From Thioalkalivibrio sp. ALE31 (GTDB taxonomy: Bacteria > Pseudomonadota > Gammaproteobacteria > Ectothiorhodospirales > Ectothiorhodospiraceae): a stretch of 64,000 nucleotides of DNA. Location of the stretch: contig NZ_KB905022.1 in the NCBI RefSeq assembly GCF_000377405.1, forward strand, positions 186,001-250,000. The letters run 5' to 3'. Positions 1 through 64,000 of this stretch are shown here, one piece after another. The first letter of the stretch is position 1, and each line of letters opens with the position of its first letter. A program made the position numbers and the translations under genes. A model generated the notes under the pieces. That model was not told where the DNA came from. It saw only the letters and a program-made list of their open reading frames with translations, and made no database searches.

Positions 1-1
1 C

Positions 2-1456
2 GAGCTGTTCGAGGATGCGCGCGTCGAGGCCCTGGCGACGCGCGGCTTCCCCGGCCTGCGCAACTTGTGGATCCCCCTGCACACCGCGACGCCCGACGAT
101 GGTGACGCCCCGCAGGCGCTGCTGGCCCGCACCGCGCGGGCCCTGCTGGACCCCGACTACCGCGACGACCACCCGTTTGTGGGCAAGGCGCGCGCGGCGC
201 TGGCCGAACGGGCGGAGGACCTCGAGGCCGCGGGTCTGGCGCACGAACTGGCCGAGGCCCTGGCGCCGGAGTTCCCGGAAAAGGGTTACATGAACCCGCG
301 GCAGGTGGCCCCGGATGTCCTCTACCGCGATGACAACCGCTATATCTGGGCCTTCGGCCGCGAGGAAGACGACTTCGAGACGCTGATGGCCAGCGGCTCG
401 AATCAGGAGCGCGTCTACGTCACACCCATGGAGATGATCAATACGCTGGATGTCCCCGGGGCCGGGGATGACGCCCAGATGATCATGGTGCTGGCGACCG
501 AGTGGTTCCGGGACGGCGAAGACGAAAGCATCAACCAGCAGGAGGGCAAGGAGCCGATCTCGCTGCCCTACCACTACCACGAGTGGGACTACCAGATGCA
601 GCTGGAACGGCCGCACTGGGTCACCCTGCTGGAGCGGCGTCCGAAGAAGGGCGACGTGGAAGAGATCGACGCAATTAACGAGAAGCACAAGCCGCTGATC
701 TCGCGTCTCAAGTTCCTGATCGAGGCGATGCAGCCGCAGGGCGTGCAGCGCATGCGCAAGCAGGCCGAGGGCGACGAACTGGACGTGAACGCCCTCGTCG
801 AGGCGCAGATCGATCTGCGCATGCGCCGCCAGCCGGACGAGCGGATCTACGTCCGCAATATCCGTCAGGTGCGCGACCTGTCCGTGCTGGTGCTACTGGA
901 TCTGTCCGAGTCCACCAACGAGCCCCTCGCCGATGGCGAGACGACCGTCGTCCAGCTGGCGCGGGAGGCGACTGCGCTACTGGGCGGAGCCATCTCGAAG
1001 ATCGGTGACCCCTTCGCGATCCACGGCTTCGCCTCCGATGGCCGCCACGATGTCGAGTATTACCGCTTCAAGGATTTCGATGCCCCCTACGACGATCATG
1101 CCCGGGCGCGGCTGGCCGGGATGAAGGGGCAGTTGTCCACGCGCATGGGGGCGGCGATCCGGCATGCCGGCCACCTGCTGCACCAGCAGGGCACGCAGAA
1201 AAAGCTGCTGCTGATCGTGACCGACGGCGAGCCGGCGGATACCGATGTGCGCGATCCGCAGTACCTGCGCCAGGATGCCAAGCGCGCGGTGGAAGAGGTG
1301 GGCAAGAACGGCGTCTACAGCTTCTGCATCAGCCTGGATCCGCAGGCCGACGAGTACGTGGAACGCATCTTCGGTGCGCAGCACTTCATGGTGCTGGACC
1401 ACATCGAGCGGCTCCCGGAAAAGCTGCCGATGCTGTACGCCGGCCTGACCCGTTAG
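2..1456 (+). CDS. cbbO: CbbO-type Rubisco activase subunit (VWA domain), 5' truncated by window edge
   Basis: The frame is open from base 2 and the sequence before the first ATG (65) already reads as protein (ELFEDARVEALATRG), so the start lies outside the window. The visible 484 residues end in a von Willebrand A domain with a MIDAS motif (DLSES, around residue 300 from the ATG) and a downstream TDGEPADTD loop. The family is NorD/CbbO. CbbO works with the AAA+ protein CbbQ to remove inhibitory sugar phosphates from Rubisco, with the VWA domain contacting the Rubisco large subunit. The choice of CbbO over NorD rests mainly on the CbbR-type regulator 16 bp downstream. cbbQ and cbbLS would be expected just upstream of the window. 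Confidence 0.85.
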   Translation, partial: ELFEDARVEALATRGFPGLRNLWIPLHTATPDDGDAPQALLARTARALLDPDYRDDHPFVGKARAALAERAEDLEAAGLAHELAEALAPEFPEKGYMNPRQVAPDVLYRDDNRYIWAFGREEDDFETLMASGSNQERVYVTPMEMINTLDVPGAGDDAQMIMVLATEWFRDGEDESINQQEGKEPISLPYHYHEWDYQMQLERPHWVTLLERRPKKGDVEEIDAINEKHKPLISRLKFLIEAMQPQGVQRMRKQAEGDELDVNALVEAQIDLRMRRQPDERIYVRNIRQVRDLSVLVLLDLSESTNEPLADGETTVVQLAREATALLGGAISKIGDPFAIHGFASDGRHDVEYYRFKDFDAPYDDHARARLAGMKGQLSTRMGAAIRHAGHLLHQQGTQKKLLLIVTDGEPADTDVRDPQYLRQDAKRAVEEVGKNGVYSFCISLDPQADEYVERIFGAQHFMVLDHIERLPEKLPMLYAGLTR

Positions 1457-1472
1457 GGCGCACGGTACTCGC

Positions 1473-2507
1473 ATGGCAAAGACGGGGGCGAGCTCGACAC
1501 CACCGAAGGAGTCCAGCCTTCCGCAGGTGATGTTGAAGTCCGAGCTGCCCGCGCATCTGATCCGGCATGCGACCCTGCGCCAGTTGCAGGTGTTCGAGGC
1601 GATCGTGCGCCTGGGCAGTTTCACCCGGGCGGCGGAAGAGCTCTATCTGACCCAGCCGACCGTCTCCATCCAGATCAAGAAGCTCTCCGGTGCGCTCGGC
1701 CTGCCGCTGTTCGAATACGTCGGACGCAAGGCCTTCCCGACCGAGGTCGGGCTGTTGCTGTACGACACCTGCCGCGAGATGCTCGGGGCGCTGACCAATC
1801 TCGAGATGAAGCTCGCGGAGATGCACGGGCTGAAGCGCGGGCGCCTGCGCCTGGCGGTCATCACCACGGCGCAGTACTTCGCGCCCACGATCCTCGGGCA
1901 GTTCGCCAAGCGCTATCCGGATATCGAGCTGTCGCTGGAGGTCAGCAACTTCGACCGGGTGCTGGATCGCCTGGCCAGCAACGACGATGACCTGTACATC
2001 ATCGGGCACGTGCCCGAGCGGCTGACCGATATCGCGGTGTATCCGTTCGCGCCGAACCCCCTGGTGGTGATGGCCAGCCGCGACCACCCGCTGGCGGGGC
2101 AGCGCAACATCCCGATCGAACGCCTGGAGCAGGAGACCTTCCTGATGCGCGAGCCGGGTTCCGGCATCCGCGAGGCAACCCTCAAGCTGTTCCAGGAACA
2201 CGGCATCAACCCGACCGTGCGCATGGAGCTCGGCTCCAACGAGGCGATCAAGCAGGCGGTCATCGGGGGCCTGGGGATCGCGGTGCTGTCACTGCATACC
2301 CTCAGCGCGGAAGGGGCCGGGGGGCCGGTCGCGCTGCTGGATGTGGAGCACTTCCCGATCCACCGCCAGTGGCACATCGTCCACCCCAGACAGAAGGTCC
2401 TGTCGGTCGTGGCCCAGACCTTCCTGGATTTTGCCATCCAGGACGAGGCGCGGGTGCGCGGTCAGGTCGAGGACCTGCTGGCCGCGTTCAAGGCGCAGGC
2501 GAGCTGA
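1473..2507 (+). CDS. cbbR: LysR-family transcriptional regulator, CbbR type
   Basis: 344 residues. The N-terminal winged helix-turn-helix (about residues 30-90; LRQLQVFEAIVRLGSFTRAA, then LTQPTVSIQIKKLS) is followed by a LysR substrate-binding domain to about residue 320. The sequence resembles CbbR/RbcR/CmpR regulators, which sense Calvin-cycle metabolites and activate cbb operons. It starts 16 bp after cbbO on the same strand, so it may be cotranscribed with it, whereas many cbbR genes are divergent. An in-frame ATG at 1530 is an alternative start. Neither has a strong Shine-Dalgarno sequence, and the extra 19 residues are low-complexity. The family call is firm. The CbbR assignment relies on similarity of the DNA-binding domain and on context. 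Confidence 0.85.
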   Translation: MAKTGASSTPPKESSLPQVMLKSELPAHLIRHATLRQLQVFEAIVRLGSFTRAAEELYLTQPTVSIQIKKLSGALGLPLFEYVGRKAFPTEVGLLLYDTCREMLGALTNLEMKLAEMHGLKRGRLRLAVITTAQYFAPTILGQFAKRYPDIELSLEVSNFDRVLDRLASNDDDLYIIGHVPERLTDIAVYPFAPNPLVVMASRDHPLAGQRNIPIERLEQETFLMREPGSGIREATLKLFQEHGINPTVRMELGSNEAIKQAVIGGLGIAVLSLHTLSAEGAGGPVALLDVEHFPIHRQWHIVHPRQKVLSVVAQTFLDFAIQDEARVRGQVEDLLAAFKAQAS

Positions 2508-2530
2508 TCAGGCGGCCCGCGACCGGCGCC

Positions 2531-2559
2531 CTGACAGCCCCTCCAGGGTCCCTTATAAT
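2531..2559 (+). promoter_or_regulatory. Sigma70 promoter for the SnoaL-like gene
   Basis: CTGACA at 2531-2536 and a consensus TATAAT at 2554-2559 are separated by exactly 17 bp. Transcription would begin near 2566, about 40 nt before the GTG start at 2605. This gives the downstream gene its own promoter independent of cbbO-cbbR. Confidence 0.75.
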
Positions 2560-2604
2560 TCACGTTTTATCCGGCCGGCAATGGCCGTATGCGGAGATCA
2601 GTCA

Positions 2605-3171
2605 GTGACCACGAGCAGCCGGCCGCGCATCAGCGGCACCCAGTTCATCAATGCCGACGAGTCGCCGCGCGCGCGCCTGAGCCTCAGTGCCTCGCATCGC
2701 GACCAGCACCACCCGGTGACCGGGACGGGTGGCGATCCGGCGTTCGGCGCCATCGACACCCCGCCGAACGAGAGCTGCGTGGTCTGCGCCCCCGCGACCC
2801 GCCGCCTGGCCGAGGAACTGTTCGAGGGCTGGAACGACGCCCTGCAGACCGGGGATGCGCGCAAGGTCACCGAGCGCTATGCCGAGGACGCGGTCCTGCT
2901 GCCGACGGTCTCCAACGTCCCGCGTACCACGCACGCCGAGATCCAGGACTACTTCGAACACTTCCTCGAGAAGAAGCCCTTCGGCACCATCAACACCCGC
3001 AACGTGAAGCTCGGCTGCAACAAGCTGACCGACGCCGGCACCTATACCTTCCGCGTCACTGACGGCGGCGAGACCAAGGATGTCCCCGCGCGCTACACCT
3101 TTGTCTACGAGAACCGCGACGGCGAGTGGAAGATCGTCCACCACCACTCCTCGATGATGCCGACTGACTAG
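2605..3171 (+). CDS. SnoaL-like/DUF4440-type NTF2-fold protein with N-terminal extension
   Basis: 188 residues from GTG 2605, chosen because GGAG at 2593-2596 lies 8 nt upstream. An in-frame ATG at 2581 would also fall inside the predicted transcript. The C-terminal 125 residues (RLAEELFEGWNDALQTGDA to the end) match the NTF2-like group that also contains the CaMKII association domain and the SgcJ/EcaC annotations; it is a small cone-shaped dimer fold. The N-terminal 60 residues are polar and include a CVVC pair just before the fold. No active site can be assigned from sequence. It follows cbbO-cbbR and may be linked to carbon fixation, but that is context only. Confidence 0.75.
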   Translation: MTTSSRPRISGTQFINADESPRARLSLSASHRDQHHPVTGTGGDPAFGAIDTPPNESCVVCAPATRRLAEELFEGWNDALQTGDARKVTERYAEDAVLLPTVSNVPRTTHAEIQDYFEHFLEKKPFGTINTRNVKLGCNKLTDAGTYTFRVTDGGETKDVPARYTFVYENRDGEWKIVHHHSSMMPTD

Positions 3172-3398
3172 TCTTCACGGGGCGACCGTGCCCGGCCTTT
3201 TGGGGCTCGCAAGAGTAGGCGGTCTCCCTCTCGATTAGTGGCTTTCTGTGAGGGTTGGCTGTATTCCGGCATGACCAGTGTGTGATACTCGTCACGTTTC
3301 TGCGCAAACACCGCGCGGTCGGGTGCCCCCGTTTCCGGCGTGGCGCTTGAACGTACGGCAGAGGACGGCGCCCAATCGGGCCATGACTGGCAGGACGG

Positions 3399-4823
3399 AT
3401 GACAAACGGGTCGGCACAACGGGAAAGCACTTCACCCCATTTGGTGGTTTTTACTCGGCAGTCGGGGCTGGCGGAGCGACTGGCAACGGGGCTTGCATGT
3501 ACCGCCTTCGAAACCGTAGCCGATTACGAGGCCAGCCGGATCGATGGAGCCGGCATGATGGCCTTCGTGATCGATGCGGATGCGCTGCCCGACACCGCAG
3601 CTGTGGCGCGGGCCTTACGGTGTCATCCACAGGACCGAATGCGGTTGCTCTGGCTGCATGGCGACGCCGATGCCGAGACGCGGGCCCTGTCCGACGGTCC
3701 CTTTCACTCCGTCGATGAGCCCTCCCAGCGTATCGTGGATTGTGCAGCACGCCTGGAAACCGCCAATGGCGGGCGGCCCCCCCGTAGTCAGGATGAAGTG
3801 CTTCTGGCTTTGCTGTGGAGTCACCCGGGCCTGCATCTGGTGCCGGTGCGGGACTGGCATGCCCAGCAGTTGTATCGCTATCCGCTCCTAGATGCTTTGC
3901 TCGAAGAAGATACGCCCGAGTTCTGGTTGCGGGGGGTGCGCCAACGCCGTCTTCTCGAAGGTGTGGAGCTGGTCGACCGCGTACGCCTTTGCCCGGGATG
4001 CCGGCAAGGGCATCTGAGTTTTGTTGATGTGTGCCCGGAATGCGACTCGCTCGACATACGCACCGAGCCCGGACTGCATTGCTTCGCCTGTGGGCATGTG
4101 GGGCCGCAGCGTCTATTCCAGGATGGCGGCATGCTGCGGTGCCCGAACTGTTCGGCGGTCCTGCGTCATATTGGCGAGGACTATGACCGACCACTGGAGA
4201 ATCACGTCTGCGGCAGTTGCCAGCATATGTTCATGGAGGGCCGCGTACTGGCGCGCTGCATGGGGTGTGGCCAGGCCCATGACCCCGATGAACTTGAGCC
4301 CATGGGGATTTACCGCTACCGGTTATCGGAGGCTGGGCGGTTACTGGCCCGGACAGGGGAGCTGCGGGATCTCTACGGAGCCTTCGACGAGATCAACCAT
4401 GTGGCGCCGGAACACTTCGAGTTCTTCGTGGACTGGTCGCTGAAGCTGCGGCAGCGTCATGACGAGATCGGATTTGGCCTGATCCTGCTGCATTTGAACG
4501 GCATGGCCCGGGTCATCGATGCGCTGGGTCATGGGCGCGGTGTGGCACTGGTGGACACCTTCGCCGAACGCGTCAAGGCCCTGGTTCGGTCCACGGATTT
4601 GATGACCCGTACCGGTGACGACCGCATCTGGCTGTTTCTGCCACAAACGACCGCGAGCGGCGTCGACGTGCTGGCCAAAAGGCTCGGAGAGCTGCTGGAA
4701 GATGTCGTGTCCCAGGTGGATGTGGGGCGTCTCGGAAACGTGTATCACGAATCTTCTATGGGCATGGCGGAAGCCGAGGATGCGGCTGCGGTCATGGCGC
4801 GACTGGTCTCGCGGTCGCAATGA
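3399..4823 (+). CDS. TackOD1 zinc-ribbon protein with degenerate GGDEF domain
   Basis: 474 residues, cytoplasmic, no membrane segment. Residues 1-125 resemble a receiver-like alpha/beta domain. A cysteine-rich middle (about 195-295) contains six CxxC pairs: CPGC 198, CPEC 212, CFAC 228, CPNC 248, CGSC 271 and CMGC 287. This is the pattern of the TackOD1 output domain, expected to bind several zinc ions. The C-terminus (about 335-474) has GGDEF-domain organisation, but the signature reads RTGDDRI in place of GGDEF, so diguanylate cyclase activity is unlikely and a binding or regulatory role is more plausible. Its stop overlaps the start of the glycosyltransferase (ATGA), so the two are translationally coupled. 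Likely a regulator or scaffold of the polymer synthase. Confidence 0.75.
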   Translation: MTNGSAQRESTSPHLVVFTRQSGLAERLATGLACTAFETVADYEASRIDGAGMMAFVIDADALPDTAAVARALRCHPQDRMRLLWLHGDADAETRALSDGPFHSVDEPSQRIVDCAARLETANGGRPPRSQDEVLLALLWSHPGLHLVPVRDWHAQQLYRYPLLDALLEEDTPEFWLRGVRQRRLLEGVELVDRVRLCPGCRQGHLSFVDVCPECDSLDIRTEPGLHCFACGHVGPQRLFQDGGMLRCPNCSAVLRHIGEDYDRPLENHVCGSCQHMFMEGRVLARCMGCGQAHDPDELEPMGIYRYRLSEAGRLLARTGELRDLYGAFDEINHVAPEHFEFFVDWSLKLRQRHDEIGFGLILLHLNGMARVIDALGHGRGVALVDTFAERVKALVRSTDLMTRTGDDRIWLFLPQTTASGVDVLAKRLGELLEDVVSQVDVGRLGNVYHESSMGMAEAEDAAAVMARLVSRSQ

Positions 4824-6157
4824 ACGAAATGCTTTCGCTTCCGACCGAGGCCGGGGCCTTGCTGGCTACGTTGTTCCTGGAGTCGGACGCCCTCACGCTG
4901 GCGTACATGTTCATCCCGTTCGTGGTGTTTCTGGAATTGCCGCTGAACCTGATGATCTGGCTGGGTGTGCTGCGCCACTACACTCGACGTATCTATGCGA
5001 TTCCTACCCAGTACCCGTACACACCGCGGATCACCTGCATTGTGACGTGCTATGCCGAAGGCCGGTCGGTACAGGGGACGATTCGCACGCTGCTGGAGCA
5101 GGTGTACCCGGGGCAGATCGAGATCATCGCGGTGGTGGATGGCGCTGATCAGAATCTGGCCACCATGCAGGCGCTTCGCGATATCCAGCCCGAGGCAGAG
5201 CATTACGCCAGCCGCCGGCTGATCATCCTGCCAAAGGTACCCCGGGGTGGTCGGGTCTCGTCGCTGAACGCCGGGCTTCAGTTGGCGCGCGGGGAAATCG
5301 TGATGGCAGTGGATGGCGATACCTCGTTCGACAACAGCATGGCCCTGCATGCAGCGGGCCATTTCCGCGATCCTAATGTGATCGCCATGGCCGGCTCGTT
5401 GCGCGTTCGCAACTGGAATCAAAACCTGATGACCCGCCTTCAGGCGCTGGAGTATATGATCACCATTCACCTGGCCAAGGTTGGCCTGGGTGAGTTCCGC
5501 GGCATCAACAATATTTCGGGTGCCTTCGGGGTCTTCCGGACCGAGTTTGTCCGTAAAGTGGGCGGGTGGACAACGGGGTCGGCGGAGGATCTCGACCTGA
5601 CCTTGCGGCTGAAGCAGTATTTTGGCCGTCACCCGGGGTTCTACATCCCCTTCGAACCCCAGGCGATGGGGCACACAGATGTCCCGGATACCCTGGTGGG
5701 ATTCCTGAAACAGCGTCTGCGCTGGGACGGGGACCTGTTCTTCATGTATGTGCGAAAGCATCGCAACGCCTTTTCGCCGCGCCAGATGGGCTGGTGGAAT
5801 GTAATCATAGGCGTCTGGTACGGGATGCTGTTCCAGATGGTGATGCCGGTGCTGATCGTGCTGTACACCCTGTGGCTGGTGGTGATGGCCGATCCGGGTG
5901 TCGTGCTGGCCACGTTCATACTGATCATGGGGCTCTACGCGATCCTGACGGCCCTGATGTACATCACCGCGCTGGTGTTCATTTCGGAACGCCGCGGGCG
6001 TGATCTCCGCCTGGCCTGGCTGATTCCCGTGTTTCCCTTTTTCGCATTGGGCATGCGGGTGTGGTCGTTGGTCGCCATCATTAACGAGTGGTGGCGTCAT
6101 TCGAGCCAGGAGTCGTCCATGGCCCCCTGGTGGGTACTACGCAAGAGCAAGCGGTAA
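4820..6157 (+). CDS. Processive family 2 glycosyltransferase (BcsA/hyaluronan-synthase-like)
   Basis: 445 residues. Hydrophobic segments lie at about 12-52 and three to four more from about 325 to the end, flanking a cytoplasmic GT-A domain. Processive-synthase motifs are all present: DGAD at 107-110, DGD at 165-167, the acceptor-site ED at 256-257 and QRLRW (QxxRW) at 298-302. It therefore probably polymerises a nucleotide-sugar and extrudes the chain across the inner membrane. There is no PilZ domain, so c-di-GMP control, if any, would come from a partner. It overlaps the gene before by 4 nt (ATGA) and the gene after by 1 nt (TAATG). The sugar substrate cannot be read from sequence. Confidence 0.85.
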   Translation: MNEMLSLPTEAGALLATLFLESDALTLAYMFIPFVVFLELPLNLMIWLGVLRHYTRRIYAIPTQYPYTPRITCIVTCYAEGRSVQGTIRTLLEQVYPGQIEIIAVVDGADQNLATMQALRDIQPEAEHYASRRLIILPKVPRGGRVSSLNAGLQLARGEIVMAVDGDTSFDNSMALHAAGHFRDPNVIAMAGSLRVRNWNQNLMTRLQALEYMITIHLAKVGLGEFRGINNISGAFGVFRTEFVRKVGGWTTGSAEDLDLTLRLKQYFGRHPGFYIPFEPQAMGHTDVPDTLVGFLKQRLRWDGDLFFMYVRKHRNAFSPRQMGWWNVIIGVWYGMLFQMVMPVLIVLYTLWLVVMADPGVVLATFILIMGLYAILTALMYITALVFISERRGRDLRLAWLIPVFPFFALGMRVWSLVAIINEWWRHSSQESSMAPWWVLRKSKR

Positions 6158-8232
6158 TGGCGATGCGAGGCGGGATACTGCTCGGGTGCATGCTGATGGC
6201 GGGGCTGCCGGTCATGGCCAGCGCGGAGAGCCTGCCCCGGCTGCTGGATGCGGTCGAAGAGGCACCCTCGTTGCTGGCCGAGCAAGCCGCGTTCGAGCAG
6301 GCGGACGCCTTGCGGGAGCGCCGGCATCAGGAGGGTGGCTGGGAGCTCTTCGGAAGCGCTGGCGCTGGGGTTTACCGCGAACCGGTGGTCGAAGGGCTCA
6401 ATCGGCGATATCGCGGCACCAGCGGTTCGATCGGGATACAGCGTCCGCTGCTGGGCACCGACGAACAGCAGCGAAGGGCGGAATGGCAGGCCCGTGGGGA
6501 GGCCGGTGCCGCCTGGTACCGGTATCAGGAAGCATTGCAGACCCTGAGCCGTGACGTGGCCGAGTCCTACGCGCGGGTCTGGCATGCTCGCCAGCTCCAG
6601 TCCCTGGGCCAGGCGCTGCTGAGCGTCGAGCCGGATCTCGAACGGACCCTTGCGGAACGCGGGGACGAACGGCTGACTCGCGCGGATGAGGCGGCGAGTT
6701 TGCGGCGCAGCCTGGATGCCGCGCGCCTGGACGTGGACGAGGCTCGGGTGGACGAGCACGAGGCCCGGGTGGAGCTGGAAAATCTCCTGGGCCGGCCGGT
6801 TACTCTGGAATCAACCTCAGCATGGTTTGATCCACACCAGGCGACTTGCGGTACTCCCGGGATGGACCCCGCACCGGAAGTCCTGGCGGTGGAGGAAGAG
6901 TTGCGCGCAGTCGAGGAGCGTGAGTCCCTGACCCGGTTCCACGCGGTGCGGTCGAACCTCCAACTGCGTTACAGCTCGAGTTACGAAGACGATGTTAGTC
7001 GCCTGGGGAGTGGGTTGGAGGTTGTCTGGTCCGTCTCCGTGCCCTTGCGCGCGCTGGGTGGAGACAACGCCCTGCAGAGAGAACTGAGGGCTGAACAGCG
7101 GCAGCTCCGGCACCAGCGTACATCGGCCACCCAGGCCGTAGAACAGCGCAGGGATCTGGCGCGGCAGCGCCTGGAGGTCCATTCGCGCCGACTGGATTCC
7201 CGTTTGCAGGAGATGGAAGCGGCGGCTCATGCGCTGGCGGTGGTGGAGGAACGGGCGGAGAGCCGTGTGAGCGTCCCCTGGGAAGAGGTGATGCCCGCTC
7301 GGCAGGCATATTATCAGGCCGCGCGAGGCTGGCTCGACAGCGCGCTGGAGGTCTGGCGCGCGCAGATCGGTTGCGACCTCCTGGCCAGCGATCGTCCCCG
7401 GCCAATGGAACCCATCCGGCAGGCGCGAGCCACGCTGGGCGGCGATCCGGTAACGGACGCCCGCTTGCCCTACGCGGGGCGAATCTATCTGTGGGATAGC
7501 GAACCCGTCATTCGGGGCGAGGATCCCGAGTTCTGGGGCTTGCTGCGCCGCGCCGGCGTGGAGCATGTATGGCTGTCGCTGGATGGCGAACAGATCGATC
7601 GATACAGCGAGCATCCCGGTGTGCTGGCGGATTTCCTGCATCAGGCGCGGCAGCGGCAGGTGGATGTGGGGTTGTTGCTCGGCGAGCCCACTTGGGTGTT
7701 GCCCGAAGCGCGGGATGACCTGGTCCGTATCATCCAGCGTCTGAAGGGGGTCGACTTCGCCGATCTGCACCTGGACATCGAGATCGACCAGCTGGACAGC
7801 CATGGCTACGAGCGTGACGAACTCATTGAGGAGTGGCTGGAGACGGTCGCTGCCGCAGTCGAAGCCTCCCCGTGGCCGGTGGGGCTGAGTGCCCATCCGC
7901 GCGACTTTGGTGGCCCGGATCGTTGCCTTGCTTGCGACTTCGCCGAGGTGGGGGCAACGGAGCTTGCCCTGATGACCTACGTGACGCATGCCGATGGGAT
8001 GGTCCACCGCCTGGAACCCGTGCTCGCGCGGAAGCCCGGGCTCACGATCACCCTGGCTCAGAGTGTGGAGTCGATCCTCTCGCCGCAAAACAGCTGGTTC
8101 CATCACGGCTGGGACGCGATGCTGAGCACTCTCGACACTGCGACCGAACGGCTGGACCACCTCCGTCTTCCGGTGGCGATCCAGAGCTACTCGTACCTGA
8201 GGGAAATGTGGGCCCATGAAGATTCGCTTTGA
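6157..8232 (+). CDS. TolC-like outer-membrane protein fused to a C-terminal TIM-barrel-like domain
   Basis: 691 residues from ATG 6157, which overlaps the GT2 stop (TAATG) and begins a clear signal peptide (MAMRGGILLGCMLMAGLPVM, cleavage after about ASA 23). A more upstream in-frame ATG at 6088 would bury the signal peptide. Residues about 25-410 are rich in long helices with heptad character, as in TolC-family outer-membrane factors. Residues about 430-691 look like an alpha/beta barrel: AGRIYLWDSEPVI, then DLHLDIEIDQLD (strand-end acidic cluster like those in glycosidase barrels), then GLSAHPRDFGG and ITLAQSVES. Hydrolase activity is an inference. The fusion would place a polysaccharide-modifying or gating domain in the periplasm beside the exit channel. 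Confidence 0.65.
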   Translation: MAMRGGILLGCMLMAGLPVMASAESLPRLLDAVEEAPSLLAEQAAFEQADALRERRHQEGGWELFGSAGAGVYREPVVEGLNRRYRGTSGSIGIQRPLLGTDEQQRRAEWQARGEAGAAWYRYQEALQTLSRDVAESYARVWHARQLQSLGQALLSVEPDLERTLAERGDERLTRADEAASLRRSLDAARLDVDEARVDEHEARVELENLLGRPVTLESTSAWFDPHQATCGTPGMDPAPEVLAVEEELRAVEERESLTRFHAVRSNLQLRYSSSYEDDVSRLGSGLEVVWSVSVPLRALGGDNALQRELRAEQRQLRHQRTSATQAVEQRRDLARQRLEVHSRRLDSRLQEMEAAAHALAVVEERAESRVSVPWEEVMPARQAYYQAARGWLDSALEVWRAQIGCDLLASDRPRPMEPIRQARATLGGDPVTDARLPYAGRIYLWDSEPVIRGEDPEFWGLLRRAGVEHVWLSLDGEQIDRYSEHPGVLADFLHQARQRQVDVGLLLGEPTWVLPEARDDLVRIIQRLKGVDFADLHLDIEIDQLDSHGYERDELIEEWLETVAAAVEASPWPVGLSAHPRDFGGPDRCLACDFAEVGATELALMTYVTHADGMVHRLEPVLARKPGLTITLAQSVESILSPQNSWFHHGWDAMLSTLDTATERLDHLRLPVAIQSYSYLREMWAHEDSL

Positions 8233-9262
8233 TGCCACCGGCCGCCGGCGGTCAGATCAGGATGGCGGCATGAAGGTGCGCTACGGGCCCGCCCGTCGGG
8301 TCGCGTTCCGGCTGCGCTGGTATCTGATCCTTTTGCTGGTGGCCAGCCCGGTGCTGTACTTCCTTTACACGCTGGTCAACGACGCCATATCGACCGAGGT
8401 CCCGGCTCTGGTCTGGTACCCCCAGCATCAATTGCTGGCCGAGGTTCCGGGTTTTGTGGAATCGATCGCCGTCGAGCCCTGGGACCGTGTGACCCGGGGG
8501 GAAGAGGTCGTGCGACAGCACAGTCCGCAGTTGGAACGGCGCGGTCGGCAGATCGAACAGGACCTCGAGCGCCTGCGCGAGCGGGTGGCGCTTTCCGGGC
8601 AGGAACAGGGCGCGGACCTCGAGCGCCGGATCGAACTGCTCCAGCAAAGCCTGGACGAATTCCGTGCGCAGGAACGCCGTCTGGAGCGCCTGATCGACAG
8701 GGGGGCGGCGGGTCGTGGTGAACTCCTTCCGGTCCGCGCGGAGCGGGCACGCGTGGAGGAGCGTCTCGCCGAGCTGGAAGGCAATTTGGCGCGTGTCCCG
8801 CGGGGTGATGCGGTGGAATCCTGGCCGGACAGTCTCCAGTTACGACATGACGACCTCCTCGGAGAGCGAGCGGAGGTGCGGCAGGAAAGCCGCCAACTGG
8901 TCAAGACGGCCGATCTGGATGGCGTGGTGACGGAGATCCTGGTAGAGCCAGGGCAATTCGTGGCCGTCGGCACGCCCCTGCTGCGGTATAGCGGGACGCG
9001 GCTTCGTGTGGTGGCGTATGTGGAGCCCCGCCACCTGGAGCGGCGGCTGGAACCGGGGCGCGAGGTCAGCCTGATCCTTCCGGATGGTGAGCGGCGAAGG
9101 GCTGCTGTGACAGCTACCGTTGGGGCGGCCGATCGGCTTCCGGCGGCCTTCCGGTCGGGGCTGGGTGGAGGCGAGAGCGCGGTCCCGGTGATTGTTGAGC
9201 CGGTCTCCGAATTGCCGGAGATATGGCGCGTGGATCGCCTGCCTCTGCGGGTCAAATTCTAG
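8216..9262 (+). CDS. HlyD-type periplasmic adaptor (membrane fusion protein)
   Basis: 348 residues; starts 17 bp inside the preceding gene. One transmembrane helix at about 33-55 follows a basic N-terminus. Two half-lipoyl motifs (GFVESIAVEPWDRVTRGEEV near 78 and DGVVTEILVEPGQFVAVGTP near 235) flank a charged coiled coil (about 100-220). A C-terminal beta-barrel domain follows. This is the normal plan for adaptors that bridge an inner-membrane machine to a TolC-like duct. No ABC or RND transporter is encoded here, so the likely inner-membrane partner is the GT2 synthase. Last gene of the operon. Confidence 0.85.
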   Translation: MKIRFDATGRRRSDQDGGMKVRYGPARRVAFRLRWYLILLLVASPVLYFLYTLVNDAISTEVPALVWYPQHQLLAEVPGFVESIAVEPWDRVTRGEEVVRQHSPQLERRGRQIEQDLERLRERVALSGQEQGADLERRIELLQQSLDEFRAQERRLERLIDRGAAGRGELLPVRAERARVEERLAELEGNLARVPRGDAVESWPDSLQLRHDDLLGERAEVRQESRQLVKTADLDGVVTEILVEPGQFVAVGTPLLRYSGTRLRVVAYVEPRHLERRLEPGREVSLILPDGERRRAAVTATVGAADRLPAAFRSGLGGGESAVPVIVEPVSELPEIWRVDRLPLRVKF

Positions 9263-9356
9263 GGAAACATCGATTTTTTCGGGCATTCGCGCCGTCAAGG
9301 TTGTCGAATGCAACGCCGCCCTGATGGGACTTGGACCCATGCGGGTGCACCCGGGG

Positions 9357-11171
9357 TCAGTTCTTTCTCTGGACCCTGTCCAGCCGGATGCCGGTCGCGA
9401 TCAGGCCGACGTGGCTGAAGGCCTGCGGGAAGTTGCCGAGGAAGGCCCCGCTGGCCGGGTCGATCTGTTCCGGCAGAAGGCCCAGGTGGTTGCTGCGTTC
9501 GCACAGCGAGTCGTAGAGTGCCTGGGCCTCGTCCAGGCGACCCTGACCCAGCAGGTTGTCGGCCAGCCAGAAGCTGCACAGCACGAACGCGCCCTCGTGT
9601 CCGGGCAGCCCGTCCGGGGATTCCTCCGGCAGATAGCGGTAGAGCAGGCCGTTTCCGGCACCCAGGCGTCGCACGACGGCCTCGGTGGTGGCGATCATCT
9701 TCGGGTGATCCGCGGGGATGACGCCGCGTCCCGGCAGGGCCAGCAGGCTCGCGTCGATGCCGCCGCCACCCAGATGCTCGGTGAGGCTCTGGAGTTCGGG
9801 GTCCCAGGCCTGTTCCAGGATCGCTTCGCGGATCTGCCGCGCCTCGTCCCGCCAGAGGGCGCTGTTGCCTTCCATGCCATTGGTCTCGGCCAGCGCGGCA
9901 CCGCGCTCCAGCGCGACCGCGCAGAGGGCGGCGGAGTAGGTGAAGGGGCGTCCGGCGGTGCGCACTTCCCAGATCCCGTGGTCGGGATTTTTCCACTCCG
10001 TGTTGGCGGATTCGACCAGGCGCCGCAGGCGCCCCCACAGGTGATCGTCCAGCGTGCCGCCCCAGCGGACCCAGCGCCAGGCGCAGTCGAGGATCTCGCC
10101 GAATACGTCGTGCTGGCGCTGCTCGACCGCGCCATTCCCCCAGCGTACGGGGCCCGAGCCGCGGTAGCCCTCCAGTTCGGGGTCGCTGCGCTCGGGTTGC
10201 GGGAGGTGGCCATCCACGTCGTACAGCACCCGTGGCCAGCCTGCGCGATCGACCGCGTCCAGGGCCCAGCCGATGAAACCGGCGGCCTCGTGGGTCATGC
10301 CGATATCGCTCATCGCATAGACCGAAAACGCCGCATCGCGGATCCACGCGTACCGATAGTCCCAGTTGCGGGGGCCGCCGATCGCCTCCGGCAGGGAGGA
10401 GGTGGGGGCCGCGATCATCGCCCCGGTGGCGGTGTAGTCCATCAGCTTGAGGGTGACCGCCGAGCGGCGGACGAGCTCTTCCCGGGGACCTGCATAATCG
10501 AAGTGCCGCATCCATCGTCTCCAGACCAGCAGCGTGGCCTCGAGCAGTTCCTGCGGGGTGCGGGCCTGGAACCGGTGCGTGTGCGGCCCCCAACCGAGCA
10601 GCAGGTGATGCTGCTCGCCGGACTCGAGTTCATGCAGGCTGTCCAGCGCCTCCAGTGGCAGGGAGGTGTTCAGCGCCAGGTCCAGCTCCGGCTGGTGGTG
10701 CAGGGCCAGGCGCAGGCCGGCGCCATGCGGCGCAACGGTCGCGCCACCGCGGGGCGCGATCTGCACCCGCAGACGTACCCGACCCTCCAGCACCTCGATC
10801 CGGCGCAGCAGCTCGTTGCGCCCGGCGGGGGCGTCCTCGGAAAGGTCCGCCCCCGCGCGCAGGGGCAGGCAGTCGGTGATGCGAACCCGGCCCTCCGGGC
10901 CGGTCATCTCGGTAATCAGTACGGCGGTGTCCGGGATGTAGCGCTGGTGCGAGGCGATCAGCGGTTCCGGGGCCACGCGGAAGGCACCACCGCGCTTTTG
11001 GTCCAGCAGGGCGCAGAACAGGGGCTCGGAGTCGAAGCGGGGCACGCACATCCAGGGGATGGCGCCGTCGCGGCCCACCAGCGCGGCGGTGGTGCAATTC
11101 CCGATCAGGCCGTGGTCTTCGATGGGCAGGTAGCCGTCGATGCGTTGTACGGGGCGGTCGGACAGCGTCAC
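9357..11171 (-). CDS. Glycoside hydrolase family 15 protein (glucoamylase/trehalase-like)
   Basis: 604 residues from GTG 11171, which overlaps the treZ stop (GTGA) and has AGGGAG 7 nt upstream. The N-terminus (DGYLPIEDHGLIGNCTTAAL) and the core (RNWDYRYAWIRDAAFS, about 255-270) are typical of the bacterial GH15 group that includes glucoamylases, glucodextranases and some trehalases. The (alpha/alpha)6 barrel acts by inversion on alpha-glucosidic bonds. No signal peptide, so cytoplasmic. Translational coupling to treZ and treY indicates a role in maltodextrin or trehalose turnover: it could trim chains after TreZ cleavage or hydrolyse trehalose. Which of these cannot be decided from sequence. 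Confidence 0.85.
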   Translation of the reverse strand: MTLSDRPVQRIDGYLPIEDHGLIGNCTTAALVGRDGAIPWMCVPRFDSEPLFCALLDQKRGGAFRVAPEPLIASHQRYIPDTAVLITEMTGPEGRVRITDCLPLRAGADLSEDAPAGRNELLRRIEVLEGRVRLRVQIAPRGGATVAPHGAGLRLALHHQPELDLALNTSLPLEALDSLHELESGEQHHLLLGWGPHTHRFQARTPQELLEATLLVWRRWMRHFDYAGPREELVRRSAVTLKLMDYTATGAMIAAPTSSLPEAIGGPRNWDYRYAWIRDAAFSVYAMSDIGMTHEAAGFIGWALDAVDRAGWPRVLYDVDGHLPQPERSDPELEGYRGSGPVRWGNGAVEQRQHDVFGEILDCAWRWVRWGGTLDDHLWGRLRRLVESANTEWKNPDHGIWEVRTAGRPFTYSAALCAVALERGAALAETNGMEGNSALWRDEARQIREAILEQAWDPELQSLTEHLGGGGIDASLLALPGRGVIPADHPKMIATTEAVVRRLGAGNGLLYRYLPEESPDGLPGHEGAFVLCSFWLADNLLGQGRLDEAQALYDSLCERSNHLGLLPEQIDPASGAFLGNFPQAFSHVGLIATGIRLDRVQRKN

Positions 11172-12946
11172 TGCATCACTCCCTCGCCACGCAAGGTGGC
11201 CCAAGTGGATCGGTCAGTCCCCAGGATGACCACGGATTCGCCGGGCAGGGTCAGGCGATCCGAGTCCACCACGATACCCGCATCGGAACACAACAGGCTG
11301 TGCAGCCCCCGGGCCCCCGGGCAGCGCAGGCGCTGCGGGGCCGGGGTCAGATTGCAGGCCAGCAGCAGCCCCGGCCGCTGTATCTCCAGCCAGCGTGCCG
11401 CTTCGTCGAAGCGCACCTCGATCGACTCCAGGCGGTCATCGGCGAAGGTCCAATGGGTGTGGCGCAGGGCGATCAGCGCGCGATACCAGCGCAGGATCCG
11501 GGCATGGGGTGCGCGTTCCCGCTCGTCCCAGTTCAGCCGGGAGCGTACGAAGGTGTCGCGGGATTGTGGATCGGGGATGTCGCGGGCACCGCGCAGGAAG
11601 GCCGCGAACTCGCGCCGGCGGCCTTCGCTGACCGCGTGCCCGAGGTCGACGTCGACATGATCGGTGAAATACAGAAACGGCGCTGTGGCCGCCCATTCCT
11701 CGCCCTGGAACAGCAGGGGCACGAAGGGGCTGGTCAGCACCAGTGCGGCCCCGATCTCCAGCAGGCCGGGGGCGAGTTGCGCACCGATGCGGTCGCCGCG
11801 CGCCCGGTTGCCGATCTGGTCATGGTTTTGCAGGCAGCCGATGAAGCGCCGCCCGGGCAGGTCGGATGCCGGGCGGCCGTGGGTACGCCGACGGTAGTGC
11901 GAGTAGCGGCCGTCGTAGGCGAGGCCCCGGTTCAGCACCCGGGCGAGATCCGCGAGCTGTCCGAAGTCCGCGTAGTAGCCGTCGGACTCGCCGGTCAGCA
12001 GGGCATGCAGGGCGTGGTGGAAGTCCTCGTTCCACTGCGCGTCCAGGCCGTAGCCGCCGACCTCGACCGGCCGGGTCACGCGCGGGTCGTTGCGGTCGTT
12101 CTCCGCGATGACCACCAGATGCCGCCCGAGCGCGCGCCCCAGGCGCTGCACCTCGGCGGCGAGCTGCTCGAGGAAATGGGTGGCCGAGGTATCGATGATC
12201 GCGTGCACCGCGTCGAGGCGCAGGCCGTCGAGGTGATAGTCACGCAGCCACATCCGGGCGTTGTCGATGAAGAAGCGGCGCACGGCATCGCTGTCGGGCC
12301 CGTCGAGGTTGACCGCCTCGCCCCAGGGGGTCTGGTAGCGGTCGGTGAAATACGGGCCGAACTGCGCCAGGAAGTTGCCGTCCGGGCCGAGGTGGTTGTA
12401 GACCACGTCCAGCAGCACCGCGATGCCGCGCCGGTGGCAAGCATCGACCAGGCGTTTCAGACCCTCGGGGCCCCCGTAGGCGTGATGCGGGGCATACAGG
12501 TTCACCCCGTCGTAGCCCCAGCCGCGCGCGCCGGGGAACTCCGCCACCGGCATCAGTTCCAGATGGGTCACGCCGAGCTCGGCCAGATGGTCCAGGCGCT
12601 CGGTCACGCCGTCGAAACTGCCCGCCGGGGTGAAGGTGCCGACGTGGATTTCCTGTATCACCGCCGCGGCCAGCGGCGGCGCCTGCCAGCCGGCGTCGTG
12701 CCAGTCGAAGCGGGCATGGTCCAGCCAGCGCGACGGGCCGTGCACGCCCTGGGGCTGCCAGGCGGAGCGCGGATCGGGGAACGGGCCGTTGCCGTCGACG
12801 CGGAAGGCGTAGTCGCTGCCGTGCACCACTTGCTCTGTCTCCAGCGACCACCAGCCGTCTGCCTGGTGGTCCATCGGCATGCGATTGTCAACGCACTCCA
12901 GCTCGACCCGATTCGCCTCCGGGGCCCACACGCGCACGGTCGTCAT
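11168..12946 (-). CDS. treZ: Malto-oligosyltrehalose trehalohydrolase
   Basis: 592 residues. N-terminal beta-sandwich (VRVWAPEANRVELE) followed by a GH13 barrel. Conserved regions are visible: VVYNHLGPDGN (I), LRLDAVHAI with the nucleophile Asp (II), VIAENDRNDPR with the acid/base Glu (III) and FLQNHDQIGN (IV). The enzyme releases trehalose from maltooligosyl-trehalose made by TreY. Its start overlaps the treY stop (ATGA) and its stop overlaps the GH15 start, so all three are coupled. Trehalose probably serves as compatible solute or reserve. Confidence 0.93.
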   Translation of the reverse strand: MTTVRVWAPEANRVELECVDNRMPMDHQADGWWSLETEQVVHGSDYAFRVDGNGPFPDPRSAWQPQGVHGPSRWLDHARFDWHDAGWQAPPLAAAVIQEIHVGTFTPAGSFDGVTERLDHLAELGVTHLELMPVAEFPGARGWGYDGVNLYAPHHAYGGPEGLKRLVDACHRRGIAVLLDVVYNHLGPDGNFLAQFGPYFTDRYQTPWGEAVNLDGPDSDAVRRFFIDNARMWLRDYHLDGLRLDAVHAIIDTSATHFLEQLAAEVQRLGRALGRHLVVIAENDRNDPRVTRPVEVGGYGLDAQWNEDFHHALHALLTGESDGYYADFGQLADLARVLNRGLAYDGRYSHYRRRTHGRPASDLPGRRFIGCLQNHDQIGNRARGDRIGAQLAPGLLEIGAALVLTSPFVPLLFQGEEWAATAPFLYFTDHVDVDLGHAVSEGRRREFAAFLRGARDIPDPQSRDTFVRSRLNWDERERAPHARILRWYRALIALRHTHWTFADDRLESIEVRFDEAARWLEIQRPGLLLACNLTPAPQRLRCPGARGLHSLLCSDAGIVVDSDRLTLPGESVVILGTDRSTWATLRGEGVMQ

Positions 12947-15666
12947 GGCGCGGCCTGCTCGCGTTCGAGGAGGGCCACCGGAAACGCCGCCAGGATCTCC
13001 GCGACTGGGTGCTCGCCGCCTTGCAGCGTCGCGCCGCACAGGCGGTTGTGCCAGGTGCCGGGCGGCAGCATCAGCCGGGTATCGCGCCAGTCGCCCGCGA
13101 GCGCGAGTACCAGACGGGGGACCAGCACCAGCGCCCCTTCGCCGCGCAGGTAGGCGACCACGTGACTGGCGCGTTCGCCGCTGGCGCGCAGCGGGGTGTA
13201 CGCGGCATCCGGGTCGAACCATTCCGGGTGACGGCGGCGCAGGGCCAGGGCCTGCTGCACCACCCACTGCTTGGGCAGGCCCTCGTCGGCACGCGCCTGG
13301 ATCTGTGTCGCGCTCAGGTGCTGAAGCTCCTCCAGTAGCCGGGCACGCGTGGCAAAGTCCACCGGGCGGCGGTTGTCCGGATCGACCAGGCTCAGGTCCC
13401 ACAGTTCGCTGCCCTGGTAGAGGTCCGGGATCCCGGGCGCGGTCAGCTTGATCAGCGTCTGCGCCAGGCTGTTGGTGCGCCCGGGGGCGACCAGTGGTCG
13501 CAGGAATGCCTCCAGCGCCTCGCGAAACCCGGGGTCGCCGAGGGTCCTTGCCACGAACGCGTGCAGGGCCTGTTCGTAGTCCTCCTGGGGCTGGGTCCAG
13601 CTGGTTTGCCGCTTGGCCTCGCGTGCGGCCTTCTCCATGTAGGCGGTCATGCGTTCGACGTCGATCGGCCAGGCGCCCACCAGGGTCTGGTAATAGAGAT
13701 ACTCGATCGCCGGGTCCGGCCATTCACCGGTGCGGTGGCGAGCGTTCTGGCGCATCCATCCGCGCACGCCTGTGGCCCATGCCTCCGGGATCTCCGAGAG
13801 CAGTAGCAGCCGGGCGCGCACGTCCTCGCTGCGCTTGGTGTCATGGGTCGAGGTGGTCAGCATGGCCTCGGGGTGTCGGGCCCGGGCGCGGGCGCTGGCC
13901 GCGTGGAATTCGTCCACCGCTATCCCGAAGCGACCGGGGTCACCGCCGACCTCGTTGAGGGCCGTCAGGCGGTGGTAGCGGTACAGCGCGGTATCCTCCA
14001 CGCCCTTGGCCATCGCCGGGCCGGTCAGCTGCTGGAAGCGCAGGGCCAGCTCGGTCGCGTGCTCGCCGGGGATGCGGAGCAGGAGCAGGTCACGCAGGAA
14101 CTGCAGCAATTCGCTGTCCAGTTCCGGGCGGCGCGCGGCGGCCTGCTCGATCGCGGTCTCGACGCGGGCGATGTCCGCCGCCGTCACGCCACCTTCGCGC
14201 GGGGCGAGGTAGGTGCGGTAGACCGGGAAGCAGGCGGCCGCCTCCAGCAGGGCGAGGTACAGCTCGTGGCGGGTGTAGTCGCGGTGGCGCCGGTGTTGCT
14301 CGCAGATCGCCACGAACAGCGAGCTCAGGCGGTTCAGCTCGCTGCCGAGCAGGTCCTTCAGCACTAGGCGCTTGCATTCGTAGACCCGCCCCGGGTAGTC
14401 GGCGTCTTCGCCCGTGATCTCCTCGAACAGCCGCGTCAGCGGGGCCTCGCCGGCCGGGTCCACGAACAGCCCCTGCACGCGGTTGAGGAAGTCGTAGCCG
14501 GTGGTGCCGGCGATTGGCCAGTCGCGCGGCAACGACTCGTTGGGCTCGAGGATCTTCTCGGCGACGATCCAGGTGCCCGGACAGGCGCGGCGCAACTGGT
14601 TGAAGTACTGCCCGGGATCGCGCAGGCCATCCGGATGGTCGACTCGCAGGCCGTGCACCGCGCCTTCCGCCACCCAGCGCACCGGCAGTGCATGCACGGC
14701 CCGGAACACGTCCTCCCGCTCCTGGCGCAGTCCGGCCAGGTCGTTGATGTCGAAGAACCGCCGGTAGCCGAGGTCGCGTCCGGCCGTGCGCCACCAGGCG
14801 AGGCGGTAGTTCTGCTTCTCGATCAGGGCATCCAGCGCATCGGGATCGGCGTTGATCCGGGCCACCTCGGCCGCGATGGCCTCGGCGGCCGCCGGGTCGT
14901 CGCGGGTGATTTCGTCCAGCAACTGGCGAATGACGCCCTGGTCGCGGTGCCGGCGTGCTACCGAGTCGCGCCCGGTGAGCTGGGGCTGCGGGAGGCGTGC
15001 GCAGGATTCCGCGAGAAAGCCCAGAAACTCGATGCCCGTGGTGCGACCGGCGCGGTCGAGCAGGTCATTGAGCGAGGATGGATCCAGCGGGAAGCGGTGC
15101 TCGTAATAGGCAAGATCGAACAGTCCGCCATCGTATTGCAGCCGGATCTCGCCGGCCTCGAGGACGCGGCCGTAATGATCACCCAGCACCGGGAGCAGGA
15201 CCTTGTTGGGCCAGCGCTCCTCCGAGGACTCCCAGTCCACGTCGAAATGCATCGCGAACCGGCTGGACGGGCCGTTCTCCAGCACATCCCACCACCACGG
15301 GTTCTGGTCTCCGGCCACCGCCATGTGGTTGGGTACGATGTCCAGCACCAGCCCCATCCCGGCAGCCGCCAGCGCCGCGCACAGGCGCTGGCGCGCCGCC
15401 TCGCCCCCGAGCTCGTCGTTGACCCGGGAGGGGTCGACCACATCGTAGCCATGGGTGCTGCCGCGCACCGCCTGCAGGATCGGTGAGAGATAGACATGCG
15501 AGATGCCCAGCCGCGCCAGATAGGGGACGACCTCGACGGCGTCGTCCAGCGTGAAGCCCGGGTGCAGCTGCAGGCGGCAGGTCGCGATGCGTTCGGGCTG
15601 CACGCGCTGCCCTTCGCGGCACTCGGCGGCGTCCGCGCTTGCTGTGCTGCCGAAGGATTCCTGCAT
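12943..15666 (-). CDS. treY: Malto-oligosyltrehalose synthase
   Basis: 907 residues from ATG 15666. GGAGG sits only 3 nt upstream of that ATG, so a GTG at 15603 (VQPERIATCRLQLHPGF), whose product matches the usual TreY N-terminus, is a real alternative. GH13 motifs: VLDIVPNHMAV (I), GLRVDHPDGL (II), WIVAEKIL (III) and TSTHDTKRSED (IV). The enzyme converts the reducing-end alpha-1,4 bond of maltodextrins to alpha,alpha-1,1. First gene of the treY-treZ-GH15 operon. A short hairpin (GCCCCG 15691-15696 with CGGGGC 15701-15706) lies in the leader. Confidence 0.93.
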   Translation of the reverse strand: MQESFGSTASADAAECREGQRVQPERIATCRLQLHPGFTLDDAVEVVPYLARLGISHVYLSPILQAVRGSTHGYDVVDPSRVNDELGGEAARQRLCAALAAAGMGLVLDIVPNHMAVAGDQNPWWWDVLENGPSSRFAMHFDVDWESSEERWPNKVLLPVLGDHYGRVLEAGEIRLQYDGGLFDLAYYEHRFPLDPSSLNDLLDRAGRTTGIEFLGFLAESCARLPQPQLTGRDSVARRHRDQGVIRQLLDEITRDDPAAAEAIAAEVARINADPDALDALIEKQNYRLAWWRTAGRDLGYRRFFDINDLAGLRQEREDVFRAVHALPVRWVAEGAVHGLRVDHPDGLRDPGQYFNQLRRACPGTWIVAEKILEPNESLPRDWPIAGTTGYDFLNRVQGLFVDPAGEAPLTRLFEEITGEDADYPGRVYECKRLVLKDLLGSELNRLSSLFVAICEQHRRHRDYTRHELYLALLEAAACFPVYRTYLAPREGGVTAADIARVETAIEQAAARRPELDSELLQFLRDLLLLRIPGEHATELALRFQQLTGPAMAKGVEDTALYRYHRLTALNEVGGDPGRFGIAVDEFHAASARARARHPEAMLTTSTHDTKRSEDVRARLLLLSEIPEAWATGVRGWMRQNARHRTGEWPDPAIEYLYYQTLVGAWPIDVERMTAYMEKAAREAKRQTSWTQPQEDYEQALHAFVARTLGDPGFREALEAFLRPLVAPGRTNSLAQTLIKLTAPGIPDLYQGSELWDLSLVDPDNRRPVDFATRARLLEELQHLSATQIQARADEGLPKQWVVQQALALRRRHPEWFDPDAAYTPLRASGERASHVVAYLRGEGALVLVPRLVLALAGDWRDTRLMLPPGTWHNRLCGATLQGGEHPVAEILAAFPVALLEREQAAP

Positions 15667-15841
15667 CGCCCTCCGCCCCGACGCTTGACCGCCCCGCAAA
15701 CGGGGCCCTGCTCAGCGACTGCGTCATGCAAATATGGACCAGATTCCGGGGGAAGGGAATGCATGCCCGACCGCAAGCAGCCATCGGCGCAGCGCCAGCG
15801 GTTGAGAGCGACCCCCTGCCGGGCCTCGGGGGGTGCGCAGT

Positions 15842-15864
15842 GGAATGGGGTAAGCTTCCATTCC
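15842..15864. promoter_or_regulatory. Small inverted repeat upstream of the broken exported-protein gene
   Basis: GGAATGG (15842-15848) and CCATTCC (15858-15864) form a perfect 7-bp inverted repeat with a 9-nt centre, 28 bp before the ATG at 15893. It could be an operator or a leader hairpin. No recognisable -10/-35 pair was found around it. Confidence 0.3.
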
Positions 15865-15892
15865 GTACCCATCCCTGCAAAGGAGTTCCCGC

Positions 15893-16369
15893 ATGCGTCG
15901 TGCGCTGGTATTGCCTGGCGGTTTGCTGTCGGTGTTGGCCGTTTCTCTGGTTTCCGTGAATGCGCAAGCGGCCGAGGCCGCGACCCTGATCCTGGATGGC
16001 GAGGAATACGTGCTGGAGATGGAGGTCTGCGATTTTTCCGGTGATGCGGATGATCGCTACCAGACGCTGGTGGCGCGCGCCGATACTGACCGCGGCCCGC
16101 TGCGGGTGTTCGCCTCGCGCAACGAGGTCGCCGGGATGCTGACGCATTCGATTTCGGCCCAGTTTGGCGATTTTCGTGCGGGGGGCGAGGTGCTGGAGGC
16201 CAATCGGACGCGCATGGGCGGGCAGTGAATCAGCGTCGCCGGCGGTGCGTCGGAGCCGCTGATCCGGATTGATGGCGGTGAACTGCATGCCGAAGGCCGG
16301 TTCGTCGATACCGGGATGACCACCGAGCCAGTGGACGGGCGCCTGACCGCGAGCTGCGATCGCCGATAA
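15893..16369 (+). pseudogene. Small exported protein gene interrupted by an in-frame TGA (16226-16228)
   Basis: ATG 15893 follows AGGAG with good spacing and encodes a signal peptide (MRRALVLPGGLLSVLAVSLV, cleavage near NAQA-AE). The frame stops at TGA 16226, giving 111 residues. The same frame then continues for 46 sense codons (ISVAGGASEPLIRIDGGELH, ending LTASCDRR) to TAA 16369. The downstream part has coding-like composition and supplies a second cysteine that would pair with the single cysteine (MEVCDF) before the stop. One substitution (for example TGG or CGA to TGA) would explain the break. The intact protein would be a roughly 157-residue periplasmic beta-rich protein of unknown function. 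Sequencing error is possible. Confidence 0.65.
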
Positions 16370-16466
16370 GGTTGGCGGAGCGGCTGCGGCCGCTGCATCA
16401 TTTCCCAGCTGTTGGGCGTGCATCCGCCTGACCCCCTGACGTGTCGAATTTCAGGAGGCCTCCGGG

Positions 16467-16781
16467 ATGATCAAGGAATCGGACTGGAAACGGTTCAGCC
16501 AGTTGAAGAAGACCGCGCTGGATCGCTACTGCGAGCGCGCCCTGGCCGATTGCCGGGCGGCAATGGAACAGGAAGACCGCTCGAATCACGAACGCTTTCT
16601 GGATCTCTATCAGCAGCTGAACGAAGCGAACGAGCGGCTTGCATTCATCTTCGATGGCCATGCCCGCTCGAAGGCGCTGGATCAGTTCCTGTGTATGCGG
16701 CGCGAAGGGCTGATCGAAGATGCAGAGCTGGAAGGCTTTACGGAGGCATTTCTGGAGCAGACCCGGCCGATTCGCCCGTAG
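16467..16781 (+). CDS. Conserved hypothetical small helical protein
   Basis: 104 residues; AGGAGG lies 8 nt before the ATG. Sequence is charged, all-helical and without signal or membrane segment (MIKESDWKRFSQLKKTALDR; later HERFLDLYQQLNEANERLAF). The composition resembles small uncharacterised gammaproteobacterial cytosolic proteins. No catalytic motif is visible. It is convergent with ettA across a terminator. I do not recognise a function. Confidence 0.7.
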   Translation: MIKESDWKRFSQLKKTALDRYCERALADCRAAMEQEDRSNHERFLDLYQQLNEANERLAFIFDGHARSKALDQFLCMRREGLIEDAELEGFTEAFLEQTRPIRP

Positions 16782-16854
16782 CCTCGGCGCAGGCCGGCCC
16801 GATGCAGCAGGCATTGGCGATGACCATATGGCCAATGTTCCGGGGGCGGAAAGA

Positions 16855-16882
16855 CGAAGGCCCGGCGGGTGCCGGGCCTTCG
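16855..16882 (-). terminator. Terminator downstream of ettA
   Basis: Perfect 12-bp stem (16855-16866 with 16871-16882) around a GGGT loop, 10 bp beyond the ettA stop. Read on the minus strand it is followed by TCTTTCC, a short U-rich tail. Confidence 0.7.
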
Positions 16883-16891
16883 GGGGGTAGG

Positions 16892-18559
<1,668 letters not shown>

Positions 18560-18738
18560 GATGCTCCTGCGACCTAAGCGGTTTGAATGAGGGGCGGGCC
18601 ACTGACGACCCGCGCTGCGACCGCACTTTACCATTCCGACGAGGGTGAAGCCCGAATGACGCCGGATTTCGACGGCTGTCCGCGCGCTGGCCGGCCAGGG
18701 CGCTCGACAGGTTGGGCGGTGCCGCTGACAATGGCGCC

Positions 18739-19137
18739 ATGATGGCGTGGTGGGAGGGCCTGTTGCTGGTGGGAGCCGGGGGTGCGCTGGGGGGACTGGC
18801 GCGCTTCTGGCTGTCGCAGTGGATCGACAACCGCACCGGGGCCGGCCGTTTCCCGTGGGGGACGCTGGCGGTGAATGCCTCCGGTGCGCTGCTGATCGGG
18901 CTGGCGCTGGGCTGGGCCTCGGGGCCGGCGCTGGCCTCCGGGCTCTGGCTGCTGCTGGTGGTGGGTGTGCTCGGCAGCTTCACCACGGTCTCCTCGTTCA
19001 GCCTGCAGGTGGTCGGGGTCGCGGAGCAGGACGGCCTGCGCCCGGCGCTGGTCTACGTCCTGCTGACCCTGGGCGGGGGGCTGGCGCTGGTGGCCATCGG
19101 GCACGCGCTGGGCCGCCTGGCAGGGGGTGCGGCGTGA
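18739..19137 (+). CDS. crcB: Fluoride channel subunit CrcB/FluC (first copy)
   Basis: 132 residues from ATG 18739 (ATG 18742 also possible). Four hydrophobic helices, with the family motifs GGLARFWLSQW, GTLAVNASGALLIG (pore Asn) and GSFTTVSSFS (pore-lining Phe/Thr/Ser). Exports fluoride as a dual-topology dimer. It overlaps the second copy by 4 nt (GTGA), so the two subunits are made in equal amounts and may form a heterodimer. Confidence 0.88.
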   Translation: MMAWWEGLLLVGAGGALGGLARFWLSQWIDNRTGAGRFPWGTLAVNASGALLIGLALGWASGPALASGLWLLLVVGVLGSFTTVSSFSLQVVGVAEQDGLRPALVYVLLTLGGGLALVAIGHALGRLAGGAA

Positions 19138-19550
19138 CCGGGTTTTCGCTGCGGCTCTCGCTGTTCGTCGCGCTGGGGGCCGCGCTCGGCAGCATGGCGC
19201 GCTACGGCGTCTCCTGGACCGGGCTGCACCTGGCCGGAACCGGCTTTCCCTGGGACACGCTGGCCGTGAACGTGGCCGGGTCGTGGCTGATCGGGCTGTA
19301 TGCGGTGATCAGCGCGCCGGGCGGTTGCCGCCCGGCCGACCCGGTGTTTCGTCACTTCATGCTGGCGGGGGTTTGCGGCGGTTTCACGACCTTCTCGGTG
19401 TTCAGTCTCGAAAGCCTGTGGCTGATGCAGTCGGGTGCGGCGGGCCGCGCCGGGCTTTATGTGGGCGTGTCTCTGGTGCTGTGGATCGCCGGGGTGTGGC
19501 TGGGCAGCCGCATGGGGCGGCGCTGGAACGCCACTGCGGCGCAGGGTTGA
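19134..19550 (+). CDS. crcB: Fluoride channel subunit CrcB/FluC (second copy)
   Basis: 138 residues from GTG 19134, overlapping the stop of the first copy. The same four-helix plan: GAALGSMARYGVSW, DTLAVNVAGSWLIG and GGFTTFSVFSLES. Divergence between the two copies suggests specialised halves of a heterodimeric channel rather than a recent duplication. No fluoride riboswitch was recognised upstream of the pair. Confidence 0.88.
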   Translation: MTGFSLRLSLFVALGAALGSMARYGVSWTGLHLAGTGFPWDTLAVNVAGSWLIGLYAVISAPGGCRPADPVFRHFMLAGVCGGFTTFSVFSLESLWLMQSGAAGRAGLYVGVSLVLWIAGVWLGSRMGRRWNATAAQG

Positions 19551-19627
19551 ACCCCGCGGGGCGTGAGACTGAGTGCCGTTTCACGACCCGCACGTCGGGT
19601 GATTCCGCGGTCGCTGGCGTGGCTCGG

Positions 19628-20560
19628 TCAACGGGCCGGTGGTTCGATGCGGGTCCGGCTCGGGCCCGCGTGTTCGATCCAGCCGTGGAGCATGCGCGGG
19701 GTGGTGGTGCCGGCCGCGCAGCGCCCGTTGCGGTCGATCACGATGGCCCCGCCGTAGCCCGCGAGCCGCTCCCGCAGGTGCTGCAGGCTGGCGGTCAGGG
19801 CCTCGGCGGCGCTCAGGCCAAGATACTCGACACGGTCGGCCAGTTCCCGGGCAAACACACTGCGCAGGAAATGCTCGCCATGCCCGGTCGCGGAGATGGC
19901 GGCGGTGGCATCGTCCGCGTACACGCCCGCGCCGGGGATGGGCGAGTCGCCGACCCGGCCCGAGCGCTGGCCGGTCATCCCGCCGGTGGAGGTGGCCGCG
20001 GCCAGATGGCCGTGGCGATCGCGCGCGACCGCGCCGATAGTCCCGGGCGCGGGTTCGTCATGATCCAGTGTGACCCGGCCCTGGCACAGGGCGCGCTCCA
20101 GCTGTTCCCGCCGCTGCGGGGTGATCAGCGTGTCCTCGTCCACCTGCGGCATCCCGATCTCGCGGGCGAAGCTGGCGGCGCCGTCCGCGACCAGCAGCAC
20201 ATGTTCCCCGTCGTCGAGGACCGCTCGCGCCAGCCGGATCGGGTTGGCAATACCGCGAACCGCCGCGACCGCACCGGCGGCCAGAGCCGCGCCATCCATG
20301 ATCGCGGCATCCAGTTCCACGCTCCCGTCCCGGGTCAGGGCGGCCCCGGTGCCGGCGTTGAACAGCGGGTTGTCCTCGAGCCGCGCCGCGCAGTACTCCA
20401 CGGTATCCAGGGCGGTATCGCCCCGCGCCAGCCGCTCGCGACCGGCCTCCAGGACCGCGTGCAGCGCGGCGTGGTAGCGGCCGGCGGTCTGTGGATCCCC
20501 GGCCTCGCGGATCTGCCCGGCGCCGCCGTGGATCATCAGCGAGAAGGGTTCGGATGGCAT
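19628..20560 (-). CDS. Isoaspartyl peptidase / L-asparaginase (Ntn hydrolase)
   Basis: 310 residues from ATG 20560 (AGGAGG 4 nt upstream). Begins SLMIHGGAGQI as in plant-type asparaginases. The autocleavage site and catalytic threonine lie in PGTIGAVARDRHGHLAAATS (about residues 168-187), and the following TGGMTGQRSGRVGDSPIPGA matches the substrate-binding stretch. The precursor splits into alpha and beta chains with the Thr as nucleophile. It removes isoaspartyl dipeptides or asparagine in the cytoplasm. The gene start overlaps the end of the BNR-repeat gene by 25 bp, suggesting cotranscription. Confidence 0.9.
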   Translation of the reverse strand: MPSEPFSLMIHGGAGQIREAGDPQTAGRYHAALHAVLEAGRERLARGDTALDTVEYCAARLEDNPLFNAGTGAALTRDGSVELDAAIMDGAALAAGAVAAVRGIANPIRLARAVLDDGEHVLLVADGAASFAREIGMPQVDEDTLITPQRREQLERALCQGRVTLDHDEPAPGTIGAVARDRHGHLAAATSTGGMTGQRSGRVGDSPIPGAGVYADDATAAISATGHGEHFLRSVFARELADRVEYLGLSAAEALTASLQHLRERLAGYGGAIVIDRNGRCAAGTTTPRMLHGWIEHAGPSRTRIEPPAR

Positions 20561-21981
20561 CTGTCCTCCTCGATCTGGCCGCGGATCAGCAGGATGTCGC
20601 TGTGGCTTGCCGGGATGAAGCGGCTCTGAGCAATCGCGATAGCCCCGTGGCGGTTGACCGCCATGCGCCGTTTCAACTGCCCCTGCAGGCCCCCGCTGTA
20701 GAGGGTGTCGAGTGTGCCCGGGACCGCCTCGACAGGCCCGAACCGCGCGGACTTCAGCGGCGCGTGGGTGAATGCCAGGCCCCAGGGCCGATCGGTCGGG
20801 TGGGGATAGCGCTGCCAGACCAGATACAGACACCGGTCGTCCCGGGCCAGAGTCGGGAAGCCGCCCGGCCACTGATCCGCGTCGAGCCGGGTGGGCGGTG
20901 CAAAGTCCAGGCTGCCGGCATCTGCGCGACTGACATGCAGGCGGCGGAAATGGGGCTGCCGGTAGTCCTCCAGGTCGTTGGCCGGGATCGCCCCGAAGGC
21001 CAGGTGAACAACGCCCTCCGCGTCCACCACCAGCGTCGGGGCGTCGGCATGGCCCGGGTGCTCCAGCGCGGTGGCCGGTTCGGAAAAGCCGGCGTCCAGG
21101 TTGTTCGAGTGGGCGATCCGGATGTCTGCGTACGGACTGTCACCCTCCGACCAGGCCAGCAGCACGCGACCGGATGGCGCCTGTGCCAGGGTCGGGGCGC
21201 GGGCCGGCACAGAGTTGTCCGGGTTGACGGTCACGGGTTCGGCGAAGGACGCGCCATGATCCGCCGAATAGGTGACGCGCAGCGGACCCTGGTACTCGGT
21301 CCAGGCCGCGACCACCTCGCCGGTGGTCGTCAGCAGCAGGTCCAGGCTGCCGTTGTCCCAGCGCTGGGCGGTGATGCGGCCCTTGCCGGCACCGTCGCGC
21401 GAACGGGACAGGTTCTGGTGTCCCTCGAACGAGCGGCCTCCGTCGCGGGATCGGGCGTACAGGATCTCGCCGCCGTGGTCGCCGCCGGTAAACAGGATCT
21501 CCTGCCACAGCAGGTGCACGTCGAAGGCGTCGGCGTCGTCCGGCGCCGGTTCGACCGCGACCCGCGGCAGCCAGGAAAAGGTTCCCGGCACGCCGCCGAT
21601 CCGGGTCGGTCGCTCGAAGACCGCCCGGCCGTCGCGGTCGTAGCGCTGCAGGAACAGGGCCTGCTGCGCCTGGTCGGCCCAGACGACCAGCGCGTCGCCA
21701 TGGTCATTGATCGCCACCGAGGCATCGTCGACATAGCGAAAATCCGAGGCGTTCATGCGCCAGGGGCCGCGGAAGGCCTCGCCGCGCGCGACCTCGACCG
21801 GCTCCTCCCAGGCGACCCGGGATTCGGGTGCGTCTCCCGCCAGGGCCGCTGGCCCCCACAGGGCAAGGGCGAGCGCGCACAGGGGGGCCAGCGAGGCCCC
21901 GGTCGGGTGCAGCGCAGGGGGCGTATGAACGCTGGCGTTGGGGGCGGGGTATCGAGTTACGGGCGTGTCTGTCGCGGCCAT
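20536..21981 (-). CDS. Exported sialidase-fold (BNR/Asp-box repeat) protein
   Basis: 481 residues. An N-terminal extension precedes a hydrophobic signal segment (LAPLCALALALWGPAALAGD, around 31-50). The mature part holds Asp-box repeats (SRDGGRSF, SADHGASF and looser copies), the hallmark of six-bladed beta-propellers. The catalytic arginine triad and nucleophile Tyr of true sialidases could not be confirmed, so a binding role or another hydrolase is equally possible. A Shine-Dalgarno GGGAGG precedes ATG 21981. It leads a two-gene unit with the isoaspartyl peptidase. Confidence 0.7.
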   Translation of the reverse strand: MAATDTPVTRYPAPNASVHTPPALHPTGASLAPLCALALALWGPAALAGDAPESRVAWEEPVEVARGEAFRGPWRMNASDFRYVDDASVAINDHGDALVVWADQAQQALFLQRYDRDGRAVFERPTRIGGVPGTFSWLPRVAVEPAPDDADAFDVHLLWQEILFTGGDHGGEILYARSRDGGRSFEGHQNLSRSRDGAGKGRITAQRWDNGSLDLLLTTTGEVVAAWTEYQGPLRVTYSADHGASFAEPVTVNPDNSVPARAPTLAQAPSGRVLLAWSEGDSPYADIRIAHSNNLDAGFSEPATALEHPGHADAPTLVVDAEGVVHLAFGAIPANDLEDYRQPHFRRLHVSRADAGSLDFAPPTRLDADQWPGGFPTLARDDRCLYLVWQRYPHPTDRPWGLAFTHAPLKSARFGPVEAVPGTLDTLYSGGLQGQLKRRMAVNRHGAIAIAQSRFIPASHSDILLIRGQIEEDRCHPNPSR

Positions 21982-22002
21982 GGGCAGCCTCCCGGGAACA
22001 CC

Positions 22003-24711
<2,709 letters not shown>

Positions 24712-24863
24712 GGGTCTCCCGGAGATGTATCACCCAGTGGATCCGGACCTGCTTATCATGCGCCGGTGCGGCCCGCGCTGTCAGGCCATGGCGCGCAGCC
24801 GGGGTGGAATTTTCCCAGCGCGAACGAGTCTATTTCCGGACGACTCAATAACAGGAGGTTCCC

Positions 24864-25769
24864 ATGTCTCGCTGGATTGCCACGGCTGCCCTGACAGTGG
24901 CCGGATTGGTCGCGGCCTCGAACGTGATGGCGGCGGAGAAGGTTACGCTGGAACACGATGACCGAACCCTGATCGGTCATATGAAGGAGGGCATGGGGGC
25001 GAGCCCCTCCGACGGGGTAGTCCTGATGCTGCACGGGACCCTGGCGCACGGGCGCATGGAGGTGATGGCCGCGGTGCAGGATCTGCTGGCGGACCATGGC
25101 CTGAATACGCTGTCCGTCAATCTGAGCTACGGCATCGACGCGCGCGAGGGGATGTTCGAATGCGATGCCCCGGTGCGTCACGGCGTCGATGACCATCTGC
25201 AGGAGTTGAGCCTGTGGCATCAATGGCTGCAGGACGAGGGCTATGGTCCGGTCACCCTGTTTGGCCACTCGCGCGGTGGCAACCAGGTGGCCCGCTACCT
25301 GACCGAGCATGACCCGGACGGCATCCGCGCCCTGGTGCTGGTGGCCGCGTCCACCTATGACGAGGACGAGGCTGCGAGCGAGTACGAGGAACAAAGCGGT
25401 ATGCCGTTGCAGGTACTCCTGGATCAGGCCCGCGAACTCCAGCGCATGGACCAGGAAGAGACCCTGATGGAGGACGTGCGTTTCCTCTACTGCGAGGAAC
25501 TGGACGTGACCCCGCGCGCCTTCCTCGGCTACTACGAGCCGACCCGCCAGAACGATACCCCGACGGTGATTCGCGGGATGCAGATCCCGACGCTGGTGAT
25601 CACCGGTTCCGAGGACGACGTGGTGCCGGACCTGCCGCAGAAGGTCGAGGCGGTGAAGGACAGCGGTGACATCACCCTGATGACCGTGGACGGCGCGGGG
25701 CACTTCTTCCGTGACTTCTTCGCGGACGACGTGGCCGACTTCACCGCGGACTTCATCGATCAGAACTGA
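24864..25769 (+). CDS. Periplasmic alpha/beta hydrolase
   Basis: 301 residues with a signal peptide (cleavage near VMA-AE, 23). Alpha/beta-hydrolase fold: oxyanion strand LMLHGTLAHG (55-64), nucleophile Ser136 in GHSRGG, acid Asp in ITGSEDDVV and His in GAGHFF near the C-terminus. AGGAGG lies 5 nt before the ATG. Substrate unknown; similar proteins are annotated as DUF3530-like or esterases. It ends in a strong terminator. Confidence 0.82.
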   Translation: MSRWIATAALTVAGLVAASNVMAAEKVTLEHDDRTLIGHMKEGMGASPSDGVVLMLHGTLAHGRMEVMAAVQDLLADHGLNTLSVNLSYGIDAREGMFECDAPVRHGVDDHLQELSLWHQWLQDEGYGPVTLFGHSRGGNQVARYLTEHDPDGIRALVLVAASTYDEDEAASEYEEQSGMPLQVLLDQARELQRMDQEETLMEDVRFLYCEELDVTPRAFLGYYEPTRQNDTPTVIRGMQIPTLVITGSEDDVVPDLPQKVEAVKDSGDITLMTVDGAGHFFRDFFADDVADFTADFIDQN

Positions 25770-25800
25770 GCTCCAGCCCGCAATAGGAACGGCGCCTGAA

Positions 25801-25834
25801 GGCCGGCCCGGGGCAGTCCCGGGCCGGCCTTTTT
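25801..25834 (+). terminator. Rho-independent terminator after the alpha/beta hydrolase
   Basis: GGCCGGCCCGGG (25801-25812) pairs with CCCGGGCCGGCC (25818-25829) around GCAGT and is followed by five T. It separates the plus-strand hydrolase from the minus-strand Mrp-like operon. Confidence 0.92.
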
Positions 25835-25856
25835 CGTGCCTGGCTCGAGGGCGGTC

Positions 25857-27575
25857 TTATCCGGCGAGCAGCGTCAGGTAGAGCCCGAGCATCGCTGCGG
25901 AAAACAGCAGCCCGATGGTCTCCCAGCGGGTCAACATGCGCTCGGCGGCCTCCAGGCGACGGCGCGCGCCCAGGCGCAGCGCACGCATGCGGGCCGGTAT
26001 CCGGGGTGGCCAGGGCCCCGGCAATGCCAGGCGGCGTCGAGTGCGGCGGGCGCCGTCCCAGGCGGCCTCGGCCAGCACGGCCAGATCCCCCTCCGGCACG
26101 CGCGGGGTCTCGCGGTCGCGAACCCCGCGCCAGGCCAGAAGGGCTAGGCCCAGCCCCAGCATGACCGGCCACAGCAGGGACGAGCCGTACAGGTCATGGA
26201 CGCTCAGGGGCAGGGCCGTGGGGCCGGCCAGCAAGGTTGCGAGCGGGAGCAGGAGTGCCATCAGCGAAAGGCCGCCCCAGGCCCACCAGCGCGGTCGGTC
26301 GAGGCCGTCGGCCGCGGTCTCGAGATCCGCCCGCCAGCGCCACAGGAAGCGCAGTAGCAGCACCGTGGTGCCGGCCGCCGCGAGGGTCAGCAGCCACTCG
26401 GTATGGGCCAGCCAGCCCGACAGGGCCTCCGCCGCCAGCGGCTCCTTCAACGCGTTCTTGGCCAGCGCGCCACTGGTGAAGGGCAGGCCCGCCAGGGCCA
26501 GCGCCGGCAACAGCGTGAACAGTGCAAAGGCGGTCCGCGCCGGGCGGGTGACCGGCCACTGCCGCTGCATGCCGGCGGTCAGGAACAACGCCCCCTTGGC
26601 CAGGCCATGATGTACGGCGTACAGCGTGACTGCTGCCAGCAGCCAGCCGCGCGCCTCGGGCAGGAGCAGGGCCAGGCCGATACCCGTGGTCATCAGCCCC
26701 ATCTGCGAGATGCTGGAGTAGGCGAGCAGGGTCTTCGGCCGTACCTGCAGCACCCCGACCAGTACGCCGAGGAAGGCCGCCGCCAGGCCCAGCAGGACCA
26801 GCGCCTCGCCCAGCACGGCGTGGCCGGCGGCGTCGATTGGCAGCAGGCGCATCCAGCCCAGCAGGCCGGCCTTGATCATCGCCCCGGACAGCACGGCGCT
26901 CGCGGGTACCGGCGCGGCCGGGTGGGCCAGCGGCAGCCAGAAATGCAGCGGCAGCATGCCGGCCTTGATGCCGAGCCCCAGGACCAGTAGGACCAATGCC
27001 CAGCCCTCGGGGCGCGCCGCGGCCACGGCCGCCAGGCTGGACTGCCCCGCCGCATGGACAGCCAGTACCAGACCCGCGAACAGCAACACCTCGCCCAGTA
27101 CCGCGAGGATCAGATACACCCGTCCGGCCCGCCAGGCCTCCGGCTTGCCGGAATGGATCACCAGTCCGTAGGCCGACAGGCTCATCAGGGAAAAGAACAG
27201 ATAGAAGGCGATCGCGTCCTGCGCCAGGATCAGGCCCAGGTTGCCGGCCAGGGCCAGCAACCAGAACACATAGAAGCGATGCCGCCGGGGATCGTCGCGC
27301 CGATCGGAGAGCGCGAACAGCCCGGCGGCCAGCCACAGGCCCGCGGTCAGGCCCAGGAAGGCCCGGCCGGTCGGGTCGACCGCCAGGTGGGTGCCCATCA
27401 GCAGGCCGGAGAGGGTCGCCTCCAGCCCGGGCGGGGCCAGGGCGGCCAGCGCCAGGCCGGGGAGCGCCGCCCAGGGCACCAGGCGGTTCAGCCGCGCCCG
27501 CCCCGGACGCAGGCCAATGAACACCGCCAGCAGCAGCGGCACGAGCGGGACGGCCAGCAGCGCGGCCCCGCTCAC
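25857..27575 (-). CDS. Antiporter-type proton-conducting subunit, HyfB/HycC-like (third of operon)
   Basis: 572 residues, about 14 membrane helices plus a hydrophilic loop near 470-530. The core PLHFWLPLAHPAAPVPASAV and SGAMIKAGLLGWMRLLP match NuoL/M/N-family subunits, closest in flavour to hydrogenase-4 HyfB/HycC (WLPLAHPAAPS). The conserved Lys and Glu residues of the proton channel are present in TM5, TM7 and TM8. Last gene of an eight-gene operon, overlapping the one before by 4 nt. It is an extra membrane-arm subunit beyond the usual MrpA and MrpD. Confidence 0.85.
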   Translation of the reverse strand: MSGAALLAVPLVPLLLAVFIGLRPGRARLNRLVPWAALPGLALAALAPPGLEATLSGLLMGTHLAVDPTGRAFLGLTAGLWLAAGLFALSDRRDDPRRHRFYVFWLLALAGNLGLILAQDAIAFYLFFSLMSLSAYGLVIHSGKPEAWRAGRVYLILAVLGEVLLFAGLVLAVHAAGQSSLAAVAAARPEGWALVLLVLGLGIKAGMLPLHFWLPLAHPAAPVPASAVLSGAMIKAGLLGWMRLLPIDAAGHAVLGEALVLLGLAAAFLGVLVGVLQVRPKTLLAYSSISQMGLMTTGIGLALLLPEARGWLLAAVTLYAVHHGLAKGALFLTAGMQRQWPVTRPARTAFALFTLLPALALAGLPFTSGALAKNALKEPLAAEALSGWLAHTEWLLTLAAAGTTVLLLRFLWRWRADLETAADGLDRPRWWAWGGLSLMALLLPLATLLAGPTALPLSVHDLYGSSLLWPVMLGLGLALLAWRGVRDRETPRVPEGDLAVLAEAAWDGARRTRRRLALPGPWPPRIPARMRALRLGARRRLEAAERMLTRWETIGLLFSAAMLGLYLTLLAG

Positions 27576-29092
27576 AGCCCGAACTCCGGCAGCGCATAGT
27601 CACGCTGGACGATCAGGCTGACCCAGCCCAGCGGGCTCAGCCCCAGCCCGGCATACAGCCCGACCAAGAGCCCCAGCGCGGCGGTAAAGACCACCGGGAA
27701 CAGCAGCATCCAGTGGGTCTCGAAGCGGGTCGGGCCGGCATGGGCCTGCAGGGGTTCATGCCACGGCTCGCGGCGCTCGCCCAGCCAGCCCCGGATCACC
27801 GGGGGCAGGAAATAGGCCGCGTTCAGCAGGCTCGACAGGACCAGCACTCCGAGGATCCAGGGCATGCCGGCCTCCAGCGCCCCCAGCCCCAAGTGCCACT
27901 TGGTCACGAAACCGGCCAGGGGCGGCAGGCCGATCATGCCCAGCGCGCCCGCGGTAAACGCCAGCATGGTCAGCGGCATACGCCGGCCCACGCCGTCGAG
28001 CTCGCTGATGCGATGGATGCCCAGGGTCTCGGCGAAATTGCCGGCGCAGAAGAACAGTGTGATCTTGGTAATGCCCTGGTGTACCAGGTGTACCAGCCCG
28101 CCGATGACCCCCAGGGGCCCGGCCAGCGCGACGCCCAGGATGATGTAGGAGACCTGACTCACGGTGGAGAATGCCAGGCGCTGCTTCAGGTCGTCGGTGC
28201 GCAGGGCCTGAATGGAGCCATAGATGATCGTGACCGCCGCGATCACCAGCAGCCCGGCCGTCAGGCCCAGCTCGATCGCCAGTTCCGCCCCGTAGACATC
28301 GTTGACCACGCGGATGATGCCGAAGGCCCCGGCCTTGACTACCGCCACCGCGTGCAGCAGCGCGCTGACCGGCGCCGGCGCGACCATGGCGATGGGCAGC
28401 CAGGAGTGCAGCGGCACCAGCGCGGCCTTGACCCCGAAGCCGACCATCAGCAGCACGAACAGGACCTGCAGCGTGACCGCGTGAGTCTCCGCGAGGCCTT
28501 CAAGGTAGCCGCCCGGGGTGAAGCCCTCGGCCCCGGCCAGCAGCGTGAGCCAGACGATGGCCGTGAACAGTACCAGTCCGCTGGTCAGGGTGTAGCCGAG
28601 ATAGAGGCGTCCGGCCCGCAGGGCCGCCGGCGTGCCGCGATGGACCACCAGGGGCCAGGTCGCGAGGGTCAGGATCTCGTAGAAGATCAGGAAGGTGATC
28701 AGGTTCCCGGACAGGGCAATCCCCACCGTCGCGCTGACGCACAGCGAGAAGAAGCCGAAGAAGCGGCTGCGTCGCGGTGAGCCCTCGAGGTAGCCGATGG
28801 CGTAGACCGTGGTTACGAACCACAGCACGGCCGAAAGGCTGGCGAACAGGAGCGACAGCGCATCGGCCGCGAGCACCAGGTCGATGCCGGGCATCAGCGG
28901 CAGACTGAAGTGGTATTCGTCACCGCGCAGTACACCCGCCAGCAGCACCCCGACCAGCGCCAGCTTGGTGCCGGCGCCGCCCAGGTTCAGCGCCGTGCGC
29001 AGGCCCTGTCGGTGCTCCGGCAGGAAGAAGATCGCGATGCCGGGTCCCAGCGAGCTGAACAGGATCGCGAGCAGCAGCCAGCCACCGTCCAT
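27572..29092 (-). CDS. Antiporter-type proton-conducting subunit, NuoL/MrpD-like (second of operon)
   Basis: 506 residues from ATG 29092, which overlaps the previous stop by 1 nt (TGATG). Motifs VPLHSWLPIAMVAPAPVSAL and LLHAVAVVKAGAFGII contain the functional Lys and His of complex-I-type antiporter subunits. Fourteen or so helices. In transport complexes such subunits carry H+ or Na+ through half-channels. It is distinct enough from its two neighbours to be a different paralogue type. Confidence 0.87.
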   Translation of the reverse strand: MDGGWLLLAILFSSLGPGIAIFFLPEHRQGLRTALNLGGAGTKLALVGVLLAGVLRGDEYHFSLPLMPGIDLVLAADALSLLFASLSAVLWFVTTVYAIGYLEGSPRRSRFFGFFSLCVSATVGIALSGNLITFLIFYEILTLATWPLVVHRGTPAALRAGRLYLGYTLTSGLVLFTAIVWLTLLAGAEGFTPGGYLEGLAETHAVTLQVLFVLLMVGFGVKAALVPLHSWLPIAMVAPAPVSALLHAVAVVKAGAFGIIRVVNDVYGAELAIELGLTAGLLVIAAVTIIYGSIQALRTDDLKQRLAFSTVSQVSYIILGVALAGPLGVIGGLVHLVHQGITKITLFFCAGNFAETLGIHRISELDGVGRRMPLTMLAFTAGALGMIGLPPLAGFVTKWHLGLGALEAGMPWILGVLVLSSLLNAAYFLPPVIRGWLGERREPWHEPLQAHAGPTRFETHWMLLFPVVFTAALGLLVGLYAGLGLSPLGWVSLIVQRDYALPEFGL

Positions 29093-30576
29093 CAAGGGGC
29101 CCCCGGGGTCAGGGCAAGGGTGTTCAGCGTCAGCACGCCGGCCAGCCCGGCCAGCGCCGCGACCGTGGCCAGAGCCAGCGGGACCCAGTCCATCCACGGC
29201 GACACTGCCTCGCCGGCGTCGCGGCGGCCGCGATGAAACGCCGGGGCCACCATGCGCAGCACGTAGGCCGCCGCCAGCAGCCCGCCGCCGGCGATCGCCA
29301 GCACCCACAGCACGCCGATCAGGCTGCCGGCGAGGACCGTGCCCAGGCCGGCCTCCAGCAGCAGGTACTTGGCGATGAAGCCACCGGTGAACGGCAGCCC
29401 CATCAGGCTGACCCCGGCCAGTCCCAGGGCGAACACCGTGCGCGGCCGGGCCCGGAGTACCGCGCCCAGCTCGGCCAGGCGGTCATGCCCGGCGGCGTGT
29501 TGCAGGGTGCCCGCGGCCAGGAACACCGAGGCCTTGGCCAGGGCATGGACCACCGCGAAGAACACCACCACCCGCCAGGCGCCCGGGTCCACCAGCATCA
29601 AGGGGAAGGCGACCAGCAGATAGCCGAACTGGGCGACCGTGGAATAGGCCACGATGGATTTGAGCCGCCCCGCGCGCAGCGCCTGCAGCGAGCCCCAGAT
29701 CAGCGCCCCCACCCCGAGCAGGCCGACCAGGATGCCGAAGGCCGGGGTCGCCAGCGGGGCAAACACCCCCATCCACAGCCGCAGGATCAGGTAGAACGAT
29801 CCCGTGACCACCAGCCCGGAGAGGACCGCACTGACCGGTGCCGGGGCTGACCCATGGGCCGGCGCCAGCCAGACATGCAGCGGGAACAGGGCGGCCTTGA
29901 GCATCAGGCCCGCGGTCATCAGCACCGCCGCCATGCGTTCCGTCGGGCCCGCTTCGGTACGGGCCTCCAGCAGCACCAGATCGAGTACCCCGTGTTCCCC
30001 GAACAGCAGAACCACGCCCATCAGGAAGCTGAGCGAGCCGAGGATGTTGACCAGCAGGTAGCGCACCGCGCCGGAGACCGCGGCGGCCGTGCCGGTGAAG
30101 GCCACCAGGGCGACGGCCGAGAGCGACACCACCTCCAGGGTGATGTACAGGTTGAAGGCATCGCCGGAGAGAAACAGCATGTTGAGCCCGGCCCATAGCC
30201 ACAGCCACAGGGGCCAGAACTGGCGACGCTCGATGCGGTCGTGCACGTAGCCGAGGCTGTAGAGGCTGGTGGCCAGGGCCACTACGGCGGTAAGCACCAG
30301 CAGGGTCATGGACAATCCGTCCAGCTGCAGCATGAGCCCCAGCGGGGCCTCCCAGCCGCCCAGGGCCACCCGCGTCGCGGCGGTCTCCGGGTCCGGCCCG
30401 GCGTGCAGGAAGGTCGCGCTCAGACCCAGCACCCAGGCCGTCACCGCGAGCGCGCCCAGCAGGCCGATCCGGTGGGCCTGGCGCGGCCATGCCGTTGCCA
30501 GCACGGCCACTCCCAGAGACAGCGCGACCAGTCCGGCGCTCCCCGCCGGGAGCCATTCGGGGTTTGCCGGGATCAC
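29092..30576 (-). CDS. mrpD: Antiporter-type proton-conducting subunit, MrpD-like (first of operon)
   Basis: 494 residues from GTG 30576 (GTGA overlap with mrpC). Motifs FPLHVWLAPAHGSAPAPVSA and VLSGLVVTGSFYLILR, preceded by an early LEVVSLSAVALVAF with the TM5 glutamate. Best match in layout to MrpD, which follows MrpC in canonical mrp operons. Contributes to Na+/H+ exchange for pH and sodium homeostasis. Confidence 0.87.
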   Translation of the reverse strand: MIPANPEWLPAGSAGLVALSLGVAVLATAWPRQAHRIGLLGALAVTAWVLGLSATFLHAGPDPETAATRVALGGWEAPLGLMLQLDGLSMTLLVLTAVVALATSLYSLGYVHDRIERRQFWPLWLWLWAGLNMLFLSGDAFNLYITLEVVSLSAVALVAFTGTAAAVSGAVRYLLVNILGSLSFLMGVVLLFGEHGVLDLVLLEARTEAGPTERMAAVLMTAGLMLKAALFPLHVWLAPAHGSAPAPVSAVLSGLVVTGSFYLILRLWMGVFAPLATPAFGILVGLLGVGALIWGSLQALRAGRLKSIVAYSTVAQFGYLLVAFPLMLVDPGAWRVVVFFAVVHALAKASVFLAAGTLQHAAGHDRLAELGAVLRARPRTVFALGLAGVSLMGLPFTGGFIAKYLLLEAGLGTVLAGSLIGVLWVLAIAGGGLLAAAYVLRMVAPAFHRGRRDAGEAVSPWMDWVPLALATVAALAGLAGVLTLNTLALTPGAP

Positions 30577-31001
30577 GCCGACCGGTCCTCGCCGGCGGAC
30601 GATTCGGCCGGACCCCCATCCGCGTGGTGCTCCTCGCGCGAGATGTCCTCCACCGGGGCGTCGTCATCGGGCGGCCCGGGCAGCATCACTGCGTGGCCGG
30701 TCAGCCGCGTCAGGTGCACCACCAGGGCCAGGGCGAAGGCGGTTGCACTGACCGCGACCACAATCCCGGTCAGGGTCAGCGCCTGCGCCACCGGATCCGG
30801 CGGGCCCTCGCCGCGGGCGGCGACACCCAGCAGCACCATGAATACGCCCGAGCCCATGATGTTCAGGGCCAGGATGCGCAGTACCAGGTGGTGGCGGCGG
30901 ATCAGCCCGTACAGGCCCAGGGCGAACAGGATCGCACCCCCGGTGGGATACAGCAGGCCCGGGGCCAGGGTGTGCGCGACGGTCTCCGCCAGCCCGTTCA
31001 T
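30573..31001 (-). CDS. mrpC: Mrp antiporter subunit C (NuoK-like)
   Basis: 142 residues, three membrane helices in the first 100 (ALGLYGLIRRHHLVLRILAL and GIVVAVSATAFALALVVHL), matching MrpC/NuoK. The last 35 residues form an acidic hydrophilic tail (PDDDAPVEDISREEHHADGG) longer than usual. ATGA overlap with the fused subunit upstream and GTGA overlap downstream. Confidence 0.88.
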   Translation of the reverse strand: MNGLAETVAHTLAPGLLYPTGGAILFALGLYGLIRRHHLVLRILALNIMGSGVFMVLLGVAARGEGPPDPVAQALTLTGIVVAVSATAFALALVVHLTRLTGHAVMLPGPPDDDAPVEDISREEHHADGGPAESSAGEDRSA

Positions 31002-31993
31002 GTGTCGTCTCCGGCCGGGCGGCCGGCCACGAACAGGGCCACCAGGGTCAGGGCGATGGAGAGCGTCGCCGCGACCTCGATCAGGATGATCAGGGGATAG
31101 GCCCAGGCCTCCGCGTAGCCGAGGAAGCCATGCCCGGCGGCAAGACCGTACAGCCCCACCAGCAGGAACAGGGCGACCCCGGCGGAGATGCCCAGGCGCA
31201 GCGGCCCGGCCGGCGCCATCGGCAGCTGGCGCGGCCGTGCCAGGACCAGCAGGATGCCGGCCGCGCCGAGGATTGCCCCGGCCTGAAAGGCCCCGCCGGG
31301 GGCGTGACTCCCGGCCCACAGCACATACACCCCGGTGACGACCGCGACCGGGACCAGCAGCCGCAACGTGCCGGGCAGGATCGGCCCCGGGGCCGGGCGG
31401 GCCGGGATCAGGTCATGTCGCCCCAGCGACCATGCACCCAGCAATGCGATCAGTACGATCGCCAGTTCCAGGAAGGTGTCGTAGGCACGGAAGTTCAGCA
31501 GCACCGCCGTGATCGGATGATCGACACCGGAGACGTCCATGTGGGCATCCACCACCGGCTCGAGGCCCACGGACTGCGGCTGGTGCCACAGCGCGGTGAC
31601 CAGCAGGCCGCCGACCACCAGGGCAAAGGACAAAGCGGGCAGGAAGGTCCGGTGTTCGGGCAGCGGATCGTGCAGGGCCCGCAGCAGGGCATGCGGCCCG
31701 GTGGGGTCGGGCGGGGGTGAATGCGGGCGGCCACTGCGCCGCTCGGCCATGATGCTGCGCAGGCGTTCCAGCGTGACCAGAAGCAGGGCACCGGTGATGC
31801 CCGCGCCGATCGCGGCCTCGGCCAGCGCGATGTCCGGGGCCTCCAGCCGCACCCAGGCCAGCGCCAGCAGCAATCCGAATGTAATGAACAGCACCACGGC
31901 CCGGAACAGGTCGGTACTCGCCAGGCAGCGCCAGGCCACCCCGACGATGCCGGCCAGCAGGACCAGATCGAAGAGGACCAGCAGGGCGTTCAT
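30998..31993 (-). CDS. Fused MrpA C-terminal (MbhD+MbhE) - MrpB subunit
   Basis: 331 residues. Residues 1-85 match the DUF4040/MbhD segment (RLEAPDIALAEAAIGAGITG). About 115-190 match MbhE (HPITAVLLNFRAYDTFLELA). From about 200 an MrpB domain follows (GSHAPGGAFQAGAILGAAGI). In canonical Mrp these pieces are the tail of MrpA plus separate MrpB. Here MrpA is split: its antiporter half is a stand-alone subunit elsewhere in the operon and its tail is fused to MrpB. Confidence 0.88.
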   Translation of the reverse strand: MNALLVLFDLVLLAGIVGVAWRCLASTDLFRAVVLFITFGLLLALAWVRLEAPDIALAEAAIGAGITGALLLVTLERLRSIMAERRSGRPHSPPPDPTGPHALLRALHDPLPEHRTFLPALSFALVVGGLLVTALWHQPQSVGLEPVVDAHMDVSGVDHPITAVLLNFRAYDTFLELAIVLIALLGAWSLGRHDLIPARPAPGPILPGTLRLLVPVAVVTGVYVLWAGSHAPGGAFQAGAILGAAGILLVLARPRQLPMAPAGPLRLGISAGVALFLLVGLYGLAAGHGFLGYAEAWAYPLIILIEVAATLSIALTLVALFVAGRPAGDDT

Positions 31994-32286
31994 CGGTCCG
32001 ACTCGAACTCCCCGTGGGTCCAGGTGCGTTGCGCGACCATGTGCGCGGCCGTGGTCCCCGCCGCCAGTACCAGCACCCAGATCAGCAGCAGCTTCAGGAT
32101 GTCCGCCGGTCCGCCGGCCTGGAACATCAGTCCGAGTATCACCAGCCCGAGCCCGACGTTGTCGGCCTTGGTCAGGGCGTGCAGGCGCGAATAGACATCG
32201 GGAAAACGCAGCAGCCCGGCGGTGCCGGCCGCGAAGAACACCAGTCCGGCGAGGATCAGGATCACGGTCAGGGCGTTAGCGATCAT
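31990..32286 (-). CDS. mrpG: Mrp antiporter subunit G
   Basis: 98 residues, three helices, with the signature GLLRFPDVYSRLHALTKADN (24-43). ATGA overlap with the fused subunit, 11-bp overlap with mrpF. A structural subunit required for assembly of Mrp complexes. Confidence 0.93.
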   Translation of the reverse strand: MIANALTVILILAGLVFFAAGTAGLLRFPDVYSRLHALTKADNVGLGLVILGLMFQAGGPADILKLLLIWVLVLAAGTTAAHMVAQRTWTHGEFESDR

Positions 32287-32602
32287 CGTGGTGCCTCTCG
32301 GGGCCGGGGGTGTCCGGCGGCTGGCGGTGGATCGGGGTATCCGGTGGTTCCGGCAGACCGTGCTGGCGGACGAAGGCCACCGCGGCCACCACGGCCAGCA
32401 GGGCGAAGACCAGTGCCACGTCCACCAGGGCGGATGCCTCCAGTGCCAGCGACAGGAGCAGCAGGATCGTGACTCCGGTGGTGCCGAACAGTTGTGCGGC
32501 CAGCATGCGGTCGCCGGAACCCGGGCCGCGCAGCACGCGGACCAGTCCGAGCAGTATGGTGCCGAGCAGGAACAGGGCGGCGGCCAAATAGAAGAGGCTC
32601 AT
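32276..32602 (-). CDS. mrpF: Mrp antiporter subunit F
   Basis: 108 residues. Three helices with the family motif RVLRGPGSGDRMLAAQLFGT near 22-41; a short proline-rich hydrophilic tail follows. Start overlaps the mrpE stop (ATGA). Confidence 0.9.
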   Translation of the reverse strand: MSLFYLAAALFLLGTILLGLVRVLRGPGSGDRMLAAQLFGTTGVTILLLLSLALEASALVDVALVFALLAVVAAVAFVRQHGLPEPPDTPIHRQPPDTPGPERHHDDR

Positions 32603-33162
32603 GGAGCGGCTCCGTCGTCACTGGCGCGGCGGTCACGCGGGTCGTGGAATGCCTTGCGGATTCGTTGTTCCAGGGCGATCAGTGCCGCCCGTGTATCGGC
32701 GTCACGGTCCAGCACATGCAGGGTCAGCAGGCGCCCCTCCAGGCGTACGCTGAGCGTGCCGGGCAGCAGACTGACGACCGCCATGAACAGGGTCAGGGGC
32801 GGGCCGTGGGCCAGTTCCGTGCGGTAGGTCAGGAAGTCCGGCTGGATCGGCAGGCGCGGGTCCAGGGCGCGGCGGGCGACGTCCAGCCCGCCGAGGAACG
32901 AGCTGCGTAGGAAGAACCCCAGCAGGCCCGGAAGCGCGCCGGGTCGCAACGGCAGCGGCCGTCCGGCCGGCAGCAGCAGGCTCGCGACCGCGGCCAGGAT
33001 GATTGCGAGCAGGGCCAGGGGTTCCAGCAGGGCGGCGCTGCCGGCCAGGACCCACCAGAGCAGTGCGGCGGCCGCGGCGGTGGCCAGTGCCCGCCGTGCC
33101 CGCGACCGGCCGCGACCGGCAAATCTGCGGCCGGCATGGGACGGGACCGAGGCGCGCGCCAT
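32599..33162 (-). CDS. mrpE: Mrp antiporter subunit E
   Basis: 187 residues. A basic N-terminal extension, two helices, then the conserved MrpE cytoplasmic part (LAHGPPLTLFMAVVSLLPGT, VRLEGRLLTLHVLD). First gene of the operon mrpE-F-G-(MbhDE-B)-C-D-L-HyfB-like. No clear promoter could be assigned in the 41 bp that separate it from the IalB-like gene, so cotranscription with that gene is possible. Confidence 0.88.
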   Translation of the reverse strand: MARASVPSHAGRRFAGRGRSRARRALATAAAAALLWWVLAGSAALLEPLALLAIILAAVASLLLPAGRPLPLRPGALPGLLGFFLRSSFLGGLDVARRALDPRLPIQPDFLTYRTELAHGPPLTLFMAVVSLLPGTLSVRLEGRLLTLHVLDRDADTRAALIALEQRIRKAFHDPRDRRASDDGAAP

Positions 33163-33203
33163 CGTGTGATCGCTGGGTGGGGTCGCTGGTGCGCCGCCGG
33201 TTA

Positions 33204-33740
33204 TTACAGCTGGTTGCTGGCGTCAGTGAAGCCCATCAGGGATACGTCAAACACGAACGGCTGTTCCTGGTGCAGGGCACGGAAGGCGACGGTCAGGGCC
33301 TGTCCGCCGCGCAGCGCGCTCATCTGTTCGCTGTTCAGTTCGCGCCCGGCGACGCAACCCTGCTGCACGCAGGTCACGTAGCCCGCATCCATCTCTTCGC
33401 CCGCATCGTCCACCTGCATGCGGATGCCGGGGCGCAGGTCGACGCCCAGCGGTACCAGGATCTCGATGATGTGCTGTTCGCCTTCGCGGCGCACGGTCGC
33501 CTGCAGGAACAGCCCCTGCGCCTGCTCGTCCTGGATCTCCAGCGTCTGCTGCATCCGGCAACGCTCGCCCTGTGGCGTCTCGATACAGGCGACCTCCCAG
33601 TCCTGGTGGATCGTGGTCTCCGGCTCCTGCTGCTGCATCTGTTGTTGCATCTGCGGATCGGCCTGCTGGGACAGCGCCAGGCCGGGCAGGAGAAGAAACA
33701 GGGCCGGGATCAGGCCCGCGCGCAGGGGGCGGATAGTCAT
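33204..33740 (-). CDS. Invasion-associated locus B (IalB)-like periplasmic protein
   Basis: 178 residues from ATG 33740 (GGAG 8 nt upstream; signal peptide MTIRPLRAGLIPALFLLLPG, cleavage near ALS-QQ). A glutamine-rich linker (QMQQQMQQQEPE) precedes the IalB domain: HQDWEVACIETPQGERCRMQ, with four cysteines likely paired. IalB-family proteins are common in free-living bacteria and have no settled function. It lies just upstream of the Mrp operon on the same strand. Confidence 0.82.
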   Translation of the reverse strand: MTIRPLRAGLIPALFLLLPGLALSQQADPQMQQQMQQQEPETTIHQDWEVACIETPQGERCRMQQTLEIQDEQAQGLFLQATVRREGEQHIIEILVPLGVDLRPGIRMQVDDAGEEMDAGYVTCVQQGCVAGRELNSEQMSALRGGQALTVAFRALHQEQPFVFDVSLMGFTDASNQL

Positions 33741-33887
33741 TCGGTGTGCTCCGGAACTTGTATTCAGCCGTACAGAATGGCCAATGGCGGCCCTCGGTCG
33801 CAACCGTGGCCGGGAGAACTACAGACCGTCCTGACTGATGCATGTTCCCCGCACAGGGGCCCGATGAGCGTCTCGCAGGCCTCGCTG

Positions 33888-36797
33888 TCAGCGCGGTGGG
33901 TTGTGCATTGCAAACAGTTCCTCCAGGGGCTGCGGGCGGTGTAGCCCGTAGCCCTGGGCGAAGTCCACGTTCAGCTCGCGCAGGCGGGCGATGGTCGATT
34001 CGTCTTCGGCAAACTCGGCGATCGTTTTCTTGTCGAGCAGGTGACCGATGTTGTTGATGTTGCCGACCAGGGCGTCATTGACCGGGTCGGTGGCGATGTT
34101 GCGCACGAAGCTGCCGTCGATCTTCAGGTAGTCCACCGGCAGGGTCTTCAGATAGGCGAACGACGACAGCCCGGAGCCGAAGTCGTCCAGCGCGAAGCGA
34201 CAGCCCATGCCGCGCAACTCGCGGATGAAGCGCATTGCCGCCTGCAGGTTGGAGATCGCCGCGGTTTCGGTGACCTCGAAGCAGAAAATCTCGCCAGGCA
34301 GCTGGTGCAGGCTCAGCTGGTTGCGGATGAATGGCAGCAGGGTCTCGTCACTCAGGGTCGCGCCGGAGAGGTTGACCGCGCAATGCTCGATGCTCGCCGG
34401 GCCGTGCAGGCGGATGTGGTCAGCCACCATGGAGAAGGTCCGGGTGATGATCCAGCGGTCGACGATGGAGATCAGGTCAAAGCGTTCGGCGGCCGGCAGG
34501 AAGACCCCGGGGGGGATCAACTCGTCGTCCTGGCTCCGCAGGCGTACGAGCACCTCGAAGGAGAGTCCCGCGGGCGGTGCGCCGGAGTCGGGCTCGGCCA
34601 GTGGGTGAATCATCTGGGCAAACAGCACCAGGCGCCCCTGTTCGACGGCGTCGGAGATCTGTGTGGCCCAGTCCATCTCGCGCCGGTGCTGCTGCAGGTC
34701 CTGGTCCTCCGGGCGGAAGATATGCGAGCGCCGTCGGCCGGCGTTCTTGGCCGCGTAGACCGCGATGTCGGCATCGGCGAGCAGCTGGTTCATGCTGCGC
34801 TCGCCGGGTTGGAACTCGATGATGCCGATGGAGGCGCTGATGCGGAACACGCGGTCTTCCCAGGCAAAGCGCAGTTCGTCCAGGACCGTATGGATGGCGT
34901 TGGCGATGCGGTCGGCGTGGGCGATGTCGCAGTGCGTGAGGATGATGCCGAACTCGTCGCCCCCAAGGCGGGCGAGCAGGTCGGTTTCGCGCACCTGATC
35001 CAGCATCAGTTCGCCGACCTGGCGGATCATCTGATCCCCGGCGACGTGGCCGGCGACATCGTTCACGACCTTGAACTGGTCGAGGTCGATGTACAGCAGG
35101 GTATGGTTTTCGTGCCCCTTCTGGCTTTCCGGGTAGCGCGCCAGCTGTTCCAGGCGCTGCTCGAAGGCGTGGCGGTTGGGCAGCCCGGTCAGGGCATCGT
35201 GGGTGGCCTGCCAGCTGAGCTGGTTGGCCAGCTCGCGCGCCTGGGTCACGTCATGGAACACCAGCACCACACCCACGATCTCGCCGTCCCGGTCGCGGAT
35301 CGGCGCGGCCGAGTCCTCGATCGCGAATTCCTGCCCATCCTTGCGCAGCAGCATGGTGTGGTTGGCCAGTCCGACGATCCGACCTTCCTTGAGGCAACGC
35401 TCGACCGGGTTGACCGCCGGTTTGCGGGTGATCTCGTTGAGGATGTTGAATACTCGCGTCAGCGGTTCACCGGTGGCGGCATCGGTGGTCCAGCCGGTCA
35501 GGTACTCCGCGATCGGGTTCAGGAACGTGACTCGGCCCCGGGTATCGGTGGTGATGACGCCGTCGCCGATGGAGGCGAGCGTGACCTGGGCATATTCCTT
35601 TTCGCGGAACAGGGCCGCCTCGGCGCGCTTGGTCGCGGTGATGTCCTGCACGATGCCGTACATGCGCCGGGGCTGGCCGTCCGCGTCGCGCAGCACGTCG
35701 CCGCTCCCGAGCAGCCAGCGTTCGTCGCCATCTCGCGTGAGTACGCGGTGCTCGATGCTGTAGGCGGTACCCTGCTCGAGGGACTGCTCCACCGCGGCCT
35801 GGACCCGCGCACGGTCGTCGGGATGGACCCGCTCCAGGTAATGCTCGAAAGTGACCTCGGTGGTGTCCTCCGGCAGGTCGAACAGCTGGTAGGTCGGACG
35901 GGTCCAGACCAGGTCGCCGCTGGCGATTTCCCATTCCCAGGTGCCAACGCCGGAGAAGGCCTGGGCCAGATACAGCCGCTGCTCGCTTTCGCGCAGGCGC
36001 GCCTGTTCCTGCACCAGGCCATCGGCCATACGGTCGAAGGCGCGTGCAAGTCGGCCGATCTCGTCGCGCCCGGTGACCCCGGCACGCTGGTGGTGCTCGC
36101 CACCGGCGATCTGCTCCGCGGTCCGGCTCAGGCGGCTCAGGCGCCGCCCCAGTGCCTGGTAGATCAGCCACCACAGCGCGGCGAGTGCTGCGATAAGGAT
36201 CGGCGCGAGCAGCAGCGCCGAGTTCAGGGCCGCGGTGCGCGCCTGCCGGAAAGGCAGCGACAGATCCCATGCGAGGATGACCGCGCCCGAGGGGCTGCGC
36301 CCCAGGTCCACCAGAGGCCCGGTGAACTGCAGCGGCGCCACCGCGATCAGGGTGTTCTCGCCCGCGACATGGCGCACCTTGGCGGCGCGGCGGTCGCGGG
36401 CGTCGGTCAGCAGCGTGCGCAGCGGGTCGGCCAGCGCGGCCATGGGTTCGGCGTCCAGGGTCTCCGCGAGCGGGCGTTCGCGCATGCCGCGGTTCAGGGC
36501 GGCAACGTAGTGCTGGCGTTCATCGACCACCCCGGCCAGGCGGACCCGGATATCGACATTGAGCGCCGCGATCTCGTCCTGAATGGCCTGCGTGCCGTTG
36601 TTTGCCAGGTGGTTCTGGACGATGCGCTGCATGCGGCTGATCTCGGTCGCCAGTTCGCGTTCGGCGTTCGCGAGGATGCTGCGCTGCTGGTTGTGGATCA
36701 GGGTCAGGGTGTAGAGGGTGCCGAGAATGAGTGCTACCACCAGCAGGAAAAGCGGCAGCGTGGTGTTGATCGGATAGCGGAACAGGCCCTGCCACAT
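33888..36797 (-). CDS. Membrane-bound sensor with HAMP, two PAS, GGDEF and EAL domains
   Basis: 969 residues. Helix at 12-33, periplasmic sensor domain about 34-187, second helix about 188-212, HAMP (about 212-265), PAS (about 270-395), PAS (about 400-520), GGDEF (about 525-690; LARLGGDEFG intact, with DLDQFK) and EAL (about 705-960). The EAL signature reads EVL and the later AEGVE motif reads AEFAED, while NLSG, TETAA and DDFGSG are kept, so phosphodiesterase activity may be altered. It starts in the stop of the substrate-binding lipoprotein gene (TGATG), which implies that the lipoprotein presents a ligand to the periplasmic domain and tunes c-di-GMP. Confidence 0.9.
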   Translation of the reverse strand: MWQGLFRYPINTTLPLFLLVVALILGTLYTLTLIHNQQRSILANAERELATEISRMQRIVQNHLANNGTQAIQDEIAALNVDIRVRLAGVVDERQHYVAALNRGMRERPLAETLDAEPMAALADPLRTLLTDARDRRAAKVRHVAGENTLIAVAPLQFTGPLVDLGRSPSGAVILAWDLSLPFRQARTAALNSALLLAPILIAALAALWWLIYQALGRRLSRLSRTAEQIAGGEHHQRAGVTGRDEIGRLARAFDRMADGLVQEQARLRESEQRLYLAQAFSGVGTWEWEIASGDLVWTRPTYQLFDLPEDTTEVTFEHYLERVHPDDRARVQAAVEQSLEQGTAYSIEHRVLTRDGDERWLLGSGDVLRDADGQPRRMYGIVQDITATKRAEAALFREKEYAQVTLASIGDGVITTDTRGRVTFLNPIAEYLTGWTTDAATGEPLTRVFNILNEITRKPAVNPVERCLKEGRIVGLANHTMLLRKDGQEFAIEDSAAPIRDRDGEIVGVVLVFHDVTQARELANQLSWQATHDALTGLPNRHAFEQRLEQLARYPESQKGHENHTLLYIDLDQFKVVNDVAGHVAGDQMIRQVGELMLDQVRETDLLARLGGDEFGIILTHCDIAHADRIANAIHTVLDELRFAWEDRVFRISASIGIIEFQPGERSMNQLLADADIAVYAAKNAGRRRSHIFRPEDQDLQQHRREMDWATQISDAVEQGRLVLFAQMIHPLAEPDSGAPPAGLSFEVLVRLRSQDDELIPPGVFLPAAERFDLISIVDRWIITRTFSMVADHIRLHGPASIEHCAVNLSGATLSDETLLPFIRNQLSLHQLPGEIFCFEVTETAAISNLQAAMRFIRELRGMGCRFALDDFGSGLSSFAYLKTLPVDYLKIDGSFVRNIATDPVNDALVGNINNIGHLLDKKTIAEFAEDESTIARLRELNVDFAQGYGLHRPQPLEELFAMHNPPR

Positions 36798-37834
36798 CAG
36801 CCGTCTTCCGATGGCGGGCAGCCCGCCGCCTGCAGGACGCGGTCATCGAACAGACGATCGAGGTTCACCTCGCGCTCCAGCAGGCCCTGCTGCTGCATCA
36901 GGGTGGCCAGGTGCTCGCTGCTGGCGCGCAGGGCCTCGCCGCCGTCGGCCAGGGCTGTGCAGTTTTCCGCCCGCGAGGGAAAGTGGACCCCGGCCAGTGC
37001 ACCCGCCAGTTCCTCCGCGCTGAGGTCGCTATACCGGGCCATGGCGGCCTTTGCGGGTTCCGGGTCGGTATCCAGATATTCGAGCGTTCCAAACCAGGCA
37101 TCCACCAGCTGCCGGAGATGTCTCGGGTGGTCGTCGAGCGCTTGGCGCTGGACCACCAGGACATCGATAATCTCGCCCGGGATCCGGGTGCTGTCGAACA
37201 ACTCCTCGGCACCGGCATTCAGCAGCCGGGTGCGGGTCGGTTCGAAGGTCGCCAGGGCGTCGACCTCTCCGCCGTGGAAGGCCTCCTCGTGGCGCCCCGC
37301 ATCTACGCGCACGATATCGACTCTCTCGCGGTCGAGGCCGCCGTGTTCCAGGCCGCGAGCGAGCAGGTAGGCGGTGGCGGCATCATTCTCGACCCCGATG
37401 CGGCGGCCCTCCAGATCGGCCATGCGGGTGATGCCCGGCTGCGCCAGGATGGTGTCGCCGCCATGGGAATAGTCCAGCAGCAGGATGACGCGGATATCGT
37501 GGCCGTCGGCGCGCAGCAGAAAAGCCTCGTCCAGGGTCAGGGCGGCGGCGTCGACATTGCCGTTGCGAAAGGCGCGCAGGGACTCCACGTTCGAGCTGAA
37601 GCGGGCGAGGCGAATTTCGTCGATGGGAAGCCTGCCCTCGGAGGCGGCCAGGTGGAGGGGGTGGTAGCCGATCCACTCGATGGTGGCCACCCGCAGCGGG
37701 GTCTCCTGGGAGCCACCACAGCCGAGCAGCAACAGCGGCAGCAGCAGAACGAGCACGGCGAGACCACAGCGCCAGCGGGTGCGTGCGCTCGCTCTACGCT
37801 GGCGGGCAGGGATCGCCGCTCCGGGTGCGATCAT
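36797..37834 (-). CDS. Substrate-binding lipoprotein (SsuA/ThiY/NMT1-like)
   Basis: 345 residues from ATG 37834 (GGAGG upstream). Lipobox LLLLGC near residue 39. The mature part is a type II periplasmic binding protein: VATIEWIGYHPLHLAASEG, then DGHDIRVILLLDYSHGGDTI and IGVENDAATAYLLARGL, as in nitrate, sulfonate, taurine and pyrimidine binders. No ABC permease or ATPase is nearby. It is coupled to a GGDEF/EAL sensor instead, so it probably works as a receptor and not in transport. Confidence 0.85.
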   Translation of the reverse strand: MIAPGAAIPARQRRASARTRWRCGLAVLVLLLPLLLLGCGGSQETPLRVATIEWIGYHPLHLAASEGRLPIDEIRLARFSSNVESLRAFRNGNVDAAALTLDEAFLLRADGHDIRVILLLDYSHGGDTILAQPGITRMADLEGRRIGVENDAATAYLLARGLEHGGLDRERVDIVRVDAGRHEEAFHGGEVDALATFEPTRTRLLNAGAEELFDSTRIPGEIIDVLVVQRQALDDHPRHLRQLVDAWFGTLEYLDTDPEPAKAAMARYSDLSAEELAGALAGVHFPSRAENCTALADGGEALRASSEHLATLMQQQGLLEREVNLDRLFDDRVLQAAGCPPSEDG

Positions 37835-37914
37835 CGCTCGCCCCTCCCTGGATGAAGTCGATGGCTCACGGACAACAGTATCCGGGGGGACCATTCCCTG
37901 GTCAACGCAGGGTC

Positions 37915-39426
37915 TTATTCCCGGTTCGTGTAGCGGTCGGTGAAGGCGCAGCGGCCCTCCGGCAGCCAAGGCGGGAAGTCGTAGTAGCGGGCGAGCACCG
38001 GTTCCAGGATCTGGTCGTGGTAGGCGGCGTAGTCGAAGCCGCGGCCTTCGGCGAGGGTCCATTCGACGCCGCGGATGGTGACCTCGCGCAGGCGCAGCTC
38101 GTCGAAGAAGGGCTCGACGTGCGCCGGGTCCAGTTCGCCCCGGGTGGGCACGTAGAGCAGGTTGGCGCCATCGAGGGCGCGGAAGTCGGTCAGCAGGTCG
38201 TCCTGGCGGCCATAGTGGGAACCGGGGCCGAACACGCCGACCGCGCGCCCGGCATAGTAGGCGAGCACCGCCGAGCGCGAGTAGCTGCGGGTGAAGACGT
38301 GCCAGTCGGCGTCGTATTCGTTGACCACCGCGGCCACCGATTCCGGCGCCAGGTAGAACACCGCATCGGCGTAGCGATCCTGGCCCTTCAGCCATTCCAC
38401 CGGCATCAGCGCGATCGTCAGGATCGCGATCGCGTGCAGTGCTGCCAGGGCCCCGGAGAGCCATACGCCGAGCGTCAGCGAACGTCGCGCCAGGAACAGC
38501 GCGGGCAGCAGCAGGAAGGGCGCGAAGGCGGCCAGCCAGTGCAGGCCGATGCTCTTGAACGGGGCGAGCAGGGCAAACAGGAGCAGCGGGATCAGTCCGG
38601 CGGACAGGAACACGCCCAGTTGGTGCGCGCGGATGCCGGAGGCCAGGGCGCGCCAATGGCGGGCGTAGAACCACAGCAGCCAGGGCGTGAACAGATAGAC
38701 CAGCAGGATCGCGTAGGTGAGCCAGTTGCCGGGGTCGAAGCCGCCGTCGCCGTGCCGGTTCACGATGTTGAACATCACGTTGTACCAGCAGTTGCCCCAG
38801 TTCCAGTACAGATTGAGCGCCACCGCCGGCACCACGCCGAGGATAATCAGCAGGAGGCCGCGCCAGTGCTGCCGCGCGAACAGCAGGATATGCAGCCCCA
38901 GCGCAATCCCCAGCAAGACCGCGAAGTACTTGGACAGGAACGCCAGCCCCAGCGCCAGGCCGGCGAGCAGGAACCAGTGCGCGGCGCCGGTGCGCAGGGC
39001 CTGCCAGGCAAGGCCGGTAGCCAGCAGGCTGAACAGGATCAGCGGGGTGTCCGTCGCGGTGATCACCGCGATGAAGAACAGCGGCATGAACAGCGCCAGC
39101 AGCGAGACCAGGCGCGCGCGGATCGGGTCGGTATGCCTCCACCAGAGGAAGATCGCGAGCGCCGGTGCCATGGAGACGAAAATACCCAGGGCACGGATCG
39201 CCAGCGGGTGCTCCGACAGGGGCAGGATGGCGCCCAGCCACCAGCCGATCATCGGCGGGTGGTCGTAGTAGCCGAGATCCGGGTTCTGTCCCCAGATCAG
39301 GAAATAGGCCTCGTCGCCGGTGATCGGCAGGGCCCAGGCCATGCCGATCTTGACCAGCAGCACGGCCAGCAGGATCGCGCCGTAGTGACGGGCGAGCCAG
39401 GGCCAGGAGGCGGTTGTCGGGTTCAC
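37915..39426 (-). CDS. GT39-type polyprenyl-phosphate-sugar glycosyltransferase (ArnT-like)
   Basis: 503 residues from GTG 39426 (GTGA overlap with the HAD gene). Eleven or so membrane helices, with the first periplasmic loop GDEAYFLIWGQNPDLGYYDH then PP, the catalytic Asp-Glu loop of PMT/ArnT enzymes. The C-terminal 130 residues form a soluble periplasmic domain. Such enzymes move a sugar from a polyprenyl-phosphate donor to a periplasmic acceptor. In this operon the donor is predicted to be polyprenyl-phosphoryl arabinose or ribose. Confidence 0.82.
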   Translation of the reverse strand: MNPTTASWPWLARHYGAILLAVLLVKIGMAWALPITGDEAYFLIWGQNPDLGYYDHPPMIGWWLGAILPLSEHPLAIRALGIFVSMAPALAIFLWWRHTDPIRARLVSLLALFMPLFFIAVITATDTPLILFSLLATGLAWQALRTGAAHWFLLAGLALGLAFLSKYFAVLLGIALGLHILLFARQHWRGLLLIILGVVPAVALNLYWNWGNCWYNVMFNIVNRHGDGGFDPGNWLTYAILLVYLFTPWLLWFYARHWRALASGIRAHQLGVFLSAGLIPLLLFALLAPFKSIGLHWLAAFAPFLLLPALFLARRSLTLGVWLSGALAALHAIAILTIALMPVEWLKGQDRYADAVFYLAPESVAAVVNEYDADWHVFTRSYSRSAVLAYYAGRAVGVFGPGSHYGRQDDLLTDFRALDGANLLYVPTRGELDPAHVEPFFDELRLREVTIRGVEWTLAEGRGFDYAAYHDQILEPVLARYYDFPPWLPEGRCAFTDRYTNRE

Positions 39427-40091
39427 TCGGGGGCCCCCTCTACGGACGGCCCGTGGACACGCCGGAAGCGGCCCCGGCGCAGGCGGTAGCCGCTGCCGGC
39501 CATCTCCAGCAGCGGCTGGTCAGCTGCGCTGTCGCCGTAGGCCGCGACCAGATCGACCGGTTCGTCCGGGGGCAGGGTGGCCAGCCAGGCGGCGACCGCC
39601 GCCGGCTTGGCGGCGCCGCGGCAGTTGGTGCCGTCCAGGCGTCCGGTGACGCGACCGGCGTCATCCACCGCGAGGCGCGAGCTGACCACGCCGGTGAGCC
39701 CGTAGCGCTCGGCCCACGGTTGCAGCCAGACATCCAGCGAGGCGGAGACCAGTACGCAGTCATGGCCTGCAGCTTGATGGGCCCGGAGTGCGCGCATCCC
39801 GGCCGGACGCAGCAGGCGGTCCAGGCCGCGATCGGCGAATTCACGGCCCCTGGCCTGCAGGTGGGCGAGGGTCTCGCCGGCCAGCATACGGGTCAGCACC
39901 GCCTCCTTCGCGTCCTGATGGGACAGCCGCTTCAGTGCCAGGCCAATCAGCGCCGGGAGGCAGTCCGGCAGGCGGCGGAGGAAGGCCGGTGTCCCCAGCG
40001 CGTGGCGCAGGAAGGGGAACAGGCTGTCGCGCCGGGTCAGGGTGCCGTCGAAGTCGAACAGCACGATCTGCCGCGTGTCATTCCGGTTCAT
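39423..40091 (-). CDS. HAD-IB family phosphatase
   Basis: 222 residues. Motif I DFDGTLT (13-19) with both catalytic Asp, motif II around VLVSASLD, and motif III GDSAADQPLL near 188. SerB-like subfamily IB with a helical cap. In the context of the UbiA, DprE1 and DprE2 genes, a reasonable role is dephosphorylation of polyprenyl-phosphoryl-5-phosphoribose, the step performed in mycobacteria by an unrelated PAP2-type enzyme. That role is inference. Confidence 0.78.
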   Translation of the reverse strand: MNRNDTRQIVLFDFDGTLTRRDSLFPFLRHALGTPAFLRRLPDCLPALIGLALKRLSHQDAKEAVLTRMLAGETLAHLQARGREFADRGLDRLLRPAGMRALRAHQAAGHDCVLVSASLDVWLQPWAERYGLTGVVSSRLAVDDAGRVTGRLDGTNCRGAAKPAAVAAWLATLPPDEPVDLVAAYGDSAADQPLLEMAGSGYRLRRGRFRRVHGPSVEGAPE

Positions 40092-40107
40092 CGTTATGGC
40101 TTCAGGG

Positions 40108-40869
40108 TTATAGCTTCAGGCGCTTGAACAGGTATTCGGGGATCAGGCGGATGATGGTCATGATCACCCACCACTTGCCGGGCAGGTAGGCAACGTCGCG
40201 GCCACGGCGCATGGCGCGGACGATGCCGCGGGCCACCGTTTCCGGTTCGGCCCACAGGGCGCCGGCGCGGTTGAGGCCCTCGGTCATCGGGGTGCGCACG
40301 AAGCCGGGCTTGAGCGTGACCACGTCCACGCCGCTGAAGAACAGCCGGTTGCGCAGCCCCTGCAGGTAGATCGCGAGCATGCCCTTGGCGGTGCCGTAGG
40401 CGTAGTTGCTCTGGCGTCCGCGATCCCCGGCGACCGAGCCGATGGCGGCGATCACGCCGCGGCCCCGGGCCTCGAAGTCCGGGGCGATGCGGCCCAGCAG
40501 GGCGATGGCACTGGTGCCGTTGACGTGGATCGCCTGCAGGGTCGCGTCCACCGAGGCGTTGCACGCGGCCTGGTCCGGCAGGGTGCCCCAGGCGAGCAGT
40601 ACGCTGTCCACCTCGCCCAGGGCCTCCTGCGCCTGCTGCCACAGCGCCGCGTGCCCGTCGATATCGGCCAGATCGGCGCGGGCACCGAGGATGCGGTTGC
40701 CCTCCGGGTCGTCGGCGCGCACCCGCAGGTCGGCCAGCAGGGCCTCCAGGGCGTCGCCGTCGCGGGCAACGCAGAACAGCCGCGCGCCGGTATCCACCAG
40801 CTCCCGGGCCACTGCGGTGGCAATGGCCGAGGTGGCACCAAAGAGGACAACGTTGTTCATCGGGTTCAT
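40108..40869 (-). CDS. dprE2: Short-chain dehydrogenase, DprE2-like keto-sugar reductase
   Basis: 253 residues. Rossmann N-terminus VVLFGATSAIATAVARELV, catalytic YAYGTAK (YxxxK), C-terminal hydrophobic segment PGKWWVIMTIIRLIPEYLF that probably touches the membrane. DprE2 reduces the 2-keto intermediate made by DprE1 to polyprenyl-phosphoryl-arabinose using NADH. Start overlaps the dprE1-like stop (ATGA). Confidence 0.83.
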   Translation of the reverse strand: MNPMNNVVLFGATSAIATAVARELVDTGARLFCVARDGDALEALLADLRVRADDPEGNRILGARADLADIDGHAALWQQAQEALGEVDSVLLAWGTLPDQAACNASVDATLQAIHVNGTSAIALLGRIAPDFEARGRGVIAAIGSVAGDRGRQSNYAYGTAKGMLAIYLQGLRNRLFFSGVDVVTLKPGFVRTPMTEGLNRAGALWAEPETVARGIVRAMRRGRDVAYLPGKWWVIMTIIRLIPEYLFKRLKL

Positions 40870-42167
40870 GCGGTCACCCTGCGCCAGAAGCCGGAGGAGA
40901 ATTCGGGGTCCACATACTCGGCGAAGGCCTCCCAGCCGGGGAACCCCTGGCGGAAGACTTCGGCCGGCATGCGAGCGTCCTTCGCAGGGTACAGGGCACC
41001 GCCGGCCTCCTGCACGATGGCGTCCAGGCGCGCGAACAGCCGTTCGGTGTCGCGACCCTTTTCCGGGAAGTCCAGCGCGAGGGTGGCACCCGGGCGGGGA
41101 AAGGACAGCATGCCCGGCGCGGGCCGGTCGCCGAAGGTCTTGAGCACCGCGAGAAACGAGCCCTGGCCGCTGGCGGCGATGGCATCCAGCAGGGCCTGCA
41201 CGCCGTCCCGTGCGGCATGGGGGGGCAGGACGCACTGATACTGGTAGAAGCCTTGATGCCCGTAGATGCGGTTCCAGTGGCGGATCGCATCCAGCGGGAA
41301 CAGCCAGGGCTGGTGGTGCACGGCACGGGGTGTCGCGTGCACCGGCTGGCGGTAGTAGATGTGGTTGAAGGCGCGCAGCGTCAGGCGGTTGACCAGCGAG
41401 ACGGGCGGGTCCAGCGGGATGCTGCGCCGGCGTTCGCGGTAGTCCCCGCGCACAGGCGCGGTGGCCGCGTGGCGTGCCGCGCCGTAGATGCCACGCCCGA
41501 CGCGGCCGTTCGGGCCCGGGTTCAGGCAGTCGATCCAGGCGACGGTGTAGGGCCACTCGCGCTCGGCCTGCGCATTCAGCTCCCAGAACGCATCCAGCGA
41601 GTCGAAGCGCTGCGACCAGGCGCGCATCCAGCCGGAGCGCACCGGCATCAACTGCAGGGTCACGGTCTCGATCAGTCCGGTCAGGCCCAGCCCCCCCACG
41701 GTTGCGGCGAACCAGTCGGGGCTGGCCTCGCGGGTGACCTCCAGGGCCTGGCCGTTGGAACGGCGCAGGGTCAGCCCGAGTACGTGGTCGCCGAAGCTGC
41801 CAGCCTGGTGATGGTTCTTGCCGTGCACGTCGTTGGCCACCGCGCCGCCGAGGGTGACAAAACGGGTACCCGGCACCACCGGCGGGAACCAGCCGCGCGG
41901 CACCGCAAAGCGCAGCAGGGCATCCAGCGACAGTCCGGCCTCCGCGGTGATCCGCCCCGTGGCGGCGTCGAAGGCCACGAAGCGATCCAGCCCCGGCGTA
42001 TGCAGCAGGGTGGCCCCGGGGTTCAGGCAGACGTCGCCATAGCTGCGCCCGAGGCCGTGGGCGAGCAGGGGGCGAGGCGTGCCCGGGGGAAGCGGCCGGC
42101 CGCGGTGAGCAAGCTCGACTTCGGCGGCATGTTCGACCTGCGGGATGCGGTTCCAGCTGGCAGTCAT
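40866..42167 (-). CDS. dprE1: FAD-dependent oxidase, DprE1-like (polyprenyl-phosphoryl-ribose 2'-oxidase)
   Basis: 433 residues from ATG 42167 (a GTG at 42170 precedes it). FAD-binding PCMH domain: GLGRSYGDVCLNPGATLL and GGAVANDVHGKNHHQAGSF, the latter nearly identical to the mycobacterial DprE1 FAD-site stretch. The C-terminal ALO-like domain contains HQGFYQYQCVLP and SFPRPGATLALDFPEKG. Family role: oxidation of the ribose 2'-OH in the epimerisation to arabinose. Coupled to DprE2. Confidence 0.87.
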   Translation of the reverse strand: MTASWNRIPQVEHAAEVELAHRGRPLPPGTPRPLLAHGLGRSYGDVCLNPGATLLHTPGLDRFVAFDAATGRITAEAGLSLDALLRFAVPRGWFPPVVPGTRFVTLGGAVANDVHGKNHHQAGSFGDHVLGLTLRRSNGQALEVTREASPDWFAATVGGLGLTGLIETVTLQLMPVRSGWMRAWSQRFDSLDAFWELNAQAEREWPYTVAWIDCLNPGPNGRVGRGIYGAARHAATAPVRGDYRERRRSIPLDPPVSLVNRLTLRAFNHIYYRQPVHATPRAVHHQPWLFPLDAIRHWNRIYGHQGFYQYQCVLPPHAARDGVQALLDAIAASGQGSFLAVLKTFGDRPAPGMLSFPRPGATLALDFPEKGRDTERLFARLDAIVQEAGGALYPAKDARMPAEVFRQGFPGWEAFAEYVDPEFSSGFWRRVTA

Positions 42168-42199
42168 CACCCGCCCACCTCGTCGTTGCGATCCCCTGC

Positions 42200-42356
42200 A
42201 GGAGGCCAGCCCCCTGGCCGATTGGGCGCAGCTAATATCCTCTGCGCCTGAATGCGCGGGCGTCCACGCATCCGCAGGCCCCCGGTTGCCGGGGGTGCGA
42301 CATTCCCTCGGGTACAGCTCGACCGCACGCCCAATCGGCCAGGGGGCTGGCCTCCT
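42200..42356. repeat. 157-bp element bounded by a perfect 29-bp inverted repeat
   Basis: Positions 42200-42228 and 42328-42356 are exact reverse complements over 29 bp. The 99 bp between them hold a further hairpin (GCCCCCGG/CCGGGGGT near 42278-42296). The element fills the gap between the YbhN-like gene and dprE1 in an otherwise gene-overlapping operon. It codes for nothing visible. It is best read as a MITE- or REP-like insertion that forms a very stable RNA hairpin. Confidence 0.8.
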
Positions 42357-42368
42357 ACAAAGGAACCG

Positions 42369-43343
42369 TTACGCATGGGGTTGCACCGGGTGTTCGTGGC
42401 CGCGCGCCTCGAGGTTGGTGGCCAGCGCGATCAGGCCCAGGATCACCGCGAACCACAGGGTGGTGAAGCGGATCAGCATGGTCGCCGCGATGGCGTCGGC
42501 CGGCGGCATGTCGGCCCACAGCAGCAGGGCGACCATCACCGCCTCGGTACCGCCCAGTCCCCCGGGCAGGAAGCTCAGCGCGCCGGCCAGCATGGCCAGG
42601 GCGAAGACGAAGGCGGCAAACGCGAAGCCGGCCTCGAAGCCCATCGCATTGAGGATCCACCAGAAGGCGAGGGCCTCCGCGCTCCACGCGATGACGCTGA
42701 GGGCGGTGGCCCCGGCCAGCAGGGCCGGGCGGTGGCAGCGCCGTGCCTGCAGCAGGATCGTGGCGACATGGTGCAGGCTGCGCCAGACGCGCTGCCCCGG
42801 GCGGTCGCTGATCGTCTGTAACCAGGCGAGCGGGCGTCGCCACGACAGGATCACCAGCGCCGCCAGGATGAAGGCCGCGCCGGCTGCGATCAGCCAGGTG
42901 CCCTGGGCCACCAGGGTCAGCCCCAGCATGGACAGCAGCACCACCGCGATCAGGTCGGACAGGCGCTCGGAGACGAAGGCGGCGAAGCTGTCCGGGTAGG
43001 GCACCCGGCGGCGCTTCAGCAGCACCCCGCGTAGGGCCTCGCCGGCCTTGCCGGGGGTGGTGGTCAGGGCGAAGCCGGCCACATAGATATGCAGGCTGGC
43101 GCGCGTCGGGACGGCATGGCCCAGGGTGCGCAGGTAGAGCTGCCAGCGGGTGAAGCGCAGGCTGTAGTTCACCAGCGACAGCGCCAGGGCCAGCAGGACG
43201 CCGCCGACGCCCACCAGCTTCAGGGCGCGCCAGACCTCGTCCGCCCCCGCCCACAGCACGACCCCGAGATACAGCGCGACGGCAACGATGATCGAGAGCA
43301 TCACCGCGCGCAGGCGCCAGCCGGAGAGCAGGACCGCACTCAT
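42369..43343 (-). CDS. YbhN/AglD-like membrane protein (LPG-synthase TM family, UPF0104)
   Basis: 324 residues from ATG 43343, ATGA overlap with the UbiA-like gene. Eight membrane helices with the family stretch GFALTTTPGKAGEALRGVLL and FLPGGLGGTEAVMVALLL. Members are implicated as lipid or lipid-linked sugar translocases or glycosyltransferase helpers. Here it may flip the polyprenyl-phosphoryl sugar to the periplasm; that is inference from context. Confidence 0.8.
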   Translation of the reverse strand: MSAVLLSGWRLRAVMLSIIVAVALYLGVVLWAGADEVWRALKLVGVGGVLLALALSLVNYSLRFTRWQLYLRTLGHAVPTRASLHIYVAGFALTTTPGKAGEALRGVLLKRRRVPYPDSFAAFVSERLSDLIAVVLLSMLGLTLVAQGTWLIAAGAAFILAALVILSWRRPLAWLQTISDRPGQRVWRSLHHVATILLQARRCHRPALLAGATALSVIAWSAEALAFWWILNAMGFEAGFAFAAFVFALAMLAGALSFLPGGLGGTEAVMVALLLWADMPPADAIAATMLIRFTTLWFAVILGLIALATNLEARGHEHPVQPHA

Positions 43344-44218
43344 GCGAGTACGGCGAGGGTCACGCCCATCCATACCGCGACCGTGGCCAGCAGGTGCGGG
43401 TCGGTGACCAGGTCGCGCGAGGTGTCGTTGCCGGCGCCGCGCGCGTGCAGCAGGAACAGGTAGCGAAAGATGCCGTAGATCACGAACGGCAGGGTGTAGA
43501 TCAGCCCATCCGTGCCGTGCAGCGCGATGGTCTCGGCGCTGACGGTGTAGAGCCCGTAGGCGAGCACGGTGCAGGCGGCGCTGATGGCGATGAACTGATC
43601 CAGGAGACTGACGCTGTAGTCGTGCAGCACGCGCCGCGTCCCGTCCTGATCCGGTGTGTGTTCGATGGCGCCATCGGCGAGCTCCGCGCGGCGCTTGGAG
43701 AAGCCCAGGAACAGCGTCAGCATCAGCCCGCACAGCAGCAGCCATTGCGAGGGTTCGATGCCCAGGCCAAGGGTGCCGGCGAGGATGCGCAGCATGAAGC
43801 CGGCGGCGATGCTGAACACGTCGAGGATCACGATGTGCTTGAGCGACCAGGAATAGGCCACGTTCAGCACCAGGTAGGTCAGGATCAGCGCGATCACCCA
43901 GGTGCTGACCAGTGCCGCGAGGACCAGCGCGACAATGACCGCGGTGGCGAAGATCGCCCAGGCGGTGGAGATCGCGATCGCGCCGCTGGCGATCGGGCGT
44001 TCGCGCTTGGTCGGGTGACGGCGGTCGGCCTCGACGTCGACGATGTCGTTCAGCACGTAGACCGCGCTGGCGATCGCGCAGAATGCGAGGAACGTGACGC
44101 TGGCGGCGAGCACCGTCCCGGGTTCGCCCCACTCGTGCGCGAACACCACGCCGAGGAACACGAAACCGTTCTTGATGTACTGGTGCGGGCGCAGCAGCTT
44201 GATCAGCGAATGCAGCAT
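43340..44218 (-). CDS. UbiA-family polyprenyl-phosphate phosphoribosyltransferase (Rv3806c-like)
   Basis: 292 residues, nine membrane helices. First Asp-rich motif NDIVDVEADRRHPTK (57-71), second region DVFSIAAGFMLRILAG. The N-terminal LIKLLRPHQYIKNGFVFLGV is typical of decaprenyl-phosphate 5-phosphoribosyltransferases and not of ubiquinone or heme prenyltransferases. Transfers phosphoribose from PRPP to polyprenyl phosphate. First gene of the operon, divergent from a lipoprotein gene. Confidence 0.85.
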   Translation of the reverse strand: MLHSLIKLLRPHQYIKNGFVFLGVVFAHEWGEPGTVLAASVTFLAFCAIASAVYVLNDIVDVEADRRHPTKRERPIASGAIAISTAWAIFATAVIVALVLAALVSTWVIALILTYLVLNVAYSWSLKHIVILDVFSIAAGFMLRILAGTLGLGIEPSQWLLLCGLMLTLFLGFSKRRAELADGAIEHTPDQDGTRRVLHDYSVSLLDQFIAISAACTVLAYGLYTVSAETIALHGTDGLIYTLPFVIYGIFRYLFLLHARGAGNDTSRDLVTDPHLLATVAVWMGVTLAVLA

Positions 44219-44342
44219 GCGGGCGGTCGTCCGTGAAGGTGGTTGCAGTCTACTGACGCGCTCGATGCGTTACCATCGGCGCCGCTGTCGCGCGCACCCG
44301 CGTGTGTTTCGATCCCATGTCTCGATCCGCAGGAGAACTGCC

Positions 44343-44849
44343 ATGTCGCTTGTTGCCCGATCCCTTCTGCCCGCCGCCCTGCTGCTCGCCGCCGGGCTGG
44401 TGGCCGGCTGCATGTCCGGGGGCGGTCCGGAGCCCGAGTTCGCCGAGGGCCAGCCGTTTCCCGAGCGCACCCTGAATGACCAGCACGGGAACCCGGTCGA
44501 GCTGCCGGGCAATGCCCGCGTAATCCTGAAGACCGTCGAGGCGGCCCCGGCCGGCGTCGCCAACGCGGTCCTGAGCGAGATGAGCCCCGCCGAGCGCGAG
44601 GGGATCGTCTACATCGCCGACATCCACGAGATGCCGCCGCAGCCGATGCAGAACGTGGTCCTGCCGCGCATGCAGGCGCGGGACTACTCCATCGTGGTGA
44701 CCTCCAGCGAGGCCGATGCCGGCTTCCTGCCGCACGAGCGCGAACAGGTGACCGTGGTCCTGCTGGATGGCGAGGGCGTGGTGACCGGTGTTGGCCATGC
44801 CGGCAGCGAAGAGGCCCTGAAGGACCTGCTCGCCGAGGCCGTCGAGTAA
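44343..44849 (+). CDS. Lipoprotein with thioredoxin-like fold lacking the CxxC site
   Basis: 168 residues from ATG 44343 (GGAG upstream). Lipobox LVAGC at about 22. The mature part begins FAEGQPFPERTLNDQHGNPV, the usual start of thioredoxin/peroxiredoxin-like domains, but no cysteine remains beyond the lipidated one, so redox activity is not expected. Single gene; function unknown. Confidence 0.7.
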   Translation: MSLVARSLLPAALLLAAGLVAGCMSGGGPEPEFAEGQPFPERTLNDQHGNPVELPGNARVILKTVEAAPAGVANAVLSEMSPAEREGIVYIADIHEMPPQPMQNVVLPRMQARDYSIVVTSSEADAGFLPHEREQVTVVLLDGEGVVTGVGHAGSEEALKDLLAEAVE

Positions 44850-44889
44850 GCCACGCGCATGAGGCTTCCGAGCCCGGGCCGGGGCTGAC

Positions 44890-45780
44890 ATGGCCTTTTT
44901 CCTCGGCCTGCTGACGGCCCTGGGCTTCGGCGCTGGCGACTTCTTTGGCGGCCTGGCCTCCCGGCGCATCCCGGCCCTGGTGGTGGCCTGCTATTCGCAG
45001 ATCCTGGCCACCGTCGTCCTGCTGGTGATCGCTCTCCCGCTGGCGGGCCTGCCCGGGACCCAGGCCCTGATCTGGGGCGGGGCCTCGGGGCTCGCCCTGG
45101 CCCTCGGGCTGCTGGCCTACTACCACGGCCTGGCCGAGGGCTCGATGGGCCTGGTCGCCGCCGTGACCGGCGTGATCTCGGCGCTGGTGCCGCTGCTGGT
45201 CGGGCTGGTGATGGGCGAGCAGCCGGGCCCGCTGGCGCTGGCCGGGATCGCGGCCATCGTGATCGCGATCGGGATGATCTCCGGCGGTTCGCGCAAGGCG
45301 AGTCCACGCCGCCTGGACGAGCCCGTGCGTGGCCTGATGGCGCTGGCCCGGGGGGCGCACCCGGTGCGCGGGCTGGTGGACGCGACCATCGCCGGCGTCT
45401 GCTTCGGGCTGGTCTTCGTGTTCCTGAACGAGGCCGAGGCGGGCTCGCCGCTGTGGCCGGTGGTGGCGACCTCGGCGGTGGGCGCGCTGGCGCTGCTGGC
45501 GGTGATGCTGGTGCGCCGGCCGCAGACCGGGATGAGCCGCTCCACGCTGGTGCTGCTGTCGCTGGCCGGTCTGTTCCAGGCCGCGGCGACGCTCGCCTTT
45601 GTCGTGGCCGTGCGCATGGGCCTGCTGTCGATCATCGCGGTGGCCGGGGCGCTGTCGCCGGCCCCGACCGCGCTGATGGCGCGTTTTTTTCAGGCCGAGC
45701 GCATGTCGCGGGTGCAACTGACCGGTTTCGTCTTCGCCCTGGCGGGCATCGTCCTCATCGTGCTCGGCGGGCCCGGGTAG
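44890..45780 (+). CDS. EamA/DMT-family transporter
   Basis: 296 residues, ten membrane helices in two EamA repeats (GFGAGDFFGGLASRRIPAL and ATIAGVCFGLVFVFLNEAEA). Drug/metabolite transporter superfamily exporters move amino acids, nucleotides or metabolites. Substrate not predictable. It starts 40 bp after the lipoprotein gene and may be cotranscribed with it. Confidence 0.82.
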   Translation: MAFFLGLLTALGFGAGDFFGGLASRRIPALVVACYSQILATVVLLVIALPLAGLPGTQALIWGGASGLALALGLLAYYHGLAEGSMGLVAAVTGVISALVPLLVGLVMGEQPGPLALAGIAAIVIAIGMISGGSRKASPRRLDEPVRGLMALARGAHPVRGLVDATIAGVCFGLVFVFLNEAEAGSPLWPVVATSAVGALALLAVMLVRRPQTGMSRSTLVLLSLAGLFQAAATLAFVVAVRMGLLSIIAVAGALSPAPTALMARFFQAERMSRVQLTGFVFALAGIVLIVLGGPG

Positions 45781-45835
45781 GGAACCGGCAAGTCTGTTAA
45801 GTTGGCGGCGTGACCCAACCCACAGGAGGTGCCAG

Positions 45836-46225
45836 GTGTCCGAAGATCCCAAGCCGGAAGTCGTGCGCAGCGACGTCAGCGAGCCCGCAGCCGGGCCGCG
45901 CAAGGACGTTACGATGGTCACCGTGGTGTACGTGCTGTACCTGGTGAGCTTCCTGACCGCGCTCACCGCGATCGCTGGCCTGATCATCGCTTATATGAAG
46001 CGTGGCGAGGCCGATAGCGTCAGCGTCTCCCACTTCACCTATCAGATCCGCACCTTCTGGATCGGGTTGCTGTTTGCCGTGATCGGAGCCATCACCACGC
46101 CCATCGGCATCGGCTTCCTGATCTTCCTGGCCCTGATCATCTGGTTGCTGGTGCGCTGCATCAAGGGCCTGCTGGCCAACAACGACAACCGCGCCATCGA
46201 GCAGCCCGAGACCTGGCTCTGGTAG
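45836..46225 (+). CDS. DUF4870-type (Tic20-like) membrane protein
   Basis: 129 residues from GTG 45836 with AGGAGG 6 nt upstream. Polar N-terminus of 25 residues, then three to four helices (VYVLYLVSFLTALTAIAGLI; SHFTYQIRTFWIGLLFAVIG). The HF..QIRTFW motif is characteristic of this small family. Function unknown. Confidence 0.78.
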   Translation: MSEDPKPEVVRSDVSEPAAGPRKDVTMVTVVYVLYLVSFLTALTAIAGLIIAYMKRGEADSVSVSHFTYQIRTFWIGLLFAVIGAITTPIGIGFLIFLALIIWLLVRCIKGLLANNDNRAIEQPETWLW

Positions 46226-46232
46226 TTCCTGT

Positions 46233-46252
46233 ACGCCGCCCTTGAGCGGCGT
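46233..46252 (+). other. Hairpin just upstream of the transporter start
   Basis: ACGCCGC (46233-46239) pairs with GCGGCGT (46246-46252), loop of 6 nt, ending 6 nt before the ATG at 46259. There is no U-tract. It could shield the ribosome-binding region of the next gene or end the previous transcript weakly. Confidence 0.4.
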
Positions 46253-46258
46253 TGGTGA

Positions 46259-47227
46259 ATGCGCGAGCGGCTGGAGCAATACCAGGTACTGATCTACCTG
46301 GTGGCGATTGCCCTGGGGCTCGGTCTGGGCCTGTCCGAGCCGGAGTTCGGGGCGATGCTGGATGCCGTGCTCTGGCCGGTGCTGGGGCTGCTGCTGTACG
46401 CCACGTTCACGCAGACACCGCTAAACCATATGGGCGCGGCGTTTCGCGAGCCGCGCTTGCTGGCGGCGGCGGTGATCGGCAACTTCGTGGTGATCCCGCT
46501 GCTGGTCTGGGCGATCCTTCAGGTCGCGCCGGGCGGTCCGGCGGTCCTGCTGGGGATCGCGCTGGTGCTGCTGGTCCCGTGCACCGACTGGTTCATCACT
46601 TTCACCCATCTGGGTGGGGGTGACACGCGCCGGGCGATCGCCTTTTCTCCCCTTTCGCTGTTGCTGCAGCTCGCCCTGTTGCCGCTCTACCTGTGGTGGC
46701 TCTTCGGTGGCGAGTTCACCCTGGTTCTGGCCGGCGGAGACGTGCTGAAGGCCTTTGCCGGCCTGATCCTGGTCCCGCTGGTTCTGGCGTATCTGACCGA
46801 ACGCTGGGCCGGGGAAGATCCCGGTCGCGGGCGCGTGATCGCCGGCCTGGGGTGGTTGCCGGTGCCGCTGCTGGCCCTGGTGGTGCTGATCGTCGCCGCA
46901 TCCCAGGTCCAGACGGTGCTCGACGGGGTCGGTGTCCTGCTGCCGTTGTTGCTGATCTTTTCCGGTTTCCTGGTGGTTGCGGCGCTGCTGGCGCGGGCGC
47001 TGGCGCGAGCGTTCGGCCTGCCGGTCGCACAGGGGCGGGTGCTCGCCTTCAGCCTGGGATCGCGCAACTCCTTCGTTGTGCTCCCGATCGCACTGGCATT
47101 GCCGCAGGGACTGGAGTTGGCGGTGGTCGTGGTGGTGTTCCAGTCGCTGGTGGAGTTGGTCGGCATGGCCCTGTACCTGTGGTGGGTCCCTCGGCACCTG
47201 TTTCCCGCCCGGGCGCCGGCGCCTTGA
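46259..47227 (+). CDS. ACR3/bile-acid-symporter-superfamily transporter (arsenite-permease-like)
   Basis: 322 residues, ten helices. Motif LVPCTDWFITFTHLGGGD near 103-120 contains the cysteine conserved in ACR3-type arsenite exporters, and SLGSRNSFVVLPIALALP matches the second half. No arsR or arsC is adjacent, so arsenite specificity is unproven; related members move other anions. Confidence 0.72.
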   Translation: MRERLEQYQVLIYLVAIALGLGLGLSEPEFGAMLDAVLWPVLGLLLYATFTQTPLNHMGAAFREPRLLAAAVIGNFVVIPLLVWAILQVAPGGPAVLLGIALVLLVPCTDWFITFTHLGGGDTRRAIAFSPLSLLLQLALLPLYLWWLFGGEFTLVLAGGDVLKAFAGLILVPLVLAYLTERWAGEDPGRGRVIAGLGWLPVPLLALVVLIVAASQVQTVLDGVGVLLPLLLIFSGFLVVAALLARALARAFGLPVAQGRVLAFSLGSRNSFVVLPIALALPQGLELAVVVVVFQSLVELVGMALYLWWVPRHLFPARAPAP

Positions 47228-47228
47228 T

Positions 47229-47248
47229 CGGGCGGGTGTGCCCGCCCG
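47229..47248 (+). terminator. GC-rich hairpin after the ACR3-like gene
   Basis: CGGGCGGG (47229-47236) and CCCGCCCG (47241-47248) with a TGTG loop begin 2 bp past the stop, and flanking CTTG/CAAG can extend the stem. No U-tract, so termination efficiency is uncertain. Confidence 0.5.
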
Positions 47249-47490
47249 CAAGCCATCGTCATGCGGTCCATGCCGGTTGTGTCTGGATGATCGTCGCGGC
47301 CCGAGGGAAGGCGTTGAGCCGGCCGTGGCGAGGGCGCGGGTGTCGTGAATTCGACAGGTTTCTGCGGCGGCGGCCTGCTGTTTTCTGTTTGTCACGGTTT
47401 TTTGACGATGCCGGCCTATACTCCGAAACGTGACGGGCGTCTCTCCGGGACCGGGGAGCCAGGGATTTTTTCGGACACGCGGGGAAGACC

Positions 47491-48942
47491 ATGTCCGGAT
47501 CAGGAAAGATCAACGGGGCCTTGTGGCCCGTAAGGCGCAGCGGGATCCTCGTCGCTGAAGGAGACGCGCGGGACTTTGGTGCGGAGATCTACCGGATGTG
47601 TTCCTCGGACACACCCCGTGAAGTCGCCTGGCTGGACATGGGCGGGCATCCCGGGACTCCCGTGCCGCAGCTTTCGAGTGCCTGGCATCTGCGCCGCCTG
47701 ACGTTCCCGATGCCCCGGCCCTGGCCCGATCTGGGCGGGGTTCGGGTCGGCCTTCTGGATCTGGGACGCTCCCTGCCATCGCAGCTCGTCGACTTCGTCC
47801 ACGCACACCAGCACGTGAAGTGGATCGCCCTGGTCGATCCGGTGCTGTTGCCGAGCCCGGAATTGCGCGACCTGATCCGGGACAGCTGCTACGACTTCCA
47901 TACCCGGCCGCTGGATCAGGCCCGCCTGGAAGTGACCCTGGGCCGCGCCTGCGGGATGGCCGTTCTGGAGACACCCGCGGAGCCCGCCGCCGGCCTGCCA
48001 TCGGGGGACGAAGGCCGACCCATTATCGGCCACAGCGCTCCGATGCAGGCCCTTGCGCGGCAATTGAGCCGGGTCGCGGGATCGGACGCCCCGGTGCTCT
48101 TCCAGGGTGAAAGTGGAACCGGAAAAGAGCTTGCGGCTCGCACGGTGCACCGTCAGTCGCGGCGCAGCGAGGGTCCGTTTGTCGCGGTCAACTGCGGGGC
48201 TTTACCGGCGCAGTTGATCCAGTCCGAACTGTTCGGTCACGAGGCCGGCGCATTCACCGGAGCGACCCGCCGCAAGATCGGTCAGCTCGAGCTGGCCCAT
48301 GGCGGGACCCTGCTGCTGGACGAGATCGGGGATCTGGGGCTCGACCTGCAGGTGAATCTGCTGCGTTTCCTGCAAGAGGGGACGCTGCTGCGTCTGGGTG
48401 GCCTGCAGCCGATCCAGGTGGATGTGCGTGTCCTGGCCGCGACCCATGTCGATCTGTTCAAGGCCGTAGAGGCCGGGCGATTCCGGGAAGACCTCTACTA
48501 CCGCCTGAATGTGATTCAGCTGGACGTGCCCCCGTTGCGGGAGCGTGGGGCCGACCTGGTGGAGCTGGCCCATTTCTACTTCGACCGGTTTCGTGGCCAG
48601 AACCCGCGTCTGCGCGGATTTACCCGCGCGGCCATCCAGGCGCTCTACAGCCATCGCTGGCCGGGCAATGTCCGGGAGCTGGTCAACCGTATTCAGCGGG
48701 CCGTGACCATGGCGGACGGGCGCCTGATCCGGCCGGAGGATCTGGGGCTTGCGGCGCCGCTCGAGGGCAGCGGCCGGGAGACGCTGGCGCAGGCCCGTGC
48801 CCGCGCGGAACGCGAGACGGTGATGCGGGCGCTGGGGCAGTGCGACAACAACCTGTCGCGCGCCGCACGCGAGCTGGGAGTAGGGCGGGTGACGCTTTAT
48901 CGCTTGCTCGACAAGTACGGGATGCGTCCGTCCAAGCACTGA
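47491..48942 (+). CDS. Sigma54-dependent transcriptional activator, VpsR/FlrC-like
   Basis: 483 residues. N-terminal 165 residues form an atypical receiver-like domain without the normal phosphoacceptor pattern, as in VpsR. The AAA+ domain (about 175-410) has Walker A GESGTGKE, the sigma54 loop GAFTGA, Walker B LLLDEIGD and the R-finger region. A Fis-type helix-turn-helix ends the protein (NNLSRAARELGVGRVTLYRL). VpsR-type regulators bind c-di-GMP and drive biofilm genes. It sits next to the amyloid-like locus, whose first structural gene has a sigma54 promoter at 52975-52992. Confidence 0.87.
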   Translation: MSGSGKINGALWPVRRSGILVAEGDARDFGAEIYRMCSSDTPREVAWLDMGGHPGTPVPQLSSAWHLRRLTFPMPRPWPDLGGVRVGLLDLGRSLPSQLVDFVHAHQHVKWIALVDPVLLPSPELRDLIRDSCYDFHTRPLDQARLEVTLGRACGMAVLETPAEPAAGLPSGDEGRPIIGHSAPMQALARQLSRVAGSDAPVLFQGESGTGKELAARTVHRQSRRSEGPFVAVNCGALPAQLIQSELFGHEAGAFTGATRRKIGQLELAHGGTLLLDEIGDLGLDLQVNLLRFLQEGTLLRLGGLQPIQVDVRVLAATHVDLFKAVEAGRFREDLYYRLNVIQLDVPPLRERGADLVELAHFYFDRFRGQNPRLRGFTRAAIQALYSHRWPGNVRELVNRIQRAVTMADGRLIRPEDLGLAAPLEGSGRETLAQARARAERETVMRALGQCDNNLSRAARELGVGRVTLYRLLDKYGMRPSKH

Positions 48943-49061
48943 ACCCCGGGTTCAGGCGCGATGGAGCGGTCCCGGTTCTGGGGGCACGCCGCGGTGCGCC
49001 GTCTGGCGCGCGGCCGGTGTGTTCCCGTTTGCACGGCCCCGAGGGGGCATGGAGAACGCAC

Positions 49062-50108
49062 GTGAACAAGATCCGGGTCGGGAGGTGGGGGGCGGGGCTG
49101 GTCCCGCTGTTTCTGGGGTTGTCGGCCACGGTCGCCGCGCAGGAGCCCCGCGAGGCGGTCGGGGACGCGCCACGGGACCAGGGCCCGCAGGTTACGGTCT
49201 TCGAGGAGCGCGGCATGCTTACGCCGCAGGGGCAATGGGTGATCGAGCCTTCGCTCGCCTATGTGCACAGCAGCGCGCTAGATGTCTCGATCGAGGGCTT
49301 CACCATCATCCCGGCCCTGGCGATCGGGCTGATCGATGTCAGCGAGACGGAACGGGACACGCTGACGGCCGCGGTGGCATTGCGGTACGGGCTCACCGAC
49401 CGGCTCGAGGTCGGGCTCAAGATTCCCTGGGTCTACCGCGAACAGCAGGTGCGCCGGCGCGACATCCTGGAAGGAACGGAACTGGAGCGGGTGACCGGGT
49501 CCACCGGCAGCGGCCTGGGGGATGTCGAGTTCGGGCTGTCCTACCAGTTCAACACCGCCGATCGCGGGCGCCCTTTCTTTATCGGCAATCTGAAGGCAAA
49601 GAGCCGCACCGGGACGGACCCGTTCTCGGTGGATCGACGCCGGATCGTGGACGAGGACGGGAACCGGCTCGGCGAGATCTTCCTGGAACAGCCCACCGGA
49701 TCCGGCTTCTGGGCCGTGCAGCCCAGCGTGACCATGATCTACCCGACCGATCCCGCCGTACTGTTCGCGAACGTCAGCTATCTGTGGAATATCGAGCGGG
49801 ATGTGGGTCCGGACTACGGCACGGTGGATCCGGGGGACGCCTTCGGCGCCAGCCTCGGCATGGCCATCAGCCTGAATGACCGTACCTCGATGAGCCTGGG
49901 TTATGACCACAGCGTGGTGTTTCGGACCCGCGTGGAGAACGATCCCGGGCTGGAGCCCGTGTTTGGTCGGCGCCAGGTGGGGACGCTGCTTTGGGGGGTG
50001 TCGCATCGCCTGACTGAACGCACTAGCCTGAACTTCTCGCTGGGGGTGGGGGTGACCGAGTCCGCGCCCGATGTGCAGATGACCGTGCGGGTGCCGATGC
50101 GTTTCTGA
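49062..50108 (+). CDS. Outer-membrane beta-barrel protein (Phenol_MetA_deg/FapF-like)
   Basis: 348 residues from GTG 49062 (GGAG 7 nt upstream). Signal peptide ending TVAA-QE near 26. The mature protein is made of alternating amphipathic strands (WVIEPSLAYVHSS, LTAAVALRYGLTDRLEVGLK, VQPSVTMIYPTDPAVLFANV) and ends in the Phe typical of outer-membrane barrels (VRVPMRF). The family is the Phenol_MetA_deg-type barrel, which also includes the amyloid secretion pore FapF. The long N-terminal coiled coil of FapF is missing or very short. Convergent with the amyloid-like operon, it is the obvious candidate exporter. Confidence 0.75.
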   Translation: MNKIRVGRWGAGLVPLFLGLSATVAAQEPREAVGDAPRDQGPQVTVFEERGMLTPQGQWVIEPSLAYVHSSALDVSIEGFTIIPALAIGLIDVSETERDTLTAAVALRYGLTDRLEVGLKIPWVYREQQVRRRDILEGTELERVTGSTGSGLGDVEFGLSYQFNTADRGRPFFIGNLKAKSRTGTDPFSVDRRRIVDEDGNRLGEIFLEQPTGSGFWAVQPSVTMIYPTDPAVLFANVSYLWNIERDVGPDYGTVDPGDAFGASLGMAISLNDRTSMSLGYDHSVVFRTRVENDPGLEPVFGRRQVGTLLWGVSHRLTERTSLNFSLGVGVTESAPDVQMTVRVPMRF

Positions 50109-50123
50109 GATCGCTGCCGCGAA

Positions 50124-50159
50124 CGACGGCGGCGGGGCTACCAGCCGCGACCGCCGTCG
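50124..50159. terminator. Bidirectional hairpin between convergent genes
   Basis: CGACGGCGG (50124-50132) pairs with CCGCCGTCG (50151-50159) between the barrel gene and the last gene of the minus-strand operon, overlapping the latter's 3' end. No U-tract on either strand. Confidence 0.5.
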
Positions 50160-50704
50160 GTTAGCTGCTGCTCCAGGGCCCGGCCAAGGTCGCTGCGCGG
50201 CATCTGCAGGTTGCGCAGCTCCAGTTGCAGGATTGTCTGGTGCTGGATGGCCTGACCGTCCAGCTGGTTCTGGATGGTCGTGACCCAGCCCTGGCCGCTG
50301 GCCGTTTCCGAGACGAACGTCTGTGCCGGGAGGCCCGCCGTCGCGTTGAGAATCGTGATGCGACCGGCGGAGGGGTGGCTCGTCGCGGCGCCAAGGGTTC
50401 CCAGTGGATGCAGCGTGCTCTGGTGCAGGATCTCGCCATTCAGGGCCGTGATCTGTTCCAGGCCGATCGCGATCTGCAGCCCGTCGCGGCCGAAGAAGCC
50501 ACCGCGCTGCTCGGCCAGCACCGCATCGGCGACCACCCGCGGGTCACCCGCGCCGGGAAGCGTTTCCAGTGCCTGGGCCGCGACGGGCAGGCCGACGGCG
50601 AGGATGCAAAGCGCCAGGCGGGCAAGCGTCGAACCGGTCCGCGGCCCTCGGGGGGGCGAGGCATCGCATCGCTGCGGGGATATGGGGGCCATGGACGTTA
50701 CCAT
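50138..50704 (-). CDS. Exported protein of the amyloid-like locus (FapE-like position)
   Basis: 188 residues from ATG 50704, overlapping the protease gene by 7 bp; an ATG at 50692 is the alternative. A signal peptide follows an arginine-containing N-terminus (LARLALCILAVGLPVAAQAL). The mature domain has QIAIGLEQITALNGEILHQS and QHQTILQLELRNLQMPRSDL, alternating polar and apolar residues suggestive of beta structure. No cysteines in the mature part and no catalytic motif. Position after the C39 protease matches fapE in fap operons, but homology is not established. Confidence 0.6.
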   Translation of the reverse strand: MVTSMAPISPQRCDASPPRGPRTGSTLARLALCILAVGLPVAAQALETLPGAGDPRVVADAVLAEQRGGFFGRDGLQIAIGLEQITALNGEILHQSTLHPLGTLGAATSHPSAGRITILNATAGLPAQTFVSETASGQGWVTTIQNQLDGQAIQHQTILQLELRNLQMPRSDLGRALEQQLTDGGRGW

Positions 50705-51414
50705 TCCCGGGCCCGTGGCAGATTCAGGGTGAAACTGGCCAGGTCGCGGCGCACCACGCCGTCCTCGACGGGTGCGCGGGTGATGGCGGCCCACGTCTGG
50801 GGGGCGTTGAAGTTCGCGCGGGCGCGCTCGACCTCTTCGCGGATGATGAACAGGATGTCGTTTACCCAGACCGCCTCGAACTCGGGTCGGCGGTAGCTCT
50901 TCAATCCCAGGGCCGGGTCCCCGACCAGGACCTCGCCCTCGCGCAGGCCCTTGATGACCACAAAGTGCCGATAGCCGCGCGTCTCGATCATCGCGATGGC
51001 GGGCACGCCCAGCCCCTCCAGGTCGTCCAGGCCGATCCGGAAGCCGTCCGCCGCCAGGCCGGCCTCCGCCCCGAGGTAGTTCTTCATGTCCAGCAGCGAA
51101 AAGCCCTGGGCCCGGATCAGGTCCTGGTCACCGCGGCGGAACATGCCGTCAAAGGTGGTGGTTTCCACCGTGGGCCGGTCGTAGTGGTAACTGAGCAGGG
51201 TGGCCAGTGCGGCGGAGCCGCAGCTGAAGTCGTATTGCTGCGGGACCACCGAGCGAAAGCGCAGGGCCTTCATGCTCTCGACCGGGACGTTCATGCTGCC
51301 AATCATCCCGGGAACCTGCGCCCCGCCCGCCTGGGCCTGCAGCGCCTGGGGTGCCAGCAGGGCAAGCACCAGGATCCCCGGCGCAAGCAGAAGGTGGTGG
51401 TGCCGCATGTTCAC
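50698..51414 (-). CDS. Exported C39-family cysteine protease (FapD-like)
   Basis: 238 residues from GTG 51414 (GTGA overlap; ATG 51408 also possible). Signal peptide (HLLLAPGILVLALLAPQALQ). C39 catalytic set: Gln60 and Cys65 in QQYDFSCGSAALATLL, His150 in YRHFVVIKG, Asp166 in VGDPALG. Unlike bacteriocin exporters it has no ABC transporter attached. In fap systems a stand-alone periplasmic C39 protease (FapD) is needed for secretion of the amyloid subunits through FapF. Confidence 0.82.
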   Translation of the reverse strand: MNMRHHHLLLAPGILVLALLAPQALQAQAGGAQVPGMIGSMNVPVESMKALRFRSVVPQQYDFSCGSAALATLLSYHYDRPTVETTTFDGMFRRGDQDLIRAQGFSLLDMKNYLGAEAGLAADGFRIGLDDLEGLGVPAIAMIETRGYRHFVVIKGLREGEVLVGDPALGLKSYRRPEFEAVWVNDILFIIREEVERARANFNAPQTWAAITRAPVEDGVVRRDLASFTLNLPRAREW

Positions 51415-51851
51415 GGGTGGATCGTGACGTTCACGATCATGGATTCCTGGATGGCCACGTTATGGCCGGTGTTCTGGATGACGGTGGAAAACCCGCGGGC
51501 ATTGTCGAACGCGCCCGGCGCGATCAGGTTGGTGCCGCTATGGCCGCCCATAACGACGTTGTCATGCAGGGCGATCTGGGAGTGGACCTGGCCCAGCTGG
51601 ATGTTGCTGACCCCCTGGCGCGCCCGTTGCTGGTTGAGGGTGTCGGCATCCACCGACGTCAGGCCCTGAAGGTCCAGCGTGCCGGATGCGGCGAGGTTTG
51701 TTTGACTGTCGCGAGGGTCGGCCGCGCTGGCGGAACCGGCCGCCAGGAGCAGCGTGCCCAGCATCGCGGCGAACAAGGATCGGGTGAACAAGGATCGGGT
51801 GAACAAGGATCGGGCGAACAAGGATTGCGAATATCTCGGATGGAGGCGCAT
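51411..51851 (-). CDS. Small exported protein of the amyloid-like locus with repeat-bearing signal peptide
   Basis: 146 residues. The N-region of the signal peptide is built of four pentapeptide units (SLFAR, SLFTR, SLFTR, then SLFAA) encoded by a 15-bp tandem repeat. The hydrophobic core and cleavage site (AGSASA-AD, about 44) follow. The mature 100 residues are rich in Asn, Gln, Val and Ile (VIQNTGHNVAIQESMIVNVT at the end), a composition seen in amyloid-forming or nucleating proteins. Coupled to the protease by a 4-nt overlap. Possibly a minor subunit or nucleator. Confidence 0.65.
   Translation of the reverse strand: MRLHPRYSQSLFARSLFTRSLFTRSLFAAMLGTLLLAAGSASAADPRDSQTNLAASGTLDLQGLTSVDADTLNQQRARQGVSNIQLGQVHSQIALHDNVVMGGHSGTNLIAPGAFDNARGFSTVIQNTGHNVAIQESMIVNVTIHP
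51771..51830 (-). repeat. Four 15-bp tandem repeats inside a signal-peptide coding region
   Basis: Units at 51771-51785 and 51786-51800 are identical (GAACAAGGATCGGGT on the plus strand), the third (51801-51815) differs by one base and the fourth (51816-51830) is degenerate. Copy-number change would keep the frame and only lengthen or shorten the N-region of the signal peptide. Confidence 0.85.
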
Positions 51852-51878
51852 GACCGGATTCTCCAGTGCAGGGCCGTG

Positions 51879-51905
51879 ACGCGGCGGGTCTTGGACCCGC
51901 CGCGT
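51879..51905 (-). other. Strong intergenic hairpin within the amyloid-like operon
   Basis: A perfect 12-bp stem (51879-51890 with 51894-51905) around a 3-nt loop lies 9 bp after the repeat-protein stop and before the next gene. No U-tract follows on the minus strand. Likely an mRNA-stability or partial-termination element that lets the major subunit be made in excess. Confidence 0.6.
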
Positions 51906-51913
51906 GGCACGAA

Positions 51914-52888
51914 CTAGTTGCCCAGATTGAGGTGTGCCTGCACCGATACCTGCTGCTGCGTCAGGCTGTTGGCCCCGCTGTTCTGCGAGACCTGGGTGAT
52001 GCCGGCGGGGGCCACGAAGGAATCGGAACCGATCGAGTTGCGGGCGATGTTGCGCGCACCCTCGGCGATATCCACATAGTTCCCGGTGACCGTGCCGGAC
52101 AGCTCGTTCTGGCTGACCACCGCGTTGACCTGCAGCATGGTGTTGAAGCTGTCGGTGGCGGTGTTGTTGCCGGAATCCATGACCGCCAGGCTGTTGTCCG
52201 AATTGTCGCTCTGATCGCGGGTCACGCTGGCAGTGGAGCCGTTGTTGGCCGCGGCACTGTTGTCGTCGGCATTGGCCGAGCTGTTGTCGGAGCTGTCGTT
52301 GCCCGAATCGGAGATGTTCAGGCTGTTATCGGAGCTGTCATTGCCCGAGTCGGCGATGTTCAGGCTGTTATCCGAGTTGTCATTGCCCGAGTCGGCGATG
52401 TTCAGGCTGTTGTCCGAGTTGTCGTTGCCCGAGTCGGAGATGTTCAGGCTGTTATCCGAGCTGTCGTTGCCCGAGTCGGCGATGTTCAGGCTGTTGTCGG
52501 AACTGTCATTGCCGGAGTCGGAGACCGTCGTGTTGCCGGAGTCCGCCACATTCGTGCTGTTGTCCGAACTGTCGTTGCCGGAGTCGGCGATGTTCAGACT
52601 GTTGTCGGAGCTGTCATTGCCCGAATCCGAGACCGTGGTGTTCCCGGAGTCGGCCACACTGGTGCTGTTGTCGGAGCTGTCGGACAGATCGGAGTCATTG
52701 ATCGCCACCGCCAGCGAGTTCTCGTTCGCGGATGCGCCGCCATTGTCGGCGGTCGAGGAGGCGGTAGCGGTCTGATCGCCGACCTCGCCTTCCGCCGTGT
52801 TGGTCGGATTGGCCAGTGCCAGACCGGAACTCAGGCCGAAGGCAAGTGCGATCGCGGAAGCAATAAGCGTTTTCTTGAAGTTCATCAT
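51914..52888 (-). CDS. Exported Asp/Asn/Ser-rich repeat protein, candidate major amyloid or adhesin subunit
   Basis: 324 residues; ATG at 52888 or, with better Shine-Dalgarno spacing (AGGAG), 52885. Signal peptide cleaved near ALA-NP (27). Residues 74-201 are six 14-residue units (NSLNIADSGNDSSD) and two 22-residue variants that insert TTVSDSGN. The tail (about 230-324) is non-repetitive and Asn/Gln/Val-rich (SQNSGANSLTQQQVSVQAHL). No cysteine or aromatic-rich segment; strongly acidic. Periodic short units of this kind suit a beta-solenoid or cross-beta stack, possibly Ca2+-stabilised. First gene of the operon behind a sigma54 promoter. Resembles FapB/FapC in place and style, but direct homology is unproven. 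Confidence 0.7.
   Translation of the reverse strand: MMNFKKTLIASAIALAFGLSSGLALANPTNTAEGEVGDQTATASSTADNGGASANENSLAVAINDSDLSDSSDNSTSVADSGNTTVSDSGNDSSDNSLNIADSGNDSSDNSTNVADSGNTTVSDSGNDSSDNSLNIADSGNDSSDNSLNISDSGNDNSDNSLNIADSGNDNSDNSLNIADSGNDSSDNSLNISDSGNDSSDNSSANADDNSAAANNGSTASVTRDQSDNSDNSLAVMDSGNNTATDSFNTMLQVNAVVSQNELSGTVTGNYVDIAEGARNIARNSIGSDSFVAPAGITQVSQNSGANSLTQQQVSVQAHLNLGN
52286..52669 (-). repeat. Tandem coding repeats (42-bp and 66-bp units)
   Basis: The DNA encoding residues 74-201 of the repeat protein. Units are similar but not identical at the DNA level, with synonymous differences, so the array is old or under selection at the protein level. Confidence 0.85.
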
Positions 52889-52974
52889 GAATCTCCTTTT
52901 GGCTGGTTGGACTGCGCCCGAGGGCAGCGTGGCGACCGGGCCCTTTGCGCCATGGGCGCCACGACCAAACCCGG

Positions 52975-52992
52975 TAGCAGGAGTCGCGCCAA
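52975..52992 (-). promoter_or_regulatory. Sigma54 (-24/-12) promoter of the amyloid-like operon
   Basis: On the minus strand the sequence reads TTGGCGCGACTCCTGCTA: GG at 52990-52989 and GC at 52978-52977 separated by exactly 10 bp, one base off consensus in each half. Transcription would start near 52965, leaving a leader of about 75 nt. A sigma54 activator gene lies at 47491-48942 in the same locus. Confidence 0.7.
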
Positions 52993-53416
52993 AACCGGAA
53001 TAGATCGAGAAAACAATGGGATGGTTGTGATGAACCGTCAGGATCGGGGTTGCGGATGTACCGCCGTTGAAACAGTTCGCGCGCGGCTTTTCGGAAAACC
53101 AGTTGCAACTTGCGGAAATCGTGGGGAAAAACCGGATGGAACGAGGTGGCTACCAGGCGAGACAGGTCCGCGGGGGCGATCGGCCCGCGGTCATGCGGAG
53201 GTCCTGCATCGGGCAGGGGGGCGAGATGATGGCCCGGTGTCGGGTGCCCCCGATACGCCAGCCAGCTGGCACCCCGACGGCCGCGCGGCGCGCAGGGTCA
53301 GCTCAGCGAGGAGCAGCGCGCGCGAGGCGGATCATGCAGGGGGCGTGTTCGGCCGTGTTAGTGCCACCGTAGAAGGGAAATGAACGGTAGCTGCAGCGGC
53401 AGTGGCTTCCCAATAC
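52993..53416. other. Non-coding stretch between the amyloid-like operon and fdxA
   Basis: No reading frame here has a credible start, composition or domain. It should contain the upstream activator sites for the sigma54 promoter. I could not single out a convincing dyad for these sites. Confidence 0.4.
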
Positions 53417-53442
53417 GAGCCCCGGGGCCGCGTCCGGGGCTC
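53417..53442 (-). terminator. Hairpin downstream of fdxA
   Basis: GAGCCCCGG (53417-53425) pairs with CCGGGGCTC (53434-53442), 24 bp past the fdxA stop. No U-tract, so a weak call. Confidence 0.45.
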
Positions 53443-53465
53443 GCGAGCGGGGCGGGCGCTCGAGG

Positions 53466-53789
53466 CTAGCGTTCGAGGTACTGCAACTTGTTCTCGACGC
53501 CGTCCCATTCCTCGGCGTCTTCCGGCGGGTCCTTGCGCGCGGTGATCACCGGCCAGGTGCGTGAGAGCTCGGCATTCAGCTCGATGAAATGCATCTGGTC
53601 CTCTGGTACGTCGTCCTCTGGCAGTATGGCTTCGGCCGGACATTCCGGTTCGCACAGGGTGCAGTCGATGCACTCGTCCGGATCGATGGCCAGGAAGTTC
53701 GGGCCTTCGTGGAAGCAGTCGACGGGGCAGACCTCGACGCAGTCGGTGTACTTGCACTTGATGCAGTTATCGATAACGACGAACGTCAT
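53466..53789 (-). CDS. fdxA: Ferredoxin FdxA (7Fe-type, [3Fe-4S][4Fe-4S])
   Basis: 107 residues. Cysteine arrangement [20 protein letters not shown] and [12 protein letters not shown], as in Azotobacter-type FdI/FdxA, with a typical C-terminal tail ([20 protein letters not shown]). Low-potential electron carrier. Lies downstream of mutS on the same strand, an arrangement conserved in gammaproteobacteria, separated from it by 450 bp of palindromic repeats. Confidence 0.92.
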
Positions 53790-53975
53790 GGTGTTTCTCC
53801 CTTTTTGTTCAGTCTTGTGACCGGTCGTTTCCGCTGACCGCCCTGGCCGAGCGTGAACCGGCCGTGGCACCGACAGCCGGCAGGATTTCGCCGCATTGTA
53901 ACGCCTCCCCCGCGGCTGTCGGGAATCCCGGGCGAACCCTGGCCACATTCGGGGGCCTCGCGCCAGCGGCGGATC

Positions 53976-54237
53976 GATTGCCACGGCCCCTCCGGGACAT
54001 CGCAATGACAGGGGAACCATCTCGTCACCGCAAGGTGTGGCCACTCCTCAACCCCTCATCGCAGGGCGCAACCCTACCCTTAATCCATCATTGCCAGGAG
54101 CGGCCATCGCTTTAACCGTCATCGCGAGGAGCGAAGCGACGTGGCGATCTCTCGGGGCACCCCGGCGCGGGGTCCCCCGCTGAATTCCGATGGTCCCGAA
54201 ACGGATTGCCACGGCCCCTTCAGGACCGCACAACGAG
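53976..54237. repeat. Intergenic palindromic repeats, one complete copy and one partial
   Basis: A complete copy spans 54117-54237: left arm 54117-54151 (begins CGTCATCGCGAGGAGCGAAG) and right arm 54203-54237, which in reverse complement has the same layout (..GTGGCAATCC). A right arm alone is at 53976-54009. The same family recurs at 63498-63702. Together they fill the 450 bp between fdxA and mutS, where no gene is visible. Confidence 0.75.
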
Positions 54238-54241
54238 CGCG

Positions 54242-56887
54242 TCAATCCGGGTTGCGCAGCGCGTCCTTCATGCGGTAGAGCGCGTCCAGGGCCTCGCGCG
54301 GGGACATCTCGTCCGGGTCCAGGGTGTCGAACAGGGCCTTCAGGGCGCGTTCTTCCGGGGCCGGCGCGGGGCGCGCCTCGGGCTCCGGTTCGGCGGCCGC
54401 TGGCCCGGGGGGCGCGGTGAACAGGCCGAGCTGGGGCGAGTCGGCGGCCGCGGCGCGGTCCTCCAGCTCGCGCAGGTGGGTGCGGGCGAGTTTCAGCACG
54501 TCGGCCGGCACCCCGGCCAGTTGCGCGACCTGCAGCCCGTAGCTCTGGTTGGCCGGCCCCTCGCGGACCTGGTGCAGGAACACGATGCTGTGTTCGTGCT
54601 CCATGGCGTCGGTGTGCACGTTGGCCACGGCCGCTTCGCGTTCGGCCAGTGCGGTCAGCTCGAAGTAATGCGTGGCGAACAGGGTCAGCGCGCGGTTGTG
54701 GCGCGCCAGGCGTTCGGCGCAGGCCAGCGCGAGCGCCAGCCCGTCGAAGGTGCTGGTGCCGCGCCCGATCTCGTCCATCAGCACCAGGCTTTCGGGACCG
54801 GCGTTGTGCAGGATATTCGCGGCCTCGGTCATCTCCACCATGAAGGTGGAGCGCCCGGAGGTCAGGTCGTCGGAGGCCCCGATGCGGGTGAAGATGCGGT
54901 CCACCGGCCCGATCTGCGCCCGCGCGGCCGGCACGAAGCTGCCCATGCAGGCCAGCAGCACGATCAGGGCCGTCTGACGCATGTAGGTGGACTTGCCGCC
55001 CATGTTGGGCCCGGTGATCACCAGCAGGCGGCGTTCTTCGGGGTCCAGTTCGGTGTCGTTGGCGACAAACGGCGCGTCCAGACCGGCCTCCACCACCGGG
55101 TGGCGCCCCTGCTCGATGCGGATGCCGGGATTCTCCACCAGTTCCGGGCAGTGCCAGTCCAGGCGCTGGGCGCGCTCGGCCAGGCAGGCGAGGGCGTCCA
55201 GTTCGGCGAGCGCGTCGGCGATGGCGCGCAGGCGCGGGGCGCGGCCCTGAAGCTCGGTGATCAGGCCGTCGAACAGGGCGCGCTCGCGGGCCATCGCCTG
55301 CTCGCGGGCGGAGAGGATCTCGTCCTCGAAGCGCTTGAGTTCCTCGGTGGTGTAGCGCTCGGCGTTCTTCAGGGTCTGGCGGCGCATGAAGCGTCCGGGC
55401 AGCTCCGCCGAGCGCGTGCGCGAGACCTCGATGTAGTAACCGTGCACGCGGTTGTAGGCGACCTTCAGGGTGGGGATGCCGGTGGCCTCGCGCTCGCGTG
55501 CCTCGATCTCGCGCAGGAACGAGTCGGCGTCGTGCTCCAGTGCGCGCAGGCGGTCCAGCTCGGCATCGAAGCCCGGTCGGATCATGCCGCCGTCGGTGAC
55601 GCGCAGCGGGGGCTCCTCGACCAGCGCGGCGGCCAGAGTGGTGCTCAGGTCGGCCTCCGGGGCCAGGGCCTGATGCAGGGCCTGCAGGGCGTCGCTGTTC
55701 CCGGCCACGGGCGTCAGGGCCTGGTGCAGCGGCGGCAGGCGTTCGAGGCTCGCGAGCAGGGCGGTCAGGTCACGTGGGCGCGCGCTGCCAAGGACGATGC
55801 GCGACAGGATGCGTTCGACATCCGCACTGCCGGCCAGGGCCTCGCGCAGGGGCGTGGTGGCGTCGGCCTCCAGCAGCGCGGTGATCGCGGTCTGGCGCTC
55901 GCGGATGACGGCACGGTCGCGCAGCGGCTGGTGCAGCCACTGCAGCAGCCGGCGCGAACCCATCGCCGAGCGGGTGGTGTCCAGCAGGGCCAGCAGCGAT
56001 CCCTGGCGTTCGCCGCCGAGCGTCCGGGTCAGTTCCAGGTTGCGGCGGGTGGCCGGGTCGAGCACCAGCATCTGGCTGCGCAGTTCGTGCGCCAGACCGG
56101 TGATGTGGGCGAGATCGCCGCGATAGCGGTTCTGCACGTAGGCGAGCAGGGCGCCGGCAGCGGCGATGCCGAGGTCGAGGCCGTCGCAGCCGAAGCCGGA
56201 GAGGTCGCGGGTGCCGAAGTGCGTGGTGAGCACGCGCCGCGCGGAGACGCCGTCGAAGTGCCAGTCCGCGTGGCGTTGTGGCGCGAATCCGTCGATCCCG
56301 GGGATCGGCGCGGCCTGATCGGGGATCAGGCATTCCACCGGGTCCAGACGCGCCAGCTCGGCGGCCAGTTCGGTCGCGTCGCGCACCTCCAGCAGGCGGA
56401 ACTGGCCGCTGGCGAACTCCAGACTGGCGATCCCGTAGCCCTCCTTGCGGCCCTTGATCGCGGCCGAGCCGGCGGGGCAGACGGCAACCAGCCGGTTGAT
56501 GCTGCGGGCCTCCAGCAGGGCCTCTTCGGTAACCGTGCCGGGGGTGACGATGCGCACCACCTCGCGCTTGACCGGGCCCTTCTGCGCGCCTACCGCGCCG
56601 GTCTGCTCGCAGATGGCCACGCTCTCGCCCAGCTTCAGCAGGCGCGAGAGATAGCTCTCCAGGGTGTGCACCGGGATCCCGGCCATGGGGATCGGCTGCC
56701 CGGCGGACTCGCCGCGCCGGGTCAGGGTGATGTCGAGCAGCGAGGCCGCGCGTTCGGCGTCGTCGTAGAACAGCTCGTAGAAATCGCCCATGCGATAGAG
56801 CAGCAGCGTGTCCGGGTACTCGGCCTTGATGCCGAGGTACTGCTGCATCATCGGGGTATGGGAAGAAAATTGTTTAGTGTAAGTCAC
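54242..56887 (-). CDS. mutS: DNA mismatch repair protein MutS
   Basis: 881 residues. Mismatch-binding [12 protein letters not shown] with the Phe-x-Glu wedge, connector, lever and clamp domains, then Walker [10 protein letters not shown], Walker [17 protein letters not shown] and a C-terminal helix-turn-helix. Recognises mispairs and recruits MutL. The start is GTG 56887 with no clear Shine-Dalgarno. The first nine codons (MTYTKQFSS) come from an inserted element and overlap the stop of its integrase remnant. The native start (MSTAEPLSA) is stranded at 58047-58021. The protein is otherwise complete. Confidence 0.93.
56842..56868. repeat. Left attachment site (attL-like)
   Basis: 27-bp direct repeat within the mutS reading frame (codons for HTPMMQ and flanks); partner at 58002-58028. 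Confidence 0.78.
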
Positions 56888-57126
56888 TTGCGCGCGTTTC
56901 TAAGAAAAAAGGGGGTTTCAATTAGACAGTTGTCTAGTACTCGGGGGTTGGCGCGCACGGTATCACGGGCTCGGATGTACCGGTTGGTCATGGCTTCGGT
57001 GGTGTGACCGGATAGCGCTTGCGGGTCCAGGCCCTGGATCTTGGCGTCGGTGATGGCCTTGCCTCGGAGGTCGTGCAGGGGGGCGTCGTCGACGCTGGCG
57101 CGCTGGCCGCCTCGAAGGCGAAGCCC
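56884..57126 (-). pseudogene. C-terminal fragment of a phage-type tyrosine recombinase (integrase)
   Basis: An 80-residue open frame bounded upstream by a stop at 57127 reads APLHDLRGKAITDAKIQGLD, then PQALSGHTTEAMTNRYIRAR. It contains the HxxR box (HDLR), the His of SGH and the nucleophile Tyr (NRYI) of tyrosine recombinases in correct order and spacing. The N-terminal core-binding part and first catalytic Arg are missing. Its TGA (56884-56886) overlaps the GTG start now used by mutS. It lies 16 bp from attL, the usual place for an integrase gene. Confidence 0.82.
56923..56936. repeat. Palindrome TAGACA-GT-TGTCTA near the left end of the element
   Basis: Perfect 6-bp inverted repeat. The TAGACAG heptamer recurs at 57940-57946 and, inverted, at 57871-57877. 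It may be an arm-type or excisionase site of the recombinase. Confidence 0.4.
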
Positions 57127-57193
57127 TCAATCTCCCCACCGACTGCATCACGGTGTAAGCTCTTCCTGAAACCCGGTTGTAGAAGTGAGGATC

Positions 57194-57685
57194 ATGAAGT
57201 GCACATGGATGATGTGGGGGCTGTTATTGGCCGCGCCGGGTCTGGCGCAGGCGCAGCACGTGTACAAATGCGAAGGGGCCGGGCCGGATGGCGAGACCAT
57301 CTACTCGCAGGTGCCCTGCCGCCACGACGCAGAAGAGGTGATTCCTAACAGCGGGCTCGGGCGGAGTACAGGGCGGGCCGCATCTCCCCGATCTTCGACC
57401 TCTCCTCAGTCCAGCCAGCGGAATGAGGCTCAGGAAAAGATCATGGATTGGTGCCGTTCTGAATGGAGTGACAACTACCGCATGCAAGAGCACTGCTACA
57501 CCCGGCAGGTGGAAGCGGCTGGTGAACTCGTCGACATCATGGGTCGGATTGCAGGGGATAAAGAGGCCGAACGTGTGGTGGTGAACTGCAACAACCAGTG
57601 GACCATCCCGACCGGCACCCAGAACTTCCGCATGGTCCTGCACTGCGTGAACCGTCAGCTCGAGGCCCGCGAACGGATACGATGA
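57194..57685 (+). CDS. Exported DUF4124-like cysteine-containing protein carried by the element
   Basis: 163 residues from ATG 57194 (a GTG at 57185 is an alternative). Signal peptide MKCTWMMWGLLLAAPGLAQA. The mature start HVYKCEG..GETIYSQVPCR matches the DUF4124 pattern YKC-x-GxxxYSxxPC. A low-complexity Ser/Arg linker is followed by a helical domain with five cysteines (DWCRSEWSDNYRMQEHCYTR, later VNCNNQW and LHCVNRQ). Function unknown. It lies inside the integrative element and may be its surviving cargo. Confidence 0.72.
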   Translation: MKCTWMMWGLLLAAPGLAQAQHVYKCEGAGPDGETIYSQVPCRHDAEEVIPNSGLGRSTGRAASPRSSTSPQSSQRNEAQEKIMDWCRSEWSDNYRMQEHCYTRQVEAAGELVDIMGRIAGDKEAERVVVNCNNQWTIPTGTQNFRMVLHCVNRQLEARERIR

Positions 57686-57712
57686 CAGCGCGCCGGGTCC
57701 GCCTATTCGCGA

Positions 57713-57874
57713 TCAATCGAGACGCGTGATCTCTAGGGTGTATTCCCCATCGCCCTGATGATCACGCAATGTCTTCCCCCAACAAAACGAAGCTTCCAGC
57801 TTATCCCGCATCCGTGCGAGACGCACCGTCGGCAACCCGTTGCCCGCCCTCGTGCGGACGCCCTTTGCACCTGT
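57713..57874 (-). pseudogene. Degenerate coding fragment inside the element
   Basis: A 54-codon open frame with protein-like composition (LPTVRLARMRDKLEASFCWG, then GDGEYTLEITRLD) but no convincing start codon. Not recognised; probably the tail of a gene lost when the element shrank. Reported with low confidence. Confidence 0.3.
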
Positions 57875-57946
57875 CTAAAACTATCCCGGGACCCCACACA
57901 GGAATGCGCCCTGTAGCGATGCCATGGGCAAGCAAGTTTTAGACAG
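57871..57946. repeat. 12-bp inverted repeat near the right end of the element
   Basis: CTGTCTAAAACT (57871-57882) and AGTTTTAGACAG (57935-57946) are exact reverse complements. They share TAGACAG with the palindrome near the left end. The 57686-58181 interval holds no other gene. Confidence 0.55.
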
Positions 57947-57996
57947 AAATGCGCCCCGATTGGCTTTGTGGTGCGGCTTTCAGCCGATTTGAGCGG

Positions 57997-58047
57997 CTAT
58001 CGCTGCATCATCGGGGTATGGGCAGAAAGGGGTTCGGCGGTGCTCAT
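57997..58047 (-). pseudogene. mutS: Stranded original mutS start (attR-like end)
   Basis: Reading down from ATG 58047 gives MSTAEPLSAHTPMMQR then TAG at 57997. This is a standard MutS N-terminus up to the att core, after which it leaves the mutS frame. The direct repeat occupies 58002-58028. The native mutS promoter should lie just above 58047. Confidence 0.82.
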
Positions 58048-58181
58048 CGGTTCGGCTGCGCTCGATCCGGGCAAACGCGCAGTATACGGATGCAGCGCGC
58101 CACATGGCAGGTGGGTCTGGCCTGGCATGTTGTGCCACACTCGAGGCCGTGCGGCGGACGCCACGTCAGGGAGGGGCGAAC

Positions 58182-58484
58182 ATGATCGGGGAAGAGGATC
58201 GGCGCAATCACCGGCGGATGCAGGTGCAGGGCGAGGCGCGCATGACTTGGCGCTCCAGCGGCGAGTCGGTCGCGGTGCAGCTGGAGGACCTGTCGGCGAC
58301 GGGCTGTGCGTTCGTGGTCCAGCGCGAGACCGACCCGGGGGTCGATGTCAGCGTGGTGGTGCCGAGTCCCGATGGCCGCCTGGCGGGGCTGGAGCGCCAC
58401 GGCCGCGTGGTGCGCTGTGACGCCGTCGATCCGGCCGATGGCGGCGGCTGGCGGGTTGCGGTCGCCTTTGATACGGAGGGATGA
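58182..58484 (+). CDS. PilZ domain protein
   Basis: 100 residues from ATG 58182 (GGGAGGGG upstream). N-terminal RRNHRRMQVQ supplies the RxxxR loop and DLSATGCAF the (D/N)xSxxG motif, so the c-di-GMP binding residues appear intact. Single-domain PilZ proteins act as c-di-GMP adaptors. It starts a plus-strand unit with cinA 8 bp downstream. Confidence 0.85.
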   Translation: MIGEEDRRNHRRMQVQGEARMTWRSSGESVAVQLEDLSATGCAFVVQRETDPGVDVSVVVPSPDGRLAGLERHGRVVRCDAVDPADGGGWRVAVAFDTEG

Positions 58485-58491
58485 TCGCGCC

Positions 58492-59025
58492 ATGACCGCC
58501 GCATCCAGCAGCACGATCCTGACTTCGGGGGAAGCCGACGCCCCCGGCCTCTCCGCGCTGGTGTACGACCTGGGCGAGCGCCTGATGGCACGGGGCGAGC
58601 GTCTGTGTACCGTGGAATCCTGCACCGGTGGCGGCATCGCCCAGGCGATGACCGATATCCCGGGCAGCTCGCAGTGGTTCGAATGCGGCTGGGTGGCGTA
58701 CTCCAACGCGGCCAAGACGGCGATGGTCGGGGTCCCGGCCGAATTGATCGCGGAACACGGCGCGGTCAGCGAGGCCGTGGCGCGCGCGATGGTCGAGGGC
58801 GCACTGGCCCGCTGCGACGCGGATCATGCCCTCTCGGTCACCGGGATCGCCGGGCCCGGTGGCGGGACCGCGGAAAAGCCGGTCGGTACGGTCTGCTTCG
58901 GCTGGCAGACGCGCGGCCAGGATGCCCGCGTCGCGACCCGTCATTTCCCCGGCGAACGCCACGCCGTTCGTCTGCAGTCAATGCTCCACGCCCTGAGCGA
59001 ACTGCTCGCCCACGAGGCGGCCTGA
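58492..59025 (+). CDS. pncC: Nicotinamide-nucleotide amidase (CinA C-terminal/PncC)
   Basis: 177 residues. TVESCTGGGIAQAMTDIPGS (42-61), then ECGWVAYSNAAKTAMVGV and SVTGIAGPGGGTAEKPVGTV are the PncC signatures. Deamidates NMN in the pyridine-nucleotide cycle. The stand-alone C-terminal domain next to recA is the usual gammaproteobacterial order. Confidence 0.92.
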   Translation: MTAASSSTILTSGEADAPGLSALVYDLGERLMARGERLCTVESCTGGGIAQAMTDIPGSSQWFECGWVAYSNAAKTAMVGVPAELIAEHGAVSEAVARAMVEGALARCDADHALSVTGIAGPGGGTAEKPVGTVCFGWQTRGQDARVATRHFPGERHAVRLQSMLHALSELLAHEAA

Positions 59026-59077
59026 CGCCGCTCGGGGCGGGTTTCGTGCCCGGCATTGATCCGCGCAGGATCCCGGG

Positions 59078-59120
59078 TTGGGTCGTTCCCCGCCCTGTGG
59101 GATACTGCGGCCCCGTATCC
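59078..59120 (+). promoter_or_regulatory. recA promoter with overlapping palindrome
   Basis: TTGGGT (59078-59083) and GATACT (59101-59106) are spaced 17 bp. A perfect inverted repeat GGATAC-N9-GTATCC (59100-59120) overlaps the -10 and the expected start site. The E. coli-type LexA box CTGT-N8-ACAG is absent, so this dyad is a candidate operator. Confidence 0.5.
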
Positions 59121-59169
59121 GGCCCGCAACGGGTCGGAAACCATCGCTGCAAGTATCGGGAGGCAAACC

Positions 59170-60190
<1,021 letters not shown>

Positions 60191-60216
<26 letters not shown>

Positions 60217-60679
60217 CCCGGCCGACCCGGAGGCCGCGCTGGAGGCGGGCCTCCGGTTGCTGGTCCGGCGCGAACACTCCGCGCTGGAGCTGAGCCGCAA
60301 GCTCGCCGAACGCGGCTTCGAGCGGGAAGCGGTCGATACCGCGCTCGAGCGCGCGCGCGAGCTCGACTACCTGAGCGACACCCGCTACGCGGACTTCATG
60401 GCCCGCCACCGCACGGAGCAGGGCTACGGCGAACAGCGCATCCGCGCCGAACTCGCCCACAACGGTATCGGCAGCGATACCGTCAATGCCGCCCTCGAGG
60501 CCCTGGAGGTCGACTGGACCGATCAGGCCCGCGGCCAGCTCGAACGCCACTTCCGCCACCCCCCCGAGACCCGTGAGGACGAGGCCCGCATGCTCCGCCA
60601 CCTGGCGGGGCGCGGCTTCCCCGGCGGCGTCGCCCACCAGGCCCTCGCCGCCTGGAAAGACGCATCATCCAGGGACTGA
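60191..60679 (+). CDS. recX: Regulatory protein RecX
   Basis: 162 residues, ATG 60191 overlapping recA by 26 bp. Three-helix repeats: [40 protein letters not shown], and [20 protein letters not shown]. Inhibits RecA filament growth; the overlap keeps its level below RecA's. Confidence 0.92.
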
Positions 60680-60680
60680 T

Positions 60681-60754
60681 GTGGGAGCGGGCTTGCCCGC
60701 GAATGCTCCCGCCGATGGTTATGTTGGCGTTTTCGCGGCCAAGGCCGCTCCCAC
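60681..60754. repeat. REP/BIME-type palindromic element
   Basis: GTGGGAGCGGGCTTGCCCGC (from 60681, arm ends 60703) and an inverted partner at 60732-60754 (ending GGCCGCTCCCAC) form a pair of REP-like sequences immediately after recX. The GTGGGAGCGGGC..GCCCGCGA motif is the one common in pseudomonads and some other gammaproteobacteria. Confidence 0.8.
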
Positions 60755-60866
60755 AATGCACTTCCCGAGCACCGGAAGCATGGCCCGAAGGCGGGCCCGG
60801 CAATACGCGGCTGGGGCGCTTGCGTGATAGCATTCCGGGTTTGACCCCAACGCTCACCGGAACCGC

Positions 60867-63476
60867 ATGAAAAGCGCCGACATTCGCCGGAGTTTCCTCG
60901 AATTCTTTGAAGGGCATGGCCATACGATCGTGCCGTCCAGCCCGCTGGTACCGGGCAATGACCCCACGTTGCTGTTTACCAACGCGGGCATGGTGCAGTT
61001 CAAGGATGTGTTCCTCGGGCGCGAGAAGCGTCCGTATACCCGGGCGGTGTCCACGCAGCGCTGCGTGCGCGCGGGCGGCAAGCACAACGACCTCGAGAAC
61101 GTCGGCTATACCGCGCGCCACCACACGTTCTTCGAGATGCTGGGCAACTTCAGCTTCGGCGACTACTTCAAGCGCGACGCGATCCACTACGCCTGGCAGT
61201 TCCTGACCGAGTCCATTGGCCTGCCGCCGGAGAAGCTGTGGGTCACGGTCTACGAGACCGACGACGACGCCTACAGCGTCTGGGCGAACGAGATCCAGGT
61301 GCCGGCCGAGCGCATCATCCGCATCGGCGACGACCCCGATGGCGGTTCCGACAACTTCTGGCAGATGGGCGACACCGGCCCCTGCGGCCCCTGTACCGAG
61401 GTCTTCTATGACCACGGTCCGGAGGTGGAGGGCGGCCCGCCCGGTTCCCCGGACGAGGACGGCGATCGCTACATCGAGATCTGGAATCTGGTGTTCATGC
61501 AGTACGACCGTGACGCGGACGGCACGCTGAACCCGCTGCCGCGCCCGTCGGTGGATACCGGCATGGGCCTGGAGCGCCTGGCCGCCGTACTGCAGGGCGT
61601 GCACTCCAATTACGAGATCGACCTGTTCCAGGACCTGATCGCGGCCGCCGCGCGCGTGACCGGGGCGAAGGAGAGCGATTCCGCCTCTCTGCGCGTGATC
61701 GCCGACCACATCCGCTCCATCGCCTTCCTGATTACCGACGGCGTGCTGCCGTCCAACGAGGGCCGTGGCTACGTGCTGCGCCGCATCATCCGTCGCGCCG
61801 CGCGCCATGGCTTCAAGGTGGGCGCGCAGGACGCCTTCCTCTATCAGATGGTCGGCGACCTGGTGCGCGCGATGGGCGAGGCCTTCCCTGAGCTGGCCGA
61901 GGCGCAGGCGCAGGTCGAGAAGGTGCTGGAGAAGGAAGAGCGCAAGTTCCTGGAGACGCTCGACAAGGGCATGAAGATCCTCGAGGACGACCTGCGTGAT
62001 CTCGAAGGCCAGGTGATCCCGGGCGAGACCATCTTCCTGCTGTATGACACCTACGGCTTCCCGGTGGACCTGACCGGCGATATCGCCCGCGAGCGTGGCC
62101 TGGAACTGGACATGGCGGGCTTCGAGTCCGCGATGGCCGACCAGCGCGCCCGGGCCCGCGCCGCCAGCCACTTCTCCATGGACGACGGCGGCCTGCCGCA
62201 GGTCGATCTCGAGACCACATTCTCCGGTTACGAGACCGTCGACGACGAGGGTCGCGTGGTCGCGCTGTACCAGAACGGCGAGCCGGTCGAACGACTCGAG
62301 GTCGGGGCCGAGGGCCTGGTGGTACTGGACCGCACGCCGTTCTACGGCGAGTCCGGCGGCCAGGTGGGCGATGTCGGCACGCTCAGTGGCTCCGGGGTGC
62401 GCTTCCAGGTCGCTGATACCCGCAAGCAGGGCGCGGCGCACATCCATGTCGGCCAGGTCCGCGCCGGCACGCTGGAGGTCGGCCAGACGCTACAGGCCGC
62501 GGTCGAAGGCCCGCGCCGCGAGAACATCCGTCGCCATCACTCGGCGACCCACCTGCTGCACAAGGCCCTGCGCGACCAGTTGGGCGACCACGTCCAGCAG
62601 AAAGGTTCGCTGGTGGACCCGGAGCGCCTGCGCTTCGACTTCACCCACATGGAGCCGCTGACCGACGAGCAGCTGCGTGCCATCGAGGCCCAGGTGAACG
62701 CCGAGATCCTGGCCAACGAGGCCACCGATACCCGCGTGATGGACATCGAGTCGGCGATGGAGTCCGGCGCGGTCGCGCTGTTCGGCGAGAAGTACGGCGA
62801 TCAGGTCCGGGTGCTGAAGATTGGCACCTCCGTGGAGCTGTGCGGCGGCACGCATGTGGATCGTACCGGCGATATCGGCTTGTTCCGCATCACCTCCGAG
62901 GGCGGGGTGGCGGCCGGTATTCGCCGTATCGAGGCGGTGGCCGGCGAGGTGGCGCTGCGCTGGGTCGACCAGCAGCTCGGGTACCTGGATGCGATCGCCG
63001 ATCGCCTGCGCGCCGGTCGTGGCGAGGCGGCCGACAAGGTCGCCCAGTTGCAGGAGCGCTCGCGCGAACTGGAAAAGCAGATCGAACAGCTCAAGGGCAA
63101 GTTGGCCAGCCAGGCCGGCAGCGATCTGGCCTCGCAGGCGCAGGAGGTCGGCGGCGTGCAGGTGCTGGCCGCGAAGGTCGAAGGCGTGGAGCCCAAGGCC
63201 CTGCGCGACATGGTCGACCAGCTCAAGCAGAAACTCGGCAAGGCGGTCGTGGTCCTGGGTACCGCCACCGGCGAGGGCAAGGTCAGCCTGGTGGCGGGCG
63301 TCACCAAGGCCGAGACCGGCCAGTTCAAGGCCGGCGACCTGGTCGGTCATGTCGCCGCGCAGGTGGACGGCAAGGGCGGTGGCCGCCCGGACATGGCGAT
63401 GGCCGGAGGCCAGAGCCCGGACAAGCTGGAGGCCGCGCTGGCCTCGGTCGCCGACTGGGTACGCGAACGCGCCTGA
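60867..63476 (+). CDS. alaS: Alanyl-tRNA synthetase
   Basis: 869 residues. Class II catalytic core ([20 protein letters not shown]), the [10 protein letters not shown] region, editing-domain zinc ligands HHSATH and CGGTHV, and a C-terminal coiled coil plus C-Ala domain. Standard length. Follows recA-recX as in many proteobacteria. Its ribosome-binding site is weak (CGGAACC). Confidence 0.96.
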
Positions 63477-63497
63477 TCGGCCACGAGTCTGCGCAGC

Positions 63498-63702
63498 CGT
63501 CATCGCGAGGCGCGCAGCGCCGCGGCGATCTCCAGGGGTTGCCCCGGCGCTGGAAGGCGGGTGGTTCCGGTGGTTTCGGACGGCGGTTGCCGCGGCCCCT
63601 GACGGGGCCTCGCAACGACGGTGGTCTTTTCATCGCGAGGCGCGCAGCGCCGCGGCGATCTCCGGGGGATCGCGCCGCCGCTGACGGGCCTCGCAACGAC
63701 GG
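63498..63702. repeat. Two adjacent copies of the intergenic palindromic repeat family
   Basis: Copy one spans 63498-63621 and copy two 63631-63702. Both begin TCATCGCGAGGCGCGCAGCG and end CCTCGCAACGACGG. Same family as 53976-54237. They occupy most of the 327 bp between alaS and lysC. Confidence 0.8.
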
Positions 63703-63803
63703 ATATTTTGTTGTCTAATGGTGGCCTTTTAAGTAAACGCTAATGGATGGGGTGCGCCCCGTCCGGACGGCCGCAAGGGCCGGGCACGGAACGGAATCTT
63801 GAA

Positions 63804-64000
63804 ATGGCGTTGCTGGTACTCAAATTTGGCGGCACCTCGGTGGGCTCGCCCGAACGCATCCAGGCGGTCGCGGAACGCGCCCTGAAACTGCGCGAGGAAG
63901 GGCACCAGCTGGTGATCGTGGTCTCCGCGATGAGCGGCGAGACCGATCGTCTGCTGGGGCTCGCCCACGCGCTGAACCCGCGGGCGGATGGCCGCGAGCT
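63804..64000 (+). CDS. lysC: Aspartate kinase, 3' truncated by window edge
   Basis: The first 65 residues are visible: MALLVLKFGGTSVGSPERIQ with the KFGGTSV ATP-site motif, then LVIVVSAMSGETDRLLGLA. Catalyses the first step of the aspartate-derived amino acid pathway. alaS-lysC adjacency is common in gammaproteobacteria. Confidence 0.93.
   Translation, partial: MALLVLKFGGTSVGSPERIQAVAERALKLREEGHQLVIVVSAMSGETDRLLGLAHALNPRADGRE

Follow-up and report, generated by a model that had tools for sequence, protein, structure and literature searches.

Thioalkalivibrio sp. ALE31 (G000) is a sulfur bacterium of soda lakes. We analysed 64,000 nucleotides of its genome, a stretch referred to here as the window, in which a short insert lies at the 5' end of mutS (Table 1). 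The insert is flanked by two direct repeats of 27 bp that are 96% identical (one mismatch), lie 1160 bp apart inside the HTPMMQ motif of mutS, and agree with the pair described in an earlier note on this DNA. By our own arithmetic, the chance expectation for such repeat pairs in 64 kb is about 1e-5. Both repeat copies cover CATACCCCGATGATGCAGC, which places the insertion within the HTPMMQQ-coding stretch of the gene.

Table 1. Features at the 5' end of mutS, in positions of the window.
Feature	Position	Strand	Remark
mutS, 881 aa, GTG start	54242..56887	-	first nine residues, MTYTKQFSS, from the element
Left repeat, attL core	56842..56868	-	junction of the element end with the mutS body
Replacement GTG and nine codons	56861..56887	-	GTG and CAAGTGACT context kept in G002, G008, G026 and L189
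Frameshifted tail of integrase remnant	56884..56940	-	its TGA overlaps the mutS GTG; 1-bp deletion relative to L189
TTAGACA-type palindrome (TTAGACAGTTGTCTA)	56922..56936	.	candidate arm-type integrase site
Tyrosine integrase C-terminus remnant, HxxR...H...Y region	56941..57108	-	82% identical to residues 262-317 of the L189 integrase
DUF4124-like ORF, 166 aa, signal-peptide-like start	57185..57685	+	probable cargo
TGTCTAAAA	57872..57880	.	candidate arm-type site
TTTTAGACAG	57937..57946	.	candidate arm-type site
Orphaned host mutS start, MSTAEPLSAHTPMMQR-stop	57997..58047	-	same N-terminus in empty-site relatives
Right repeat, attR core	58002..58028	-	repeat family D8
Ancestral mutS promoter-like site, CTGCCA-18-TATACT	58081..58110	-	now 1.2 kb upstream of mutS

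The reading frame of mutS is intact in the window and all five MutS Pfam domains are present. From the preceding in-frame stop to HTPMMQ the sole start codon is the GTG at 56887, and the host start MSTAEPLSAHTPMMQ sits with its promoter past the right repeat, where an orphan MutS N-terminus reads on the minus strand from 58047 and runs into a stop, as the earlier note had described. The start codon and first nine residues have indeed been swapped: MTYTKQFSS stands where the orphan and the relatives have MSTAEPLSA, and both N-termini place nine residues ahead of HTPMMQ. Since the Pfam model MutS_I starts at residue 11, the swapped residues fall outside the modelled domain. The mutS gene is under purifying selection, with 94% amino-acid identity to the gene of G008 as against 77% identity at third codon positions.

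About 1.16 kb of insert remains in the window, with one cargo-like ORF that has no counterpart in the other 29 genomes of the genus, and no structural, repressor or packaging phage genes are left in it. The stretch next to mutS carries the integrase C-terminal motifs HDLRG...GH...RYIR (fragment 56884-57096, minus strand); taken alone, this fragment matched PHROG 1 'integrase' (E 4e-4) and no Pfam model. It is also the single match in G000 to the integrase of L189, an intact relative described below, and comprises about 56 C-terminal residues followed by a frameshifted tail. The integrase homology expected before mutS was thereby found, and the truncated, frameshifted state of the remnant bears out the proposal of a tyrosine-recombinase element in mutS that is now decayed. 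The reported overlap of the integrase TGA with the mutS GTG is present (AAGTGA), but it arose through the loss of 1 bp compared with L189, where the integrase stop (SN*) lies about 40 bp ahead of the GTG, and we therefore rejected the overlap as an original feature in this strain. A natural stop/start overlap was found in the intact integrase of the Halothiobacillus locus L175. Of the four copies of the heptamer TTAGACA in the window, three fall within the 1.19-kb element (binomial P about 2.5e-5), and the heptamer recurs near the element junctions in L175 and L188; we infer that these copies are putative arm-type integrase sites.

The empty site that the earlier note had predicted is present in relatives of the same genus. 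In G021, G010, G024, G020, G018 and G022, mutS begins with MSTAEPLSA (or MSTAEALSA or MSTVEPLSA) followed by HTPMMQQYL; none of the repeat-free relatives naturally begins with MTYTKQFSS. Scars of the window's type were found in 4 of the 23 genomes of the genus with a readable mutS start. The other three have the element-type starts MTDKTPLSA (G008), MTDNTDLSA (G002) and MTDNKAISA (G026), each from a GTG in the CAAGTGACT context, and about 110 bp upstream of the GTG is related in sequence among all four. These three scars are shorter than that of the window: in G008 and G002 both junctions persist at a distance of about 0.4 kb, the right one in a decayed state, and in G026 about 0.25 kb is left between mutS and pilZ, the TATACT promoter region being lost. 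Four further genomes (G004, G029, G001 and G025) were considered as insertions at this site and rejected, since what they carry is an unrelated short inverted-repeat element. This element (GGGAAACACTGATTAATGTACACG ... CGTGTACATTAATCAGTGTTTCCC) lies between the -10 box and the ATG of mutS (loci L011, L012, L013 and L014; sequence in L043 and L044) and is absent from the window.

The search for intact elements at mutS that the earlier note had called for yielded L189, the IMG/VR provirus 2517572221_000001. In this 38.5-kb provirus a complete tyrosine integrase of 324 aa (Phage_integrase, E 1e-16) lies directly upstream of mutS and reads towards it; the further genes include a CI-type repressor, a primase, a terminase, a head protease, a major head protein and a tape measure protein. 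We searched the L189 record for a second copy of the core and found only one. The mutS genes of L189 and of G025, a genome with the host start, are identical, and the two are therefore occupied and empty alleles of probably one species.

Integrases homologous to that of L189 (48-65% over residues 1-319) lie directly upstream of mutS in L175 of Halothiobacillus and in IMG/VR proviruses of Pseudomonas type. A scan of viral contigs for the mutS-start core returned at least 120 stretches; among those listed, L066/L092 and L071/L104 are two-core records. A second integrase type, of about 420 aa, adjoins mutS at the same motif in L118, L120, L170 and L174 (L120 ends ...WMEDESPNELQHIW), which suggests convergence of two integrase lineages on the HTPMMQ site. 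A class-wide search with the 64-aa fragment of the window gave distant integrases only, with no mutS start in the stretches retrieved, and the phage and plasmid collections gave only partial matches (51-57%). Halothiobacillus also includes a decayed element, L182, in which integrase residues 283-323 are left; together with the intact L175 it suggests the same course of decay as in Thioalkalivibrio. Other loci with AAGTGAC, in Ectothiorhodospira, Gallionellaceae and elsewhere (L168, L172, L176, L179, L183 and L185-L187), gave no integrase remnant by profile search and are for that reason not counted as scars.

We conclude that the insert in the window is very probably what is left of a temperate tailed-phage prophage, inserted at the HTPMMQ stretch of mutS by its own tyrosine integrase, and that its start swap is now fixed. 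Integration changes the start of mutS and keeps its frame. In the proposed course of events, the phage brings the start codon, the nine codons and an HTPMMQ copy just behind its integrase gene and so replaces the host upstream region and N-terminus; excision would bring back the host version of the start. Most of the phage DNA would later have been deleted down to the present 1.16 kb, the order of loss being our reconstruction, and with most of the phage gone and no working integrase left, the swap became fixed. Short direct repeats could also arise if part of the mutS start had been duplicated in tandem or the assembly were wrong; we consider this exceedingly improbable and rejected it, as the two N-termini differ and are separated by integrase sequence, and junctions of this kind are present in four genomes assembled separately and in a provirus record. 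How often the prophage entered the genus is a separate matter. One gain is the simplest origin for four scars that have about 110 bp beside the GTG and a spacing of nine codons in common, and a single ancestral insertion with precise excision in G010, G021 and G024 would account for them; we nevertheless regard it as somewhat doubtful, for species with empty sites fall among the scarred ones in both the mutS and the alaS tree, and the scars differ in core letters and remaining length. The short remnants fit a single insertion that was later lost precisely in some species, and also two or three insertions. What remains differs between the window, G008 with G002, and G026, which shows that decay followed a separate course in each.

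The prophage residue in the window is very unlikely to work still as a mutator switch by active lysogeny, as in Vibrio splendidus 12B01. The insertion motif and layout are the same as in that published switch; however, the integrase is truncated and frameshifted, and the element therefore has no integrase of its own with which to excise. Excision is moreover predicted to leave the gene in frame and so would not inactivate mutS, and reversible excision altering mutS function is accordingly not predicted for this strain. On the alaS tree, G000 has one of the shortest branches in its group (0.022), which gives no sign of hypermutation. What drives mutS after the swap bears on another alternative, in which the scar is regulatorily neutral: the ancestral promoter (58110-58081) would drive mutS through the remnant, and the element would contribute only the start codon and nine residues. 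We give this slightly less than an even chance. Present transcription of mutS would start at a promoter in the integrase remnant, where we found no consensus promoter, or would read through from the former promoter of the host. The second course is plausible, since the ancestral promoter-like site is intact in the window (as it is in G008 and G002; GCATCCGTATACTGCGCG is the region upstream of mutS in empty-site relatives) and no terminator-like site lies between it and mutS. Against neutrality, G008 and G002 have a weak terminator-like hairpin between the old promoter and the GTG, and in G026, where mutS is still intact, the host promoter region is gone, so that something else must drive the gene there. 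Where the prophage is intact, mutS follows int immediately and with the same orientation, and would probably be transcribed together with int or from a promoter close to the junction. The overlap of the integrase stop with the mutS GTG in L175 would allow translational coupling.

Streptococcal chromosomal islands at mutL are phage-like, occupy the 5' end of a mismatch-repair gene, and excise and re-integrate. The window's element resembles them in the first two respects, but it concerns another gene and other bacteria and has lost the ability to excise by its own means. The earlier note had named these islands as precedent and implied that a mutS-targeted element was new; they are not the closest precedent, and insertion into the same HTPMMQQ motif of mutS was already reported by Chu et al. 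2017 (PMC5296598) from hundreds of Beta- and Gammaproteobacteria. The elements of that study, in strains including Vibrio splendidus 12B01, E. coli 536, Pseudomonas putida F1 and Burkholderia multivorans CF2, supply a new start and promoter and leave an orphan host start upstream. They range from 4 to over 150 kb, with one possibly degraded 7-kb element mentioned; excision was in frame in three of the strains tested, and in one case it shifts the reading frame and yields a hypermutator (Chu et al. 2017, PMC5296598). The scar in the window belongs to this published class: it shares the motif, the element-supplied start, the orphan host start on the far side and a site-specific integrase (truncated in the window, intact in L189). 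It differs in that the swap is permanent, only 1.16 kb is kept and the integrase no longer works.

In E. coli 536 (L253), an integrase-like DUF4102 gene (8977-9726, 249 aa) adjoins mutS in divergent orientation, whereas the integrase of the window and L189 reads towards mutS; the E. coli protein gave no match to the L189 integrase family and is unrelated to it. Prophages and tailocin clusters have also been described between mutS and cinA in Pseudomonas, among them prophage 01 of Pf-5 (Mavrodi et al. 2009, PMC2647930). The chromosomal place is the same, with mutS next to cinA-recA-recX, but those insertions are placed between genes, and a start swap inside mutS is not discussed in the parts of that paper considered here. 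Thioalkalivibrio is not named in the main text of Chu et al. 2017 (PMC5296598), and a text search of the literature gave no paper joining Thioalkalivibrio, prophage and mutS.

What is modestly new is the end state: in four species, scars that are dead for excision have fixed the start codon of the element, and one of them has lost the host promoter region. This is an end point of the known phage-mutS association, in which the host retains the phage start codon, and possibly the leader, after the phage is lost. With matched empty, intact and scarred states available in one genus, it is possible to measure in natural strains how the swap affects mutation rate and the level of MutS. A broader proposal, which we advance as a speculation and think rather unlikely, is that mutS 5' ends have been repeatedly and irreversibly captured by phage-borne starts, so that a sizeable share of proteobacterial MutS N-termini and mutS leaders would be prophage fossils. 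If so, mismatch-repair expression would have been re-wired many times by elements long gone, and intermediate stages would be seen in Halothiobacillus L182 and in the four scars of Thioalkalivibrio.

Two further features of the window were recorded away from the insert. A REP-like inverted repeat lies between recX and alaS (60680-60755), with 24-nt arms that are 92% complementary. On the minus strand, 51914-52888 encodes a secreted-looking protein of 324 aa with many NSLNIADSGNDSSDNS-type repeats, and is followed by further small secreted-looking ORFs.
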